Positions 1 to 64,000 of a DNA stretch of 64,000 bases are shown here, one piece after another. The DNA is from Mucilaginibacter sp. KACC 22773. GTDB taxonomy: Bacteria; Bacteroidota; Bacteroidia; Sphingobacteriales; Sphingobacteriaceae. The stretch lies in the NCBI RefSeq assembly GCF_028736215.1, contig NZ_CP117883.1, positions 1,240,001 to 1,304,000 on the forward strand. Direction: 5' to 3'. The notes under the pieces were generated by a model. The model made no database searches and was not told the origin of the DNA. It saw only the letters and a program-made list of their open reading frames with translations. A program made the position numbers and the translations under genes. Numbering within the stretch: the first letter of the stretch is position 1; each line of letters opens with the position of its first letter.

Positions 1-693
1 GTTGGCTTAAAAGCCCAGGACAGTTATCAACCCGGTTTTGCCATTTTGAACGACGGAACACGGGTAAGCGGCCTGATATCATTATATGAAAAGGCGCCAT
101 GGTACAATCAGCGCTTTATTTACCTAAAAGATTCGGCGACTGTTGCCGCTAACCCGGGTAAAGACGTAAAATCAAAAAAATACGTGGCCGATGACCTTAA
201 ATACTATAAAGTTGGCGACCGTACTTTTACCAGGATCCATTATGTTGATTTAGAAAATTTACAGGCAAAAAGCCTTGGCTCAAACGATCATATGCTGGAA
301 GTGCTGGCATTAGGCCGAATTAAGGCTTACCGGTTTTATGCCTATCCACAGGATGTTTACGTAACCTTTGGTACCGAAGACGACGTAAAAAAGCAAATCC
401 AGAATAACACCGACGATCTGTTAAGTCATTGGAAGATGCTCACGCAAAAAGATGATGAAAAAAAGTACCGGGATGCATTTGATTACGATTTGCAAAAACT
501 TTTTGGCGATACGCCCGAAATATGGGAAAAGTATAAAAAAGGCGGATATGGTAACGAGCCTATCTCGGAAAAAAAAGGCTTTGCTGCAAAAATGATGAAC
601 ATGGCCAAAAAAGCCACTTACTCGCATATGCAATGGGAATCGTTGGTAGCTGCTATTAACGAATATAATTCAAAAAATACAGCCGGAAAATAA
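1..693 (+). CDS. Hypothetical protein, 5' truncated by window edge
   Basis: The frame is open from base 1 with no stop, so the start lies outside the window; a TTG at 46 is only an internal codon. The visible 230 residues are hydrophilic and lysine-rich. They open with a short beta-rich stretch (DGTRVSGLI) of the type found in secreted Bacteroidota proteins that describe a 'noun plus threshold' surface property, and end in a mostly helical region. I do not recognise the family and assign no function. The gene ends at a TAA and is followed by about 100 bases before the convergent VOC gene. Reading frame and codon use match the neighbours, so I am confident it is coding. Confidence 0.75.
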   Translation, partial: VGLKAQDSYQPGFAILNDGTRVSGLISLYEKAPWYNQRFIYLKDSATVAANPGKDVKSKKYVADDLKYYKVGDRTFTRIHYVDLENLQAKSLGSNDHMLEVLALGRIKAYRFYAYPQDVYVTFGTEDDVKKQIQNNTDDLLSHWKMLTQKDDEKKYRDAFDYDLQKLFGDTPEIWEKYKKGGYGNEPISEKKGFAAKMMNMAKKATYSHMQWESLVAAINEYNSKNTAGK

Positions 694-795
694 CAACGAA
701 AAGCGATTTAAATGTAACAGGTCAAATATTATCCGGCCTGTTACATTCAAAATATATCAAGTACAAGTGCTAAATGGTAGTTGCGGCCTTGCAGC

Positions 796-1287
796 TTACC
801 CTTTAATTGTAGCCAAAAGCCCTTCAATATCCAGCCTCCTGGTAAACATGGTCAGGTCGCCATTTTCATCGAGTGGCCAGTTTTCTTTTGGCCTGTCCCA
901 GTAAAGTTCAACACCATTCTGGTCGGGATCATTCAGGTAGATGGCTTCGGATACGCCATGATCTGATGCGCCGGTGATGGGGTATTTGGCATCAATCAGC
1001 CGCTGCAAAATTGCAGCAAGATCCTTACGTTCGGGGTAAAGTATAGCAGTATGGTATAAACCGGGTGCATATTCCGGCGCGGGCGAAGCGCCGTTACTGT
1101 GCCAGGTATTTAAACCGATATGGTGATGATACCCCCCGGCAGATATAAACGCGGCCTGGTCGCCATACATCGCCATTTTATCAAAACCAAGCAAACCACA
1201 ATAAAAATCAAGGGATTTTTGCAGGTCGCTTACCTTTAAATGTACATGGCCAATGCGGGTTTGGGCTGGTATTTTATAATCGCTCAT
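796..1287 (-). CDS. VOC (glyoxalase/bleomycin resistance/dioxygenase) family protein
   Basis: A 163-residue protein with the vicinal-oxygen-chelate fold pattern. The first beta strand carries a histidine (IGHVHLKVSDL), the middle has HHHIGLNTW, and near the C terminus GVELYWDRP supplies the glutamate. This His/His/Glu set is the usual metal triad of the superfamily. The closest named relatives in my memory are CatE-like catechol-2,3-dioxygenases, but it is about half the length of the two-module enzyme, so the substrate is unknown. A minus-strand TAAATTTG box sits about 20 bases upstream of the ATG. It is convergent with the preceding gene. Confidence 0.85.
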   Translation of the reverse strand: MSDYKIPAQTRIGHVHLKVSDLQKSLDFYCGLLGFDKMAMYGDQAAFISAGGYHHHIGLNTWHSNGASPAPEYAPGLYHTAILYPERKDLAAILQRLIDAKYPITGASDHGVSEAIYLNDPDQNGVELYWDRPKENWPLDENGDLTMFTRRLDIEGLLATIKG

Positions 1288-1307
1288 TTTTTTACATGTT
1301 TAAACAT

Positions 1308-1315
1308 CAAATTTA
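1308..1315 (-). promoter_or_regulatory. Bacteroidota -7 box for the VOC gene
   Basis: The minus strand reads TAAATTTG, an exact match to TAnnTTTG, about 20 bases before the ATG at 1287. No clear TTTG -33 element was found at the ideal distance. Confidence 0.5.
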
Positions 1316-1426
1316 AGTATTATTGCATTTACATTTGTTTACCTATTGTAAACAAGCTAAAGTGCATTGGTTCATCAAGCCTAAGGCTGCCACGTGCTTG
1401 CAGTTAAAAATAATTACCTTTACAGC

Positions 1427-2050
1427 ATGATTGTTAAAACGGCCGAATTTATTTGCAGCAATACCCAAATTTCGAAGCTACCGCCGCCCATTAAGGCCGA
1501 GTATGCTTTTATAGGGCGCTCAAACGTAGGCAAATCTTCGCTGATCAATATGCTCACGCAAAAAAAAGGATTGGCCAAAACATCGCAAACACCAGGCAAA
1601 ACCCAGTTGATAAACCACTTTTTTATTAACGACAACTGGTATATTGTTGATTTACCCGGCTACGGATATGCCCGGGCTTCAAAAACAAATAAAGCCAACT
1701 GGAATAAATTTATCCATAACTACCTTGATAAGCGCGAAAGCCTGCAATGCGTTATGGTATTGATAGATAGCCGCCTGGAACCACAAAAAATAGATATCGA
1801 ATTTTGTAACTGGCTGGGCGAAAAAGGCCTGTCGTTTGTACTGGTTTTTACCAAAGCCGACAAACAATCGAGCGTTAAAACCGACCAGAACATAGCCAAA
1901 TTTAAAAAAGCCCTGCTGGAAACTTTTGAAGAAGCCCCGCAATACTTCATCACCTCGGCCGAGTTACAAACGGGCAGGGATGAGATTTTGGGTTTTATAG
2001 ATAATATTAATAAGAGTTTTGTGGTACCACATTATGAACCGAGGGATTAA
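1427..2050 (+). CDS. engB: Ribosome biogenesis GTP-binding protein EngB (YihA/YsxC)
   Basis: A 207-residue GTPase needed for assembly of the large ribosomal subunit. The G motifs are in order: GRSNVGKSS (G1, residues 30-38), TPGKT (G2 region, about 55), DLPGYGYA (G3, 75-82) and TKADK (G4, about 142). EngB-type GTPases are about 195-210 residues, which fits. I chose ATG 1427, which gives the usual N terminus; a GTG at 1394 would add 11 residues. A near-consensus -7 box (TACCTTTA) lies only a few bases before this ATG, which argues against the longer start. Confidence 0.95.
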   Translation: MIVKTAEFICSNTQISKLPPPIKAEYAFIGRSNVGKSSLINMLTQKKGLAKTSQTPGKTQLINHFFINDNWYIVDLPGYGYARASKTNKANWNKFIHNYLDKRESLQCVMVLIDSRLEPQKIDIEFCNWLGEKGLSFVLVFTKADKQSSVKTDQNIAKFKKALLETFEEAPQYFITSAELQTGRDEILGFIDNINKSFVVPHYEPRD

Positions 2051-2065
2051 AATGTCGCTTTTTTA

Positions 2066-2540
2066 AATCCCCTCTCGAGAGGGGGCGCGAAAGAAAGTGC
2101 GGCTGCAGGGGTGTGTTGTACGCCATTAAAGCAAAGCGATACGTATTTATGCCACGCAAAATAACACCATACAACCCAAACCTGAAAGACTTAGCCCGCA
2201 AGCTAAGAAACGATAGTACCCTGGGCGAAGTATTGCTTTGGAATGAAATAAAGGGAAAAGGCTTTGGTTTTGATTTTCATAGGCAAAAACCGTTGTTAAA
2301 TTATATTGTAGACTTTTATTGCAGTGAGTTAAATTTGGTGATTGAGGTTGACGGACATTATCATAATCACGAAGAAAAAGCTGAGGCAGATAATTTACGG
2401 GACCAGGAACTTGCAAAATATGATTTAACAGTAATTCGTTTTACCGAACAGGAAGTAAGAAAAGATATCGCTAATGTTTTAAGAACAATTGAGAGCTATG
2501 TTGCAGAACACACCCCTCCCCCCTCTCAAGAGGGGAATCG
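2066..2540. mobile_element. Inverted-repeat unit carrying a DUF559 nuclease gene (candidate mobile unit)
   Basis: The left end holds a perfect 16-bp palindrome, CCCCTCTCGAGAGGGG (2069-2084), and then AGGGGTGTGTT (2107-2117). The right end holds the exact complement AACACACCCCT (2507-2517) and then CCCCTCTCAAGAGGGG (2520-2535). The palindromes are outermost on both sides, so the pair is mirror-symmetric around the gene. No transposase is present and I see no clear target-site duplication. I infer a non-autonomous or domesticated unit, comparable in layout to REP-associated genes. Confidence 0.5.
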
Positions 2541-2562
2541 CACGGGGCCAGCGCTTTTTTGA
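2149..2562 (+). CDS. DUF559 endonuclease-domain protein
   Basis: A 137-residue protein with the Vsr-like/PD-(D/E)xK fold pattern of DUF559. It has FHRQKPLLNYIVDFYC, then LVIEVDGHYHN and DLTVIRFTEQEV. The aspartate in IVDFYC and the Glu-Val-Asp in IEVDGH are the expected catalytic acidic residues. ATG 2149 starts at MPRKITPYN; a GTG at 2113 would begin inside the left repeat. The last 17 or so residues (HTPPPSQEGN...) are encoded by the right-hand repeat, so the native C terminus appears to be supplied by repeat DNA. The substrate is unknown. Many copies of this family occur per genome in related bacteria, from general knowledge. Confidence 0.85.
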   Translation: MPRKITPYNPNLKDLARKLRNDSTLGEVLLWNEIKGKGFGFDFHRQKPLLNYIVDFYCSELNLVIEVDGHYHNHEEKAEADNLRDQELAKYDLTVIRFTEQEVRKDIANVLRTIESYVAEHTPPPSQEGNRTGPALF

Positions 2563-2639
2563 TCTGCTTTCATTTGTAAACGCAGTGTACATCTAAAATA
2601 AACATCGAAAATAACCCCATAAAAAGGGATACATATAAC

Positions 2640-3494
2640 ATGAAAAAATACCTTTCATTAGTAACATTTACCCACACCATCTTTGCCATGCCGTTTGCAT
2701 TTATCGGCTTTTTTTTGGCGGTAACCACTACGCAACACACTTTCGATTGGCGCAAGCTGGTGTTAATGGTGCTGTGCATGATCTTCGCCCGCAACTCGGC
2801 CATGGCTTTTAACCGCTATCTGGATAGAGATATCGATGCCCAAAACCCACGCACTAAACAACGGGATATCCCGGCGGGGCGTATCAGCGCGGCCTCGGCT
2901 TTAACCTTTACATTGATCAACTGCGGCCTGTTTATAGCAGCCACATTTTTTATCAACCCTTTGTGCTTTTACCTGTCGCCAGTTGCTTTATTTGTGGTAA
3001 TGGGCTACAGTGCTACCAAACGTTTTACAGCATTATGCCATTTGGTTTTAGGCCTGGGCTTATCCTTAGCTCCCATCGGCGCTTACCTGGTAGTGACGGG
3101 CGAATTTGCGTTAACACCCATATTTTTCTCACTTTCGGTTTTATGCTGGGTTAGCGGATTTGATATTATTTATGCCCTGCAGGATGAAGATTTCGACCGC
3201 AGCCAAAACCTGCATTCTATCCCCGCTTATCTGGGTAAAGTAAATGCATTACGGCTGTCAACGTTTTTGCATGTGTTGTCGGCTTTATTTATAATGATGC
3301 CGGTGTTATTTACCCATGTTGGTATCTTATATTACGTAGGCATAGCGTTTTTCTGCGCCATGTTAATTTACCAGCACCTGTTGGTAAAACCAAACGATTT
3401 GAGCCGGGTAAACTTTGCCTTTATGACTACCAACGGCATTGCCAGTGTTGTATTTGCGGTGTTATTCCTGTTAGATAGAATATGGACGCGCTAA
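2640..3494 (+). CDS. UbiA-like polyprenyltransferase
   Basis: A 284-residue membrane protein with about eight hydrophobic segments. The first Asp-rich motif is NRYLDRDID (N58, R59, D62, D66) and the second is ALQDEDFDR near residue 180; both bind the Mg-diphosphate of the prenyl donor. It most resembles the 'putative 4-hydroxybenzoate polyprenyltransferase' branch, which in other bacteria includes MqnP of the futalosine menaquinone route. The aromatic acceptor cannot be told from sequence. The next gene starts 13 bases before its stop, so the two are probably cotranscribed. Confidence 0.88.
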   Translation: MKKYLSLVTFTHTIFAMPFAFIGFFLAVTTTQHTFDWRKLVLMVLCMIFARNSAMAFNRYLDRDIDAQNPRTKQRDIPAGRISAASALTFTLINCGLFIAATFFINPLCFYLSPVALFVVMGYSATKRFTALCHLVLGLGLSLAPIGAYLVVTGEFALTPIFFSLSVLCWVSGFDIIYALQDEDFDRSQNLHSIPAYLGKVNALRLSTFLHVLSALFIMMPVLFTHVGILYYVGIAFFCAMLIYQHLLVKPNDLSRVNFAFMTTNGIASVVFAVLFLLDRIWTR

Positions 3495-4087
3495 CGGCCC
3501 TCAACAAATTCAGGGAGCATTTTCATTTATATGTAGTGCTTACTGATGACGAATGGAGTATACTTTCCGGGTACCTGGAAGTAACCGCCCTAAAAAAGAA
3601 AAAAAACTTTGCCGAGCCGGGAAAAGTATGCAACCACATTGGTTTGGTTGTAAAGGGTGCAGTAAGGTATTTTCATGTTAAAGATGGCGAAGAAATAACC
3701 GGTTATTTTAGTTTCGAGGATGAGATGCTCAGCTCCTACAAAAGTTTCCTTACCCGCCAACCAGGTTTATTCTATATCCAGGCTTTGGAAGATTCGCAAA
3801 TTGTTACCTTGAGCCATAATGCCCTACAGGAAGTTTGCGCCAACCAAATAATGAGTTTCAAAATGGAGCGCTTTGGCCGGCTAATGGCAGAACACTATCT
3901 TATTTGCTATGAAGACCGTGTAGCCTCTTTCATCACCCAAACGCCCGAAGAACGCTACCATAAATTACTTGAAACCGGCGGCGAAGTAATGCAGCGCATC
4001 CCGCAACATTATATAGCCAACTTTTTAGGCATTACCCCGGTTTCGCTTTCGCGGATCAGGAGAAGGATTATGAAGATAAGCGCCTGA
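3482..4087 (+). CDS. Crp/Fnr-family transcription regulator
   Basis: A 201-residue protein with an N-terminal cNMP-binding-like beta barrel (about residues 25-120, with VCNHIGLVVKGAVRYF) and a C-terminal helix-turn-helix (about 170-195, IANFLGITPVSLSRIRRRI). The usual phosphate-binding cassette residues are not obvious, which is common in Bacteroidota members that may not bind cAMP. Its ATG overlaps the prenyltransferase gene by 13 bases. The regulon is unknown. Confidence 0.88.
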   Translation: MDALTALNKFREHFHLYVVLTDDEWSILSGYLEVTALKKKKNFAEPGKVCNHIGLVVKGAVRYFHVKDGEEITGYFSFEDEMLSSYKSFLTRQPGLFYIQALEDSQIVTLSHNALQEVCANQIMSFKMERFGRLMAEHYLICYEDRVASFITQTPEERYHKLLETGGEVMQRIPQHYIANFLGITPVSLSRIRRRIMKISA

Positions 4088-4287
4088 TGAGCTTAAAGCG
4101 GAAGGCTTAAGGCCAAAAGCTAAGTTCCGCAATTCAGCTAAATACATAAATCGTCTGCACATCTGAAACGGCGCAGCCTTCAACGCAGTTAATCTGAAAT
4201 CTGCACATCAAATCCTGTCAATCCTGTGTAATCCTCAAATCGTGTTTTTATTATCTTTTGTTAACGTTTTGATATTCATAGCCACCA
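4088..4287. repeat. Spacer with GCACATCTGAAATC words and small hairpin
   Basis: After the regulator stop there is a short inverted pair, GCGGAA (4098-4103) and TTCCGC (4125-4130). It is followed by TCTGCACATCTGAAA-type words, by CTGAAATCTGCACATC, and by an ATCCTGTCAATCCTGTGTAATCC stutter. The TGCACATC word recurs at several other spacers in the window. No gene was seen. Confidence 0.6.
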
Positions 4288-4295
4288 TACCTTTG
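4288..4295 (+). promoter_or_regulatory. Bacteroidota -7 box for the epimerase-like gene
   Basis: TACCTTTG is an exact TAnnTTTG match, 19 bases before ATG 4315. TTTTG at 4267-4271 is a plausible but slightly close -33 element. Confidence 0.65.
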
Positions 4296-4314
4296 GATAA
4301 ACAAAAACGAAAAG

Positions 4315-5247
4315 ATGATGCACACTATATTAGGAGCCGGCGGTACAGTAGCAAACGTACTCACCCGCGAATTGATTAACGCAAACCAAACCGTTCGTTT
4401 GGTGAGCCGCAAACCGGTAAACATTACAGGTAAAAATGTAACCTGGCAAAAGGCCGATCTGTTAAATTATGACGAAGTTTTGGCGGCTGCCCAGGGATCA
4501 ACAGTTATTTACCTGGTGGCGGGCATTGTTTATGATGCAGTTATTTGGCAGGCGCAATGGCCGGTTATTATGCAAAATGTCATCAACGTTACCAAAGCCA
4601 CCGGGGCACGATTAATATTTTTTGATAACGTATACATGTATGGCCTGGTTGATGGCCCCATGACAGAGGATACCCCTTACAACCCCTGCAGCAAAAAAGG
4701 GCAGGTACGCGCAGGCATTGCCAATATGCTGATGGATGAAGTTAAGGCTGGCACTATCCGCGCTTCCATTGCCCGTGCCCCCGATTTTTATGGCACCGAC
4801 TCGTTAAACAGCTTTGTGGATATGATGGTGATAACCAAGTATGCTGCTAAACAAACCGCCCAGTGGATTGGCAATCCAAACAAAAAACACAACTTTATTT
4901 ACATTCCCGATGCCGGCAAAGCGATGTTCCTGCTTGGCCAAAACCCCGATAGTGATAACCAGGTATGGCACATGCCCACCCCGCCGGCTATAACCGGCAA
5001 AGAGTTTATGACTATTGCCGCCCGGGTTTATGGTGTAAAACCTAAATTCTTTGTTTTACGAAAGTATATGTTGTGGCTGATAGGCCTGTTTCAAAAAGTG
5101 GTGATGGGTACTGTGGAGATGTACTACCAATACGATCATGACTATATTTTTGACAGCAGCAAATTTGAAAGGGCTTTTAATTTTAAACCTACAAGCTATG
5201 AACAGGGGTTAAAAGAATTGTCTGAAACGTTGTATAAGGCGAAGTAG
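4315..5247 (+). CDS. NAD(P)-binding epimerase/dehydratase-like protein
   Basis: A 310-residue extended-SDR-type protein. The N terminus has the Rossmann nucleotide loop GAGGTVANV (about residues 7-15), and DNVYMYG occurs near 105. The catalytic YxxxK is not clear: the expected place reads YNPCSKKG, so the classical tyrosine spacing is missing. It may be a non-canonical reductase or a cofactor-binding sensor. A consensus promoter lies directly upstream, so it is probably its own transcription unit. Confidence 0.82.
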   Translation: MMHTILGAGGTVANVLTRELINANQTVRLVSRKPVNITGKNVTWQKADLLNYDEVLAAAQGSTVIYLVAGIVYDAVIWQAQWPVIMQNVINVTKATGARLIFFDNVYMYGLVDGPMTEDTPYNPCSKKGQVRAGIANMLMDEVKAGTIRASIARAPDFYGTDSLNSFVDMMVITKYAAKQTAQWIGNPNKKHNFIYIPDAGKAMFLLGQNPDSDNQVWHMPTPPAITGKEFMTIAARVYGVKPKFFVLRKYMLWLIGLFQKVVMGTVEMYYQYDHDYIFDSSKFERAFNFKPTSYEQGLKELSETLYKAK

Positions 5248-5248
5248 A

Positions 5249-5369
5249 GAAAGTCCGGAAGCCGGAAAGTCAGTAAAGTCCGAAAGTAGCTTCTCTGGCC
5301 TTTTCGGACTCCCTGTCTTTCCAGCTTTCCAACTCCAAGACTTTCGGACTTTCCGACTTCCGGTCTTTC
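5249..5369. repeat. GGAAAGTC word-stutter inverted repeat
   Basis: The left arm (5249-5271) starts two bases after the epimerase stop. The right arm (5347-5369) is its reverse complement with two mismatches over 23 bases. Further copies of GAAAGT and ACTTTC fill the middle. Downstream (5379-5410) is a TTGCATATCTGTACATCTG word of the GCACATCTG family. It could act as a bidirectional terminator. Confidence 0.75.
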
Positions 5370-5411
5370 CAACTAAATCCGCATATTTGCATATCTGTAC
5401 ATCTGAAAATT

Positions 5412-7115
5412 ATGATCCACAAAAAAACAAGAAAATATATCCCGGCTACGCTTGACATTAACTGGGAAACGCTTGAACCGTTTTACAAAGAATTATTGGA
5501 CCGCCCCATAAACTCGGTTCAGGAACTGGAAAAATGGCTGCATGACAGGAGTGAACTGGAAGCCGCTTTAGAAGAAGATTCGGCCTGGCGCTATATTCGC
5601 ATGACCTGCGATACCACCAGCGAAGAATTGCTACAAAGCTTCCAGTATTTTGCAACCGAAATTTCACCAAAAATCGCGCCTTATGATAACGGGTTGAACA
5701 AAAAGCTGGTTGCAAGTCCTTATATCGATCAGTTGGATAGCGAAAAATATTTCGTGTTTTTACGGGCGATCAAAAAAAGCTTAGAGCTTTTCCGCGAAGA
5801 GAATATCCCGGTACAAACCGAAATCCAGGTAGAGCAGCAAAAATACCAGTCGATAACGGGCGCTATGTCGGTTCATATTGACGATAAGGAATATACCCTG
5901 GAGCAGGCATCGGTGTTTTTAAAAGGAACAGACCGCGCTAAGCGCCAGGAGGTTTGGGAAAAGATAACCAATCGCCGTTTGCAGGAAAAAGACACACTGG
6001 ATACGCTTTTTGACCACTTGCGCAAATTGCGTCATAAAGTAGCGCTAAACACGGGCTTCGAAAACTTCAGGGATTACATGTTCCAGGCATTAGGTCGTTT
6101 TGATTATACCCCGCAGGATTGCTATGCATTCCACGAGGCCATTGAAAAGGAGATTGTTCCTATCCTGCGCGAGCAGGCCGAAAAACGGCAGAAAGCCCTT
6201 AGTTTACCTGCTTTAAAACCCTGGGATATGGATGTTGATGTATCGGGAAAACCGGGGTTAAAACCGTTTCAGAATGGTAATGACCTGATCGAAAAATCAA
6301 TCCAGTGTTTCAGTAACATCAACCGTTACCTGGGCGAGCGTTTAGAGATCATGAAAGATAATAACCTGTTTGATGTGGAAAGCCGCAAAGGCAAAGCACC
6401 GGGCGGTTACAACTACCCGCTATCAGAAACCGGCGCGCCTTTCATTTTCATGAATTCGGCCAATACCTTCCGCGATTTAACCACCATGGTACACGAGGGC
6501 GGGCACGCGGTACATACCTTCCTTACTGCCGACCTGGAGTTAAACGATTTTAAACATTGCCCATCCGAAGTTGCCGAGCTGGCTTCTATGTCGATGGAGC
6601 TGATCTCGATGGATAACTGGAATGTGTTTTTTGATAACGAAGAAGACCTGAAACGTGCCAAACGCGATCAATTGTTTGACGTATTGAAAACCCTGCCGTG
6701 GGTGGCCGTGGTCGATCAGTTTCAGCACTGGATTTATACCAACCCCAACCATACCGATGCCGACCGACGTGCCGCCTGGATGGAAATTTATGAGCCATTT
6801 GGTGCAGGCTTTGTAGATTGGAGCGAACATCCCGATGCTGAAGCAAACCTATGGCAAAAGCAATTGCACATTTTTGAAGTGCCGTTTTACTATATTGAGT
6901 ATGGCATGGCCCAATTAGGCGCCATAGCGGTGTGGAAAAACTATAAAGAAAACCCCGAAAAAGGCTTACAGCAATACCTGGATGCCCTGAAACTTGGCTA
7001 TACCAAAACCATCAAAGAAATTTACGAAACCGCCGGAATTAAGTTTGATTTCAGCGCCGGATATGTAAAGGAACTGGCGGAGTTTGTAAAGGGCGAAATG
7101 GATAAGATTGGGTAA
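5412..7115 (+). CDS. pepF: M3-family oligoendopeptidase (PepF-like)
   Basis: A 567-residue zinc metallopeptidase of the thimet/oligoendopeptidase F group, which cuts short peptides in the cytoplasm. The zinc motif HEGGH begins at His361 (VHEGGHAVHTF), and the third ligand is the glutamate in HCPSEVAELASMSMEL about 25-30 residues later. There is no signal peptide. The length is typical. The ATG directly follows the repeat spacer and no consensus promoter box was found. Confidence 0.93.
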   Translation: MIHKKTRKYIPATLDINWETLEPFYKELLDRPINSVQELEKWLHDRSELEAALEEDSAWRYIRMTCDTTSEELLQSFQYFATEISPKIAPYDNGLNKKLVASPYIDQLDSEKYFVFLRAIKKSLELFREENIPVQTEIQVEQQKYQSITGAMSVHIDDKEYTLEQASVFLKGTDRAKRQEVWEKITNRRLQEKDTLDTLFDHLRKLRHKVALNTGFENFRDYMFQALGRFDYTPQDCYAFHEAIEKEIVPILREQAEKRQKALSLPALKPWDMDVDVSGKPGLKPFQNGNDLIEKSIQCFSNINRYLGERLEIMKDNNLFDVESRKGKAPGGYNYPLSETGAPFIFMNSANTFRDLTTMVHEGGHAVHTFLTADLELNDFKHCPSEVAELASMSMELISMDNWNVFFDNEEDLKRAKRDQLFDVLKTLPWVAVVDQFQHWIYTNPNHTDADRRAAWMEIYEPFGAGFVDWSEHPDAEANLWQKQLHIFEVPFYYIEYGMAQLGAIAVWKNYKENPEKGLQQYLDALKLGYTKTIKEIYETAGIKFDFSAGYVKELAEFVKGEMDKIG

Positions 7116-7131
7116 AAGAGTTCTTATTAAA

Positions 7132-7300
7132 ACCGTCGTTGCGAGTATCCATTAGGCAAAGCTGAAAAAAGCGTTATGACGTGCAACGAATATAGTTAAA
7201 CGAATGTTCTAAACTACCGTCATTGCGAGTACCCATCAGGATATCCCTGAAAAAAATCGTTATGACGCGCAACGGATATAGTTAAACAATGTTCTAAACT
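7132..7300 (+). repeat. Two imperfect 84/85-bp direct repeats
   Basis: Units at 7132-7215 and 7216-7300 both begin ACCGTC(G/A)TTGCGAGTA and end GTTCTAAACT. They differ by scattered substitutions and one or two indels. The next segment (7301 on) starts with the same ACCGTCATTGCGAG but continues as the palindromic element at 7302-7382. Confidence 0.85.
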
Positions 7301-7301
7301 A

Positions 7302-7382
7302 CCGTCATTGCGAGGCACGAAGCAATCCCAAACTATATGGGACTTAGCATGTCGGGGATTGCTTCGTACCTCGCAATGACGG
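7302..7382. repeat. Palindromic CGTCATTGCGAGG element, copy 1
   Basis: The 28-base arms at 7302-7329 and 7355-7382 are reverse complements with one mismatch and flank a 25-base loop. The core CATTGCGAGG..CGAAGCAATC is a repeat type common in Bacteroidota genomes. A second full copy is at 29577-29655 and shares the loop text as well. Confidence 0.85.
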
Positions 7383-7648
7383 ATATTTTATACTGACAGT
7401 CAATAACTTACAAATGTATCATTGCGAGGTATTGATGGTCAAATTTATCTCTCCCAAGGTAGAAATCGCATAATTGCGTCTCCTTCGTACAAATCATACA
7501 ACGTTTGCGCTATACTATTGCAGCAATACAACCGGGCAAGATTAACGCGCCTGAAGCGCAACAGCATCTAAATACCTCTTTGTAAAGCAAGCAGCTTGCT
7601 TAATGCGCTAAACATGTCTTATTTTTATGGCAACCAATTACTAAACAC
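7383..7648. other. Spacer with repeat fragments, no gene seen
   Basis: Contains one more CATTGCGAGGTA half-element (about 7421) and GCATAATTGCGTCTCC (about 7469), a fragment of the element that is complete at 29691-29807. The rest is AT-rich upstream sequence of the glycosidase-like gene. No consensus promoter could be fixed. Confidence 0.5.
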
Positions 7649-9868
7649 TTGAAATCAGCTAACTCATTTTGGGGTAGGTTAATCACGCTATTCCTGCTTA
7701 TCGGCACTTTCCAAAGTACCGCCCCATTGTATGCACAATCATTGCCCGTTTGGAATACCGCAACCAGGCAGGATGAACCGGCAGATTGGCTGGTTAAGCC
7801 TGCACTTGAAAAAGCTGCCATATACCAAAGTGCCGATGGCAAAAACATTATTTTATACAATGGCTTGCTAAAGCGAAGTTTCCGCATTACGCCCAATGTT
7901 GCCTGTTACGATTTTATTAACCTGCAAAACCATCAGCAGCTATTACGTTCGGTAAAACCCGAAGCGCGCATCCAGGTAAATGGTAAAAGCTATAACGTTG
8001 GCGGCTTGTATGGTCAAAAGGAAAATGCCTACCTGGTTCCCGGACAGTTGGACGAGCTTAAAGTCAATGATAGCGATTTCAAATTCAGCCACTACCAGGT
8101 AGGCCCTATAAAAACTATTATCAACTGGAAAAGTGATGACTGGTGGGCCACTAATAAAAAACAAGCTACCGGCAAAACAATTACTTTTGTTTACCAATCG
8201 GCACTTCATGATTTAAAAGGCATTGTTGTAAACGTACATTACAGCATTTATGATGGCCTGCCGCTTATCAGTAAATGGGTTAGCGTTCAAAACCAGTCAA
8301 CAGGCAGCATAACAATTGGCCAGGTGGCTAACGAAATACTGGGCATGGTAGAAGAAGAAACCGCCGTAGTTGGCAGCACAACCCAAATGCAGCCGCCGCG
8401 CGGTATCTATTTTGAAAGCAATTACGCGTTTAACAACGCCATGCGCTATATTCTTAGCGACCAAACCACGCACTGGAAAGCCGACCCAGTCTACACATCG
8501 CAGGTTAACTATGATTATCAAACACCTTGCCTGCTTGAGGTATATCCAGAAAGGGTATTGGGCCTACAGCTAAGGCCCGGCGAAGATTTTACATCGATAC
8601 AAACCTATGAATTGCTGATGGATAGTTATGACCGCGAGCGCCGCGGCCTGGCCATACGCAAAATGTACCGTACCATTGCACCCTGGGTTACCGCCAATCC
8701 AATTTTTATGCACCTGGTAAGCAAAAGCGACGATGAGGTACGGAGTGCTATTGATCAATGCGCCGCCACCGGGTACGAAGCTTTGATTATAAGTTTTGGC
8801 AGCCAGGTAAACCAGGAAGATACCACCGTGCAAAATTTAAACCGGTGGAAAACACTCGCCGATTACGCGCATAGTAAAAATATTAAAATTGGCGGCTATT
8901 CGTTATTCAGCTCCCGTCGCATCAGCGATTCGGATGATGTTATCGACCCTAAAACCGGCAAACCGGGCGGTGCGCTTTTTGGGAACGCACCTTGCTATGG
9001 CAGCAAATGGGGATTGGGCTACCGCGATAAAATTAAAAAGTTTTATGCCACAACCGGCTTTGATATTTGGGAAAACGATGGTCCATACCCCGGCGATGTT
9101 TGTGCATCAACCACTCATCCGGGGCATAAAGGTTTAGAAGATAGCCAATGGCAGCAAATGGCTATTCAGAAAGAACTGTACCACTGGCTAAACAACCGGG
9201 GTGTTTACATTAACGCGCCTGATTGGTATTTTTTAGATGGAACCAACAAAATTGCCATTGGCTACTGCGAAGTGAATTTTTCGCTTTCGCGCGGGCAGCA
9301 GGTGATATTGAACAGGCAAAACATTTTTGATGGCCTTTGGAACGAAATTCCATCAATGGTGTGGGGATTTGTGCCGCTTACAAAATACCAGGGAGGCGGC
9401 CCCGAGGCCGTGCTTGAACCACTAAAAGATCATCTAAAGGATTATAAAGCCTTAATGATGCAATATTATGGCGCCGGTGTACAGGCTTGCTACCGCGGCC
9501 CGCGTTTGTATGATAGCCCGGCAACCAAGCAAACAGTAACCGGGGTAATTAACTGGTATAAAAAGTACCGCGATATTCTTAACTCAGATATCATTCATTT
9601 AAGGCGCGCCGATGGACGTGATTGGGACGGCATCATGCATGTTAACCCGCAGTTACCCGTTAAAGGGCTTGTTATGCTGTATAATCCGCTGAAACAAAAA
9701 ATAACGCGGACTATCAAAGTACCGCTTTATTACACGGGGCTTACGCAATCAGCAACATTTTTGGAGCAGGGAAAATCGAAAATCAACGTAAAACTTAACC
9801 GCGATTATACCGCCAAATTAACCTTTACAATAGATGCAGAAAGCTATACCTGGTTTTTGGTGGAGTAG
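7649..9868 (+). CDS. Secreted glycoside hydrolase-like (alpha-galactosidase-like) protein
   Basis: A 739-residue protein starting at TTG, with a signal peptide (hydrophobic LITLFLLIGTF, cleavage after APLYAQ). Residues 50-330 look like an N-terminal beta-sandwich. Residues 340-620 look like a TIM barrel with acidic strand ends (DIWENDGPYPGD, NAPDWYFLDGT). The C terminus is beta-rich. This layout matches the GH36/GH31-type alpha-galactosidase superfamily, but I cannot name the family or fix the catalytic pair. No SusC/SusD genes are adjacent, so it is not in an obvious polysaccharide locus. Confidence 0.7.
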   Translation: MKSANSFWGRLITLFLLIGTFQSTAPLYAQSLPVWNTATRQDEPADWLVKPALEKAAIYQSADGKNIILYNGLLKRSFRITPNVACYDFINLQNHQQLLRSVKPEARIQVNGKSYNVGGLYGQKENAYLVPGQLDELKVNDSDFKFSHYQVGPIKTIINWKSDDWWATNKKQATGKTITFVYQSALHDLKGIVVNVHYSIYDGLPLISKWVSVQNQSTGSITIGQVANEILGMVEEETAVVGSTTQMQPPRGIYFESNYAFNNAMRYILSDQTTHWKADPVYTSQVNYDYQTPCLLEVYPERVLGLQLRPGEDFTSIQTYELLMDSYDRERRGLAIRKMYRTIAPWVTANPIFMHLVSKSDDEVRSAIDQCAATGYEALIISFGSQVNQEDTTVQNLNRWKTLADYAHSKNIKIGGYSLFSSRRISDSDDVIDPKTGKPGGALFGNAPCYGSKWGLGYRDKIKKFYATTGFDIWENDGPYPGDVCASTTHPGHKGLEDSQWQQMAIQKELYHWLNNRGVYINAPDWYFLDGTNKIAIGYCEVNFSLSRGQQVILNRQNIFDGLWNEIPSMVWGFVPLTKYQGGGPEAVLEPLKDHLKDYKALMMQYYGAGVQACYRGPRLYDSPATKQTVTGVINWYKKYRDILNSDIIHLRRADGRDWDGIMHVNPQLPVKGLVMLYNPLKQKITRTIKVPLYYTGLTQSATFLEQGKSKINVKLNRDYTAKLTFTIDAESYTWFLVE

Positions 9869-10096
9869 CCATGCTATTAGCACAAAGCAACAGGAAAATC
9901 GATAATATATCTGGCCATGTACAATTAAAAACACTATACAATAACAGGCAATTATCGTTATAGCTTTATTGAATAGTTAATCAACCAGTTATCAACCTGT
10001 TAAAAAACAAGCAATTATCATTCTTTTATAATCAGCAAAAGACTCTCTTTCGATTCTTTTTTAAAACCGTTTGCTCTTTTTAGAGTTAAACAATCT

Positions 10097-10762
10097 ATGA
10101 AAAAGACAATTTTAAGTTTAAGCTTCATCCTGTTTGCAACTTTAGGCTTTAGTCAGGTACTTAAGCCAGTCAAGATTGATAGTTTGGTTACGGTCTCTTT
10201 ACCTGCAAACTTTACCAAGAAAGATACATTAGGTCAACAAATTTTCCAGGGTACAGCCTCCCTTGGCTTTATAAGTGTAATACGCGTTCAAAATGCAGCC
10301 AACAACAAACCGCTAAATAAGGAAAAAGACCTGAAAAAGGTATTTAATACTTTTGCCGATGGTATCAGGAAGCAATCGCGCAACGGTAGTATTATGAACC
10401 CGCGCGACACTACCATTGGCAACCTTGAAGCAAGGGTATTTACCTTAAGGATTGATAACAGTGGATCGACCGGTGAAGCGGCCCAGTTAAGAAAGTTTAT
10501 TTTGCTTTACACGCAGGATGTAACTTATACTTTTGAATATTACTACCCCGAAGCCAGGACCGAGCTTGCCAAAGCCGAGCTGAACGAATTTTCGAACTCG
10601 ATTAAAGTAGCGCCCGATTTGAAACGTAACGATCAGTATATTTCAAACGCGAAAGGTTTATCAACCCCGGTAAAAATTGGGTTATATGGCGGGCTGCCAC
10701 TCATTATTATTATTGTACTGGTAACCATTCGCCGCAAAAAAAGACTTGCTGCCGAAGGGTAA
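10097..10762 (+). CDS. Hypothetical secreted protein with C-terminal membrane anchor
   Basis: A 221-residue protein. A signal peptide (MKKTILSLSFILFATLGFSQ) precedes a roughly 160-residue extracytoplasmic domain (beta-alpha mix with LPANFTKKDT and YTFEYYYPEAR). One transmembrane helix (about residues 193-212, LPLIIIIVLVTI) is followed by an Arg/Lys cytoplasmic tail. I do not recognise the domain. It ends 3 bases before the convergent PAP2 gene. Confidence 0.8.
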   Translation: MKKTILSLSFILFATLGFSQVLKPVKIDSLVTVSLPANFTKKDTLGQQIFQGTASLGFISVIRVQNAANNKPLNKEKDLKKVFNTFADGIRKQSRNGSIMNPRDTTIGNLEARVFTLRIDNSGSTGEAAQLRKFILLYTQDVTYTFEYYYPEARTELAKAELNEFSNSIKVAPDLKRNDQYISNAKGLSTPVKIGLYGGLPLIIIIVLVTIRRKKRLAAEG

Positions 10763-10765
10763 TTA

Positions 10766-11428
10766 TTAAAAAACTGTTTTAATTAACCCGGTACGCCATT
10801 TTTCGGTATGGATAAACTGCTTGTTTTCCAGCCAGGTAATCCACAAAACAGTAACGATAACCCCGATGGCCGAGCCACCTATAACATCTTCAAAAAAGTG
10901 TTCGGTAAGGTACATTCTTGAATAGCCAATTAATATGGCTATGAGTAAGGCTGGGATACCCCAGCCTTTTTTTGTTGCCAGGTAAGCCAGTACTACCGCT
11001 GCCGAAAACGCACTGGTAGTGTGTCCTGAAGGGAAACTATTATACGTTAGTATTTCTACTCCTTTAACTGTATGTACCGGCGCCCATTGGTCTTTAAAAT
11101 ATAAACTCGGCCTTGGTGCATCGGCAAAATATTTAATTACCTGGGCCACAAACCCGGTTAAAAGATAGCTTGATGCCAGCAACAGGAATTTACGATAGCT
11201 AAATAACAGAAAAACCAATGAAAGTGTAACCGCGGTAAGGCCGTCGCCAAGGTCGGTCATATAGGGTTCAATATAATCGCCCCAGGGGCTGTTCCACCCG
11301 TTTACCGCAAAAAAAATCTGCTCGCGGGTATATATCAGTTTGATAACCAAACAGGCGCACAAAACAATAAGGTAAAGTAAAAAAAATGGCCTTATCCTGT
11401 ATAAAACATCTCGTACCCCTATCTTCAT
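10766..11428 (-). CDS. PAP2-family membrane phosphatase
   Basis: A 220-residue integral membrane protein with about six helices and the three PAP2 motifs: KYFADAPRPS (C1), PSGHTTSAF (C2) and SRMYLTEHFFEDVIGG (C3). The conserved Arg, His and second His are all present. Relatives dephosphorylate phosphatidate, undecaprenyl diphosphate or similar lipids, and the substrate is open here. It is convergent with the gene on its right-hand side of transcription, with a 3-base gap. Confidence 0.9.
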   Translation of the reverse strand: MKIGVRDVLYRIRPFFLLYLIVLCACLVIKLIYTREQIFFAVNGWNSPWGDYIEPYMTDLGDGLTAVTLSLVFLLFSYRKFLLLASSYLLTGFVAQVIKYFADAPRPSLYFKDQWAPVHTVKGVEILTYNSFPSGHTTSAFSAAVVLAYLATKKGWGIPALLIAILIGYSRMYLTEHFFEDVIGGSAIGVIVTVLWITWLENKQFIHTEKWRTGLIKTVF

Positions 11429-11508
11429 GATGCAAAGTAAGCATATACTTATCTAATGCAAAAAAATGATTATGTTTGGGAATAGGTTGCACTTATTATT
11501 TAAATTAA

Positions 11509-13443
11509 ATGTCGAAAAGCATATTTCGTAAAAAATCAGTCTCGAAAATATTACATGATGTTGAATGCGGTTTCAGCGATAGTGAACATCCCGGCACAGT
11601 AAACTCCCAACTAAAAAAAGAATTAAACGTAAAAGATTTAACCCTGATGGGGATAGCCGCCGTAGTTGGCGCGGGCATTTTCAGCACCATCGGCGAAGCC
11701 TCGTTTCACGGCGGACCGGCCGTTTCTCTGTTATTTATTGTTACGGCCGTTACCTGCGGTTTTTCGGCACTATGCTATGCCGAATTTGCATCGCGCATAC
11801 CGGTAGCAGGCAGCGCCTATACTTACGCATACGCTTCTTTTGGCGAACTGATAGCCTGGATAATTGGCTGGGATTTATTAATGGAATATGCTATTGGCAA
11901 CATCGCTGTAGCTATATCATGGAGCGAATATTTTGTAAACCTGCTTGAAGGCTTTAATATTCATTTACCTAAATACCTTACCATGGATTACGTTTCGGCA
12001 CTAAGGGGGCACGAAGCTGTAACCAAACATGGGGCAGTACTTGCAGATATTGCCGACAGGCTAAAAGCCGGGGCAATTGCCTGGGATAATGCGCCCGGCG
12101 TAGGTAATTTAAAGCTGATAGCCAATTTGCCGGCCCTGGGTATTGTTTTTATTATTACGTATCTGGTTTATATTGGTATCCGCGAAACAAAAAAGGCCAC
12201 CAATGCCATGGTTATCCTAAAGGTACTGATTGTTATTGCCGTTATTGTAGTGGGCTTTTTTTATGTTACCCCGGCCAACTGGCACCCTTTTATGCCTAAT
12301 GGCTTTGGCGGTGTTATGAAGGGCGTTTCGGGTGTGTTTTTTGCTTATATCGGGTTTGATGCTATTTCGACCACGGCCGAAGAATGTGAAAAACCGCAGC
12401 GCGACTTACCCCGCGGCATGATATATTCCCTTATTATTTGCACGGTTTTATATATCCTGATAGCATTGGTGCTTACCGGGATGGTAAGTTATAAAGACTT
12501 ACAGGTAGGCGACCCGCTGGCTTTTGTATTTGCCAAAGTTGGCTTGCATAAGGTAAGCTACGTAATATCCATAAGCGCGGTAATTGCAACGGCAAGTGTA
12601 TTATTAATATTCCAGTTAGGGCAGCCCCGTATCTGGATGAGCATGAGCCGCGATGGTTTATTACCAAAAGCGTTTTCCCGCATTCACCCCAAATATCATA
12701 CACCTGCCTTTGCTACAGTAATTACAGGTTTTGTGGTGGCAATACCTGCCTTATTCATGAACCTTACCGAGGTGACTGATTTAACAAGCATAGGCACCTT
12801 GTTTGCCTTTGTACTGGTTTGCGGCGGTGTTTTATTGCTTCCGCGCGAAGAGGCGGTTAAAGGCAAATTTCATTTGCCATACGCCAATGGCAAATACATA
12901 GTGCCATTGATAACTATCATTATCCTGGGCTCGATAGTTTACTTTAAACCTGCCCCCCAGGTTGAAATGATGCAGTTTAAAAAACTGAGAGAAAAACCTG
13001 TCATAATTGACGCCCTTAACGCAGGCGAAATAAAGGCCATATATGCTTCTGTAGTTAAACTCAACGCCGGGACACCCGCCTTGGCTGACACTGCTTCGCA
13101 AAAAAAATATTTTAAAGATCTGGAAGAAGATAAATTTAACAGCGCCTTACGGTTAACACCAATCAGTGAGCTTAAAAAATACCATCTTGGTTTTGATGGC
13201 TTCCTGTACAATTTTCCTAATTACCTGTTCTTTATCCTCATTATTATAATTGCTATATATAGTTTCCTCAAAAACTTTTCGCTGATACCCGTTTTAGGGC
13301 TCATGAGCTGCTTTTACCTAATGACCGAGCTTGGTTATACCAATTGGCTCCGGTTCCTGATATGGCTGGTAATAGGTCTGGTTATCTACTTTACCTACAG
13401 CTACAAAAACAGTGTATTAGGCAGGGAGGTTAAAACGGCCTAA
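11509..13443 (+). CDS. APC-family amino acid permease
   Basis: A 644-residue transporter with about 14 membrane segments. The N-terminal DLTLMGIAAVVGAGIF is the glycine-rich first half-helix of the APC fold, and GVFFAYIGFDAIST is the conserved helix 6. It belongs to the cationic amino acid (CAT-like) branch. A soluble stretch of about 80 residues (about 485-570, rich in Lys/Asp/Ala) is inserted between late helices, which makes it longer than typical members. The substrate is unknown. Confidence 0.9.
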   Translation: MSKSIFRKKSVSKILHDVECGFSDSEHPGTVNSQLKKELNVKDLTLMGIAAVVGAGIFSTIGEASFHGGPAVSLLFIVTAVTCGFSALCYAEFASRIPVAGSAYTYAYASFGELIAWIIGWDLLMEYAIGNIAVAISWSEYFVNLLEGFNIHLPKYLTMDYVSALRGHEAVTKHGAVLADIADRLKAGAIAWDNAPGVGNLKLIANLPALGIVFIITYLVYIGIRETKKATNAMVILKVLIVIAVIVVGFFYVTPANWHPFMPNGFGGVMKGVSGVFFAYIGFDAISTTAEECEKPQRDLPRGMIYSLIICTVLYILIALVLTGMVSYKDLQVGDPLAFVFAKVGLHKVSYVISISAVIATASVLLIFQLGQPRIWMSMSRDGLLPKAFSRIHPKYHTPAFATVITGFVVAIPALFMNLTEVTDLTSIGTLFAFVLVCGGVLLLPREEAVKGKFHLPYANGKYIVPLITIIILGSIVYFKPAPQVEMMQFKKLREKPVIIDALNAGEIKAIYASVVKLNAGTPALADTASQKKYFKDLEEDKFNSALRLTPISELKKYHLGFDGFLYNFPNYLFFILIIIIAIYSFLKNFSLIPVLGLMSCFYLMTELGYTNWLRFLIWLVIGLVIYFTYSYKNSVLGREVKTA

Positions 13444-13454
13444 CTAATAACTTT

Positions 13455-13868
13455 ATGTGGATATGCCCCATTTGCAGCCGCGAATTTACAAATACCAACC
13501 AGGTACACTCCTGTCGCGAACGCAACCTGGGCGATTTTTTGAATGGTAAATCTGCCCAAACGGTTGAGTTGTTTGATTACCTGGTAGAAGAGTTTTTAGC
13601 CATGGCGCCCATCAAAGTTTATCCTACTAAAAGTATGATAGCACTTGGTCTGCATACCAATTTTGCCTACGTAACCCAATTAGGCAAAAACTTTATTGAT
13701 GTGGTTTTTCCGTTTAATGAAATACATGCCGATAACCTCTGTTTCAGCAAAATAAAAACCGTACCCGGTACTAACCAGCACAACCATTACTTCAGGATGT
13801 ATTTGAAGGGTGATATTAATGAAGAGGTGAGAAAGTATATACTCCTTGCAATAGCAAATGGGAGATAG
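13455..13868 (+). CDS. DUF5655-like small protein with N-terminal Cys/His cluster
   Basis: A 137-residue soluble protein. The N terminus MWICPICSREFTNTNQVHSC has a CxxC...HxxC pattern that could hold zinc. The remainder (YLVEEFLAMAPIKVYPTKSMIALG, then KNFIDVVFPF) matches the DUF5655 pattern as I recall it. Function is unknown. It starts 11 bases after the permease stop and may be cotranscribed. Confidence 0.72.
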   Translation: MWICPICSREFTNTNQVHSCRERNLGDFLNGKSAQTVELFDYLVEEFLAMAPIKVYPTKSMIALGLHTNFAYVTQLGKNFIDVVFPFNEIHADNLCFSKIKTVPGTNQHNHYFRMYLKGDINEEVRKYILLAIANGR

Positions 13869-14277
13869 CACTTGTCGCCTAAGATGTGTTATTATTATGT
13901 AACCTATAGATTGCCGTTACGAAATGTAAAACCCAATTGCCTCTGAAAATGAGAATGCCCTACTAACAGTGCTGTCATGCTGAGTTGTAAAATTTCACGA
14001 AATTCTGAAGGGTAATGACATTCAGAAATAAAAGATTGTCATGCTGAGGTACGAAGTATCTATTCGCAAACTTTTCTATCTATCATACATAGCTAATAGA
14101 TGCTTCGTACCTCAGCATGACAGGAAAATTGAACATGTTATGGGTAGCTTACCGAAGTATCTTAGGCAAGGCCTTCCCCGCGAGTCTTCGACAAGCTCAG
14201 ACTAACAGGCGTTACGCATCAGAGTTTATTATAAATAGTGAGTCGGAACGAAGCGATGACGCGTTTCATTATGGCTC
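13869..14277. repeat. Spacer with TGTCATGCTGAGGTACGAAG palindrome
   Basis: The arms 14037-14064 and 14095-14122 are 28-base reverse complements with one mismatch around a roughly 30-base loop. A partial copy (TGTCATGCTGAG) lies at about 13973, and CTTCGACAAGCTCAG, a repeat word seen widely in bacteria, is near 14187. The GTACGAAG centre resembles the CGTCATTGCGAGG element. It separates two genes that point toward each other. No gene seen. Confidence 0.8.
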
Positions 14278-14886
14278 CTAATGAACCATTTCCTTAGGCT
14301 TTTTCCCCACAATCCATTTCTGCAGCTTCCAGGTAAGGTATGCCGAGCCGGCGCCAACTATTGCCCCGCCCAAAACATCACTGGGGTAGTGCACGCCCAG
14401 ATACATTCTTGAATAGCCTACCGCGCCGGCAAATGCAAACGATGGCGCTATAACGTACCACTTAGGAATAGCCAAACTTAACGATGTGGCCGTTGAAAAC
14501 GCAAAAGCAGTATGTCCTGATGGGAATGACGGGTCTGTTGGATATTCTTTGGCATATATTACGTCGGGATGGGTAACAAAAGGCCGTTCGCGGTTAAATA
14601 CCTTTTTAGCTACGAAGGTTGCACCACCGGCAACAATAAATGACGCGGCTGTTTGTAAACCGCTTATTTTGAGGTTGTCATCGTGTTTAATATAGCCGGC
14701 AACAACTAAACTTATAGGGGCCGCCACGTTTACTATAACAGCTTTATCGCTTATAAACTTCCATTTACTATCGGCACCGTTTGGTGGCCCGTTAATACTT
14801 TTAAGCAGGTTAAGATCGGCCCCCTGGGCAAATAAACCCGTGGCAAAAAGCAGAGATAACAGGGTTAATTGTAATTTTTTTTTCAC
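14278..14886 (-). CDS. PAP2-family phosphatase with signal peptide
   Basis: A 202-residue protein beginning at GTG. A cleavable signal (LTLLSLLFATGLFAQ) is followed by PAP2 motifs KKVFNRERPF (C1), PSFPSGHTAFAFS (C2) and YSRMYLGVHYPSDVLGG (C3). All catalytic residues are present. It is a different subtype from the PAP2 protein 3.5 kb away: shorter, with a signal peptide and fewer membrane helices. The substrate is unknown. Confidence 0.9.
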   Translation of the reverse strand: MKKKLQLTLLSLLFATGLFAQGADLNLLKSINGPPNGADSKWKFISDKAVIVNVAAPISLVVAGYIKHDDNLKISGLQTAASFIVAGGATFVAKKVFNRERPFVTHPDVIYAKEYPTDPSFPSGHTAFAFSTATSLSLAIPKWYVIAPSFAFAGAVGYSRMYLGVHYPSDVLGGAIVGAGSAYLTWKLQKWIVGKKPKEMVH

Positions 14887-15053
14887 AGGATATTACTTCA
14901 GCGTTGTAAATATGTGAAAACAATCTGTAGTAATACTGAATTTATTTGCCTCGCTATGTCCGCTCTAAAGGAGGCCGTTAAAAAAATGTGCGCCAGGTAT
15001 CCTCGCGATAATAATACTTCGCAAATCAGCTTAAAAGGTGTAAAACAATAAAA

Positions 15054-15138
15054 CCCCAATAGGAGGGGCCTTATTTAATTTCCACTTACGTAAAAATATC
15101 TTATATCTGGCCCCTTCTCCTTTGGAAAGGGCGGGGTG
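15054..15138. repeat. G/C-run hairpin region after kup
   Basis: CCCC (15054) pairs with GGGG (15064) over a short loop. On the minus strand the hairpin is followed by TTTT, so it may end kup transcription. AGGAGGGGCC (15061-15070) can also pair with GGCCCCTTCT (15109-15118). GGCCCCTTCTCCTTTGG...GCGGGG (15109-15135) is another C/G-run repeat type. Confidence 0.5.
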
Positions 15139-15142
15139 AAAG

Positions 15143-17092
15143 CTAATTTACCCTATGAATTTCAATGGCATCAGGTATCGATAACATCAACGGTACTTTT
15201 TCCACCGTGACAAAGCTTAAATCCAAACCAAAGCCACGTTCTTCCGAAAGGCTTAAATGTTTCAGGTAAACATAAAAATCCATGATAAAGCGCTCATAAA
15301 ATGATAAGCTATGCGAACGGGAGAAAATTTTCTCGATAACCACAAACCTAAAATCGCCAACAATTTTATGCTTATTCAATGATTTGTAATGACTGGTGAT
15401 ATCAACTTCGCCTTTTTTCACCAGGTCTTCAACCACTCTACGGAACAACAGGTTAATTTGCTGCTCAACCCTAAAACCCAGTTTAAAATCGATACGGATC
15501 AGTTTGTTAGGGATCAAAAAGTCTACTTCGTATTCGCGTTTGTAAGGTTCGTCCACTACATCAACGTGAACCAGCCAGTATACATCGGCCCGTTTGGGTT
15601 GCTTTTGTAAAATTGAGTAAACAATTTTTGACTCAATTTCAGAATTGAAGTTGGCGCTGGTTAAATACACCAGCTGTGATGCATATTTGGGCACGCTTTC
15701 ATCGGCGCTTAACTCGTTAATGATGTTGTAATAATCATCAATTCCAACAAATTTAACATACCGGTTCCTGATCTTACGGGCAGTATGCCATGTCCACATC
15801 ACTGTGAACAATAAAAAGCCTATCGAAAGTGTAAACCAGCCGCCATGCAAAAACTTAACCAGGTTACCTGTAAGGAAGGTGCCTTCAATAACCAGGTAAA
15901 TTGCCAAAAATGTATTGATGATGTAGTTTGGCACTTTTTTACGTTTCAGGAATTTTGATACCAGTATTGTGGTCATCAACATGGCTACGGTGATACTTAA
16001 ACCATAAGCCGCCTCCATTTTATCCGAATGGCGGAATATTAGCACCACACCTAAACAGCCGGCCCAAAGCAGCCAGTTAACGCTGGGCACATATAATTGC
16101 CCCTTTTGCTCAGATGGATAATTGATTTTTACTTTTGGCCACAGGTTAAGCCTAACCGCCTCGGCAATTAGTGTGAACGACCCGGATATTAAAGCCTGGC
16201 TGGCAATAATAGCAGCTACGGTAGCGATACCGATACCGAATATCAAAAACCACTCCGGCATTATTTTATAAAAGGGGTTGTTCACGTTAAGGTCCATTAC
16301 CGATCCGTTACTTTGCAGTAACCAAACCGCCTGGCCAAGGTAGTTTAAGATTAAACACGCCTTAACATAAATCCAGCTGATGCGAATGTTTGATTTTCCG
16401 CAGTGCCCCAGGTCTGAATATAACGCCTCGGCCCCGGTAGTACACAAAAATACGGCGCCTAATATGATAAAAGCGTTGTGGCTGCCGGTTGAGCTTAATA
16501 ATTCATAAGCATAATAAGGATTAAGCGCCCTGATTATACCAGGCGAATGCACTATATAGGAGATACCAAGTACGCCCATCATAGTAAACCAGATAAACAT
16601 TATTGGCCCAAATGCCTTACCAACCAACGATGTGCCAAACTGCTGTATAATAAACAGCGCTGTAATAATGGCTATAACAATTTTTACGGTTGGCAAATTG
16701 GGGTAATACGTTTGTAAACCCTCAATAGCCGACGAAATAGTAATGGGTGGGGTAATAATACCATCGGCAAGCAGTGCGCAGCCGCCTATCACCGCAGGCA
16801 CTATCAGCCATTTGGCTTTACGGCGTACTAATGAAAACAGCGAGAAAATGCCACCTTCGCCCTTGTTATCTGCCCGTAACGTTATTACCACATATTTCAG
16901 GGTGGTTTGAAGCGTTAAAGTCCAAAAAATAAGGGAAACACCTCCCAGTATTAATGTTTCTGAAATGTGGTTGGTACCAACAATGGCCTTAAATACGTAT
17001 AATGGCGAGGTACCAATATCACCGTAAATTATTCCTAAACTGATGAGCAGGCCGGCTGCCGACAGTTTTTGCAGATCTTTATGATTTGACAC
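15143..17092 (-). CDS. kup: KUP-family potassium transporter
   Basis: A 649-residue protein. About 12 membrane helices occupy residues 1-435, starting with LISLGIIYGDIGTSPLYVFKAI, the signature first helix of KUP/HAK transporters. A cytoplasmic domain of about 210 residues follows. It imports K+ with protons. It starts at GTG 17092. A minus-strand TATTTTTG box lies about 20 bases upstream. Confidence 0.95.
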   Translation of the reverse strand: MSNHKDLQKLSAAGLLISLGIIYGDIGTSPLYVFKAIVGTNHISETLILGGVSLIFWTLTLQTTLKYVVITLRADNKGEGGIFSLFSLVRRKAKWLIVPAVIGGCALLADGIITPPITISSAIEGLQTYYPNLPTVKIVIAIITALFIIQQFGTSLVGKAFGPIMFIWFTMMGVLGISYIVHSPGIIRALNPYYAYELLSSTGSHNAFIILGAVFLCTTGAEALYSDLGHCGKSNIRISWIYVKACLILNYLGQAVWLLQSNGSVMDLNVNNPFYKIMPEWFLIFGIGIATVAAIIASQALISGSFTLIAEAVRLNLWPKVKINYPSEQKGQLYVPSVNWLLWAGCLGVVLIFRHSDKMEAAYGLSITVAMLMTTILVSKFLKRKKVPNYIINTFLAIYLVIEGTFLTGNLVKFLHGGWFTLSIGFLLFTVMWTWHTARKIRNRYVKFVGIDDYYNIINELSADESVPKYASQLVYLTSANFNSEIESKIVYSILQKQPKRADVYWLVHVDVVDEPYKREYEVDFLIPNKLIRIDFKLGFRVEQQINLLFRRVVEDLVKKGEVDITSHYKSLNKHKIVGDFRFVVIEKIFSRSHSLSFYERFIMDFYVYLKHLSLSEERGFGLDLSFVTVEKVPLMLSIPDAIEIHRVN

Positions 17093-17112
17093 TATGTGTT
17101 AGTTTGAGACGG

Positions 17113-17120
17113 CAAAAATA
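17113..17120 (-). promoter_or_regulatory. Bacteroidota -7 box for kup
   Basis: The minus strand reads TATTTTTG, an exact TAnnTTTG match about 20 bases before the GTG start at 17092. Confidence 0.5.
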
Positions 17121-17471
17121 TTAATTTTTTACATTTCAAAGTCAAATTATTAAGAGTTCATGAAGAATTAGAAGGTTTTTTATAAATAACGTAAATTTTA
17201 CAAGCAATTAGTTAATATAAATGAATTAATTGAAAACCAATGACATGTATTGATATAAATAATAAAAAATAAAGTTAAACAAGCTGTAAAAGAGCCGTCT
17301 TTTGGTTAGTTTTAATAAATGTAAAAAAAACAATAATCCATACAAACATAAATTAGCATTAAACGTATAACCAATTAATCAGTCTATACTATAAAAACAG
17401 TCCTCATTGTTAAATTTTGTTAAAAATATTAACAAAAACGTCAATTACTTAGGCCGTGAGGGCATTATTTA
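17121..17471. other. AT-rich divergent promoter region
   Basis: About 350 bases between the divergent kup and T9SS-protein genes. Very AT-rich with many TTAATT and ATAAAT words. No gene, strong hairpin or repeated word was seen; it probably holds upstream control sequence for both genes. Confidence 0.4.
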
Positions 17472-17479
17472 TACTTTTG
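17472..17479 (+). promoter_or_regulatory. Bacteroidota -7 box deciding the start of the T9SS protein
   Basis: TACTTTTG is an exact TAnnTTTG match, 15 bases before ATG 17495. It lies downstream of an in-frame GTG at 17456, so the ATG is the better start. Confidence 0.6.
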
Positions 17480-17494
17480 TACGGAAACTTAAAA

Positions 17495-18031
17495 ATGAGG
17501 CGAAAAATTACTTACCCTTTTACTTACACTTATGCGTGGTCCGTATTAATTGCGATAGCAATTTTTATGAATTTTGCATTTGCCAAAGGGATCAGGTCTC
17601 CTCAAAAAGCCGATGCTAACAAATTTAAAAGTGACACCGTATACCACGTAACCAAAACTAAGAGCGGTAAACCTTCCTATTTAAAAAACGGGCTTCACCT
17701 GGCGCTGCCGCCGTTAAAGCCTGCGGTAACATCAACCATAAAAGTAAATGTATCCCGGCCCGATGATAAATTGTTAAATGATGTGCAATTATATCCCAAC
17801 CCGGTAACTGATCAGCTTAACCTCAAATACACAATTAGCCGTAACACCAATGTTACCGTTAAAATAATGGATGTTTTGGGCAACGATATTACCACCGTAT
17901 TTAACCAGCGTGTTGAGGGCGGCGACCATAATATTAACTATCAGATTAACAACAAGCTTACCCGCGGCTTTTACTTTGTACGTGTAGTAGCCGGTACCGA
18001 ATCGGTTATCAAGCGGATTTCTGTTTTATAA
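17495..18031 (+). CDS. Secreted protein with type IX secretion sorting domain
   Basis: 178 residues from ATG 17495. The N terminus has a hydrophobic export signal (AWSVLIAIAIFMNFAFA). About 65 residues of low-complexity linker follow. The last 80 or so residues are a T9SS type A sorting domain: YPNPVTDQLNLKY, VKIMDVLGND, GFYFVRV and a final basic-hydrophobic KRISVL. The protein is almost only signal plus sorting domain, with no recognisable cargo domain, which is unusual for such proteins. Confidence 0.85.
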   Translation: MRRKITYPFTYTYAWSVLIAIAIFMNFAFAKGIRSPQKADANKFKSDTVYHVTKTKSGKPSYLKNGLHLALPPLKPAVTSTIKVNVSRPDDKLLNDVQLYPNPVTDQLNLKYTISRNTNVTVKIMDVLGNDITTVFNQRVEGGDHNINYQINNKLTRGFYFVRVVAGTESVIKRISVL

Positions 18032-18211
18032 TCATTGCTGATCAGCGGGAATTGACCACGCCTTTTATTGTTTTATTTTTCTGCGAAGCGAAGAGTCCGT
18101 AGCCTCGCCGGGTGCGTTTTGCAGCTTTCCCTCCCAAAACTATCCTTACCCACACACGACAATAATCCAAAGTAAAAAACATAATTTCGCACTCATAGTT
18201 ATACTTCTATT

Positions 18212-18970
18212 ATGAGTAAAATTGCATTAATCACAGGCGCAACATCGGGCATAGGCGAGGCATGCGCACACGTATTTGCCCGCGAAGGATATAGTCTGGT
18301 ACTTACCGGCCGCAGACTGGAAAGACTGGAGAAACTGGCCGGTCATTTAAATAAAAAATATGATACGGAGATAGCCATATCGTCATTTGATGTGAGCGAC
18401 CGTGCCCAGGTGCAGGAAAACCTTGATGGCATACCCGCCCAATGGAAAAATGTTGATGTATTGATTAATAATGCCGGGCTAAGCCAGGGACTCGATCCGA
18501 TACAAAACGGTAATATTGATGACTGGGAAACCATGATTGATACCAATGTTAAAGGTTTATTATATGTAAGCCGCATCGTATCAAACTGGATGATTGAAAA
18601 CGGTAAAGGCCATATCATTAATTTAGGCTCGATAGCGGGCAAAGAGGTTTATCTTAACGGAAACGTATATTGCGCTACCAAACATGCCGTTGATGCTTTA
18701 AACAAAGGGATGCGTATTGATTTGCTGCCTCACGGCATCAGGGTTACAGCAGTGCATCCCGGCGCCGTAGAAACCGAGTTTTCGGAAGTGCGCTTTAAAG
18801 GGGATAAGGAAAGGGCCAAAAAAGTGTATGATGGCTTTGAACCCCTGGTAGCACAGGATATTGCCGAAACCATTTGGTTTGTAGCATCGCGCCCGCCCCA
18901 TGTAAACATCAACGACCTGGTAATTATGCCAACAGCACAAGCCACGGCCGGGAATATATTTAGGAAGTAG
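18212..18970 (+). CDS. SDR-family NADP-dependent oxidoreductase (YdfG-like)
   Basis: 252 residues of a classical short-chain dehydrogenase: TGATSGIGEA (cofactor loop, residues 8-17), NNAG near 89, and the YCATK active-site Tyr-Lys near 153. The C-terminal pattern HPGAVETEFSEVRFKGD is typical of the YdfG-type 3-hydroxy acid/serine dehydrogenases. The exact substrate is unproven. Confidence 0.92.
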   Translation: MSKIALITGATSGIGEACAHVFAREGYSLVLTGRRLERLEKLAGHLNKKYDTEIAISSFDVSDRAQVQENLDGIPAQWKNVDVLINNAGLSQGLDPIQNGNIDDWETMIDTNVKGLLYVSRIVSNWMIENGKGHIINLGSIAGKEVYLNGNVYCATKHAVDALNKGMRIDLLPHGIRVTAVHPGAVETEFSEVRFKGDKERAKKVYDGFEPLVAQDIAETIWFVASRPPHVNINDLVIMPTAQATAGNIFRK

Positions 18971-18973
18971 ATA

Positions 18974-19200
18974 TGCAGATTTCAGATGTGCAGATGATTA
19001 ATTGATTTGAAAATTTGAGGATTTGAAGATTTGAAAATGTTCAGATTACGCTCAGCGACTTAATCATCCAATCATATAAATATTAATCTGCACATTTGCA
19101 CATCTGAAATCTGCACATCTGGAAACACATTTGAAATCTGCACATCTAACCAGGCTGCACATCAAAATTCAATAATTCACTAACTCAATAATTCATTAAT
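18974..19200. repeat. GCACATCTGAAATCTGCA inverted words plus AATTCA stutter
   Basis: TGCAGATTTCAGATGTGC (18974-18991) is an exact 18-base reverse complement of 19098-19115. Further GCACATCT words follow to about 19165. Then comes a TCAATAATTCACTAAC stutter; its 22 bases at 19174-19195 recur exactly at 57898-57919 between mreC and mreB. Confidence 0.8.
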
Positions 19201-19206
19201 TAAATA

Positions 19207-19656
19207 ATGTCACTAATCACACAAATAGACCAGGATATAAAGCTGGCTATGCTGGCCAAACAGCCAGATCGTTTAAGGGGGCTGCGGGCTATAAAATCGG
19301 CCTTGTTATTAGCCAAAACTGAAAAAGGTGCCGCCGAGGAACTTACCGAAGAGGCTGAAATTAAAGTGCTGCAAAAACTGATAAAACAGCGTAAAGAATC
19401 GGCAGATATTTACCGTACGCAAAACCGCGAAGATCTGTACGAGATTGAGATGGAAGAAATGCGCGTAATTGAACCTTATTTGCCACAACAAATGACCCGT
19501 TTTGAAATTGAAGGCTACTTAGAAGAATTGATAGGCCGTATAGGTGCCACATCAACAAAAGATTTAGGCCGTGTTATGGGTATGGCCAATAAGGAGCTTG
19601 CGGGCCAGGCCGATGGCAAAACTATATCAGAAGTTGTACGCCAATTATTAGGATAG
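19207..19656 (+). CDS. GatB/YqeY domain protein
   Basis: A 149-residue helical protein. The family signature includes KTEKGAAEELTEEAEIKVLQ, IEPYLPQQM and GRVMGMANKELAGQADGK. The domain is related to the tail of the GatB amidotransferase subunit that binds tRNA; the role of stand-alone YqeY is not settled. The length is typical. Confidence 0.92.
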   Translation: MSLITQIDQDIKLAMLAKQPDRLRGLRAIKSALLLAKTEKGAAEELTEEAEIKVLQKLIKQRKESADIYRTQNREDLYEIEMEEMRVIEPYLPQQMTRFEIEGYLEELIGRIGATSTKDLGRVMGMANKELAGQADGKTISEVVRQLLG

Positions 19657-19816
19657 TAACGGTTAATCAATATAACGTTAACATCTACATTAATAAATTA
19701 TTGCTATAATTGTTGCAACTCGTTCGCAGTAAACTAATTTTACAGCGGATTAACACATTTTATATACTAAAACGGGTTTTGGTATAGTTAATTGAAAATT
19801 AATACTAATTATTTAT

Positions 19817-20581
19817 ATGGATTTCGTGCTTAAAGAGGAACACGGTTTTAGTTACATCGATGAGGGCGAAGGCGAGGTGCTGTTACTACTGCACGGTTTA
19901 ATGGGTTCGTTGAGCAACTGGGATGGCGTGGTTAATCAATTTAAATCAAAATACCGCGTATTAATACCTATATTGCCTATTTATGATATGCCGCTTATTA
20001 CTACAGGTGTTAAAAGCCTGTCGAAATTTGTGCATAAGTTTATCAAGTTTAAAAAACTAAGCAATATTACTGTGCTTGGTAACTCGCTTGGCGGGCACGT
20101 GGCTTTGGTATATGTTTTGGCTCATCCCGAAAATATAAAGGCCATGGTGCTAACCGGCAGCTCGGGTTTATATGAAAACGCCTTTGGGGGGTCGTTCCCG
20201 AGACGCGAGAGTATTGATTTTGTAAGAGAAAAGGTACAATATACATTTTATGACCCTGCTATTGCAACAGATGAGCTGGTTAATGACGTATACAAGTTAG
20301 TAAACGACAGGCATAGCGTTATAAGGTTACTGGCTATGGCAAAATCGGCTATCAGGCATAATATGAAAAAAGACCTTCATAAAATGCAAATGCCGGTTTG
20401 TTTAATATGGGGCAAGGACGATAAAATAACCCCGCCCGAGGTAGCGGTGGAGTTTAACGAATTATTACCCAATGCCGAGTTGCACTGGCTTGATAAATGT
20501 GGCCATGCCCCTATGATGGAGCGGCCCGAAGAGTTTAACGTGTTGCTGGGCGCATTTTTAGAGAAAGTAAAGGATAAGTAA
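19817..20581 (+). CDS. Alpha/beta-fold hydrolase
   Basis: 254 residues. Oxyanion region LLLHGLMGS (about 25-33), nucleophile elbow GNSLGGH (Ser about 92), acid in WGKDDKITPP (about 200) and catalytic His in CGHAPMMERP (about 232). The triad is complete. No signal peptide. The substrate is unknown. The CBS gene starts 3 bases after its stop, so the two form one unit. Confidence 0.92.
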   Translation: MDFVLKEEHGFSYIDEGEGEVLLLLHGLMGSLSNWDGVVNQFKSKYRVLIPILPIYDMPLITTGVKSLSKFVHKFIKFKKLSNITVLGNSLGGHVALVYVLAHPENIKAMVLTGSSGLYENAFGGSFPRRESIDFVREKVQYTFYDPAIATDELVNDVYKLVNDRHSVIRLLAMAKSAIRHNMKKDLHKMQMPVCLIWGKDDKITPPEVAVEFNELLPNAELHWLDKCGHAPMMERPEEFNVLLGAFLEKVKDK

Positions 20582-20583
20582 AC

Positions 20584-21246
20584 ATGGTTGCAATTGAGTT
20601 GATAGCTAACGCGATACCACCGGTACACACTTCTGACCCGATACAGAAGGTTTATGACCGTATGGTGGAGTTTCGTGTGCGCCATTTGCCAATTGTAAAC
20701 GAAGAGCAGTTCCTGGGCCTTATATCCGAGGACGATATGGTTAACGAAAGTGATAACCAGGTGCCTGTTGGCGCATTGGCATTATCGTTGGTTAACCCTT
20801 ATGTGCTGGAAGATCAGCATATTTATGATGTTATCCGCCTGTTTTATGAACGCCAGCTTACCATAGTGCCCGTGCTTGATGCCAAGCATAATTACCTGGG
20901 CATGATATCTATAAATGCCATTACCGAATATTTTGCTAAAATCACAGCGGTATCGCAGCCGGGTGGTATAATCGTGCTCGAAATCAATAATAAAAATAAT
21001 TCCCTGGCACACATGTCGCAAATTGTCGAATCGGATAATGCCCAGGTGCTAAGTTCATATGTACAAACCTTCCCCGATTCAACCCGGATGGAGGTAACGT
21101 TAAAAATAAACAAGCAGGATATATCAACCATTGTAGCCACATTCCTCCGTTATGAGTATGATATTAAAGCAACCTTTAACCATACCGACAACAACGATAA
21201 CGCCCGCGACCGGTACGATTCGCTCATGAATTATCTCAATCTTTGA
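20584..21246 (+). CDS. CBS-domain protein
   Basis: 220 residues. Two CBS motifs occupy about residues 1-125 (IQKVYDRMVEFRVRHLPIVN and IYDVIRLFYERQLTIVPV). The C-terminal 90 or so residues look ACT-like (GGIIVLEINNKNNSLAHMSQIVES). A CBS pair plus an ACT-type domain suggests an adenine-nucleotide or small-ligand sensor. It is tightly coupled to the hydrolase gene upstream. Confidence 0.85.
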   Translation: MVAIELIANAIPPVHTSDPIQKVYDRMVEFRVRHLPIVNEEQFLGLISEDDMVNESDNQVPVGALALSLVNPYVLEDQHIYDVIRLFYERQLTIVPVLDAKHNYLGMISINAITEYFAKITAVSQPGGIIVLEINNKNNSLAHMSQIVESDNAQVLSSYVQTFPDSTRMEVTLKINKQDISTIVATFLRYEYDIKATFNHTDNNDNARDRYDSLMNYLNL

Positions 21247-21285
21247 TCGTTCATTGGTTCACGGGTTCATGGATCATTATAAAAA

Positions 21286-21384
21286 GTTCATAATTCATGG
21301 TTCATAGTTCATAGCAGAAAGTTATTGGCATAACATGATATCATTTGAAAACCGGCCATGAACCATGATCTATGAACCATGAAC
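21286..21384. repeat. GTTCATGGTTCATAG word-stutter inverted repeat
   Basis: ATTCATGGTTCATAGTTCAT (21293-21312) is complementary to 21365-21384 with two mismatches. Extra GTTCAT words lie on the left from about 21249. It fills the spacer between the CBS gene and nadK. Confidence 0.8.
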
Positions 21385-21409
21385 AAATTCACCACCCAAA
21401 ATGTAAAGC

Positions 21410-22291
21410 ATGAAGATAGCAGTTTACGGCAGGCCATTTAATGAACCTTCGGTTATACCTTATATACAGCAGGTATTTGATAACCTGGCGCTGCACAATG
21501 TAGATATTTATGTGCACTACCAACTTCATGAGTATCTGCAGGATAAAATAAACGGGGTAAAATATAACATACTGCAAGCCACTGACTCATTAAAGGGTTT
21601 TATAGATATTTTTATAACCCTTGGCGGCGATGGCACCTTGCTGGATATGGTAACCGTTATCCGCGACTCCGGCATCCCAGTCATCGGTATCAATTTTGGC
21701 AGGCTGGGCTTTTTGGCAAGTGTAAATAAAAGCGACATTAACGCGGCTATACACGCCGTGGTAAACAGGGAGTTTACGCTGGATTGCCGCGAACTGCTCA
21801 GCATCGATTCAAAAACCAATGTGTTTGGCAATGATAACTTCGCGCTTAATGATGTAACCATCCATAAACGCGATGATGCGGCAATGATTATCACCCATGT
21901 GTTTTTAAACGACGAGTTTTTAAACTCCTATTGGGGCGATGGATTGATTATATCAACTTCCACCGGCTCAACCGCTTATTCGCTAAGCTGCGGCGGCCCA
22001 ATTATATTCCCGCAATCAAACAGTATTGTGGTTACCCCGGTATCGCCGCATAACCTGAATGTGCGGCCAATTATACTGCCCGATAACAGCAAGCTATGTT
22101 TCGAGGTCGAAACCCGCAGCTCTAAATACCTGGTATCGTGCGATTCGCGGATGGCTGTTATGGACGAAACCATGAAATTCCTGGTGCAAAAAGCAAACTT
22201 CCAGCTAAATTTAATCAGGTTAAATAATGAAAGTTACTTAACCACGTTAAGAAACAAACTATTATGGGGATTGGATGCCCGTAATTATTAA
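21410..22291 (+). CDS. nadK: NAD kinase
   Basis: 293 residues. It phosphorylates NAD to NADP. The GGDGT motif (LGGDGTLLDM, about residues 70-79) and the NAD-binding STGSTAYSLSCGGPI (about 183-197) are intact. The length is normal. The next gene starts within about 10 bases. Confidence 0.96.
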   Translation: MKIAVYGRPFNEPSVIPYIQQVFDNLALHNVDIYVHYQLHEYLQDKINGVKYNILQATDSLKGFIDIFITLGGDGTLLDMVTVIRDSGIPVIGINFGRLGFLASVNKSDINAAIHAVVNREFTLDCRELLSIDSKTNVFGNDNFALNDVTIHKRDDAAMIITHVFLNDEFLNSYWGDGLIISTSTGSTAYSLSCGGPIIFPQSNSIVVTPVSPHNLNVRPIILPDNSKLCFEVETRSSKYLVSCDSRMAVMDETMKFLVQKANFQLNLIRLNNESYLTTLRNKLLWGLDARNY

Positions 22292-22300
22292 TTTTGCTTG

Positions 22301-23089
22301 ATGCCCAAATTTGTACTTTTTGCACTACTCTTCCTATTTTCTTATCATGTACAGGCCCAAACCTGGGAGGTAGGCGGCTCTGTTGGCGGGGCAGGTTATA
22401 TTGGCGATTTAAACCCCGATAATCCGGTTAAAGTAAGCGGGGCATCTGCAGGCTTATATGTTAAACGCAATTTTGATGGTTACTTTTCGGCAAAACTAAA
22501 CTTTAGTTACGCTAAATTTGGCGCGGCCGACAGTACATCTTCCAGCCAGCAATTTCGTGACCGTAACCTGAGTTTTACCGATGGGGTGATGGAGCTTGCC
22601 GTTATCGGCGAGTTTAATTTCCTGAAATATATACCAGATGCCGGGCCTAATAAATTTACGCCTTTTATATACGCAGGTGTAGGCATCACTGCTTATGACC
22701 CGCGTACGGTTTATAACGGCAGTGCCGGATCGCTCAGGCAATTGAAAACCGAAGGGCAGAATACCCAGTATGGCGATAATACGATAGTAATTCCGTACGG
22801 GATAGGCATAAAATACAATATCGGCGGAAAGTTTAGCCTGGCGGCAGATATGGGCTACCGCTACACCTTTACCGACTACCTTGATGATGTAAGCGGTATG
22901 TATGCCGATAAAAGTAAATTAACCGGTGTCGCCCGGGCATTATCTGATCGGTCGGGCGAGAAAACCGGTATCTACATTGGCTCGGCCGGTACCCAGCGTG
23001 GCGACCTTAAGCCACGCGACAGTTATTTTATAGTTGGGCTTACCATCTCGTATACCTTTGTTACCAAGCGCTGTTATTTTCAAAATTAA
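22301..23089 (+). CDS. DUF6089-like outer-membrane beta-barrel protein
   Basis: 262 residues from ATG 22301; a TTG one codon earlier is less likely. A signal peptide (VLFALLFLFSYHVQAQ) is followed by a strand-rich barrel beginning WEVGGSVGGAGYIGDLNP and ending in aromatic strands (SYFIVGLTISYTF). This matches the DUF6089 porin-like family of Bacteroidota. The ligand is unknown. It is cotranscribed with nadK by spacing. Confidence 0.85.
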   Translation: MPKFVLFALLFLFSYHVQAQTWEVGGSVGGAGYIGDLNPDNPVKVSGASAGLYVKRNFDGYFSAKLNFSYAKFGAADSTSSSQQFRDRNLSFTDGVMELAVIGEFNFLKYIPDAGPNKFTPFIYAGVGITAYDPRTVYNGSAGSLRQLKTEGQNTQYGDNTIVIPYGIGIKYNIGGKFSLAADMGYRYTFTDYLDDVSGMYADKSKLTGVARALSDRSGEKTGIYIGSAGTQRGDLKPRDSYFIVGLTISYTFVTKRCYFQN

Positions 23090-23216
23090 ATTTTAATTTA
23101 AGAGAATTTAACAAATTAAATTTTGTTATTATCGCAATAAATGATCTTATAGTTCGTTTTGATATTAAAATCAGTATTTAATACTGGTATTAAATTTAAC
23201 CTTAATCTATAATGTC

Positions 23217-23738
23217 ATGGCCGAATTAACTGCTTCTCCCCAAAAATCAGGCGCAGCCCGCGGGCGCAAAAAACAAAACCTCAGGGTTGATCTTACCGCA
23301 ATGGTCGACCTGGCTTTCCTGCTCATTACCTTTTTTATTATGACCACAACACTGGCCAAGCCAAAGGCAATGGATTTAGCCATGCCGGTAGGCGAGATAG
23401 ACGTGCCTGTACCCGCCAGCCGAAGCCTTACCATTTGCCTTGGAAAAAATGATAAGGTTGTGTATTACCTGGGCGAACTTAAGAATCCTGTAATAGCGCC
23501 CACGGTGGCAGGCTTTGGACACAACGGCTTGCGAAGAGTGCTTATCGAAACCAATAAAATGATCCATGATAAATATGGTAAAGACATGATTGTTTTAGTT
23601 AAACCCAGTAACCATTCTGTTTACAGCAGTTTGGTGAGTACGTTGGACGAACTTACCATCACCAAAACAGACAGATATTCGATTGTTGATATTGCCACAC
23701 CCGATATAGATGCCTTAAAGCAAAAAGGTATTTATTAA
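23217..23738 (+). CDS. ExbD/TolR-family protein
   Basis: 173 residues. A cytoplasmic Lys/Arg-rich tail precedes LRVDLTAMVDLAFLLITFF, the single membrane helix carrying the proton-pathway aspartate. A periplasmic domain follows. ExbD normally works with ExbB and TonB, but no exbB is adjacent here. It therefore either pairs with a remote ExbB or has a separate role. Confidence 0.9.
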   Translation: MAELTASPQKSGAARGRKKQNLRVDLTAMVDLAFLLITFFIMTTTLAKPKAMDLAMPVGEIDVPVPASRSLTICLGKNDKVVYYLGELKNPVIAPTVAGFGHNGLRRVLIETNKMIHDKYGKDMIVLVKPSNHSVYSSLVSTLDELTITKTDRYSIVDIATPDIDALKQKGIY

Positions 23739-23775
23739 AATGATATTCAAGTAATTCCACCTAACCTTACACATA

Positions 23776-23827
23776 TACTTTTGACGGGCATCACGACCAT
23801 TTAACTGATCGTTGATGCCCTTTTTTG
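23776..23827 (+). terminator. Intrinsic terminator after exbD
   Basis: GGGCATCACGACC (from 23786) pairs with GATCGTTGATGCCC (23807-23820), followed by TTTTTT. An exact TACTTTTG box lies directly before the stem (23776-23783), which may be chance. Confidence 0.75.
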
Positions 23828-23962
23828 CGTTTTGTTGATTTATAAATGAAAATAAACAGCGGTATAAAATGCCATTTATGTGTTTTTTATGACATTTATT
23901 AACATTATTTACAATAACATTTTCTTTTATTGCGGCATACTAAAAAAATACAAAGTAAGTTT

Positions 23963-23970
23963 TACCTTTG
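23963..23970 (+). promoter_or_regulatory. Bacteroidota -7 box of the uppS leader
   Basis: TACCTTTG is an exact TAnnTTTG match. It lies about 160 bases before the uppS ATG, which implies a long leader. Confidence 0.55.
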
Positions 23971-24040
23971 TACCCTGAAAAAACCGGCAACGTGGCATTT
24001 AACTATTGCTGTTGACGGCTGATTTAGTAAAAGCGGATTA

Positions 24041-24104
24041 GTCTAAAAAACAAATATTTATTAGACATAGCATTGACGACATTTAAAACAAGCATGTCTT
24101 TTTT
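24041..24104 (+). promoter_or_regulatory. Candidate attenuator in the uppS leader
   Basis: AGACATAGC (24063-24071) can pair with GCATGTCT (24092-24099), followed by a run of six T: an intrinsic-terminator shape upstream of the gene. GTCTAA (24041-24046) can instead pair with TTAGAC (24061-24066). The two stems share AGAC, so they exclude each other. The alternative stem is only 6 bp. This is inferred from pairing alone. Confidence 0.35.
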
Positions 24105-24129
24105 ATAGCCATAACACCGGCTTTTGATA

Positions 24130-24879
24130 ATGAGCAATATGGAATATTTGGATCAGATTGATTTGTTGAAACTACCTAAGCACGTAGCTATCATTATGGA
24201 TGGCAATGGACGCTGGGCCAAAGAAAAAGGCAAATTACGCGTATTTGGTCATCACAATGGTGTAATATCTGTAAGGGATGTTGTTGAAGGATGCGATAAA
24301 CTGGGTGTAAAATATATCACACTATATACCTTCTCATCTGAAAACTGGAACCGCCCTAAGTTTGAGGTAATGGCCATTATGGAGTTGATGGTAAGCACCA
24401 TCCATAAAGAGATAGCCGGCTTTATGAAAAACAACATTAAGCTTAATGCCATTGGCGATCTGGATCTGCTGCCCTCCAAATGTTTAAAAGAACTTAACAA
24501 CGCCATGGAAACCACAAAGGATAACACCGGAGTGATTCTTACACTGGCTTTAAGCTACGGCTCGAGGCGCGAAATTTTACATGCTGCCAAAAATATAGCA
24601 GCGCAGGTAAAAAGCGGCGAACTGGAGATTGAAGATATTGACGAAGCTGTTTTTGAACGCAACTTATTTACCAATGATATGCCCGACCCCGAACTATTGA
24701 TACGTACCGGCGGCGAGTATAGGATAAGCAACTATTTATTATGGCAAATTGCCTATGCCGAATTGTATTTTACAACCAAGCTGTGGCCCGATTTCAGGAA
24801 GGAAGATTTGTACGAAGCTATACTTGATTATCAAAAACGCGAACGCCGTTTTGGTAAGACCAGTGAGCAGGTTAACTAA
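24130..24879 (+). CDS. uppS: Isoprenyl transferase (undecaprenyl diphosphate synthase)
   Basis: 249 residues from ATG 24130. It makes the long cis-polyprenyl diphosphate used as lipid carrier for the cell wall. The signature HVAIIMDGNGRWA carries the catalytic aspartate. YTFSSENWNRP and the C-terminal LLIRTGGEYRISNYLLWQ are also present. It precedes bamA and skp, a conserved envelope neighbourhood. Confidence 0.96.
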   Translation: MSNMEYLDQIDLLKLPKHVAIIMDGNGRWAKEKGKLRVFGHHNGVISVRDVVEGCDKLGVKYITLYTFSSENWNRPKFEVMAIMELMVSTIHKEIAGFMKNNIKLNAIGDLDLLPSKCLKELNNAMETTKDNTGVILTLALSYGSRREILHAAKNIAAQVKSGELEIEDIDEAVFERNLFTNDMPDPELLIRTGGEYRISNYLLWQIAYAELYFTTKLWPDFRKEDLYEAILDYQKRERRFGKTSEQVN

Positions 24880-24942
24880 ATTTTTTCTTTTAACAAATTT
24901 TAACAACTGTATAAATTAATTTTAGCCCACTAAAATATTCGA

Positions 24943-27495
24943 ATGTATAAATTTCTTTTTGCTATTCTTTTCACTGTTTTTGGTACTGCTGCACTGGCCC
25001 AGGTTTCAAATGCGCCAAGGCCACAGCTCACCAAACAGATACCGGCCGATAGTTTAAGTTACCTCAATCCGCGCGATTATATTATTGGTGGTATTAGTGT
25101 AAGTGGCGTAAAATACCTTGATAAAGACAACCTGATATTGTTATCTAAACTAACCAAAGGTGATCGTATTAACCTGCCGGGCGAGCGTAATGCCGAGGTA
25201 ATAAAGAAATTATACGAGCAGGGTTTATTTGACGATGTACAGTTAAATATCACCAAAATTAACATGGATACCGTTTACCTGGAGATTGTTGTTGTAGAGC
25301 GGCCACGTTTGTCGCGCCTGCATATTACAGGTATCCGTAAAGGCGAAATAGAAGACGTTCAGAAAAAGCTGACAGATAAAACTGGTAAAATAGTAAACGA
25401 AAATTTACTGAGCACAACATCGGCCATTATCAAAAAACATTTTAACGAAAAAGGGTTTTTAAATACCACCGTAACCATGACCCAGCGTAAAGACCCGGGA
25501 GATGCTAACAGTGTGATATTGGATGTTAAAATTGATAAAAAAACCAAAGTTAAAATTAACGACGTTACTTTTGAGGGGAACAAAGCCTTTTCGCAAGGTG
25601 ATTTGCGTGGTTATTTAAGCAAAACCCGCAGAAGACATTGGTATAATCTTTTTGGATCGAAGAAATTTAAACAGGATAAATACGAAGAAGATAAGTTAAA
25701 CCTTATCGAAAAAATGCAGGCCAAGGGCTATCGCGACGCTGAATTGGTAAGCGATTCTGTTTGGAAACACGACGATCAAACAGTTAATGTAAAAATAAAA
25801 GTTTACGAAGGCCCTAAATACTATTTTGGTAAAGTACAGTGGAGCGGTAATGCCAAGTATCCGGCCGATATATTGGAAAGGATCCTGCACATTAAAAAAG
25901 GCGATGTGTTTAGCGAAGATGAGTTAAACAAACGCTTAAGCGGCCCAACACCAAGTAATGACGACGTTTCATCGCTTTACCTGAATGATGGTTATTTAAC
26001 TTTCAACGCCGACCCGGTACAAACAAGGGTTTATAATGATACTGTTGACCTGGATATTCGTATCTACGAAGGCCCGCAATACACTATTAACCGTGTAAGC
26101 CTTAAAGGTAATGATGTAACCAACGATAAGGTTGTGTTGCGCGAAATCCAGACCAAGCCAGGCCAAAAATTCAATAAAGAGTTGCTGATTCGCAGTGCGC
26201 GTGAAATTGGCCAGCTGGGTAATTTTGACGAGCAGAAGACAGAGCCTAAGCCAACCAACATCAATCCGCAGGATGGTACGGTAGATATTGTTTATAACGT
26301 AGTTGAAAAACCTTCAGACCAGATCGAGCTTTCGGGCGGTTTTGGCGGCGGGCAGTTGGTGGGCACATTGGGGCTTACTTTCAACAATTTCTCGTTACGT
26401 AATATCTTTAATCTTAAAGCCTACAAGCCGCTGCCAAAAGGCGATGGACAAAAGCTAAGCTTAAGAGGCCAGTCAAGCGGCCGTACCTATCAAAACTTCT
26501 CGTTCACATTCAGTGAGCCATGGTTGGGCGGTAAAAAGCCAATTTACTTTGCTTTATCGGCCTATACACAAGGTAGTTCAACAGGCCAGTATTATGCAAA
26601 AACAAGCCCTTACTACAATAACCTGCGTATTAACGGTGTTGGTATTACTTTGGGTAAACGTTTAAAATGGCCGGATAACTATTTCCAGCTTAACTACTCA
26701 TTAAACTTTGACCACTATAACCTGGACAACTATACCGGTTACCTGTTTAGCAATGGTACATCGTTCAACATCAAATTAACACAGGAATTAACACGTAACT
26801 CTATTGATGCGCCTATATTCCCTACACAGGGTTCAAACATTAAATTTACGGTACAGGCTACGCCTCCGTATTCTATGTTTAACAACGTGAACTATAAAGT
26901 AGCTACCCCGCAGGAGCGTTACCACTTTGTTGAGTACTATAAATTCAAATACGACGCGCAATGGTTCAACAAAATTGTGGGTAAATTTGTGCTGATGAGC
27001 CAGGTAAGGTTTGGTTTCCTGGGTATGTATAATAAAGAAGTGGGCCCTTCACCGTTTGAGCGCTTTAAATTAGGCGGCGATGGTATGCAGAGCTACCAGT
27101 TTTTACAGGGTAGCGAGATCATCGGCTTAAGGGGTTACCAAAACTTCTCAATTGTGCCAGAAGGATCAAATGAAAATCAAAACACTAATACAGGTAGTAC
27201 CATCTATAATAAGTACACCATGGAGCTGCGCCATCCGGTTATCGCCAGCCAGTCGGCAACCATATTTTTGTTAGCATTTGCCGAGGGTGGAAACGTTTGG
27301 AACAATTTTAGCCAGTTCAATCCGTTTAACGTACGTCGCTCTGTAGGTGTGGGTGCAAGGATATTTTTACCTATATTTGGCTTGCTTGGATTAGATTATG
27401 GTTACGGATTTGATAAAATACCGGGTGCGCCTGATGCAAACAGGGGGCAGTTCCATTTTACAATTTCTCAGAGTTTATCCGGCGGATTTAATTAA
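24943..27495 (+). CDS. bamA: Outer-membrane protein assembly factor BamA
   Basis: 850 residues. Signal peptide (residues 1-19, ending ALAQ). About five POTRA repeats (about 45-460; for example VSGVKYLDKDNL, VTFEGNKAFSQGDL, VSLKGNDVTNDKVVLREI) lead to a 16-strand-type barrel ending at a final strand, QFHFTISQSLSGGFN. The barrel contains GGDGMQSYQF and LRGYQNFS, the latter being the L6 VRGF/Y-like motif. It inserts barrel proteins into the outer membrane with help from the Skp-like proteins encoded next. Confidence 0.95.
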   Translation: MYKFLFAILFTVFGTAALAQVSNAPRPQLTKQIPADSLSYLNPRDYIIGGISVSGVKYLDKDNLILLSKLTKGDRINLPGERNAEVIKKLYEQGLFDDVQLNITKINMDTVYLEIVVVERPRLSRLHITGIRKGEIEDVQKKLTDKTGKIVNENLLSTTSAIIKKHFNEKGFLNTTVTMTQRKDPGDANSVILDVKIDKKTKVKINDVTFEGNKAFSQGDLRGYLSKTRRRHWYNLFGSKKFKQDKYEEDKLNLIEKMQAKGYRDAELVSDSVWKHDDQTVNVKIKVYEGPKYYFGKVQWSGNAKYPADILERILHIKKGDVFSEDELNKRLSGPTPSNDDVSSLYLNDGYLTFNADPVQTRVYNDTVDLDIRIYEGPQYTINRVSLKGNDVTNDKVVLREIQTKPGQKFNKELLIRSAREIGQLGNFDEQKTEPKPTNINPQDGTVDIVYNVVEKPSDQIELSGGFGGGQLVGTLGLTFNNFSLRNIFNLKAYKPLPKGDGQKLSLRGQSSGRTYQNFSFTFSEPWLGGKKPIYFALSAYTQGSSTGQYYAKTSPYYNNLRINGVGITLGKRLKWPDNYFQLNYSLNFDHYNLDNYTGYLFSNGTSFNIKLTQELTRNSIDAPIFPTQGSNIKFTVQATPPYSMFNNVNYKVATPQERYHFVEYYKFKYDAQWFNKIVGKFVLMSQVRFGFLGMYNKEVGPSPFERFKLGGDGMQSYQFLQGSEIIGLRGYQNFSIVPEGSNENQNTNTGSTIYNKYTMELRHPVIASQSATIFLLAFAEGGNVWNNFSQFNPFNVRRSVGVGARIFLPIFGLLGLDYGYGFDKIPGAPDANRGQFHFTISQSLSGGFN

Positions 27496-27510
27496 TTTGC
27501 ACCGCGATAT

Positions 27511-28041
27511 ATGAAAAAGATAATTTTAGTAGCCTTTTTAACGTTAACTGCATTTGCAGGGGCATATGCGCAACGTGTTGCATATGTAGATTCGGATTAT
27601 ATATTGAAACATATGCCCGAATACGCATCATCGCAAAAGCAACTGGCCGCTTTGTCTGATCAATGGCAAAAAGAGGTTGATGGCCGTTTCCAGGAAATTG
27701 ACCGTTTATATAAAGCCTACCAGGCCGACCAGGTGCTGATGACAGCTGATATGAAGAAACGCCGCGAGGCCGAAATTGTAGATAAGGAAAAAGCAGCCAA
27801 GGATTTTCAGCGTCAAAAATTCGGACCTGATGGCGAGCTTTCACAAAAAAGTACCTCGTTGGTTAAACCAATTCAGGATAGAGTATCTAAAGCTGTACAG
27901 GCTGTAGCCGAAAGCAATGATTTAGATATCATTTTTGATAAAAACAGTGAGGTAATTATGCTGTACGCAAACCCAAGGTTTGACAAAAGTGCAGAGGTGA
28001 TAACCAAATTAGGGCTTAAACCCGGTGTATTAGCCAAATAA
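27511..28041 (+). CDS. OmpH/Skp-family periplasmic chaperone 1
   Basis: 176 residues. Signal peptide (ILVAFLTLTAFAGAYA) and then RVAYVDSDYILKHMPEY, the typical mature start. A coiled-coil arm occupies about residues 55-115. Skp carries unfolded outer-membrane proteins to BamA. It starts 15 bases after bamA and has a paralogue next to it. Confidence 0.93.
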   Translation: MKKIILVAFLTLTAFAGAYAQRVAYVDSDYILKHMPEYASSQKQLAALSDQWQKEVDGRFQEIDRLYKAYQADQVLMTADMKKRREAEIVDKEKAAKDFQRQKFGPDGELSQKSTSLVKPIQDRVSKAVQAVAESNDLDIIFDKNSEVIMLYANPRFDKSAEVITKLGLKPGVLAK

Positions 28042-28099
28042 ATTTTTTGAATAAAAATAAGAACAGAACAAAACTATTATTAAACACAGGACAAGAAAA

Positions 28100-28612
28100 A
28101 TGAAAAAACTATTTAAAGTTGCTTTAGTTGCAGTAGGAATGATATTTGCCGGCAACTTTGCCAATGCGCAGACCAAAATTGGCCATATTAATTTTAATGC
28201 GGTTATTGATGCTATGCCCGAAACCAAAACCGTTTCGGCCCAAATCCAGGCTTACCAGAAAACCTTTATTGATGTACTTACCAACATGAACAATGAGTAC
28301 ACTACAAAAGGCACTGATTTTCAAAGAAACCAGGCCACTATGACCGATGCTATACGTAGCCAAAAAGGTGCAGAGTTACAGGATATGCAAAAACGTATGT
28401 CTGATTATCAAACAGACGCTCAGCAAAAAGTTGAAGCTAAAAAGAATGAATTGGGCAAACCGCTTTTTGACAAAGCTACTGCCGCAGTACAAGCTGTTGC
28501 CAAAGAAAAAGGTTACGCTTATGTATTGGATTCATCACAGGTTAGCCTGTTGGTATCACCAGATGCTGACGATTTGATGGCAGCTGTAAAATTAAAATTA
28601 GGTTTAAAATAA
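28100..28612 (+). CDS. OmpH/Skp-family periplasmic chaperone 2
   Basis: 170 residues. Signal peptide ending FANAQ and mature start TKIGHINFNAVIDAMPETK. A Lys/Gln-rich coiled coil spans about 45-120. It is a paralogue of the preceding gene, and such pairs after bamA are usual in Bacteroidota. A strong terminator follows. Confidence 0.93.
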   Translation: MKKLFKVALVAVGMIFAGNFANAQTKIGHINFNAVIDAMPETKTVSAQIQAYQKTFIDVLTNMNNEYTTKGTDFQRNQATMTDAIRSQKGAELQDMQKRMSDYQTDAQQKVEAKKNELGKPLFDKATAAVQAVAKEKGYAYVLDSSQVSLLVSPDADDLMAAVKLKLGLK

Positions 28613-28633
28613 TATCAACCTTTAGTCATTTAT

Positions 28634-28667
28634 AAAAAAGCGCTCCGTACTACGGGGCGCTTTTTTT
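28634..28667. terminator. Bidirectional intrinsic terminator
   Basis: AAAAAAGCGCTCCGTA pairs with TACGGGGCGCTTTTTTT. A-run and T-run flank the stem, so it can work on both strands. It ends the uppS-bamA-skp unit. Confidence 0.9.
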
Positions 28668-28674
28668 ATGTTTG
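28667..28674 (+). promoter_or_regulatory. Possible -7 box for murI
   Basis: TATGTTTG is an exact TAnnTTTG match that overlaps the terminator T-run. It lies only 3 bases before ATG 28678, so it would give a leaderless or start-truncating message. It may be chance. Confidence 0.3.
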
Positions 28675-28677
28675 TAT

Positions 28678-29523
28678 ATGCACAATCAACCTATAGGTAT
28701 TTTTGATTCGGGCTTTGGGGGCCTTACGGTTTTTAAATCAATCATCGGCCAGCTGCCGGGTTACGATTATCTTTACCTGGGCGATAACGCCCGCGCCCCT
28801 TATGGCAACCGCTCTTTTAAAACCATTCATGAGTATACCTGGGAGTGTGTGCAATGGATGTTTGCACAGGGTTGCCCGCTGGTAGTGCTGGCCTGCAATA
28901 CAGCATCAGCTAAAGCGCTGCGTACCATTCAGCAACAGGATTTAAAAAACGCCGACCCTACAAAACGCGTATTAGGCGTTATAAGACCTACTGCCGAAAT
29001 TATTGGTAATTATACCAAAAGCAAGGAAATAGGGGTGCTGGGCACCAAAGGAACGGTACAGTCGGGCTCATACCTTATCGAGATCCAAAATTTTTTTCCG
29101 GATGTAAAAGTTTACCAGCAGGCCTGCCCGCTTTGGGTACCGCTGATAGAGAATGGCGAGTATGATCAGCCTGGTGCCGATTATTTTGTAAAGTTATATC
29201 TTGATGAAGTGATGGCACAGTCGCCGGCAATTGATACCATTTTATTAGCCTGTACGCACTATCCCATTATTCAGGATAAAATTGAAGCCCTGTTGCCTGC
29301 CCATGTTAAAGTGATAGCCCAGGGCGATATTGTAGCCAGAAGCCTGGTCGATTACCTGCAACGCCACCCCGAAATGGAGGCCAGGCTCAGTAAAAACGGC
29401 ACCAACCAGTTTTTCACCACCACAGATGATACCGCCGATTTTGATCATCACGCCTCGCTGTTTTTCTCGCAGCCGGTAAAGTCGACTTTTATTTCGGCCA
29501 ATGATTTGGTTACGTGTAAGTGA
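28678..29523 (+). CDS. murI: Glutamate racemase
   Basis: 281 residues from ATG 28678; an upstream in-frame TTG is only two codons away. It converts L- to D-glutamate for peptidoglycan. IGIFDSGFGGLTV supplies Asp10-Ser11, ACNTAS holds the first catalytic Cys (73) and LACTHYPI the second (about 185). It is directly followed by an unusual nested palindrome. Confidence 0.95.
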   Translation: MHNQPIGIFDSGFGGLTVFKSIIGQLPGYDYLYLGDNARAPYGNRSFKTIHEYTWECVQWMFAQGCPLVVLACNTASAKALRTIQQQDLKNADPTKRVLGVIRPTAEIIGNYTKSKEIGVLGTKGTVQSGSYLIEIQNFFPDVKVYQQACPLWVPLIENGEYDQPGADYFVKLYLDEVMAQSPAIDTILLACTHYPIIQDKIEALLPAHVKVIAQGDIVARSLVDYLQRHPEMEARLSKNGTNQFFTTTDDTADFDHHASLFFSQPVKSTFISANDLVTCK

Positions 29524-29525
29524 GT

Positions 29526-29913
29526 GATTGGGTTGATTAGGTGAGTGGTTGGTGAGCCGAAATCGTAAAATACAATCGTCATTGCGATGTACGAAGCAAT
29601 CCCGAACTATGTGGGACTTAAGCATGTCAAAGATTGCTTCGTGCCTTATAATGACATCATTGTAAATTATTGATTATCAATATTGTTTTTTTGTAGAGAC
29701 GCATAATTGCGTCTCCCGCATGCAAATCACACATGCAAATCGGCCTTGCAATCGCACCTTGCAAATCCTGAATGTCCTGCGGGAGACGCAATTATGCGTC
29801 TCTACAACAGCCCTATTTGCAGCAATGTCATTTCTGTTTTTTCCAGCCAAGCTGGTGATTACTCGCAATGACGGTTAAGTGTATAACCAACCCCTCACCT
29901 AATCAACCCAATC
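29526..29913. repeat. Three-layer concentric inverted repeat after murI
   Basis: Outer arms: 29526-29552 against 29887-29913, 27 bases with one mismatch (core ACCTAATCAACCCAATC). Middle layer: CGTCATTGCG (29577-29586) against CGCAATGACG (29864-29873). Inner arms: 29691-29720 against 29778-29807, a perfect 30-base match (GTAGAGACGCATAATTGCG core). The middle zone also holds a complete CGTCATTGCGA palindrome (29577-29601 / 29632-29655), and the inner loop has four TGCAA(A)TC words. Confidence 0.9.
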
Positions 29914-29998
29914 CAACTTATTCAACCTAATGCCACCCAATCAACCGCTAACCAATTTAATATACCAAACTTGTCGTCTAAAATAACTCAACATTTAG

Positions 29999-30006
29999 TA
30001 AGTTTG
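29999..30006 (+). promoter_or_regulatory. Bacteroidota -7 box of the nuoH-N operon
   Basis: TAAGTTTG is an exact TAnnTTTG match, 20 bases before the nuoH TTG start. It suggests the membrane-arm genes have their own promoter, apart from nuoA-G. Confidence 0.55.
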
Positions 30007-30026
30007 CAGCTTCATCAAAAAAGCGC

Positions 30027-31097
30027 TTGAATTATTATATCACATATTTTATTGTTGCTATAGGGTTGTTCAGTTTTTCGGCCTTTTTTGCGTTGTTTGG
30101 CGTTTATGCCGAGCGGAAGATCTCGGCATTTATACAAGACAGGCTTGGCCCTACCGAAACGGGTAAATTCGGCTCGCTACAAACCCTGGCCGATATTATG
30201 AAGATGATCCAAAAAGAGCTCATTATCCCGGCTGCTGCCGATAAATGGCTGTTTATGCTGGCACCTGCTGTAATATTTATAGCGGTATATATGGGCTTCG
30301 CCGCCCTGCCCTGGGGACCGGGACTCATCCCATCAAAAATAAATTTAGGCATCTACTATATCTTCGCCATTATCTCTATCGAAACATTGGGGATCCTGAT
30401 GGCTGGCTGGGGATCAAATAACAAGTATTCAATATTAGGCGCCATGCGCTCCGCCGCGCAAATCATATCTTACGAAATTCCTGCCGGATTTGCCATTATA
30501 TCCGTAGTGATGATCGCTCAAACATTGGATCTGCAGGCTGTGGCCATGCAGCAAGGTGTGTTATCGCCAGAGAAAATAAAATTTGCCGGTTTTTGGGATG
30601 TAACTACGACAGGCGGTTTGTTGAGCTGGAATATATTCCGTGCTCCACATCTCATCATCGCTTTTGTAATTTATTTTATAGCCTCATTGGCCGAAAGTAA
30701 CCGCGCGCCCTTTGATATTCCCGAAGCGGAATCAGAGCTGGTGGCAGGTTTCCATACCGAGTTTACAGGCATCCGGTTCGCGCTGGTTTTTTTGGCCGAA
30801 TATTCGATGATGTTTTTGGTGAGCATGATAGGGGTGATCCTTTTTTTAGGCGCCTGGAATACACCGTTACCAAATATGGGCCCGGTGCATTTGGCAACAT
30901 GGACAACCGGCATGTGGTGGGGCATTTTATGGGTAAGCCTAAAAACTTTAGGGTTGGTAGCCATCCAAATGTGGATCAGGTGGACACTGCCCCGTTTCCG
31001 GGTAGATCAACTGATGAACCTTTGCTGGAAAGTACTCACCCCGCTGGCATTTTTATGTGTGCTGATATCGGGTGTATGGAGAGTGTGGCTGATGTAA
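30027..31097 (+). CDS. nuoH: NADH-quinone oxidoreductase subunit H
   Basis: 356 residues, starting at TTG. Eight or so membrane helices. YAERKISAFIQDRLGPTETG is the signature of the H subunit, which forms part of the quinone cavity, and the later ESNRAPFDIPEAESELVAGFHTE loop is present. It links the hydrophilic arm to the proton-pumping subunits. No nuoA-G genes precede it in this window. Confidence 0.96.
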   Translation: MNYYITYFIVAIGLFSFSAFFALFGVYAERKISAFIQDRLGPTETGKFGSLQTLADIMKMIQKELIIPAAADKWLFMLAPAVIFIAVYMGFAALPWGPGLIPSKINLGIYYIFAIISIETLGILMAGWGSNNKYSILGAMRSAAQIISYEIPAGFAIISVVMIAQTLDLQAVAMQQGVLSPEKIKFAGFWDVTTTGGLLSWNIFRAPHLIIAFVIYFIASLAESNRAPFDIPEAESELVAGFHTEFTGIRFALVFLAEYSMMFLVSMIGVILFLGAWNTPLPNMGPVHLATWTTGMWWGILWVSLKTLGLVAIQMWIRWTLPRFRVDQLMNLCWKVLTPLAFLCVLISGVWRVWLM

Positions 31098-31105
31098 TTT
31101 GGGAT

Positions 31106-31248
31106 GAAAGGTTAAAGGCGAAAGGTAAAAGGAACAAAGCAATTTCGGACATCGAAAAGTCAAAATCGGGTAAATCCCTTAATCTGATAAATCCCGGTTC
31201 AGACGATTTTTTTAGAATTTAGAGTTTAGAATTTAGAGTTTAGAATTT
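31106..31248 (+). repeat. Spacer stutters between nuoH and nuoI
   Basis: A GAAAGGTTAAAGGCGAAAGG stutter (about 31106-31135) is followed by TTTAGAATTTAGAG repeated as a 14-bp unit about 2.7 times (31211-31248). The 165-base spacer is unusual inside an otherwise tightly packed operon. Confidence 0.85.
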
Positions 31249-31262
31249 CAACAGTATTAGAT

Positions 31263-31853
31263 TTGTTAACTAAGTTAATCAACGGTTTTACAACGGCATG
31301 GAAAGGTTTAAGCCTTACCGTGAAGCACTTGTTTGCCAATAATTCTGCGCGGAAGATAACAACCGTAAGTGATAGTAACTACTTTAAACAACTGGAAAAA
31401 GGCACCAACACCATCCAGTACCCCACGCAGCAATTGCCGGTGCCCGAAATTGGCCGGTACCAGCTGGATGTGGAGATGGACGATTGCATTGTGTGCGATT
31501 TATGCGCCAAAGTATGCCCCGTAGATTGTATTGATATTGAAGCCATAAAAGCTACGGAAGCCATTGGCCAAACATCTGATGGCACCACCAAACGGCTTTA
31601 CGCAGCTAAGTTTGATATTGATATGGCCAAATGCATGTACTGCGGCCTGTGCACCATCGTGTGCCCAACCGAGTGCATTGTAATGACCAACCAATATGAT
31701 AAAACCGTTTTTGAACTGAGTGACCTGGTTTACGAATTCTCGGACATGCCACCCGAAGTTGCTGCCGAAAAACGTGCCTTGTTTGATAAGCAACAGGCCG
31801 AAAAGCAAGCTGCCAAACTCGCCGCCATGCAAAAAAAGGAGGGCGGGGCATGA
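31263..31853 (+). CDS. nuoI: NADH-quinone oxidoreductase subunit I
   Basis: 196 residues, starting at TTG. Two 4Fe-4S motifs: CIVCDLCAKVCPVDCI and CMYCGLCTIVCPTECI. They carry the N6a/N6b clusters that pass electrons towards quinone. The C-terminal 35 residues form an Ala/Lys-rich tail. It overlaps nuoJ by 4 bases. Confidence 0.96.
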   Translation: MLTKLINGFTTAWKGLSLTVKHLFANNSARKITTVSDSNYFKQLEKGTNTIQYPTQQLPVPEIGRYQLDVEMDDCIVCDLCAKVCPVDCIDIEAIKATEAIGQTSDGTTKRLYAAKFDIDMAKCMYCGLCTIVCPTECIVMTNQYDKTVFELSDLVYEFSDMPPEVAAEKRALFDKQQAEKQAAKLAAMQKKEGGA

Positions 31854-32398
31854 GCTTAGTCCGTGTGCTGTTTTATTTGATGAGTTTTATAGCGGTGGGT
31901 TCGGCGCTTTATGCGGCATCAACCACCAATTTGGTGCGCAGCATATTTGTATTTTTTGTCACCCTGTTTGCCCTGGCCGGCCTGTACGTTTTGGCCCTGG
32001 CCGATTTTGTGGCTGTTACGCAGGTGGTGATCTATGTAGGCGGAATATTGGTACTTATATTATTTGCTTTTATGCTATCCGGTAAAGAAACGTTGGATGT
32101 TTTGCAGCAACAAAAAGGTAAATTCTTCAGCATAGGCAAATTGCCCGCAATACTACTTGCTGCCTTGTTTTTTATCGTGATGATTAACGTAGCCTTAAAG
32201 GCTGATGTAGATAACCTGGGCTGGGTAAAGGATTCCATCGCCAATAATAATACCATTACCCCAAACGCGGTGATGATTGATAATATTGGTGTTAACTTAA
32301 TGACCCGCTACCTGCTGCCTTTTGAGGCTATTTCCATTTTACTATTGATGGCGCTGGTTGGCGCAGCACACCTGTCACGTAAGGAGGCCGACGCATGA
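31850..32398 (+). CDS. nuoJ: NADH-quinone oxidoreductase subunit J
   Basis: 182 residues with five hydrophobic helices. AVTQVVIYVGGILVLILFAFML is the subunit J core helix region. It overlaps nuoI and nuoK by 4 bases each, so translation is coupled. Confidence 0.95.
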   Translation: MSLVRVLFYLMSFIAVGSALYAASTTNLVRSIFVFFVTLFALAGLYVLALADFVAVTQVVIYVGGILVLILFAFMLSGKETLDVLQQQKGKFFSIGKLPAILLAALFFIVMINVALKADVDNLGWVKDSIANNNTITPNAVMIDNIGVNLMTRYLLPFEAISILLLMALVGAAHLSRKEADA

Positions 32399-32700
32399 TT
32401 ACCTTAACCGATTTTTTGATTGTGAGTGTAATGCTGTTTTGCATCGGCCTGTACATGATCGTATCCAAACGTAACGCCATCCAGATATTGATCGGCATCG
32501 AACTGATATTAAATGCCGCCATATTAAACCTGGTTGCCTTTGGTAAACATGATGCTGCCAACAACAGCGGCCAGGTTTTCGCCCTGTTTGCCATTGTACT
32601 GGCTGCGGCCACAACTGCGGTTGCGCTGGCTATTATTTTGAACGTGTATAGGAAGTATAAAACTATTGATCCGGGTAAGATTAATAATTTGAGGGATTAA
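32395..32700 (+). CDS. nuoK: NADH-quinone oxidoreductase subunit K
   Basis: 101 residues with three helices. GIELILNAAILNLVAF carries the conserved membrane glutamate, and a second acidic/Ala-rich helix follows. It ends in TAA whose last A is the first base of the next gene's ATG. Confidence 0.95.
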   Translation: MITLTDFLIVSVMLFCIGLYMIVSKRNAIQILIGIELILNAAILNLVAFGKHDAANNSGQVFALFAIVLAAATTAVALAIILNVYRKYKTIDPGKINNLRD

Positions 32701-33485
32701 TGATGAGAAGGTTGGTGATGATAATTTTGCTTTTTTTTCCATTAAGTTTCTTAGCTGGATTAGCGTCTGCCCAGAGGGTGCCTGCTGATTCTACAAAAAA
32801 TGTCGATAGATTAATCTGCGCCAGTACGAAACGTAATTTCTACAAAACATTAATAGTAGTGAATGACAAACTTTATAGTGCAGATATTAAAAACCTCGAC
32901 CCTAAAAATATAGCGTCAATTCAAGTATTTACAGGTGTAGCAGCTTTAGCAGTTTATGGTAGCCGAGCCGACAATTGTGTTTTGAATATTTATACTAAAC
33001 AGTATAATCATGGTTTAATCAAAAAGTTAGCCAAACAAAAATTACCCGCCAACGACAGCATTTTATATATTTTGGATGGATTAATTTCTGATAAGAATCT
33101 AAATGGTCTGCAAGCCGGGGATATATTTAGTCGGGATAGCATTGGTAAGATTAAAGTCGCTGAAATATTTAACACAGTACCTAAAAATGGATTAGTTGTA
33201 GTTTTAACTAAACGTGCTGCAATTGATAGCTATCAGAAAAAGTTAAGCCAGTTTTCACAAGAATACAATGCCTTTCTCCAGATTAATCACTTTAATGACA
33301 GCAATATCGTTTATATGAATACTGTAAATGGTATTGAATATAGGCAACTGACAAAAGATGGTATCAATCTTCTTTATAAATTATCTGTAGATGATATTGT
33401 AAAGGTTGATTTTTCTCCGAGAGCACCAAACGCCGCAGGTTGGAAACCCAAGGTATTATCTATAACAACTAAAAAGATTGATTAA
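32700..33485 (+). CDS. Secreted protein with three plug-like repeats, inside nuo operon
   Basis: 261 residues. Signal peptide (LVMIILLFFPLSFLAGLASA). I see three repeats of about 50-60 residues, each ending in a beta strand plus TK: first VQVFTGVAALAVYGSRADNC-like text ending LNIYTK, second ILYILDGLISDKNL ... LVVVLTK, third VYMNTVNGIEYRQLT ... LSITTK. The first closely resembles the TonB-receptor plug (GASAxAxYGSRxANGV pattern). No barrel follows. It overlaps nuoK by 1 base and nuoL by 8 bases. It is more AT-rich than its neighbours. Function is unknown. Confidence 0.7.
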   Translation: MMRRLVMIILLFFPLSFLAGLASAQRVPADSTKNVDRLICASTKRNFYKTLIVVNDKLYSADIKNLDPKNIASIQVFTGVAALAVYGSRADNCVLNIYTKQYNHGLIKKLAKQKLPANDSILYILDGLISDKNLNGLQAGDIFSRDSIGKIKVAEIFNTVPKNGLVVVLTKRAAIDSYQKKLSQFSQEYNAFLQINHFNDSNIVYMNTVNGIEYRQLTKDGINLLYKLSVDDIVKVDFSPRAPNAAGWKPKVLSITTKKID

Positions 33486-35589
33486 CCAACTATCCCATAC
33501 CAATCTCACCCTCATCGCCTGCACCCTCGCAGCGGTAGCGTTGCCCTTGCTTGCTGCTTTGGTAAACTTTTGCCTGCCGGTAAAAAGCAAGGTTGCGGGT
33601 TGGGTATCTGCCGTGGCTATTTTGTTGAGCTGTGTTTTGGCGGCCAAAGTATTCGCCGGGGTATGGAATAATCCGCAGGTACATGTAAAGCAGGTTTGGT
33701 TTACTATTGGGCATACTAAAGTTTATGCGGGCCTTCTGCTCAATAATTTATCGGCTTTGATGTTATTGCTGGTGTCGGTTATTGCATTGCCGGTGCATAT
33801 TTACTCTACGGCGTATATGAAGCATGATGACAGGTATAGCCGCTACTTTACCTACCTCAGCTTCTTCTGTTTCAGCATGCTGGCTTTGGTAGTGGTGGAT
33901 AACCTGGTGCTGTTTTACGCTTTCTGGGAACTGGTGGGCTTTTCATCGTACCTTTTAATCGGTTTTTGGTTTACAAAAGATAAAGCGGTACAGGCCAATA
34001 AAAAAGCCTTTATCATGAATAGGATAGGTGATATTGGCTTGCTAAGCGCTATTATTATCCTGTTTACCGTTTATGGCACTTTTGATATTAATGCGTTGTT
34101 TGGGCATCAGGGCATGCTCAGTATTTCTGCCATAAGGGATGGGCAATGGGCTATACAGCCCGATTTGCTGCCAACGTCTTACGGGTCGATATGGCTATCC
34201 GGTGGGGCCTCGGGGTCACTGCCAGCCATCTGGCAATACATCGCCGTCGCAGGTATCGTTTTAGCAGTCGCTGCTAAATCGGCACAGTTTCCATTGCACA
34301 CCTGGCTGCCCGATGCTATGGAAGGGCCAACATCGGTATCGGCGTTAATACACGCTGCTACTATGGTTGCGGCAGGTGTGTTCCTGTTAGGCAGGGTATA
34401 TCCAATGTTTACTCAAACAGAGCTTACCATACTCGCCTGCATTGGTTGCTTTACTGCTTTTATGGCGGCTACCATTGCGCTTACGCAAAATGATTTAAAA
34501 CGGGTGCTGGCATATTCTACCATATCACAATTAGGCTTTATGGTTTTGGGTATGGGGGTAGGTGCTTACTCATCGTCGCTGTTCCATTTGGCTACGCATG
34601 CTTTTTTTAAATGTTTGCTTTTCCTGGTGGCCGGTATCGTGATCCACGAAATGCAGCATGTTAAAGAAGAAAACAACCTTGATATCGATCCGCAGGATAT
34701 TTCGTTAATGGGTGGCCTGCGAAAAAAATTGCCGCTAACTTTCGTCGTCGCCCTTATTGGTGGTTTGGCGTTGATAGGCTTGCCGCTTACATCGGGCTAT
34801 CTATCTAAAGATGGTATCCTGATCCAGGCTTTTGAATGGAGCGACGGCAAAGCTGCCTGGTTTAAGATAATCCCGATCATGGCGCTATTAACCAGCTGGC
34901 TTACGGCTTTCTATGTGGCCCGGCTGATCTTCAAAGTTTTCTTTGGCGAATTCAGGCTGAGCAAAACCTACCCGAACTTAAAGTTTCATATGGCAGATGG
35001 TGGCTGGCAATACAAACTGCCTTTGGTACTTTTGGCAGTTTGCTGCTTTTTTCCGCTGTTCTCGTTTACCCCGTTTTCTTACCAAAAAAGCTGGTTATTT
35101 CAAGGAACCAATATTTCGCCGATCAGCAAGTTCGAGAGCATTTATCACCTTACCATCCCGGCGCTGGTAAATATTTTCAGCCTACTGGTCATTTACGCTG
35201 CTTATGCCATCTATATAAAGCAAAGCAGTTTTGCATTCCCGCAAACCGGGCTCTTGTACCGCTTATCCTACAACCAATGGTATTTCGATAAAATATATAA
35301 GCGTGTATTCGTAAAACCGGTGTTGGGTTTGGGTAAATTCCTGTACTGGTTTGATAAAAATATTATTGATGGCTTCATCCACCTGCTTGCCACTATGAGC
35401 AGATGTGTTGCAAGCTTTGCCGCCTGGGCCGATAAATATATTGTCGACGGATTTTTGCACCTGGTGGCGGCCATTGTACAAAGTATTGGCAATTTTGCAC
35501 GTAAATTCCAGGGGGGTAAGGTGCAATATTATTTGTTTAGCATGCTGGCCATTGTGCTGCTGCTGTTTATTTTAAAAATACTGATATAA
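33478..35589 (+). CDS. nuoL: NADH-quinone oxidoreductase subunit L
   Basis: 703 residues, starting at TTG inside the preceding gene. An antiporter-like proton channel with about 14-16 helices. LVLFYAFWELVGFSSYLLIGFW and HTWLPDAMEGPTSVSALIHAATMVAAG carry the key Glu, Lys and His. The C-terminal region (about 600-703) is a long amphipathic and membrane segment, the lateral arm. Confidence 0.96.
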   Translation: MINQLSHTNLTLIACTLAAVALPLLAALVNFCLPVKSKVAGWVSAVAILLSCVLAAKVFAGVWNNPQVHVKQVWFTIGHTKVYAGLLLNNLSALMLLLVSVIALPVHIYSTAYMKHDDRYSRYFTYLSFFCFSMLALVVVDNLVLFYAFWELVGFSSYLLIGFWFTKDKAVQANKKAFIMNRIGDIGLLSAIIILFTVYGTFDINALFGHQGMLSISAIRDGQWAIQPDLLPTSYGSIWLSGGASGSLPAIWQYIAVAGIVLAVAAKSAQFPLHTWLPDAMEGPTSVSALIHAATMVAAGVFLLGRVYPMFTQTELTILACIGCFTAFMAATIALTQNDLKRVLAYSTISQLGFMVLGMGVGAYSSSLFHLATHAFFKCLLFLVAGIVIHEMQHVKEENNLDIDPQDISLMGGLRKKLPLTFVVALIGGLALIGLPLTSGYLSKDGILIQAFEWSDGKAAWFKIIPIMALLTSWLTAFYVARLIFKVFFGEFRLSKTYPNLKFHMADGGWQYKLPLVLLAVCCFFPLFSFTPFSYQKSWLFQGTNISPISKFESIYHLTIPALVNIFSLLVIYAAYAIYIKQSSFAFPQTGLLYRLSYNQWYFDKIYKRVFVKPVLGLGKFLYWFDKNIIDGFIHLLATMSRCVASFAAWADKYIVDGFLHLVAAIVQSIGNFARKFQGGKVQYYLFSMLAIVLLLFILKILI

Positions 35590-35594
35590 ACCTG

Positions 35595-37199
35595 ATGAAT
35601 ATATTAACGCTACTCATATTTATACCTGTACTGTTTGGCATTATCATTATGCTGTTGCCATCAAGCATGCGTAACAGCTTTAAATATATTACCCTTGGCG
35701 CTACTTTGATCCAGCTGGGCATCAGCATCTGGATGTACCTTAACTTTAAAACAGGCGCCGGTTTTGGAGGTATTAACCACGAAGAACAATTTCAGTTTGT
35801 ACAAAAACTACCCTGGATAAGCCTTAACCTGGGCAGCCTTGGCAAAATGCAGATTGATTATTTTGTGGGGATAGATGGCATTTCCATCACCCTGCTGGTC
35901 ATGACATCGCTGGTATTGGTAATAGCAACATTGGCCTGCTGGGAAATCAAGAGCAACCTTAAAGGTTTTTTCCTGTTGTTTTTATTGCTGGATATGGCCG
36001 TTATCGGTGTGTTTTGCGCGCTGGATTTCTTCTTGTTTTACATGTTTTATGAGCTGATGCTGCTACCGCTATACTTCCTGATCGGGATGTGGGGCGGTGC
36101 AAGGCGCGAGTATGCTTCCATCAAATTCTTTTTGTATACCCTCTTTGGTTCGGTATTTATGTTATTGGTGATGGTGGGTTTATACCTCTCGGTTACCGAC
36201 CCGGCCACCGGGAACCATACTTTTAACATGGTGCAGATGATGAACCCGGCCAACTTCAATGTAGGTTCGGTATTTTCACTGGCAAGCCACCAACCCATTT
36301 TGGGCATGCCTGCGCGCACCGTGGGTTTTGTGGTATTGTTTATCGCCTTTGCTATTAAAGTGCCTGTAGTGCCCTTACACACCTGGCTGCCGGATGCGCA
36401 CGTGGAGGCACCTACGCCGGTATCTATTATCCTGGCCGGTATCCTGTTAAAAATAGGTGGCTACGGTATTATCCGCATCTGTATAGGCATCTTCCCCGAG
36501 GTTGCTACGGCGCATGCGTTCTGGCTGGGCTTACTTGGCGTTATTTCTATTTTATATGGCGCGTTCAATGCCCTTGCCCAGCGCGATCTGAAACGGATGA
36601 TCGCTTATTCCTCAGTATCGCATATGGGCTTTGTGCTGCTGGGCATCGCCTCGCAAACTGCCGAGGGCGTAAGTGGCGCAGTAATGCAGATGGTGAGCCA
36701 CGGCTTTTTATCAACCATGCTGTTTTTCCTGGTAGGGGTTATCTACAACCGGGTGCACGATAGGGATATTTACCATTTCCGTGGCCTGGCTACCCTGATG
36801 CCAAAATATACGGCCTTTGTCATGATCGCGTTTTTCGCCTCGTTGGGGCTGCCGGGCTTTTCGGCATTTGTTGCAGAGGCGTTTACATTAGCCGGCGTAT
36901 TTAAATCGCATTCAGAAAATGGTTTATTACCTTATTGGATGGCCGTTTTTGGAACGCTGGGCATACTGTTTGGCGCGGCCTACTTTTTATGGACACTGCA
37001 ACGCATGTTCTTAGGTAAAGAATCATTAAAAGGCGGGGCCGTTTGGAAGACCGCGCTTACAGATTTAAACCTGCGGGAGAAACTTACCCTTGCCCCACTG
37101 GCCATCATCGCCCTGACATTGGGTATAATGCCATCATTGGTTTTTGATAAGATCAACGATTCGGTATTGGCTTTTATACAATTTTTACATACCAAATAA
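35595..37199 (+). CDS. nuoM: NADH-quinone oxidoreductase subunit M
   Basis: 534 residues, about 14 helices. MFYELMLLPLYFLIGMW and HTWLPDAHVEAPTPVSIILAG are the conserved antiporter-like signatures. It is spaced 5 bases from nuoL. Confidence 0.96.
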   Translation: MNILTLLIFIPVLFGIIIMLLPSSMRNSFKYITLGATLIQLGISIWMYLNFKTGAGFGGINHEEQFQFVQKLPWISLNLGSLGKMQIDYFVGIDGISITLLVMTSLVLVIATLACWEIKSNLKGFFLLFLLLDMAVIGVFCALDFFLFYMFYELMLLPLYFLIGMWGGARREYASIKFFLYTLFGSVFMLLVMVGLYLSVTDPATGNHTFNMVQMMNPANFNVGSVFSLASHQPILGMPARTVGFVVLFIAFAIKVPVVPLHTWLPDAHVEAPTPVSIILAGILLKIGGYGIIRICIGIFPEVATAHAFWLGLLGVISILYGAFNALAQRDLKRMIAYSSVSHMGFVLLGIASQTAEGVSGAVMQMVSHGFLSTMLFFLVGVIYNRVHDRDIYHFRGLATLMPKYTAFVMIAFFASLGLPGFSAFVAEAFTLAGVFKSHSENGLLPYWMAVFGTLGILFGAAYFLWTLQRMFLGKESLKGGAVWKTALTDLNLREKLTLAPLAIIALTLGIMPSLVFDKINDSVLAFIQFLHTK

Positions 37200-37325
37200 T
37201 TGATAGTGTATCAGCATAAATTCTTTTATGGAAAAATGCATACCGCTGCATCTTTAGTTTACCCAACGCCCTTTGAGGCTGATGGGGGAAAACTAACAGC
37301 AAGTATCCATTTAACCGAAGACGTT

Positions 37326-39215
37326 ATGTTAAAAAAACTATCAACCGCTATTTTTTTATTTATAGCTATTGCCTCCAAAGCCGACGAAGGGCAAAAAATT
37401 GCCTCGAAAGTTCAAAAAGTTACCGTGTTTTTAAGCGGTGCGCAGGTAAGACGTACCGCGCAGGTAAACATAAGCGCGGGCACATCTACCCTGGTAGTCA
37501 ACAACCTATCGGCAGATATGGATGTGCAAAGCTTACAGGTGAGCGCCGGTGGCAACTTTACCATCCTTTCGGTTAAGCACGAGCTTGATTTTTTAAACGA
37601 AGAACTAAAGCAAAAACAAATTACCGACCTGCAAGCCCAGCAAAAACTCATCAGGGATAAAATATCCCTACAAAACAGCCTGCTCCCTATTTACCAGGAA
37701 GAGGCCGATATGCTATCAAAAAACCAAGTTGGCAGCGGAGAAAAAAATGGGCTCGACATTATAAAACTCAAACAGGCGCTTGATTTTCAAACAGCCCGCC
37801 TAACCGAGATCAAACAAAAACAACAAGCTGTGGCCGACCAGGTTGCACTGCTAAACCTCGAGCTTCAAAAATATGATAAGCAAATTGTCGATATTGTTAA
37901 AGGCCGCCGCAGCACTACCAGTAATGTGTTGGTTACGGTATCGTCTAAAACCGATCTGCAGTCTGCATTTACCATCAACTATGTGGTACATACCGCCAGC
38001 TGGTACCCGGTTTATGATATCAGGGCCAAAAATGTAAACAGCCCTATCAGCATAACTTATAAAGCCAATGTATCGCAGCAAAGCGGCGAAGAATGGAAAA
38101 ACATCAAAATCACCCTGTCAACAGGTAACCCGACCCTGAGCGGCAGTAAGCCTGAGCTTAGTCCGGATTATTTAAATTTTGGCATGTATTATTCAGGCGC
38201 TGCCGGCAATATTACTAAAGTAACGGGCAGAATTGTTGAGCAGGATGGTGGGCAACCCTTGCCTGGTGTAGCTATAAGAGTAAAAGGAACATCGATAGGG
38301 ACGATAAGCGATAAAGACGGTAATTACGATATCCAGGTACCGGCCGGTAACCCAACGCTTACTTATAGTTACATTGGCTTTGAAACAATGGAGCGGCAGG
38401 CTAATGCGGCAGTAATAAGTGTGGCGCTAAAACCTGCCAATAATGCGCTGAACGAAGTTGTGGTTGTTGGGTATGGCAGTGTTTCAAACTCCCTTGAGGG
38501 ACGGGCTGCCGGAGTGAGTGTTACGCCGGGATCAAAGGATAAACTACGGATCAGGGGCGCAGCTACCTACGCTACTACACCGATAGAGGTTCAAAAAATC
38601 GAAAACCAAACCAACGTAGAATTTGCCATCGCCAACCTGTACACCGTGCCAACCGATGGCAAGCAATATATGGTAGAGATCGGCCAGTTTGACCTGGAAG
38701 CCAGTTACCAGTACTACGTTGCACCCAAAATAAGCACCGATGTGTTTTTAACCGCTCAGCTTACCAACTGGAATAAATACAATTTCTTATCCGGCGAAGC
38801 CAGTTTGTTTTTTGAAGGAACTTTCATCGGTAAATCGTTAATTAACACTCAAGCCACTACCGATACGCTTAATCTTTCGTTGGGTAACGATAAAAATATA
38901 GTGGTTACCCGGACCCTGCAAAAAGAAATGGCCGGCAGGCAGGTATTTGGATCTAACAAAAAAGAGACCCGCAACTGGCTCATTGAAGCTAAAAACCGCA
39001 AAAGCCAGCCGGTTAATTTATTGGTAGAAGACCAGGTGCCCGTTTCGCAAAATTCCGATATCCAGGTGGATGTGCAGGAAACATCCGGTGCAAAATTGGA
39101 TGCGCATACGGGCAAACTTTCATGGAATTTCGTGTTAAATTCGCAGGATGATAAAAAGGTGCAGTTAAAGTACCAGGTTAAGTACCCCAAAAATCAATCA
39201 GTAATAGTTCAATAA
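37326..39215 (+). CDS. MuiA-like (DUF4140/DUF4139) protein with inserted carboxypeptidase-regulatory/SusC-signature segment
   Basis: 629 residues from ATG 37326, which gives a signal peptide (LSTAIFLFIAIASKADEG); an open frame also extends back to 37200. N-terminal DUF4140 (about 30-130) is followed by a coiled coil (to about 195) and the start of DUF4139 (about 210-290). The latter is interrupted at about 298-412 by a carboxypeptidase-regulatory-like domain (VTGRIVEQDGGQPLPGVAIRVKG) and a SusC-like box (NEVVVVGYGS, 376-385; RIRGA, 408-412). DUF4139 then resumes (about 420-629). The gene sits between nuoM and nuoN. Related MuiA proteins affect exopolysaccharide; its role here is unknown. Confidence 0.85.
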   Translation: MLKKLSTAIFLFIAIASKADEGQKIASKVQKVTVFLSGAQVRRTAQVNISAGTSTLVVNNLSADMDVQSLQVSAGGNFTILSVKHELDFLNEELKQKQITDLQAQQKLIRDKISLQNSLLPIYQEEADMLSKNQVGSGEKNGLDIIKLKQALDFQTARLTEIKQKQQAVADQVALLNLELQKYDKQIVDIVKGRRSTTSNVLVTVSSKTDLQSAFTINYVVHTASWYPVYDIRAKNVNSPISITYKANVSQQSGEEWKNIKITLSTGNPTLSGSKPELSPDYLNFGMYYSGAAGNITKVTGRIVEQDGGQPLPGVAIRVKGTSIGTISDKDGNYDIQVPAGNPTLTYSYIGFETMERQANAAVISVALKPANNALNEVVVVGYGSVSNSLEGRAAGVSVTPGSKDKLRIRGAATYATTPIEVQKIENQTNVEFAIANLYTVPTDGKQYMVEIGQFDLEASYQYYVAPKISTDVFLTAQLTNWNKYNFLSGEASLFFEGTFIGKSLINTQATTDTLNLSLGNDKNIVVTRTLQKEMAGRQVFGSNKKETRNWLIEAKNRKSQPVNLLVEDQVPVSQNSDIQVDVQETSGAKLDAHTGKLSWNFVLNSQDDKKVQLKYQVKYPKNQSVIVQ

Positions 39216-39220
39216 TATAA

Positions 39221-40720
39221 ATGCACCAACTGCTCAGTAACATATCCGAACAGCTAACCCAGGTAATTATCAGCCTGCACTATTTTATGCCCGAAGCATA
39301 CCTGGGTTTGCTGTTTGTGTTTGTGATGATAACCGATTTGCTGTTTGGTAAAACATCTGCCGGTTATTGCCGCATGGTAGCCGTCACAGGCGTACTGTTG
39401 GTTGTATTTGCCGATTTAAAGCAATTTGGGCTGATATTGGATGGCCCGCACCTGCTGTTTAGCCAAATGATGCTCCTTAGCCGGAGCGGACTGTGGTTTA
39501 AAGTAATCATCGATTTGCTTGCCTTTATCCTGCTGTTATATTTTACGTGGGATGAGAAGCTGAAAAGCCACCAAAAAGGCTTATCAGATTTGTATTCCAT
39601 CACCATAGCATCCATATTCGGGCTGCATTTAATGGTGATGGCGGTAAACCTGCTGTCGGTTTACCTCGCGATAGAGATGGTTTCTATCGCATCATACCTG
39701 ATGGTAGCTTATCGTAGCGAGAACGCCTTTAGTACCGAGGCGGGCTTAAAATATGTACTGTTTGGGGCAGCATCGTCGGCCATTATGCTTTATGGTATGT
39801 CGTTGTTATATGCGTTTAGCGGTTCGCTGGATATTTTGCAGCACAATACCGTTATGGAGCTTTTAAAGGTTAATCACCTCAGTTCGGCCTTTGCAATTGT
39901 GCTGGTGTTGGTGGGCATAGGGTTTAAACTGTCATTTGTTCCTGTTCATTTTTGGGTGCCCGATGTATACCAGGGCGCACCAACGCCGGTTACGGCATAC
40001 CTGTCAACTTTACCCAAAATTGCCGCGTTTGCTTTATTGGTCAACCTTTTACCTCCTTTTATGCTATTGGGTACCAATACTGGGTTCGATCTGGTTATTG
40101 TGCTGTCAGCGGCGGGTATTATCAGCATGATAGCGGGGAACTTTGCCGCGGTATTGCAAAGCAATATTAAACGGATGCTGGCTTACTCCAGCATTGGCCA
40201 TACCGGTTTCGCACTGATGGCAGTAGTGGTACTTAACCAGCAAGGGATCTCGGCTTTAACTTATTACCTGTTAGTTTATGCATTGGCCAATATTGGCGCC
40301 TTGGTGCTGGCAACTTATTTTACCAATGTAATGGGCGCCGAAAACCTGGACGACTATAAAGGCCTTGGTTTAAAGTACCCTGTTGCCGGTGTTTGTTTCA
40401 CTATTATATTAATATCGCTTACAGGTTTGCCGGTGAGTGCCGGTTTTACAGGTAAGGTGTTTGTGTTTTCGGCGGTGTACGGGCTATATCAGCAAAATCA
40501 TAGCATCTGGCTGATGCTGATGATGGCTACCGGGGCTTTAACAACAGTAGTAAGCTTGTTTTACTACATTAAAATTCCGCTTAATTTATTCCTGAAAAGG
40601 TCAGAAAATCAGGATATTGAATATAGAAAATCCTATAATCTGCTCATTTTAGTTGTAATTATAAGCTTTATATTGATTTTGCTGGGAGTTTTTCCGGATT
40701 TCGTTTTAAAATACCTGTAA
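39221..40720 (+). CDS. nuoN: NADH-quinone oxidoreductase subunit N
   Basis: 499 residues, about 14 helices. VYLAIEMVSIASYLMVAY and HFWVPDVYQGAPTPVTAYLST are the subunit N signatures. It starts 5 bases after the inserted MuiA-like gene, so it depends on readthrough of that gene. Confidence 0.95.
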   Translation: MHQLLSNISEQLTQVIISLHYFMPEAYLGLLFVFVMITDLLFGKTSAGYCRMVAVTGVLLVVFADLKQFGLILDGPHLLFSQMMLLSRSGLWFKVIIDLLAFILLLYFTWDEKLKSHQKGLSDLYSITIASIFGLHLMVMAVNLLSVYLAIEMVSIASYLMVAYRSENAFSTEAGLKYVLFGAASSAIMLYGMSLLYAFSGSLDILQHNTVMELLKVNHLSSAFAIVLVLVGIGFKLSFVPVHFWVPDVYQGAPTPVTAYLSTLPKIAAFALLVNLLPPFMLLGTNTGFDLVIVLSAAGIISMIAGNFAAVLQSNIKRMLAYSSIGHTGFALMAVVVLNQQGISALTYYLLVYALANIGALVLATYFTNVMGAENLDDYKGLGLKYPVAGVCFTIILISLTGLPVSAGFTGKVFVFSAVYGLYQQNHSIWLMLMMATGALTTVVSLFYYIKIPLNLFLKRSENQDIEYRKSYNLLILVVIISFILILLGVFPDFVLKYL

Positions 40721-40822
40721 ACTTAATTTTTTATTATCTATTTAATATAAAATTAACATAATCTTCTTTTTATAGGCGGAAAAATATTAATTTAGGCTGT
40801 TTTTTAACAAGTCTTAAATTAA

Positions 40823-42130
40823 ATGAAGCGGTATATTCCTTTTCTAATTATACTTATAATTCTTACGCTTACTTTTCTATTTCCATCAGTCGAGTTTAAA
40901 AACTCCGGAAACCCCAATTTTAATACCGGGGATATAGCCTGGATGTTGATGTCGACAGCGCTTGTTTTGATCATGACACCGGGGCTTGCTTTCTTTTACG
41001 GCGGTATGGTCAACAAAAAAAACGTGATCTCGACCATGCTGCAAAGCATTGTTTGTATGGTTATCATCACGGTACTTTGGGGCATTTTTGGTTTTAGCCT
41101 GGCCTTTGGCGAGAGTTTTCATGGGCTGATTGGCAACCCTGCTACTTATTTTATGATGAAGGGGATGCTGGGCAACGCCACCTGGAAAGCCGCGCCAACC
41201 ATACCTTTGTTATTGTTTGCTATGTACCAGTTAAAATTCGCCATTATTACCCCGGCGCTAATTACCGGTGCCTTTGCCGAGCGGATCCGTTTTAACTCGT
41301 ACATTATTTTTTTGGTATTGTTCTCCATCTTAATATTCTCGCCGCTGGCGCATTGCACCTGGCATCCCGATGGAATACTGGCCAAACTGGGCGTGCTTGA
41401 CTTTGCTGGCGGTACGGTAGTCCACATGTCGGCCGGATGGGCCGCCCTGGCTTCTGCATTATATTTAAAACGCCGCAATGAGGCCAATCATTCGCCTGCC
41501 CGTATTACTTATGTAATGATAGGCACCGGGCTTTTATGGTTTGGCTGGTTTGGTTTTAATGCCGGTTCGGCCTTTGGTGCCAATGCTTTGGCAGTAACCG
41601 CTTTAGCAACCAGCACAACAGCTTCGGCTGCGGGTGGTATTACTTGGATATTTTTTGATATGCTGCTTGGCCGCAAGCCATCGGCTATGGGTACCTGTAT
41701 AGGAGCGGTAGTAGGCCTTGTGGCCATTACACCGGCTGCAGGTTATGTAACTGTTCCCCATTCGCTGGCTATCGGTATTATATCGGCCGTAATCAGTAAC
41801 CTGGTTGTGGAGTGGCGTACACGCACTACCATTGATGATACACTTGATGTATTCCCTTGCCATGGGGTAGGTGGTATGGTGGGTATGCTGCTAACCGGTG
41901 TTTTTGCCAATCAGCACGTAAATGCTGCAAATACTACCGGCAACGGCCTTTTCTTTGGCGAAACGCACTTGTTTTTGGTGCAGTTATTAGCGCTGGTAGG
42001 CGTATCTGTCTTCGCGTTTTTCGGATCGTTGTTATTACTTAAAATAACAGATATGATCTCGCCTCTCCGGGTATCTGCCGAGGATGAAATTGTGGGGCTG
42101 GATATCAGCCAGCACGGCGAAAAACTTTAA
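40823..42130 (+). CDS. amt: Ammonium transporter (Amt family)
   Basis: 435 residues with 11-12 helices. MTPGLAFFYGGMVNKKNV is the Amt signature. The twin histidines of the pore sit in SPLAHCTWHPDG and VFPCHGVGGMVGM. No glnK/PII gene is adjacent, which is unusual for amt. Confidence 0.95.
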   Translation: MKRYIPFLIILIILTLTFLFPSVEFKNSGNPNFNTGDIAWMLMSTALVLIMTPGLAFFYGGMVNKKNVISTMLQSIVCMVIITVLWGIFGFSLAFGESFHGLIGNPATYFMMKGMLGNATWKAAPTIPLLLFAMYQLKFAIITPALITGAFAERIRFNSYIIFLVLFSILIFSPLAHCTWHPDGILAKLGVLDFAGGTVVHMSAGWAALASALYLKRRNEANHSPARITYVMIGTGLLWFGWFGFNAGSAFGANALAVTALATSTTASAAGGITWIFFDMLLGRKPSAMGTCIGAVVGLVAITPAAGYVTVPHSLAIGIISAVISNLVVEWRTRTTIDDTLDVFPCHGVGGMVGMLLTGVFANQHVNAANTTGNGLFFGETHLFLVQLLALVGVSVFAFFGSLLLLKITDMISPLRVSAEDEIVGLDISQHGEKL

Positions 42131-42166
42131 TCTTGAATTTCAAACCAAATCTATAAACCCGAAAGC

Positions 42167-42191
42167 CCGGCTGAGAAGCCGGATTTTTTTT
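42167..42191 (+). terminator. Intrinsic terminator after amt
   Basis: CCGGCT (42167-42172), loop GAGA, AGCCGG (42177-42182), then A and a run of T. Confidence 0.85.
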
Positions 42192-42208
42192 ATTTAGTGG
42201 CGGCGAGG

Positions 42209-42353
42209 GAGTCAAGAGTCAAGACACAGGGGGCGATGATTGCCGCGTAGTCATAAAAATATTATGTTATTAAACGTATTGACAATACACTTGTCTATAA
42301 AGTGGTGTTAATACGTGTTTTTGTCTTAACTCTTGATTCTTAGCTCTTGACTC
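42209..42353. repeat. GAGTCAAGAGTCAAGAC word-stutter inverted repeat
   Basis: The left words (42209-42225) face GTCTTAACTCTTGATTC ... CTCTTGACTC (42323-42353). The loop of about 100 bases holds no gene. Confidence 0.75.
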
Positions 42354-42365
42354 AATTTTAAAAAT

Positions 42366-42986
42366 ATGTTTTCAGATAATCAATTAGGAATGTTTACAGC
42401 GGCTCATCAAAATATGCTACCTTTTGATGGTGAGGTTTATCTGTATCCCAATTTTTATGAAGAGGAGGGTAGCCTCGATATCTTTGAACAGCTAAAACAC
42501 AGCATCCTTTGGAAGCAGGACAAGATGAAGATCTATGGTAAAATGGTCAACTTCCCGCGGCTTACTTCCTGGTATGCCGATGGCGACCAGGAATACACCT
42601 ACTCCGGCGTAGTAAATACACCCATTCCATTTACGCCATTGTTAAGGCAGATAAAGGAGGCTGCTGAGCAACAATGCGGTAAACAATTTAACTCGGCCCT
42701 GCTTAACTACTACCGCCATGGCGGCGACAGTATGGGCTGGCACAGCGACGATGAAGAAGAATTGAGCGGCAATCCTGTTATAGCCTCGGCATCGTTTGGT
42801 GCTACCCGCACTTTCCAATTTAAACACAAGCAACAAAAGAGCGCTAAAGTTTCTATCGCCCTTAATAACGGCAGCTTGCTTATAATGCAGGGCGCTACGC
42901 AGCATAACTGGCTGCACCAGGTACCCAAAACTGCTAGGCAGCCAGGGCCCAGGATCAATATAACTTTCAGGGATATTAAGTATTAG
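42366..42986 (+). CDS. AlkB-like alpha-ketoglutarate-dependent dioxygenase
   Basis: 206 residues. The iron site HxD is in GWHSDDE (about residues 121-123), the distal His in WLHQVP, and the ketoglutarate-binding Arg in RINITFR at the C terminus. NYYRHGGDSMGWH is the AlkB family pattern. It removes alkyl groups from nucleic-acid bases, or a related substrate. No ada or other repair gene is next to it. Confidence 0.92.
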   Translation: MFSDNQLGMFTAAHQNMLPFDGEVYLYPNFYEEEGSLDIFEQLKHSILWKQDKMKIYGKMVNFPRLTSWYADGDQEYTYSGVVNTPIPFTPLLRQIKEAAEQQCGKQFNSALLNYYRHGGDSMGWHSDDEEELSGNPVIASASFGATRTFQFKHKQQKSAKVSIALNNGSLLIMQGATQHNWLHQVPKTARQPGPRINITFRDIKY

Positions 42987-43123
42987 ATGTGCAGATTACA
43001 GATGTTGCCTGAATCAGAATTTACAGAATTTTAAAATTAGCACGATGCAGCGTTATTTTGAAAATTCTAAAATTCGGTAAATTCTGATTCAGAAATAAAT
43101 GACAGACGGGGCATCTGCACATC
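42986..43123. repeat. Nested GATGTGCAGAT and CTGAATCAGAATTTAC palindrome, copy 1
   Basis: Outer words GATGTGCAGAT (from 42986) and ATCTGCACATC (43113-43123). Inner arms CTGAATCAGAATTTACAGAA (from 43009) and TAAATTCTGATTCAG (to 43092). The AGCGTTATTTTGAAAATTC text in the centre is shared with copy 2 (45217-45351). Confidence 0.8.
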
Positions 43124-43194
43124 TGTATTGCTTTTCAATCATTGCAACATCAGGGATTAAGTAATAACTTAGTTTATCTGAATCCACCTGCCGT

Positions 43195-45174
43195 ATGAAA
43201 AAAAACATTGTGTTTGTCCCGCTTTTAGCGCTGGCTTTTAATGTAAAGGCTCAAACTGTTTTACCAACTGATAGCGGGACTTTCTTCCTGCATAAATTTG
43301 CGCAGCATATTGGTAAAGAAACCTATTGGGTAACTAAATATAAGGACTCCATTAAGTATGCCGTCGATTTTAAGTTTGTCGACCGGGGTTCCCCTGTGCC
43401 GTTGAAAGCCAGTTTAAAGTTAACTGCTACAGGTAACCCGCTCGAACTGGTTGTAAAAGGAAAAACATCCAGGTTTTCGACAATTGACGATTCGGTAAGG
43501 GTTTTAAATGACGGTGTTGTATTTAAGGTTGATGAAAAACTTACCAGCTATAAAACGCATCGGCGCCTTAGCTTTCCCGTGGCCGGTTACTCACCTACAT
43601 TGGTACAACAAGCAATGCTGCAATACTGGAAAAAGAATAAGCAGCCGGAAACTATGAAAACCCTGCCCTTTGGCTCGGTACAAATAAAGAAAGACGGTAC
43701 AGATCAATTGACTTTTAACGGTAAGCAATTGCTGCTTGAGAGATATACCGTAAGCGGCCTGGTTTGGGGCAACGAACTGATTTGGGCGGATGCCGGTGGT
43801 AAACTCATTTGCCTCATCACCAATGATGCCGAAGGCGACAAACTGGAGTCGGTGCGTAAGGAATATGAGAGCCTGTTGCCCGAACTGATTAGCAAAGCGG
43901 CGGTTTACGGTATGCAGATCTTCGCTAAGGCAGCAGCGCCTACGGGGGTGGTTAATAAGGTGATTGCCATTACCGGGGGGAACCTGGTTGATGTAAATAC
44001 CGGCACCAGTATGCCCAACGCAGTAGTATTGATAGAAGATGGCCTGATAAAAATGACAGGTAAAGCGGGCAGTGTTAAAATACCTGCCGGCGCCAAAGTA
44101 ATAAACGCCAACGGTAAAAGTATTTTACCTGGCTTATGGGATATGCATTCGCATTTTGAACAGGCAGAGTGGGGCCCGGCCTACCTGGCAGCCGGTGTAA
44201 CAACGGTTAGGGACTGCGGCAACGAATTTGAATATATTAATGCTATAAAAAGTGCCATAGATGGCGGCAAAGGTGTTGGGCCAAATATCCTGAAAGCAGG
44301 TATTATTGACGGCAAGGGTCCAATGTCGCTGGGTATTATACAGGCAGATACAAAGGAAGAAGCCATAAAAGCGGTTGACCGTTATAAAGAAAATGGATTT
44401 GCGCAGATAAAAATTTACAGCTCGGTAAAACCTTCAATAGTAAAGGCTATTTGCGATGAAGCCCATAAAGTGGGCTTAACAGTAACCGGCCACATCCCTA
44501 ACGGAATGACCTTGCAGCAGGGGGTAGACTCGGGCATGAACATGGTAAACCACGAGCAATATGTTTACGCCATTTTAAAAAGAAATAAAGACAGATCTGT
44601 AGATTTTGATGATTCGGTAAGCGTGGCGGCAATCAAATTTATTAAAGACCATCATGTGGTGATAGACCCCACTTTGGGTGTCTTTGAACTTGCCTTTCGA
44701 AATGTAAAAGATAGCATCACAAACCTGGAGCCGGCATACAACACATTACCGCCCCCATTGCAAACGCTGTTTAAAAACATGGGGATGGAACCGGCCAATG
44801 CGACAAAATTTCGGCCTGTGATGCAAGGCATGGTTACATCTGTAAAAAAACTGTATGATGCAGGCGTTATTATCGTAGCTGGTACCGATATGGGTTTCCC
44901 TGGTTTTAGCCTGTACAGGGAACTGGAACTATACGCATTGGCGGGTTTAACGCCCGCCCAGGCCATTAAAACAGCTACCATTACACCTGCCCAGGCCATG
45001 GGCATTGATAAACAAACCGGCTCAATTGAAGCGGGTAAGCAGGCGGATATTATACTGGTAGATGGCGATCCTTTAAAAAATATCAGCGATATCCGCAAAG
45101 TATCGGTTGTGATTAAAGCTGGCAGGGTTTATGACCCGGTGGCTTTACATAGGATGGTAGGTTTTTCGAGGTAG
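43195..45174 (+). CDS. Secreted amidohydrolase-family protein
   Basis: 659 residues. Signal peptide (residues 1-19). The N-terminal 200 or so residues form a separate domain that I do not recognise. From about 255 a metal-dependent hydrolase barrel: PGLWDMHSHFEQ (first two His), TGHIPNGM (His), VNHEQYVYA (His) and AGTDMGFPG (Asp). The lysine usually carboxylated may be replaced; IKIYSSVKPSI is the likely place. It closes with SIEAGKQADIILVDGDPL. The substrate is unknown; relatives are imidazolonepropionase- or Xaa-Pro-dipeptidase-like. Confidence 0.88.
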   Translation: MKKNIVFVPLLALAFNVKAQTVLPTDSGTFFLHKFAQHIGKETYWVTKYKDSIKYAVDFKFVDRGSPVPLKASLKLTATGNPLELVVKGKTSRFSTIDDSVRVLNDGVVFKVDEKLTSYKTHRRLSFPVAGYSPTLVQQAMLQYWKKNKQPETMKTLPFGSVQIKKDGTDQLTFNGKQLLLERYTVSGLVWGNELIWADAGGKLICLITNDAEGDKLESVRKEYESLLPELISKAAVYGMQIFAKAAAPTGVVNKVIAITGGNLVDVNTGTSMPNAVVLIEDGLIKMTGKAGSVKIPAGAKVINANGKSILPGLWDMHSHFEQAEWGPAYLAAGVTTVRDCGNEFEYINAIKSAIDGGKGVGPNILKAGIIDGKGPMSLGIIQADTKEEAIKAVDRYKENGFAQIKIYSSVKPSIVKAICDEAHKVGLTVTGHIPNGMTLQQGVDSGMNMVNHEQYVYAILKRNKDRSVDFDDSVSVAAIKFIKDHHVVIDPTLGVFELAFRNVKDSITNLEPAYNTLPPPLQTLFKNMGMEPANATKFRPVMQGMVTSVKKLYDAGVIIVAGTDMGFPGFSLYRELELYALAGLTPAQAIKTATITPAQAMGIDKQTGSIEAGKQADIILVDGDPLKNISDIRKVSVVIKAGRVYDPVALHRMVGFSR

Positions 45175-45180
45175 ATGATA

Positions 45181-45351
45181 GATGTGCAGATTACAGATTT
45201 TAGATGTGCGGATGTTGTCTGAATCAGAATTTTTCACATTTAATTTTTTTTTAAGGAGTTCAAGAGGGCTACGCCGTTTACAGAATTAAAAAATTAACAG
45301 AATGCCGCGTTATTTTGAAAATTCTAAAATTCTGTAAATTCTGATTCAGAC
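45181..45351. repeat. Nested palindrome copy 2 with interruption
   Basis: GATGTGCAGATTACAGATTT words (45181-45214), then inner arms GTCTGAATCAGAATTT (45217-45232) and AAATTCTGATTCAGAC (45336-45351), a perfect 16 bases. An extra stretch (about 45235-45285, GGAGTTCAAGAGGGC) interrupts the element relative to copy 1. Confidence 0.8.
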
Positions 45352-45372
45352 AAAATTCCCTAAATTTACCTT

Positions 45373-45738
45373 GTGCAAAAAGAAGAACTCGCAACATTAT
45401 GGCGTCCGGTGGGGCCAAGGGAATTAAAGCTGATAGAAGAATCAGGATTTAAGAGGTTTCCGAAGCGATTGGCCCAGCAGCCTATTTTTTACCCGGTGAT
45501 GAATGAAGCTTATGCTATTCAGATAGCAAGGGATTGGAATGTACCCGCATCCGGTTCGGGTTTTGTAACTAAGTTTAGTTTACCTGCCGTATTCCTGGCA
45601 AAATATAATGTTGAAAATGTTGGAGGCCCAATCCATAACGAACTTTGGGTGCCTGCCGAAGAGCTGGAAGAATTTAACGATCATATTGTAGGGTTGATTG
45701 AGGTCACGCAATCATTTTACCCTGCTGAAAAAGAATGA
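45373..45738 (+). CDS. Small ART/crystallin-J1-like protein
   Basis: 121 residues, starting at GTG. The pattern TLWRPVGPRELKLIEESGF ... FYPVMNEAYAIQIARDWN resembles proteins annotated as 'ADP-ribosylation/crystallin J1', a small ADP-ribosyltransferase-like fold, but I cannot show catalytic residues. The gene is bracketed by inverted TGCACATCTGTAATC words (45181-45214 and 45763-45796). Confidence 0.65.
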   Translation: MQKEELATLWRPVGPRELKLIEESGFKRFPKRLAQQPIFYPVMNEAYAIQIARDWNVPASGSGFVTKFSLPAVFLAKYNVENVGGPIHNELWVPAEELEEFNDHIVGLIEVTQSFYPAEKE

Positions 45739-45762
45739 TTCTGACGAATAATCAGCCAAAAA

Positions 45763-45796
45763 CACCTGCACATCTGTAATCTAAAATCTGCACATC
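45763..45796. repeat. Inverted partner of the GATGTGCAGATTAC words
   Basis: CACCTGCACATCTGTAATC... is the reverse complement of the words at 45181-45214, with order changes. The pair encloses the small ART-like gene. Confidence 0.7.
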
Positions 45797-45859
45797 TAAA
45801 AAGATGTTTAAACTACTATTTAATGACAAATGATTTTATAAAGAGTCCATTATAAATGA

Positions 45860-45867
45860 TACCTTTG
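45860..45867 (+). promoter_or_regulatory. Bacteroidota -7 box for the PurF-like gene
   Basis: TACCTTTG is an exact TAnnTTTG match, 17 bases before ATG 45885. Confidence 0.65.
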
Positions 45868-45884
45868 CAGCCTCATTCCGAATC

Positions 45885-47792
45885 ATGAGCGATCAGATTA
45901 AACATGAATGCGGTGTGGCATTTATCCGCTTATTAAAGCCACTATCTTTTTATCAGAAAAAGTACGGAACTGCGCTGTACGGCCTGAACAAGCTTTACCT
46001 TTTAATGGAGAAACAACATAACCGCGGCCAGGATGGCGCAGGTGTTGCTACCATTAAATTAGATATTGCCCCGGGCAAGCGGTACATCAGTCGTCACCGG
46101 TCAATGGCTTCAAACGCCGTTGCTGATATTTTTGAATACATCCAGAAGAAATTCGCGGAGATTCAGAAAGAAACCCCCGAAAAAATGTTGGATGCCGAGT
46201 GGCTCAAAGAACATGTAAGCTTTACCGGCGAGGTTTTATTAGGGCATCTGCGTTATGGTACCCATGGTAAAAACTCTATCGAAAGCTGCCATCCGTTCCT
46301 GCGCCAAAACAACTGGCAAACCAGGAACCTGGTTATTGCAGGCAACTTTAACATGACCAATGTTGATGAGCTTTTGCAGCAACTTTACGACCTGGGCCAG
46401 CACCCGAAAGAGCAAGCCGATACCATTACAGTGCTCGAAAAAATGGGCCACTTTATTGATACCGAAAACCAGGGCTTGTTTGACCAGTACAAACGCGAAG
46501 GATTAGACGATAACGTGGAGATTAGCAAACTGATTGCTAATGACATGGACGTTGCCAAAATTTTAACAAAATCGGCCAAAAACTGGGATGGTGGTTATAC
46601 CATAGCCGGTATACTGGGCCATGGCGATGCCTTTGTAATGCGCGACCCGGTTGGCATTCGCCCGGCATTTTATTACTACAACGATGAAATTGTTGTAGCA
46701 GCATCAGAACGCCCTGCTATCCAAACCGCATTTAACGTGCCTATGGAGGAGATCAGGGAGATTAAACCTGGCCACGCGCTTATTGTTAAAAAGAACGGGA
46801 AGATAACCGAGACTATGTTTAGTGAGCCTAAAGAGAAGAAATCCTGCTCGTTTGAGCGTATTTACTTTTCGCGTGGCAGCGATGCATCTATCTACCGTGA
46901 GCGTAAACAATTAGGCAGGCTGCTTTGCCCGCAAATATTGGACGCTGTTAACAATGATATCAAAAATACCGTGTTCTCCTACATCCCCAATACTGCCGAA
47001 GTTGCCTTTTATGGCATGGTTGAGGGCGTGCACAAATACGTAAAAAAATACCAGCGCGACAAGCTACTGAGCCGCGAGGATAAAATTAGCGACGAAGAGC
47101 TTACCGAAATACTGGCAATGGCCCCAAGGGTTGAAAAAATTGCTATTAAAGATGTTAAGCTGCGCACCTTTATTACCCAGGATGCCGACCGCAGCGAAAT
47201 GGTTGCCCACGTTTATGACACCACTTATGGTTTAATAAAACGTAACACCGATACCCTGGTTGTTCTGGACGACTCGATTGTTCGCGGTACTACACTTAAA
47301 CAAAGTATCCTGAAGATATTGGACAGGCTTGGCCCAACCAAGGTTGTAGTGGTATCATCGGCGCCGCAAATCCGTTACCCGGATTGTTATGGTATAGATA
47401 TGTCGCGCATGGGTGAGTTTGTTGCTTTTGAAGCAGCCATCAGCTTGTTAAAGGAAATGGACAGGGAAGATGTTATCCTTGACGTTTACCAGAAATGTAA
47501 AGACAGCATTAAGTTGCCGAAAGAAAAAGTACAGAACCACGTAAAGGCGATATACGAGCTATTTACCGATCAGCAGGTATCTGACCGTATAGCGCAGATC
47601 ATTACTCCTAAAGAAATAAAATGCGAAGTGAAAGTTATCTATCAAACTTTAGATAACCTGCATATTGCCTGCCCCGACCATACCGGCGACTGGTACTTTA
47701 GCGGCGATTATCCAACCCCAGGCGGCAATAAAGTTGTTAACCGCGCTTTTGTTAACTGGATGGAAGGTAAAAACCAAAGGGCTTATATGTAA
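45885..47792 (+). CDS. Long amidophosphoribosyltransferase-like protein
   Basis: 635 residues, compared with about 500 for typical PurF. The N-terminal glutamine amidotransferase domain opens MSDQIKHECGVAF, so Cys9 would become the N-terminal nucleophile after removal of a short propeptide. The PRPP-binding loop LVVLDDSIVRGTT is near residue 465. The usual VPDSG region reads IPNTAEVAFYGMVEGV, and insertions lie at about 70-115 and 370-400. The first step of purine synthesis is the obvious guess. The divergence means a paralogue with another role is possible, so I give no symbol. Confidence 0.82.
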   Translation: MSDQIKHECGVAFIRLLKPLSFYQKKYGTALYGLNKLYLLMEKQHNRGQDGAGVATIKLDIAPGKRYISRHRSMASNAVADIFEYIQKKFAEIQKETPEKMLDAEWLKEHVSFTGEVLLGHLRYGTHGKNSIESCHPFLRQNNWQTRNLVIAGNFNMTNVDELLQQLYDLGQHPKEQADTITVLEKMGHFIDTENQGLFDQYKREGLDDNVEISKLIANDMDVAKILTKSAKNWDGGYTIAGILGHGDAFVMRDPVGIRPAFYYYNDEIVVAASERPAIQTAFNVPMEEIREIKPGHALIVKKNGKITETMFSEPKEKKSCSFERIYFSRGSDASIYRERKQLGRLLCPQILDAVNNDIKNTVFSYIPNTAEVAFYGMVEGVHKYVKKYQRDKLLSREDKISDEELTEILAMAPRVEKIAIKDVKLRTFITQDADRSEMVAHVYDTTYGLIKRNTDTLVVLDDSIVRGTTLKQSILKILDRLGPTKVVVVSSAPQIRYPDCYGIDMSRMGEFVAFEAAISLLKEMDREDVILDVYQKCKDSIKLPKEKVQNHVKAIYELFTDQQVSDRIAQIITPKEIKCEVKVIYQTLDNLHIACPDHTGDWYFSGDYPTPGGNKVVNRAFVNWMEGKNQRAYM

Positions 47793-47796
47793 GAGC

Positions 47797-47822
47797 AGCC
47801 CCCCGGCCCCCTGAAGGGGGAG
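47797..47822. repeat. G/C-run palindrome, left copy
   Basis: AGCCCCCCGGCCCCCTGAAG..., just after the PurF-like stop. It is the reverse complement of 48466-48491 with one mismatch over 26 bases. Confidence 0.85.
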
Positions 47823-47926
47823 GAAATATAATAGAGGCGATGAGTTTAGATTCATCGCCTTTTTTTGTTGAAGGCGTTAAATCTTAATTATCTATATTGT
47901 GGTCTATTTATTGAATTGAATTTTTA

Positions 47927-48442
47927 ATGAAATCAAAATTTAGATTCATAGCCTACTTGTTAGGCTTTTTGGGGCCGCTGTCTACAGTTCTCGTGGTTAT
48001 GGTGCTATCTGGGAAAGTATTAAATTCAACGATGAGTTTAATCCCATTTATATTTTTCAGTTCGTTTTTTGTATTCGTATGGGTTTGGTTGATTTTTGGT
48101 GAATTACGGACTAAGACAATAAGTATTGAAATAAAGGGCCGAACTTTTGTTATAAAAAGATATTTGGGATTGGGAACCAGCAGACGCTTTGATTTGGGTG
48201 ATATCTCCGGTTTTAAGACGTCGATCTTATCCTCAAAAAGCGGCAGTTATGAGTACTTATATTTGATGGTAGGTTCTAAGAAAATAGCGAAGCTTTCCGA
48301 GTTCTATCACAGTAACTACAAGGAGTTGAAACGGTATATCGTTTCCATGGATATTAAAAATGCTGGTTTCGAGCCATTTAGTAACCGGCAAGAGTTCAAG
48401 GATATTTTTCAGTGTTTGAATTGCCCCGGTAATGGTGTTTGA
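47927..48442 (+). CDS. Small membrane protein with PH-like C-terminal domain
   Basis: 171 residues. Two hydrophobic segments (about 8-30 and 37-57) are followed by a soluble beta-rich domain (about 65-150: TISIEIKGRTFVIKRYLG ... DLGDISGFKTS) that resembles bacterial PH-type domains. Family unknown to me. It lies between two inverted G/C-run repeats and is more AT-rich than its neighbours. Confidence 0.7.
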   Translation: MKSKFRFIAYLLGFLGPLSTVLVVMVLSGKVLNSTMSLIPFIFFSSFFVFVWVWLIFGELRTKTISIEIKGRTFVIKRYLGLGTSRRFDLGDISGFKTSILSSKSGSYEYLYLMVGSKKIAKLSEFYHSNYKELKRYIVSMDIKNAGFEPFSNRQEFKDIFQCLNCPGNGV

Positions 48443-48465
48443 TAGGACACTTCGCAATTCAAAAA

Positions 48466-48491
48466 CTCCCCCTTCAGGGGGCTGGGGGGCT
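48466..48491. repeat. G/C-run palindrome, right copy
   Basis: CTCCCCCTTCAGGGGGCTGG... is the inverted partner of 47797-47822. It abuts the stop codon of the LysE gene (48492-48494) exactly. Confidence 0.85.
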
Positions 48492-49148
48492 TCACGACCC
48501 TGGCGGTGCCGCGAAAACAAAGTGGGTAACCAACTTATCAATCAATACCAGCGAGGCTATTATAAGCGCTATGCCGGCCACTTCGTTGAGGCGGTGGATG
48601 AGTTTAACCGATATTTTATCGCGCAGCTTATCGGCGTAAAAGGCTTTAGTGGTATCCATGCCAAACTGCACAATAAGGATAGTTAAAAACATAACGGCTA
48701 TGTGGAATGAGCGGTGGGGGGTGCCAACCAGGAAAGTAGTACTGGCAGCGCCGATAACAACTGTCCAGTGGAATAACAGGGTGGGGTTAAAGATGCACAT
48801 CAAAAAGCCCTTTAAAAAGTAGCCTGCGCGGTTGATGCCGGTTGGTACTTTATTGTCGTAGTTTACTTCGGCCTTTTTAAACAAATAGTATAAACCAAGG
48901 GTAAACAATATTACGGCGCCAACAACGCCTGCAATCAGTTTAGTATGATCAGATACATCTATATATTGCGAACCGAAAAGTAAGGCGCCAACAAATACTA
49001 CATCGCTGGTAACAACACCGAGGGCAAGGGCTACACCCGCATGAAAACCTTTTTCGATGCTGGTTTTAATAAGAGCAAAAAAGACCGGGCCAGTAATAAC
49101 CGTCAACACCAATCCAAACCCAATTCCCGAAATAATGGCTTTTATCAT
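48492..49148 (-). CDS. LysE-family exporter
   Basis: 218 residues with six hydrophobic helices. GIGFGLVLTVITGPVFFALI is the LysE family start. It exports amino acids or related compounds; the substrate is open. The last residues (FAAPPGS) and the stop lie against the G/C-run repeat, so the 3' end may have been changed by repeat insertion. Confidence 0.9.
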   Translation of the reverse strand: MIKAIISGIGFGLVLTVITGPVFFALIKTSIEKGFHAGVALALGVVTSDVVFVGALLFGSQYIDVSDHTKLIAGVVGAVILFTLGLYYLFKKAEVNYDNKVPTGINRAGYFLKGFLMCIFNPTLLFHWTVVIGAASTTFLVGTPHRSFHIAVMFLTILIVQFGMDTTKAFYADKLRDKISVKLIHRLNEVAGIALIIASLVLIDKLVTHFVFAAPPGS

Positions 49149-49316
49149 TAAGTTAGGCTTTGTTCATTTTTGAACAATGCGAATATGCAATTTTATCTCA
49201 TAAACAACGAAACTTAAAATTGTGATTTATTTTAATTTAAAATAGTATGACCAGTTTTACAAAAAATCAATTATGTTTAACGATTCAAAATCTATTCTGT
49301 ATAACCTAATTTAAAA

Positions 49317-50972
49317 ATGGAACAAAACAATGCTAAAAGTTACAGTTCGGCTCTTTATACGCTTATAACTGTATTTTTCTTTTGGGGCTTTTTAGCTGCC
49401 TCCAACGGTGTATTCATACCTTTTTGTAAAGAACACTTTCATTTAACCCAATTTGAATCGCAGTTGATTGATTTTACATTTTATGGTGGTTACTTCATAG
49501 GTTCATTGATCCTGTACTTTGCTTCATCTTTCAGCAAAGTTGATATCATGAATAAAATGGGGTATAAAAATGGTATCATATTAGGCCTGGTAATTTCTGC
49601 GATTGGCGCAATCGGCATGATTCCGGCTATTGCATCGGGATCATTTGGTTTAATATTAACGGTGTTTTTTATTATAGCGGTTGGTTTTTCATTACAGCAA
49701 ACAGCTGCCAATCCTTTTGTAGTTGCTTTGGGGCCGCCCGAAACAGGTTCAAACCGGTTAAATTTTGCAGGTAGTATTAATAACATTGGTGGTTTATTAG
49801 GCCCCGTAGTAGTGGGTATTATTTTATTTGGCTCGGCAGCGGCCAAAATAGAGGCAAAGAATGTACAAATTTCTTCTGTGAACAACCTTTACTACATGCT
49901 TGCCGGTTTATTTATTGCTGTAGCTATCTTCTTTTGGTTTTCAAATTTGCCAAAGGTTACCAGCGATGAAAAAATTGAGGCAAGCCCCAAGGCAAATACA
50001 CCGCTTTTAATTATGTTTTTGGCATTCTGTTTAATTTTAGCCGCCGATCCGTTGAGTACCTATCTTAATAAGCTGCTATCTTCAGATTATATAAAAAGTC
50101 AGTATTTTGTGTATGCTTCATTGGCTATTATTGTATTGACGTTGGTGGGGACTATTTTTGCCGCTAAACAAAGTAAAGAGGGCTGGGGCGCTATGCAGTA
50201 TCCGCAATTGATTTTGGGTATGCTGGCTATATTTACTTATGTAGGTACCGAGGTTACTATTCAAAGCAATATGGGATCGTTATTAAAAACACCTGAGTTT
50301 GGATCGTTCAAAGAATCGGACATTGCGCCTTATATTTCATTGTACTGGGGTAGCTTAATGATCGGCCGTTTCGCCGGTGCGATAGGCGCGTTTAACCTTT
50401 CTAAAACGGTTAAATATGTGTTAACAGTTCTTATTCCTTTTATAGCATTTGGTATAGTACTATTAGTAAATGCCGCCACTGGTGTAAATGTGAGCAACCT
50501 GTATGGTTATGCGGCTTGTGTAGCCATCTTGATTGTTGCCTTCTTTATCGGTCAGCAAAAACCTACACGTACCCTGTCTGTATTAGGTTTATTAGGCGTT
50601 GCATTTATGTTGGTTGGGTTATTTACAACGGGTAAAGTTGCAACATTCTCTTTCATCAGCGGTGGGTTGTGCTGCTCTATCATGTGGCCTTCCATATTCT
50701 CTTTAGCTATTACCGGCTTAGGAAAATACACCAGTCAGGGATCTGCATTCCTGATCATGATGATTTTAGGTGGCTCTATTATCCCTCCGCTACAAGGCAA
50801 AGTAGCTGATGGCGCAGGTAACGTTATACCGGGCATGAGCGGTATTCACTTCTCCTATATTGTACCTGTGTTAGGCTTTGCTTACCTTGCTTATTTTGCC
50901 TGGAAAGTAAGCCGCGAGCTGCGTAGCCAGGGTATCGACCTTGACCATGTTGAGGTTGCAGCAGGCCACTAA
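49317..50972 (+). CDS. Sugar MFS transporter (FucP-like)
   Basis: 551 residues with about 14 hydrophobic segments. [19 protein letters not shown] is the FucP/glucose-galactose porter signature, as is [19 protein letters not shown]. Compared with FucP (about 440 residues) it has extra segments in the middle (about 225-330) and a long C-terminal half. The substrate is probably a monosaccharide. Confidence 0.9.
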
Positions 50973-50991
50973 TTTTTAAAACCGTCATAAA

Positions 50992-51037
50992 CCATTGGGT
51001 CATTAAGTCATTTTCAGATGATTTAATGACCCAATGG
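50992..51037. repeat. TTAATGACCCAATGG inverted repeat
   Basis: CCATTGGGTCATTAA (50992-51006) and TTAATGACCCAATGG (51023-51037) are perfect 15-base partners. TAATGACCTAATGAC follows. It lies directly before the deaminase ATG at 51062. Confidence 0.85.
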
Positions 51038-51061
51038 CATTAATGACCTAATGACTTAACT

Positions 51062-51517
51062 ATGAAACCAAGTTTCGATTCGATATTCATGAACCTGGCA
51101 ACCGATCTGGCTAAGCGTTCACACTGCGTTAAAGCCCACGTGGGCGCTGTTTTAACCCGTGATACCCGTATTATATCCATAGGCTACAATGGCCCGCCTG
51201 CGGGTACGCATAACTGCGACGAGGAATGGCCGGAACAAGGCTGCGCACGCGATTCAAAAGGAAGTTGCTCCTTGGCGTTGCATGCCGAAGAAAATGCGAT
51301 TTTATATGCCGTTAAAAGCGGCGCAAAGCTGGAAGGGGCAACGTTGTATACCACACTATCGCCATGTATTGCTTGTGCGCGACTTATTTATTCGGCGGGC
51401 ATAACTAAGGTTTATTTTGATAAATCGTACGCCGAATATAAAGGCATTGGCAGCGACGAAGGCGTTGATTTTTTAAACCGTTTTGGGGTACCAACGGTGA
51501 GGTTTACAGAAGATTAG
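51062..51517 (+). CDS. Deoxycytidylate deaminase family protein
   Basis: 151 residues. Zinc site: His74 with Glu76 (LHAEENAI), Cys102 and Cys105 (SPCIACARL). GYNGPPAGTHNC is typical of dCMP deaminases, which make dUMP for thymidylate. The next gene is cmk, also in CMP/dCMP metabolism, on the other strand. Confidence 0.93.
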   Translation: MKPSFDSIFMNLATDLAKRSHCVKAHVGAVLTRDTRIISIGYNGPPAGTHNCDEEWPEQGCARDSKGSCSLALHAEENAILYAVKSGAKLEGATLYTTLSPCIACARLIYSAGITKVYFDKSYAEYKGIGSDEGVDFLNRFGVPTVRFTED

Positions 51518-51562
51518 CATTGCCCGGCCAATTTTTGTTCCGGACAATGCTAATGTCAATAT

Positions 51563-52240
51563 TTAATCGGCCAGGAAAGGCTCAATATGGCTCAGGGCAA
51601 ACAGTAGTTGTTCGTCTGGGCTCAGGTCTGTATTATCCAAAATAATAGCATCTTCGGCACGTGTCAGCGGGCTTTCCTTGCGGGTGGTGTCCTGATAATC
51701 GCGGTGGGCCAGGTTATCAAAAATTTCTTCTAAGGTTATTTCGGGGTTGGTAGGCAACAGTTCTTTATACCGGCGCTCGGCGCGAATCTTTGGGTCGGCA
51801 GTCATAAACAGCTTTACCTGCGCATTCGGGAACACAACGGTGCCAATATCGCGGCCATCCATAATGATGTTTTTTGATTTGCCCATGCGCTGCTGTTGTT
51901 TTACCATAGCAACGCGCACTTCATGTATTGCCGCTATGGTGCTTACCTTGTCGGCCACATGCATCTGGCGTATCTCGTCAGATACTTCTTCATCGTTAAG
52001 GGTGATATGTGTTTTGTAATCCCTTGAGTGAAAGTTAAGGTGGATGTTGTTCAGCGCTTCGGCAATCTGTTCATGATTGGTCAGGTCGATGTTATTACGC
52101 AGAAAATACAAAGCCACGGCACGGTACATTGCGCCGCTATCTACATAAATAAAATGAAGTTTTTTTGCTAAAGCCTTTGCTAAAGTGCTTTTACCACATG
52201 ATGAATAACCATCAATTGCTACTACGATATTGTTGTTCAT
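51563..52240 (-). CDS. cmk: Cytidylate kinase
   Basis: 225 residues. P-loop GYSSCGKST (11-19), the CMP-binding DSGAMYRAVALYFL, and the GRDIGTVVFPNA motif. It phosphorylates CMP and dCMP. Convergent with the deaminase gene. Confidence 0.96.
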   Translation of the reverse strand: MNNNIVVAIDGYSSCGKSTLAKALAKKLHFIYVDSGAMYRAVALYFLRNNIDLTNHEQIAEALNNIHLNFHSRDYKTHITLNDEEVSDEIRQMHVADKVSTIAAIHEVRVAMVKQQQRMGKSKNIIMDGRDIGTVVFPNAQVKLFMTADPKIRAERRYKELLPTNPEITLEEIFDNLAHRDYQDTTRKESPLTRAEDAIILDNTDLSPDEQLLFALSHIEPFLAD

Positions 52241-52403
52241 AAGAGTGGCTAAAATAACGATTTTTGTTGATTGTTGGTTGTTGAATGGTTGAATAAGTTG
52301 ATTGAGTGAGTAGTTGATTAGGTTGATTGAGTTGATTTAGTGAATGGTTGACTAAGTTAAAAAAGTTCAAAAATTTAAAACAATGCCGGCTTTGGCGCAT
52401 TCT
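52241..52403. repeat. Degenerate GGTTGATTA left arm before the array
   Basis: The spacer upstream of cmk has many TTGATT words. The 19 bases GATTAGGTTGATTGAGTTG (52316-52334) recur exactly at 59083-59101 and inverted at 59142-59160. The words run opposite to the adjacent tandem array, so they can pair with it. Confidence 0.8.
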
Positions 52404-52649
52404 AACCTAATCAACCTAATCAACCTAATCAACCTAATCAACCTAATCAACCTAATCAACCTAATCAACCTAATCAACCTAATCAACCTAATCAACCTAA
52501 TCAACCTAATCAACCTAATCAACCTAATCAACCTAATCAACCTAATCAACCTAATCAACCTAATCAACCTAATCAACCTAATCAACCTAATCAACCTAAT
52601 CAACCTAATCAACCTAATCAACCTAATCAACCTAATCAACCTAATCAAC
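52404..52649 (+). repeat. 27-copy perfect 9-bp tandem array (AACCTAATC)
   Basis: CTAATCAAC repeats 27 times without error from 52407 to 52649. The reading frame LIN is open on one strand and IRL on the other only because the 9-bp unit contains no stop in those frames. I do not treat either as a gene. The array ends 11 bases before the arfB -7 box. Confidence 0.98.
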
Positions 52650-52659
52650 CTAAAAAAGC

Positions 52660-52667
52660 TACATTTG
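52660..52667 (+). promoter_or_regulatory. Bacteroidota -7 box for arfB
   Basis: TACATTTG is an exact TAnnTTTG match directly after the array and 5 bases before ATG 52672. The -33 position falls inside the array, where no TTTG exists. Confidence 0.6.
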
Positions 52668-52671
52668 AAAA

Positions 52672-53082
52672 ATGAACCTGAATAAAGCCGATTTACAAAA
52701 AGAAATAAACTACAAAACGTCACGCAGCGGGGGTAAGGGGGGCCAAAACGTTAACAAAGTATCAAGCAAGGTTGAACTTTTGTTTGATGTTGCCAGTTCG
52801 GCATTATTTACTGAAGATGAGAAAGCGTTGCTTACGGGCAAATTGCAAAACCGATCAAATAAAGATGGCCTGGTGCAAGTAATTTGCGATGAAGAGCGCA
52901 GCCAATACCTTAATAAAGAAAAAGCGGTTGAAAGGCTGATTGCCCTTTTAGGTCGCGCCCTGCAGGTACAAAAAGTGCGTAAACCCACCAAAGTAAGCAA
53001 GGCCGCCAAAGCCGCCCGCCTTGACAACAAAAAGAGACAATCGGCAAAAAAGGAAAACAGGGGAAAAAATTATGAAGAATAG
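52672..53082 (+). CDS. arfB: Alternative ribosome-rescue factor ArfB (YaeJ-like)
   Basis: 136 residues. It hydrolyses peptidyl-tRNA on stalled ribosomes. The GGQ motif is at residues 23-25 (TSRSGGKGGQNVNK). The C terminus is a Lys-rich tail (SAKKENRGKNYEE) that enters the mRNA channel in relatives. The gene begins 22 bases after the tandem array. Confidence 0.95.
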   Translation: MNLNKADLQKEINYKTSRSGGKGGQNVNKVSSKVELLFDVASSALFTEDEKALLTGKLQNRSNKDGLVQVICDEERSQYLNKEKAVERLIALLGRALQVQKVRKPTKVSKAAKAARLDNKKRQSAKKENRGKNYEE

Positions 53083-53088
53083 TTTTTC

Positions 53089-53123
53089 GATGTACAGATA
53101 TGCAAATTTCAGGTGTGCAGATG
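53089..53123. repeat. GATGTACAGATATGC word
   Basis: GATGTACAGATATGCAAATT...GTGTGCAGATG is another member of the GATGTGCAGAT word family, just after the arfB stop. Confidence 0.6.
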
Positions 53124-53203
53124 TTTTTTGATTAGAAATTTTAAGAATACTGAAAATATGTGTTATTAGTACGCTTTCGTTATCCAAACGCTTTTTTTGC
53201 AGT

Positions 53204-54478
53204 TTAAATAATCCCCATCCTGTTGGAATCGAACTTAATGAGTACGAAAAGCAGGATGGTAAAGCTTAATAACGACGACCCCCCGTAACTTATAAATGGC
53301 AGCGGGATCCCTATAACCGGCACTATCCCTATTGTCATACCAATATTGATCACCACGTGGAAAAAGAGTACTGATGCCACGCCATAACCATAGATGCGCG
53401 AAAATGGAGATCGCTGTCGCTCGGCGATAAAGATAACCCGGAGAATGAGGAAAATATAGAGGCCTAATAACACAAGCGAGCCCGCAAAGCCCCATTCCTC
53501 GCCTATGGTGCAAAAAATAAAATCGGTACTTTGCTCGGGCACAAACGAGTATTTGGTTTGGGTACCATGTAAATAACCCTTGCCCCACATTTTACCCGAC
53601 CCTATGGCAATTTTTGATTGGTTTACATTATATCCTTTGCCCCTTAAATCGGTAGTGATGCCCAAAATGATATTGATACGGTCTGTTTGGTGGGGTTTTA
53701 AAACATTGGTGTAAATAAACTTTACGCTAAATACAAACGTGATGGAGATAGCAAGCCCTATTAGCATGGTACTGATGAGTTTGCGGTTACGCCTGAATAA
53801 AAAGATAACCAGGGCAGTAAATGCCACCAATGCAATGATGATATGCAAGGGATTAAACAGTAGGGCCACCACAAAAAGTGTGATCAGCAAACCGGTTACG
53901 ATGAGGAAGTACGGTGATAAACCTTCCCGGTAGAGTACAAAGATAAGCGAACAAAATACCAGTGTTGAGCCAGTATCCGGCTGCAGCATAATCAATATCA
54001 TCGGCAAGCCAATGATAGCCCCCGCCGCCATAAAAGATTTTGGATCGGTAACGCGGATATTCGGCCCGCTCAGGTACCGGGCCAATAATAGGCAGGTAGC
54101 AAACTTGGCAAACTCCGACGGCTGAAGCCTGAAACCACCGCCAAGGCTTATCCAGGCCTGGTTACCGCCAACATTGCGGCCAACAACCAGTACAACTATT
54201 AACAAAAGCACAGTTACGGCATAAAAAGCCGGAGACAGGGCGCTAAAAAAGCGGCTTTCTAACAGCAGGATGATCATACCAATTACTACAGCCACAATGA
54301 TGTATATAAATTGCTTGCCATAATTAGTGGCCCCATCTATTATGCTTGGATGCCTTTCATCAAAAACGGCGGCATGAATGTTGAACCAACCTATAGTGCA
54401 TAGGATAAGATATAGGAACACCGTTACCCAATCAACATTAAAAAAGAAGCTGCGCTGATTATTATTGTTGTTGTTCAT
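53204..54478 (-). CDS. rodA: Rod-shape protein RodA
   Basis: 424 residues, about 10 helices (SEDS family). SLGGGFRLQPSEFAKFATCLLLARYL and the C-terminal GIPLPFISYGGSSL are the SEDS glycosyltransferase signatures. RodA polymerises glycan with PBP2. It starts 1 base after the mrdA stop. Confidence 0.95.
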   Translation of the reverse strand: MNNNNNNQRSFFFNVDWVTVFLYLILCTIGWFNIHAAVFDERHPSIIDGATNYGKQFIYIIVAVVIGMIILLLESRFFSALSPAFYAVTVLLLIVVLVVGRNVGGNQAWISLGGGFRLQPSEFAKFATCLLLARYLSGPNIRVTDPKSFMAAGAIIGLPMILIMLQPDTGSTLVFCSLIFVLYREGLSPYFLIVTGLLITLFVVALLFNPLHIIIALVAFTALVIFLFRRNRKLISTMLIGLAISITFVFSVKFIYTNVLKPHQTDRINIILGITTDLRGKGYNVNQSKIAIGSGKMWGKGYLHGTQTKYSFVPEQSTDFIFCTIGEEWGFAGSLVLLGLYIFLILRVIFIAERQRSPFSRIYGYGVASVLFFHVVINIGMTIGIVPVIGIPLPFISYGGSSLLSFTILLFVLIKFDSNRMGII

Positions 54479-54479
54479 G

Positions 54480-56492
54480 CTATTTGCCAGCCCCCCTGCC
54501 TGCTAATAAACTGCCCCAGCTATTCGGTTTGTTATTGTTTGCCGTTTTTAAGCGCGCTGCCTTTTTTATGGAATCGGCTTTGAATTTTTTTATCGAGTCG
54601 GCCTTCACCGCGCGGATGCTATCGCGCATGCGTTCCTTTTTCAAATCCAGGGCGTAAAGCGTCAAATCGGGCATGCGGTTGGCATTGGCAAAATAATCAA
54701 CCGTAATACCTGATTCACGCGGTGTTATCTTACCTCTTAAATATTTTTCGACAATAAAGCTGGCAATAGGGGCAGCCCAGTGTGCTCCCTCGCCCGAGTT
54801 TTCTACAACAACGGCAATGGCTATTTTAGGGTTCTCGCGAGGTGCAAAAGCCACAAATACCGAGTTAGCCTCGCCTCGGGGATTTTGCGCTGTACCCGTT
54901 TTACCGCACATGATAATGCCAGGGATTTTTGACCGGCGGGCGGTTCCATCTTCAACCACGGCCTGCATCCCGTTAATAACGGGTTCAAAATACTGCGAAT
55001 CTATGCCCACATAGTTTCTTTTGGTATACTCGGCCTTAATTACGTTTTCGGTACCAATGGCTTTAATGAGGTGTGGTTTGTAAAAAAAACCATGGTTGGC
55101 AATGGTACACTCCAGGTTGGCCATTTGTAATGGGGTCGCCAATAGCTCGCCCTGGCCTATTGCTAAAGAAATGATGGTGCTGGCACGCCATCCACCTTTT
55201 TTATAAACATTGTCGTAATGTAAGGGTGTTGGTACGTTTCCGCGGCTTTCGGCAGGCATATCCAGGTCCAGCCGGGCACCTAAACCAAATTTCATCACGT
55301 TGGCCCTCCATTTTGTAAATTCGGCTTCAGTATATTTTGCTCCGCTGCGTTCCAATATCCGCTGAAACACCATCGAAAAATAACCATTACAGGATTCGGC
55401 TACGGCCCTGCCCATGTTAACGGTACCGTGAGCTTCGCCATTGTTACATGGCACCAGCCGGTTGCCAGCCCTGTAATGCCCGGTGCAATAGTATGTTTCT
55501 GAGGGGGAGATGATATTTTCCTGCAAAGCTATCAAAGCACTTAACGGCTTAAATGATGAGCCTGGCGGATACTGAGCCTGTATAGGCCTGATGAAAAATG
55601 GCTTATACGGATTGTTATACATTTTAGCAGCGTTGTTACCGCGCTCACGGCCAACCATCAGGTTAGGGTCGTAACTGGGGCTGCTTACATAAGCCAGGAT
55701 CTCGCCGCTTGATGGTTCAATGGCTACAATACTGCCCAGCTTATTTTGCATCAGCTGTTCGCCCAGCTTTTGTAATTCTATATCTAACGAGGACGTAAGC
55801 CGCTCGCCGGTACGGGCTACCGTATCAAAAGCGCCATTTGCGAAAGAGCCTTTTTGTATGCCGCGCGAATCAACCATCATGTTTTTAACACCGCGCTGCC
55901 CGCGTAAAACATTTTCGTAAGCTTTCTCCACACCGGTTATACCAATATAATCGCCCAGCCGGTAATAGCCATTTGAGCGCTTGATATCGCGGTCCTGTGC
56001 CTCACCAATATAACCTAAAAACTGCGCTGCAACCGAATCGGGATAGGTACGTACTGTGCGGGGCAAGGCATAAAAGCCAACAAAATCATTTATTTTTTCC
56101 TGTATCGAAGCAAAGCGCTCGGCCGATATTTGTTTTTCAAAAGGGGAGTCTTTATTTGGCGAATATTTGATGGCTTTTATCCAGCGCTTGTCAAAGCCGG
56201 CTTTATCAATACCCAACAGGTTACAAAATGCAACGGTATCAAAGGGCTTTACATCTTTGGGCGTTACCATGATATCGTAAATAGGCACGTTTTGTACTAG
56301 TATTTTACCATTTCTATCTAAAATGGGCCCGCGGGCCGGGTATTGGATAAAACTACGGATAACGTTTTTGGTAGCGTAAATAGCGTAGCGGTCGTCAACT
56401 ATCTGGATATAGTAAAGCCTGGCCAGCAGCGTAAAAATTATAGTAACAAAAATGCCGGTTATAACGTAGCGACGCTCGAAAAAATTATTCAT
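54480..56492 (-). CDS. mrdA: Penicillin-binding protein 2
   Basis: 670 residues. One N-terminal membrane anchor, a pedestal domain, then the transpeptidase: SxxK in PPGSSFKPL (about residue 310), SxN in VAESCNGYF and KTG in MCGKTGTAQNP. The C-terminal 60 residues are Lys-rich and low complexity (ADSIKKFKADSIKK). It overlaps mreD by 4 bases. Confidence 0.95.
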   Translation of the reverse strand: MNNFFERRYVITGIFVTIIFTLLARLYYIQIVDDRYAIYATKNVIRSFIQYPARGPILDRNGKILVQNVPIYDIMVTPKDVKPFDTVAFCNLLGIDKAGFDKRWIKAIKYSPNKDSPFEKQISAERFASIQEKINDFVGFYALPRTVRTYPDSVAAQFLGYIGEAQDRDIKRSNGYYRLGDYIGITGVEKAYENVLRGQRGVKNMMVDSRGIQKGSFANGAFDTVARTGERLTSSLDIELQKLGEQLMQNKLGSIVAIEPSSGEILAYVSSPSYDPNLMVGRERGNNAAKMYNNPYKPFFIRPIQAQYPPGSSFKPLSALIALQENIISPSETYYCTGHYRAGNRLVPCNNGEAHGTVNMGRAVAESCNGYFSMVFQRILERSGAKYTEAEFTKWRANVMKFGLGARLDLDMPAESRGNVPTPLHYDNVYKKGGWRASTIISLAIGQGELLATPLQMANLECTIANHGFFYKPHLIKAIGTENVIKAEYTKRNYVGIDSQYFEPVINGMQAVVEDGTARRSKIPGIIMCGKTGTAQNPRGEANSVFVAFAPRENPKIAIAVVVENSGEGAHWAAPIASFIVEKYLRGKITPRESGITVDYFANANRMPDLTLYALDLKKERMRDSIRAVKADSIKKFKADSIKKAARLKTANNNKPNSWGSLLAGRGAGK

Positions 56493-57007
56493 TTACGTTC
56501 TTTCCTTTTGAAAAATAGCAGGCTCGAAACAAGTATCAAAAATACCGTAAATATTGAACTTAAAACAACACGGCTTAGTGTGTATTGTATTTCAGAAAAC
56601 CGGAATACTTCCAGGGTTAGCAGGAAAAAATGATGGGCAAACGTAAGTATCACCGCATAAGTGAAAAACCACCTGAAGCCCATAATGCTCAGGGTTGGTT
56701 CAGGCTCGTTGTCAAACCCTTCTTTTTGCACGGTTATATTGATGAAAAGGATGCGCACCAGGGCAAGCACCACACAAGCGGCGGCGTGCAGACCGGGAGT
56801 ATCGTAAAATGCATCTACTGTAAGGCCTAACAGGAATGATAATACAAACAGCAACACATTCGGTGTCTCGAACGGAAGCAGCAATATAAACAGGATATAA
56901 AAGTAAGGAGTAGACAGGTTGTAAAAAGTGATGTTTTTGAGCAGGAATGCCTGCATAAACACCAATAACAAAAAGCGGATTACATTGATGATGATAGTGC
57001 GGCCCAT
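56489..57007 (-). CDS. mreD: Rod-shape protein MreD
   Basis: 172 residues with five hydrophobic helices. Position between mreC and mrdA and PFETPNVLLFVLSFLLGLTVD identify it. It overlaps mreC by 1 base. Confidence 0.88.
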   Translation of the reverse strand: MGRTIIINVIRFLLLVFMQAFLLKNITFYNLSTPYFYILFILLLPFETPNVLLFVLSFLLGLTVDAFYDTPGLHAAACVVLALVRILFINITVQKEGFDNEPEPTLSIMGFRWFFTYAVILTFAHHFFLLTLEVFRFSEIQYTLSRVVLSSIFTVFLILVSSLLFFKRKERK

Positions 57008-57831
57008 TATTTGACTTCTGCGGCCTCCAATCCGGCTTGTTCCTGTGCGTATTTGTTAACTACTACGTATATGTATTGCAGTTTGCTAAAATCAACCGAA
57101 AGGCCAACCTCTACATTAAGCAGCAAGCCACCTTCTTTGGCATGGAGGTTGGTTACCTTGCCAAAAGGGATCCCGGTTGGGAAAAGCGAATAACCTGATG
57201 TTACTACCATTTCGCCCAGGGTGGGTTTGGCATCATTTTGCAGGCTTAGTAAACCCTTACGCGGATTAAGATCGTTTCCCCATATAAATGAGCCAACAGA
57301 TTTATCTTTTACCAGCATAGCGCTAAACTGGCTTTTTGAATGCAGCAATGATTTTACAATAGCGTAATGGTCTGTTACGTCGGCTATCATACCCACTACA
57401 CCGGCACCACAAATTACACCCATATCTTTGGCTATGCCATCCCTGCTGCCCTTGTTTATGGTGATGTAATTATTGGATTGATTGGTTGAATTATTGATAA
57501 CACGGGCTACCAGGTAAGTATATTGCTGCTTGTAAACAGTATCAACAACTTTATGCTTTTCGGTAGTATCAACATAAAATGATGTTTTAAGCATTCCCCG
57601 TAATCTTGCATTTTCACGTGCAAGACTGTCGTTTACGTCCTTTAAAGATAAATATCCCTTAAACTCGCTTACCTGCCCGTATAAACTGCCGGTAACCTGG
57701 TTTTGCGAACTGATAAAAGTAGCCTTTTGAAAAGAGTTGTATTTGATGTAGATAAGCAGCGCGCTCACCTCAAAAATCAGGAATAAAAAAAACGCGTTAT
57801 ACTTAGTGATAAATATCAAGAGGTTACGCAT
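57007..57831 (-). CDS. mreC: Rod-shape protein MreC
   Basis: 274 residues. One N-terminal anchor (about 9-28), a coiled coil (55-80) and beta-barrel lobes (GVVGMIADVTDHYAIVKSLLHSKS ... VVTSGYSLFPTGIPFGKV). It links cytoplasmic MreB to the cell-wall enzymes. Confidence 0.93.
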   Translation of the reverse strand: MRNLLIFITKYNAFFLFLIFEVSALLIYIKYNSFQKATFISSQNQVTGSLYGQVSEFKGYLSLKDVNDSLARENARLRGMLKTSFYVDTTEKHKVVDTVYKQQYTYLVARVINNSTNQSNNYITINKGSRDGIAKDMGVICGAGVVGMIADVTDHYAIVKSLLHSKSQFSAMLVKDKSVGSFIWGNDLNPRKGLLSLQNDAKPTLGEMVVTSGYSLFPTGIPFGKVTNLHAKEGGLLLNVEVGLSVDFSKLQYIYVVVNKYAQEQAGLEAAEVK

Positions 57832-57840
57832 CGCTTTATA

Positions 57841-57935
57841 ATTAGTGAATTAGTGAATAACTGAATTATTGAATTGAAAAAGCAATTAAAAATCACTAAT
57901 TCACTAACTCAATAATTCAGTCATTGATCAACTAT
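57841..57935. repeat. AATTCACTAAC word-stutter inverted repeat between mreC and mreB
   Basis: Left words ATTAGTGAATTAGTGAATAA (from 57841) face TCACTAATTCACTAAC (from 57893). 57898-57919 is identical to 19174-19195. It splits mreB from mreCD-mrdA-rodA within one operon direction, so it may lower readthrough. Confidence 0.8.
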
Positions 57936-58954
57936 TGCATTAAAAATTTAAAATTACCTATGTTTTTAAGGGCGGTTCCTGTGCCACGTACTACGGCCCG
58001 TAGGGGGTCTTCGGCTACGTGAACGGGCAGTTTGGTTTTGGCTGCTACACGTTTATCAAGGCCGCGCAATAGGGCACCACCACCAGTTAGGTAAATACCA
58101 GTCTGGTAAATATCTGCCGAAAGCTCGGGCGGGGTAATTTCCAGCGCTTTTAATATCGCTTCTTCTATTTTGGAGATAGATTTATCAAGGCAATGTGCAA
58201 TTTCGGTATACGATACCATGATCTGTTTTGGCACGCCGGTCATCAAATCGCGGCCTTGTACTGCAAAATCAGCCGGTGGATCTGCCAGTTCGGGCAGTGC
58301 TGCGCCAACTTCAATTTTAATTTTCTCGGCAGTACGGTCGCCAATCATGATGTTGTGCTGGCGGCGGATGTATTGTACAATATCCGAGTCGAAGTTATCA
58401 CCCGCTACGCGGATAGACTGATCGCACACGATACCCGATAACGCGATAACCGCAATCTCGGTAGTACCACCACCAATATCGATGATCATATTACCCATAG
58501 GCTCTTCCACATCAATGCCTATACCTACCGCGGCAGCCATTGGCTCATGTATCAGGTAAACCTCTTTGGCGCCTGCAATCTCGGCCGAGTCGCGCACCGC
58601 GCGTTTCTCAACCTCGGTAATACCCGATGGGATACAGATAACCATACGCAACGATGGGAAGAACCATCCTTTACCCTGGTTTATCATTTTGATCATACCG
58701 CGTATCATGTGTTCGGCAGCGTTAAAGTCGGCAATTACACCATCTTTAAGCGGGCGAACAGTACGGATATTATCATGTGTTTTACCCTCCATTTGCATGG
58801 CCTGGCGCCCAATGGCAATAACCTTGTTGGTAGTCCTGTCGAACGCCACGATGGACGGTTCGTCAACAACAACTTTATCATTATGTATAATGAGGGTATT
58901 GGCAGTACCCAAATCTATAGCAATTTCCTGTGTAAAAAAGTTAAATAAACCCAT
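57932..58954 (-). CDS. mreB: Rod-shape-determining protein MreB
   Basis: 340 residues of the actin-like fold. Phosphate motifs EIAIDLGTANTLI (near residue 12) and IDIGGGTTEIAV (near 160), and the adenosine motif YLTGGGALLRGL near 290. It forms the filaments that guide elongation. Confidence 0.97.
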   Translation of the reverse strand: MGLFNFFTQEIAIDLGTANTLIIHNDKVVVDEPSIVAFDRTTNKVIAIGRQAMQMEGKTHDNIRTVRPLKDGVIADFNAAEHMIRGMIKMINQGKGWFFPSLRMVICIPSGITEVEKRAVRDSAEIAGAKEVYLIHEPMAAAVGIGIDVEEPMGNMIIDIGGGTTEIAVIALSGIVCDQSIRVAGDNFDSDIVQYIRRQHNIMIGDRTAEKIKIEVGAALPELADPPADFAVQGRDLMTGVPKQIMVSYTEIAHCLDKSISKIEEAILKALEITPPELSADIYQTGIYLTGGGALLRGLDKRVAAKTKLPVHVAEDPLRAVVRGTGTALKNIGNFKFLMQ

Positions 58955-59058
58955 CTAATGTTTCCCTTGAAATAATCTGCAAAGTTTATAAAAATACGCT
59001 TAATAAAATTACATACTTGCAATTAAAAGCGTTAAAAATTAATATTTATTGTTTGCGT

Positions 59059-59160
59059 GGGTTGATTAAGTTGGATTGGGTTGATTAGGTTGATTGAGTT
59101 GTTATACTCGCTCTTGTTTTTTTTAAACCACTCACTTAATCCAACTCAATCAACCTAATC
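59059..59160. repeat. GATTAGGTTGATTGAGTTG inverted repeat between purH and mreB
   Basis: 59083-59101 and 59142-59160 are perfect 19-base inverted partners. The same 19 bases are at 52316-52334. GGTTGATTA is the complement of the 9-bp unit of the 52404 array. Confidence 0.88.
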
Positions 59161-59170
59161 AACTCAAACT

Positions 59171-60700
59171 TTAATGCTTAAAATGACGCACTCCTGTTGT
59201 TACCATCGAGATGTTTTTTTCATCGCACATGGCTACAGATAGTTTATCGTTTATTGATCCGCCTGGTTGTAATACAGCAGTAACACCAGCTTCGGCAGCC
59301 AGTTCCACACAATCAGGGAACGGGAAAAACGCATCAGACGCCATCACTGCACCATTCAGATCGAAGCCGAAGCTGTTGGCTTTAATAACAGCCTGCTTCA
59401 ATGAATCAACCCTTGAGGTTTGCCCAACGCCACTTGACATCAGCTGGCCGTTTTTGGCAAATATGATGGTGTTTGATTTGGTGTGTTTTACCACTTTATT
59501 GGCAAAAAACAAATCTTTCAGCTCCTGCTCAGTTGGTTTGCGGTTGGTAACCGGGGTCATTTGTGCCGGGCCTTCAATAACTGCGTCTTTATCCTGCTCA
59601 ATAACACCGTTCAGCAAGGTTTTAAACTGCTTAACAGGTAATTCAACCGGTTGGCGAACTAAGATAATACGGTTCTTTTTAGCCTGCAATATTTTAACTG
59701 CTTCGTCTGTATAGGCAGGCGCAATCAGCACTTCGTAAAATATCTTGTCAATTTCGGTAGCGGTAGCGGCGTCTATCTCATCGTTAGCGATAATTACACC
59801 ACCAAAAGCCGAAACCGGGTCGCAAGCCAATGCATCTATCCAGGCTTCTTTAATGAACGAGCGGGAAGCAATACCGCAGGCATTGGTATGTTTTAATATG
59901 GCGATGGTTGGCTCGCCGGTAAACTCGTCAATTAGCGCAACAGCGGCGTCAACATCTACCAGGTTGTTGTATGAAAGCTCTTTACCGTTCAGTTTGTTAA
60001 ACATGGCATCCAGGTTACCATAAAAAGTGCCTTTCTGGTGCGGGTTTTCGCCGTAACGCAAGGTTTGGCTGGTAAGGATGCTTTGCTTAAATACAGGCAG
60101 CGGCTCTTCCTGGTTAAAATACTGGAAAATGTGCGTATCGTAGTTTGAAGTAATGTTGAATGCCTTTTGCGCAAATGATTTACGCTGATCGATAGTGGTA
60201 ACGCCGTCCTGTGTTTTCAGGATGTCTTCCAGTATGCCGTAGTCGTCTTTTGAAGCAACGATGGTTACATCTTTAAAGTTTTTTGCACCGGCACGGATCA
60301 GGGAAATACCACCGATGTCAATTTTTTCGATCACATCTTCGGCACCTGCGCCAGATTGTACAGTTTCTTCAAACGGGTAAAGATCTACAATAACCAAATC
60401 CAATTCAGGAATTTCGTATTCGGCCAGCTGTTTCTCGTCGCTATCAAAGCTACGGCGGGCCAAAATGCCGCCAAACACCTTAGGGTGCAGGGTTTTAACA
60501 CGGCCGCCTAATATAGACGGGTACGAGGTAAGGTCTTCAACAGGTATTACATTTACCCCTAAATTGCGGATAAAAGTTTCGGTACCACCGGTAGAATATA
60601 TATTAACACCAAGGCGGTTTAACTCGAGAATTATTGGCTCTAAATTGTCTTTGTAGTAAACAGAAATTAAAGCATTTTTTATTTGAACAGACTGGCTCAT
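59171..60700 (-). CDS. purH: Bifunctional AICAR transformylase/IMP cyclohydrolase
   Basis: 509 residues. N-terminal cyclohydrolase domain (IYSTGGTETFIRNLG, GGRVKTLHPKVFGGILARR). C-terminal transformylase with RYGENPHQKGTFY, KHTNACGIA and DAFFPFPDCVE. It carries out the last two steps of IMP synthesis. A minus-strand TACCTTTG box lies 21 bases upstream. Confidence 0.96.
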   Translation of the reverse strand: MSQSVQIKNALISVYYKDNLEPIILELNRLGVNIYSTGGTETFIRNLGVNVIPVEDLTSYPSILGGRVKTLHPKVFGGILARRSFDSDEKQLAEYEIPELDLVIVDLYPFEETVQSGAGAEDVIEKIDIGGISLIRAGAKNFKDVTIVASKDDYGILEDILKTQDGVTTIDQRKSFAQKAFNITSNYDTHIFQYFNQEEPLPVFKQSILTSQTLRYGENPHQKGTFYGNLDAMFNKLNGKELSYNNLVDVDAAVALIDEFTGEPTIAILKHTNACGIASRSFIKEAWIDALACDPVSAFGGVIIANDEIDAATATEIDKIFYEVLIAPAYTDEAVKILQAKKNRIILVRQPVELPVKQFKTLLNGVIEQDKDAVIEGPAQMTPVTNRKPTEQELKDLFFANKVVKHTKSNTIIFAKNGQLMSSGVGQTSRVDSLKQAVIKANSFGFDLNGAVMASDAFFPFPDCVELAAEAGVTAVLQPGGSINDKLSVAMCDEKNISMVTTGVRHFKH

Positions 60701-60721
60701 TTACAGCGATTTTTTAAGCCG

Positions 60722-60729
60722 CAAAGGTA
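60722..60729 (-). promoter_or_regulatory. Bacteroidota -7 box for purH
   Basis: The minus strand reads TACCTTTG, an exact TAnnTTTG match 21 bases before the ATG at 60700. Confidence 0.65.
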
Positions 60730-60737
60730 GTGAAATA

Positions 60738-60907
60738 GTATCAAGTAGTAAGTATCAAGTAGCAAGACAAATTAAAAAAAGATGTAGGGCACAACTATGC
60801 TCATTTTTAGTGGCTTAAATTGAATGGCAAGCTGCCCTAACACCATTGTTATCCATCAGTTACCTGCCGCTAACCAGTCTTGATACTAACTACTTGATAC
60901 TTGATAC
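60738..60907. repeat. GTATCAAGTAGT word-stutter inverted repeat
   Basis: GTATCAAGTAGTAAGTATC... (60738-60767) faces GTCTTGATACTAACTACTTG... (60877-60907). It lies between the divergent purH and fabG genes. Confidence 0.85.
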
Positions 60908-60944
60908 TAAAACAACTAACTTCACCGCCCGAAATAGTACATAA

Positions 60945-61688
60945 ATGAAATTATTAGAAGGAAAAACCGCACTTATCACCGGTGCATCAAAAGGAATAGG
61001 CCGTAAAATAGCCGAAAAATTTGCCGAGCACGGCGCTAATGTAGCTTTTACTTACCTGTCGTCTGTTGAAAAAGGGCAGGCTTTAGAGCAGGAATTGCAA
61101 AGCTTTGGCACACAGGTTAAAGGCTATCGCTCCGATGCCTCAAAATACGACGAAGCCGAAAAATTGATAGCTGATATCATTGCCGATTTTGGCACCCTTC
61201 ATATCGTGGTTAACAACGCAGGCATCACCAAAGACGGTTTACTGATGCGCATGACCGAAGAAGCCTGGGACGAAGTAATGAACGTTAACCTGAAATCTAT
61301 CTTCAACGTAACCAAAGCTGCTTCAAAAATCATGATGAAAAACCGTAACGGGGTATTCATCAACATGAGTTCGGTTGTAGGTGTGCAGGGTAATGCCGGG
61401 CAGGGTAACTATGCCGCTTCAAAAGCAGGTATCATTGGTTTCTCCAAATCAATGGCTAAAGAATTGGGTTCACGTAATATCCGTACCAATGTTGTTGCAC
61501 CGGGATTCATCAGAACCGAGATGACCGAAGTTTTAGATCCTAAAGTTGTTGAAGGCTGGGCTGCAGCCATCCCGCTTAAACGTGCCGGCGAAACAGAAGA
61601 TGTGGCCAATGCCTGCGTTTTCCTGGCATCAGATATGGCAACCTATATTACCGGGCAGGTTATTCCGGTTGATGGGGGGATGCTATAA
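60945..61688 (+). CDS. fabG: 3-oxoacyl-ACP reductase
   Basis: 247 residues. TGASKGIGRKIA cofactor loop, NNAG near 88, active-site Ser in NMSSVVG, and YAASKAG. The C terminus TYITGQVIPVDGGML is the FabG type. It reduces beta-keto groups in fatty-acid synthesis. Other SDR roles cannot be excluded without acp/fabF neighbours. Confidence 0.93.
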   Translation: MKLLEGKTALITGASKGIGRKIAEKFAEHGANVAFTYLSSVEKGQALEQELQSFGTQVKGYRSDASKYDEAEKLIADIIADFGTLHIVVNNAGITKDGLLMRMTEEAWDEVMNVNLKSIFNVTKAASKIMMKNRNGVFINMSSVVGVQGNAGQGNYAASKAGIIGFSKSMAKELGSRNIRTNVVAPGFIRTEMTEVLDPKVVEGWAAAIPLKRAGETEDVANACVFLASDMATYITGQVIPVDGGML

Positions 61689-61750
61689 TTGTAAGTCAAA
61701 ATTCAAAAGTTAAAAGTCAAAAAGCTTTTGCGTCGGAATTAAACGACGGG

Positions 61751-61780
61751 AGACTTACGAAGTGTTTACTTCGTAAGTCT
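61751..61780. repeat. Perfect 13-bp hairpin
   Basis: AGACTTACGAAGT (61751-61763), loop GTTT, ACTTCGTAAGTCT (61768-61780). GGAATT...GAC words flank it on both sides, and an AAAAGTCAAAAA stutter lies upstream. There is no T-run, so it is not a standard terminator. Confidence 0.8.
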
Positions 61781-61926
61781 GGAATTCGACGATAGCAAAG
61801 GGACTAATGACAACTCATATTTAATAAGGCAGGCATTTAGCTTGCCTTATTTGTTTTATGCCACCCTCATGCAATTTGGTGATAAAAAGTAGTTAACTTT
61901 AAATATCGCCAACCATGCTTTAAACC

Positions 61927-62361
61927 GTGAAGATATTCCTGCTTACTTTAGTCACATGTTTTGCCTTTGCAAGCAGCCATGCCCAAAGTAAAAAGGTGGT
62001 GGCGCATAAGAAGGTAGTTCTTCCAATACCACAACGACACATTTACGAGTCTGTAGAGGAAATGCCAAGGCCAAAGGGTGGAGTAGAAAACCTTGTCGGT
62101 ACTATTGCCAGGAAGCTGCATTATCCCGATAGCTGTGAATTACCCGGCGGAAGGATAATTATTGCCTTTGTTGTCGAGGCAGACGGAACAATTGATAATG
62201 AAACCGTTGTAAGAGATCCCTGCGGTAACGAACATTTACTTTCGAACAGACTGTTTGATATAGTCAAAAAAACAAAGTGGACACCTGGCAAGATGAACGG
62301 CAAACCGGTAGCTACCCGGTATTCTCTTCCGCTTACAATCTGCCTGGGAAGTGATGATTAA
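61927..62361 (+). CDS. TonB-type C-terminal domain protein
   Basis: 144 residues, starting at GTG. Signal peptide (FLLTLVTCFAFASSHAQ) and then a TonB-CTD pattern: PKGGVENLVGTIARKLHYPDS, IIIAFVVEADGTIDN, WTPGKMNGKPV. There is a cleavable signal rather than an inner-membrane anchor, so it is not a standard energy transducer. Confidence 0.85.
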   Translation: MKIFLLTLVTCFAFASSHAQSKKVVAHKKVVLPIPQRHIYESVEEMPRPKGGVENLVGTIARKLHYPDSCELPGGRIIIAFVVEADGTIDNETVVRDPCGNEHLLSNRLFDIVKKTKWTPGKMNGKPVATRYSLPLTICLGSDD

Positions 62362-62398
62362 TTCCCTGCAATTCGGCATATTTTCTGATATTGCACCA

Positions 62399-62437
62399 TA
62401 ACGTAACACGTACAACGTAATACGTATCACTTACAAT
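62399..62437 (+). repeat. ACGTAACACGTACAACG stutter
   Basis: AACGTAACACGTACAACG repeated as short ACGTA words, directly before the ATG of the next gene. Confidence 0.6.
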
Positions 62438-64000
62438 ATGCTATTTCTATTTTCACTTACATGGGGTTCGGTTTCGGGATGGTGGGTACCCGCCTGTTTG
62501 CTGTTAGGAATTGTATACGCCTGGCTGCTTTACCGGCAACCGGTAAACCTTGGTAAATATTTCAGGTATGGGCTGTCGGTTATCCGCGCGGCGGTGGTAT
62601 TTTTTATAGCGATGCTGCTGGTATCTCCATTGGTGAAGTCCATCAAATACGATCCTCAGAAACCATTGGTATTGATAGCGCAGGATAATTCATCATCCGT
62701 AAATACATTTAAATCTCCGGGTTTTAATGCTGATATGCTGGTAACTGATCTTGCTAAACTTAAGGAACAGCTGGGCGATAAATACGATGTGCAGGCGTTT
62801 AATTTTGATAAAGATCTGTACAATGGGCTGTCCAATAAATTCAACGGTAAGCAAACCGATTTAGCAAATGCCCTCCACCAGCTAAACAATAAATTTGTAA
62901 ACCAAAACATTGGCGCACTGGTTTTAGCCACCGATGGTTTATACAACCAGGGGAACGACCCGCAATATGAGGCTAAAAACATCAAGACGAGTATTTATAC
63001 CATTGCCCTTGGTGACACGGTGGCCAAACGCGACCTGTTGATTGGCAATGTAAACTATAACAAAACCGCCTTTTTAGGTAACGATTTTGAGGTGGAGGTT
63101 TTAACCGCCGCCTACCAAAGCAAAGGCGAAAACATTCATCTATCTGTCGCCGAAGATGGCAGGCAAGTATTCTCGCAAACTATCCCGGTAACCGGCACCG
63201 ATTTTAAAAAGCTTGTGCCTGTTAAGTTAACGGCCGATAAAAAAGGCGTTCGTAAATTCACCATCAACATAGCCCCGGTTAAAAACGAACTATCAACCCA
63301 AAATAACACCGAAGTTATTTATGTAGATGTTTTGGATGCCCGCCAAAAGGTATTGGTGCTTTATCAAAGTGCGCACCCCGATATCACGGTCATCAAACAA
63401 GCCATCGAGACAAATAAAAATTATGAGGTAAAAACAGCGCTACTGGCCGACATGACCGGCATAAAACTGCCCGATTGCAGCCTTATCATATTATATCAAA
63501 TTAGTGCAGGCACCTTTGCACCCGGGAAAAAATTCATCGCCCAAAGCAAAATCCCGGTTTGGTACGTCTTAGGTTCGCAAAGCGACTTGCCGGCATTTAA
63601 TACTGAGCAAGGCGTTGTGAAAATAAGTGCCGGCCGCAGCGAAACGCAGGAAGTTTATGCCTTGCCCGAAGCGGGTTTTGCCGCTTTTACCTTGTCTGAT
63701 TCGTCGCGTAAAAAGATCAGTAATTTGCCTCCATTACTGGCGCCGTTTGGTAGCTACGGAACGGCGGCAGGCACCTCCATTTTATTAAAGCAAAAAATTG
63801 GCGCTATTGGCACAAGCTACCCCTTACTGGCTTTTGGTGATGAAGGTGGCCACCGCACCGCTGTTTTAACCGGCGAAGGCATCTGGCGGTGGCAGCTATC
63901 CGAGTTTCAAAACTTCGGCAACCGAAATGCTACGGATGAGTTGTTGAGCCAAACGGTACAGTATTTAACGGCCAACACCAACAGGCAGCGCTTCCGCGTT
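62438..64000 (+). CDS. VWA-type membrane protein, 3' truncated by window edge
   Basis: The frame is open from ATG 62438 to the window end, 521 codons. Two N-terminal helices (about residues 10-30 and 48-66) are followed by a von Willebrand-A-like domain: VLIAQDNSSSV (metal-site-like DxSxS, about 80-90) and ALVLATDGLYNQGNDP. A tandem Ig-like/beta region follows. Layout resembles BatA/DUF-type VWA membrane proteins of Bacteroidota. The C terminus is missing. Confidence 0.85.
   Translation, partial: MLFLFSLTWGSVSGWWVPACLLLGIVYAWLLYRQPVNLGKYFRYGLSVIRAAVVFFIAMLLVSPLVKSIKYDPQKPLVLIAQDNSSSVNTFKSPGFNADMLVTDLAKLKEQLGDKYDVQAFNFDKDLYNGLSNKFNGKQTDLANALHQLNNKFVNQNIGALVLATDGLYNQGNDPQYEAKNIKTSIYTIALGDTVAKRDLLIGNVNYNKTAFLGNDFEVEVLTAAYQSKGENIHLSVAEDGRQVFSQTIPVTGTDFKKLVPVKLTADKKGVRKFTINIAPVKNELSTQNNTEVIYVDVLDARQKVLVLYQSAHPDITVIKQAIETNKNYEVKTALLADMTGIKLPDCSLIILYQISAGTFAPGKKFIAQSKIPVWYVLGSQSDLPAFNTEQGVVKISAGRSETQEVYALPEAGFAAFTLSDSSRKKISNLPPLLAPFGSYGTAAGTSILLKQKIGAIGTSYPLLAFGDEGGHRTAVLTGEGIWRWQLSEFQNFGNRNATDELLSQTVQYLTANTNRQRFRV

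Follow-up and report, generated by a model that had tools for sequence, protein, structure and literature searches.

Twenty-seven copies of a 9-bp unit, CTAATCAAC, stand head to tail without an error between the divergent genes cmk and arfB of Mucilaginibacter sp. KACC 22773, which raises the questions of how such an array arises and whether its length matters to the genes on either side. The locus was analysed within a window of 64,000 nucleotides, part of a genome (G000) that consists of one contig of 7.54 Mb, and was compared across the genus. The two genes are a housekeeping pair, and the gap between them is 431 nt, with the arfB ATG at 52672. An earlier note on this DNA had read the array as the expanded arm of a hairpin whose copy number could tune arfB or cmk. 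We consider it probable that the 27 CTAATCAAC units are one arm of a predicted hairpin lying between the predicted -7 boxes of cmk and arfB, and that their number, which varies by genome, changes likely through polymerase slippage. The features of the locus are as follows.

51563..52240, minus strand: cmk, (d)CMP kinase (NCBIfam TIGR00017, 239.1 bits against a cut-off of 135.55)
52249..52256, minus strand: predicted cmk -7 box TATTTTAG (CNAAnnTA motif in genus spacers)
52264..52358, plus strand: left arm of the predicted hairpin, GT-rich and made of degenerate TTGATT-type units, with approximate limits (TRF rows 52266-52367 and 52280-52358)
52313..52321, minus strand: lone exact inverted CTAATCAAC copy within the left arm (sequence match)
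52359..52403, plus strand: loop or core, with AAAACA at 52377-52382, 21 nt before the array (sequence; closely similar at the cmk-arfB site of G060)
52404..52653, plus strand: perfect period-9 array, 27.8 copies of CTAATCAAC, 100% match (TRF; 27 full units at 52407-52649)
52660..52667, plus strand: predicted arfB -7 box TACATTTG (TAnnTT[ACT]G motif in genus spacers)
52672..53082, plus strand: arfB, alternative ribosome-rescue aminoacyl-tRNA hydrolase (NCBIfam NF006718, 124.1 bits against a cut-off of 100)

The array is one arm of a predicted hairpin

The 27 error-free repeats described in the earlier note are exact at 52407-52649. The 9-mer occurs 32 times in the window where shuffles lead one to expect 0.45, and all 26 overlapping matches to its doubled form in the 7.54 Mb genome fall at the cmk-arfB site; this array is the sole head-to-tail copy of CTAATCAAC in G000. 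Its units are identical and repeated head to tail beyond chance, as in a variable-number tandem repeat (VNTR), and the absence of errors among them supports the recent or ongoing expansion that had been proposed. A CRISPR was dismissed from the sequence, the units having no spacers between them, and an Rfam search of the window returned nothing at the gathering score.

The degenerate, inverted left arm reported previously is also present. It holds one exact reverse copy of the unit (52313-52321), and its inverted pairing with the array scores 49, the best of 200 shuffles being 27. In the predicted DNA fold of the G000 spacer (z -9.5) the left arm pairs with the array and leaves around 16.4 of the 27.8 units unpaired; in the predicted fold of the sister species G060 the left arm is longer and the array is paired to its end. 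When G000 was searched for the cmk-arfB loop, a second full copy was not found; the next best match (30 nt, 87%) lies in another hairpin at 8.07 kb.

Single copies of CTAATCAAC had also been noted elsewhere, always inside hairpins. Such copies do exist, although they number five and not three (29532 minus, 29899 plus, 52313 minus, 59080 minus and 59155 plus), and their placement fits, as those at 29.5-29.9 kb and 59.1 kb make opposed pairs within two further elements:

29526..29960, no strand: inverted TTGATT/AATCAA repeat whose arms enclose a different palindromic element (sequence)
59058..59163, no strand: TTGATT/AATCAA hairpin of the same family as that at cmk-arfB (TRF and sequence)

The window holds other repeats. 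A palindromic element of GTCATTGCGA type is found at 7132-7314 and around 29580-29660, is partly tandem (86-bp period, 2.2 copies) and is once nested between the arms of a TTGATT hairpin. Further short-unit repeats are AATTAGTG (4.5 copies, 57840-57875) and TTTAGAATTTAGAG (2.7 copies, 31211-31248). Eight-mer repeats of ATCTGCAC type lie at 19086-19147, and a similar motif fills the cmk-arfB loop of the same-species genome G145 (L143), which suggests unit families moving between gaps.

Copy number differs between genomes

At the orthologous cmk-arfB site CTAATCAAC is present in 27.8 copies in G000, in 14.1 in G060 and in 1.7 in G145, the last being a draft whose exact value needs checking because short-read assemblies can shorten arrays. 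The proposed variability is therefore seen, and copy number differs between strains as it does in VNTRs. G060 is a single contig with an arfB 91% identical to that of G000, and its 14.1 copies are perfect. G145 is in about 40 contigs, its arfB is 96% identical, and it has a different cmk-arfB loop, made of ATCTGCAC-like repeats; this changed loop is not caused by assembly length. In another congener, G080, the right-arm position is taken by the heptamer TAATGAC in 5.6 perfect copies. Perfect arrays of at least three copies (period 5-12) occur in only 3 of 111 cmk-arfB spacers, those of G000, G060 and G080.

Five other sites gave a similar picture, their right-hand arrays all differing between G000 and G145 (16.6/9.6, 10.9/6.6, 20.6/12.6, 10.5/0 and 9.1/1.0 copies); the whole comparison covers six sites, five of them picked via a shared core or slot, and leaves out an array at 444.7 kb. 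The left tract at 299.7 kb has the same copy number in both genomes (3.9/3.9). Six of the 16 hairpin loci of G145, at five sites, align through against G000 with 0-1 gap openings and are nearly unchanged, and five of the 16 have no counterpart among the loci compared. Beside a small gene near a hairpin gap, G000 and G145 differ by about 206 bp (L138 970-1177 versus L103 1176/1177). The cmk-arfB array is likely a fast-changing DNA stutter.

The cmk-arfB spacer across the genus

An arfB-like match was found in 147 of 149 genus genomes and upstream DNA was examined for 130, with 11 further full matches and 6 fragmentary or weak ones left out of this set. Of the 130, nine were dropped because their arfB start could not be recognised, and 10 of the other 121 because they showed no cmk. 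The 111 spacers that remain are between 23 and 944 nt long, and folding was counted for 110 of them, all but the one of 944 nt. In four congeners (L018, L019, L254 and L265) the whole divergent gap is 23-27 nt between start codons.

The 9-mer family is present in 37 of the 110 spacers, an unrelated TTTGCAG/CTGCAAA family in 14, and neither in 59. Thirty spacers fold at z -3 or lower and 21 of these belong to the 9-mer family, which, together with the fully paired array of G060, bears out the suggestion of a hairpin in which one arm expanded; 16 of the 37 family members do not reach z -3. The folds of the G145 spacer (z -1.0) and the G080 spacer (z +2.4) are not significant. Spacers shorter than 80 nt make up 25 of the 110, and none of these 25 scored for either hairpin family.

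Promoter boxes and the question of control

In most spacers of the genus both genes have a predicted -7 box close to the start codon. In the 24 nt next to the cmk start codon, CNAAnnTA is present in 110 of 111 spacers (background 2.8% per 24 nt), at a distance of 5-9 nt from the ATG; in the 24 nt next to the arfB start codon, TAnnTT[ACT]G is present in 87 of 111 (background 1.9%) and ends 3-6 nt before the ATG. In G000 the arfB box TACATTTG at 52660-52667 begins 11 nt after the last full unit, exactly as the earlier note had it, and the period-9 tract as a whole ends 6 nt short of the box. In Flavobacterium psychrophilum, according to the sections of the source consulted, the -7 box is placed at -12 to -5 and only 5.5% of mRNAs are leaderless (PMC9723704). 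With that spacing the arfB start falls on the ATG and -33 becomes 52639, which is indeed inside the array. A box at -12 to -5 thus predicts that the G000 arfB transcript is leaderless and that the array would lie outside both transcripts, since transcription of both genes is predicted to begin at the start codon or a few nt away from it. The arfB gene is predicted to be leaderless or nearly so wherever its -7 box was recognised (87 of 111).

The proposal that copy number controls arfB or cmk is not supported by these comparisons. The last 36 nt through the arfB ATG are identical in G000 with 27.8 copies and in G145 with 1.7, so that copy number as such appears to leave the core promoter unaltered. 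A TTG upstream of the arfB box was found at 16-21 nt spacing in only 7 of 88 sites (12 of 88 at 14-21 nt), hence there is no conserved -33 element. With respect to the predicted arfB -7 box the array is on the upstream side and not between promoter boxes, and the change in copy number, unlike that of phase-variation repeats, shifts neither promoter spacing nor a leader. Furthermore, 108 of the 111 sites are without a perfect array of at least three copies, and four spacers are 23-27 nt in all. To judge from these sequences, array length probably does not set the expression strength of the neighbouring genes.

Dispersed hairpins and arrays

The hairpin at cmk-arfB belongs to a dispersed population. 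A hairpin end, AATCAACCACTCAC, is present in 109 of 149 genomes, and G000 has 39 copies of it but only 1 of the reversed control, a dispersed intergenic distribution of the kind seen with miniature inverted-repeat transposable elements (MITEs). Ends of the type GGTGAGTGG...CCACTCACC recur in the strong hairpins. Of the 23 strong sites in G000, tandem gaps hold 19, convergent gaps 3 and divergent gaps a single one, and a role of the hairpins as markers of divergent promoters was rejected on this count. Under a loose two-arm criterion, 11 gaps in 864 kb of G000 matched, 7 of them tandem (of 355), 3 divergent (of 97) and 1 convergent (of 97); this count was made with a crude ORF caller, and some of the 11 matches are unconvincing as hairpins. 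Both ends are present in only 2 of these 11. By eye, insertion sequence ends and target duplications were not recognised at the hairpins.

Doubled TTGATTRRG gives 15 plus-strand and 54 minus-strand matches in G000, mostly in two perfect arrays, namely that at cmk-arfB and a related one at 444.7 kb with 15.6 CCAATCAAC units. Five perfect tracts (period 5-20, at least 4 copies) were found in the 864 kb sample, the cmk-arfB array included, and the other four are ACCAATGA (4.2 copies), TTAGTCA (16.6), AAGTCAA (4.3) and TCATTAG (10.9). The cmk-arfB tract was flagged as being within an ORF, which is due only to the open frames of the repeat. TTAGTCA and TCATTAG are of the same heptamer class as TAATGAC, which in four-fold form is found in 33 of 149 genomes, on both strands.

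Five G000 sites have in common a core, TTATGTTAAATAGTTAAAACAATCTTC (at most 3 mismatches), with a GTTGTGA, GTAGTGA or GTGGTGA tract of 1.7 to 16.6 perfect copies on its left and a TAATGAC, CACTGAC or ACCAATGA array of 9.1 to 20.6 copies on its right. In G145 the right-hand array is different at every one of the five. Of 10 chosen genomes 3 have this heptamer core, and the core of G053 and G056 is present in 2 of 12, so that the cores look clade-specific.

Deposited sequences named M. agri, M. flavus and M. dorajii that contain CTAATCAAC have arrays and flanks that match G016, G056 and G053. All 93 overlapping matches to tripled CTAATCAAC, in 7 genomes, are on the deposited plus strand and none on the minus, though contig orientation should be arbitrary. 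At G000 ~873.1 kb (L284 1300-1720) there is a TTGATT-type inverted repeat with some four blocks of ~60-70 bp in tandem within its right arm and a repeated block of ~20 bp in its left arm, an expansion on a larger scale within the TTGATT family. In a Phaeodactylibacter metagenome-assembled genome (class Saprospiria; L118, L119, L124) there are CTAATCAAC/GTTGATTAG arrays with 4-5 copies each, and in two cases an inverted partner arm lies next to the array. Phaeodactylibacter lies in a different class of Bacteroidota from Mucilaginibacter.

Probable replacement of whole fillers at a second slot

A second slot, the gap left of G000:C1:3019139, was located in 28 of 28 chosen genomes. In G000 it is filled by (GTTGTGA)16.6-core-(TAATGAC)9.1, in the same-species G145 and the sister G060 by degenerate 9-mer hairpins, and in G053 and G056 by perfect GTTGATTAG arrays of 7 and 4 copies. 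The slot is a short gap without repeats in 16 of the 28, is filled in 5 and holds other or unclassified sequence in 7; empty sites in relatives are thus observed here, as they are for MITEs. The near-identical junctions on both sides in the five filled genomes suggest that whole fillers were inserted or exchanged. The gap fillers of Mucilaginibacter look exchangeable, being either hairpins or cores beside perfect 7-, 8- or 9-bp arrays, and unrelated hairpin families and arrays occupy the same intergenic slots.

A boundary motif beside TAATGAC arrays

A first set of 29 loci was found solely via the TAATGAC array, one of 30 having been excluded because its array is at a contig start. AAAACA lies 14-26 nt 5' of the array in 7 of the 29, with 0 of 29 in mirror position and 1 downstream on the same strand, and TTC(C)(C) is within 3 nt of the array in 12 of 29 versus 3 of 29 downstream. 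In 17 TAATGAC loci fetched later, AAAACA is 14-26 nt 5' in 9 (mirror 0, downstream 0; background 1.75%) and TTC(C)(C) abuts the array in 11 versus 0 of 17 downstream, one locus having no downstream sequence. A stricter form recorded before the fetch, AAAACAW at 18-22 nt, a narrower window than 14-26 nt, is found in 7 of 29 loci of the first set and 6 of 17 of the later set. For 9 of 17 the p-value is 3e-12, but this assumes more independence than there is, since some loci share homologous cores (e.g., L410 and L413), and in some cores AAAACA sits within a terminator-like stem-loop. The AAAACA/TTC boundary motif is a lead, not a mechanism.

Origin of the array and alternative explanations

The best reading of the cmk-arfB array is likely that of a slippage-expanded repeat in a dispersed filler element, akin to known minisatellite or STRR-type elements. 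A short hairpin filler would have entered, or evolved within, the divergent cmk-arfB gap, and the unit adjoining the loop would then have been amplified, likely by slippage helped by the folding of single-stranded DNA, a process that may also homogenise the array. The left arm would be long enough in G060 to pair with the array but not in G000, and in G145 array and loop would have been replaced or lost. Fillers may move or be exchanged as whole units. Because both core promoters appear near the start codons, the interior of a filler would be free to change, and we infer that array length has little effect on arfB or cmk. Slippage is the inferred source of the arrays; purely local slippage leaves unexplained the motif beside TAATGAC arrays and the swapped fillers.

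If the array were instead a promoter-linked tuning repeat, its copy number would set the strength of arfB or cmk as phase-variable promoter repeats do. Two observations fit this: the period-9 tract reaches to 6 nt from the arfB -7 box, taking in the predicted -33 position, and copy number does vary between genomes. The 36 nt through the arfB ATG are nevertheless unchanged between 1.7 and 27.8 copies, the array is not between the promoter boxes, a perfect array of at least three copies exists in only 3 of 111 congeneric sites, the 25 of 110 spacers below 80 nt scored for neither hairpin family, and the genes are a housekeeping pair; we therefore think tuning quite unlikely. An assembly artefact, that is a wrongly expanded repeat, might be suspected from the contigs that end in arrays in several draft genomes, but is highly improbable given that G000 is one 7.54 Mb contig with unique sequence on both flanks of the array and that the one-contig G060 carries 14 perfect CTAATCAAC copies at the same site. 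Still less credit can be given to a coding repeat. The array is open in some frames, with LIN repeats on the plus strand and RLI repeats on the minus, and ORFs of 100 aa (plus, 52383-52685) and 118 aa (minus, 52367-52723) run through it, but the unit itself closes three of the six frames, and the plus-strand ORF runs over the start of arfB in a different frame. In G145, moreover, there are 1.7 copies with a different loop, and arrays of at least three copies are missing from 108 of 111 spacers. A coding role of the LIN and RLI frames was dismissed on this ORF layout and the absence of such an array in most congeners.

A different origin would be anchored repeat writing, in which some activity, such as a template-copying reverse transcriptase or a repeat-tailed mobile element, and not slippage, adds units at a recognised boundary. 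The one-sided placement of AAAACA (9 of the 17 later loci, 0 of 17 on the mirror side) and of the adjoining TTC(C)(C) (11 of 17 versus 0 of 17 downstream) is in its favour, as are the AAAACA 21 nt upstream of the G000 cmk-arfB array and the 9-nt tandem-repeat cDNA that DRT10 reverse transcriptases produce, as stated in the part of the report available (PMC12632851). G000, however, has arrays of five AC-rich units (CTAATCAAC, CCAATCAAC, TAATGAC, CACTGAC and ACCAATGA), which one RNA template would not yield; some motif loci are homologous in their core and hence not independent, with the motif sometimes in a terminator-like stem-loop; and a YxDD scan of ORFs of at least 250 aa in the 864 kb sample gave six chance-looking matches and no reverse-transcriptase-like protein. 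Such writing seems to us improbable. A doubtful further proposal is that the gaps are 'written', an active, boundary-anchored process adding perfect 7-9-bp arrays beside an AAAACA-N20-TTCC core and the cassettes being swapped between conspecific strains.

The locus offers a strain-variable, homogeneous 9-bp repeat at a conserved divergent promoter. With 27.8 and 1.7 copies within a species and 14.1 in its sister, both the expansion and its effect on the neighbouring genes are directly testable. The motif beside TAATGAC arrays, which simple slippage does not explain, is a concrete lead to the birth of bacterial minisatellites.

Comparison with known systems

The heptamer units of the cyanobacterial STRR elements differ from the Mucilaginibacter units, and the cmk-arfB array does not consist of a heptamer of STRR or TAACTGA sequence: its unit is 9 nt and the sister arrays are of TAATGAC, CACTGAC and CAATGAC. 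Searches of the open-licence literature found nothing relevant on Mucilaginibacter repeats and no close case of promoter-upstream tandem repeats, and reports on 6-9-nt repeats are described as rare in the portion of PMC4692102 consulted.

The same portion describes cyanobacterial STRR and the G-rich heptamers of Xanthomonas and Nostoc as intergenic arrays that, as here, vary in length and sequence between close relatives; the Xanthomonas and Nostoc heptamers are G-rich, whereas the Mucilaginibacter units are not, and the cmk-arfB unit is 9 nt. Phase variation of Moraxella uspA1/uspA2, as outlined in the sections seen of PMC4679880, likewise involves a strain-variable repeat near a start codon, but those are surface-protein genes with the repeat between promoter and start codon. 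In contrast, the predicted -7 box lies between the cmk-arfB array and the start codon, and the 36 nt that end with the arfB ATG are the same in G000 and G145.

The TAACTGA and other heptamers of Beggiatoaceae, Cyanobacteria and five Bacteroidetes are closer (MacGregor 2015, PMC4679880; sections seen). As in Mucilaginibacter, they form short-unit intergenic arrays, other heptamers occur in the same gaps, contigs end in repeats, and close relatives have shorter gaps without obvious repeats. Their units differ from CTAATCAAC and TAATGAC, and in the main Beggiatoaceae genome they lie mostly just upstream of start codons and were proposed as translation signals; the sections seen of that account describe no paired arm or boundary motif, unlike what we find in Mucilaginibacter. 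BrickBuilt, a MITE of Porphyromonas gingivalis (Klein et al. 2015, PMC4596501; in the part consulted), is also a dispersed intergenic element of Bacteroidota with internal tandem repeats, whose copy number varies at orthologous sites between strains and whose sites coincide with assembly gaps. It differs in having an imperfect 23-nt unit where the Mucilaginibacter units are perfect and of 7-9 nt, and in having a non-repetitive leader and tail with IS5-type terminal inverted repeats where the Mucilaginibacter arms are themselves made of units. As far as these partial accounts go, BrickBuilt and the TAACTGA heptamers are the nearest described kinds found.
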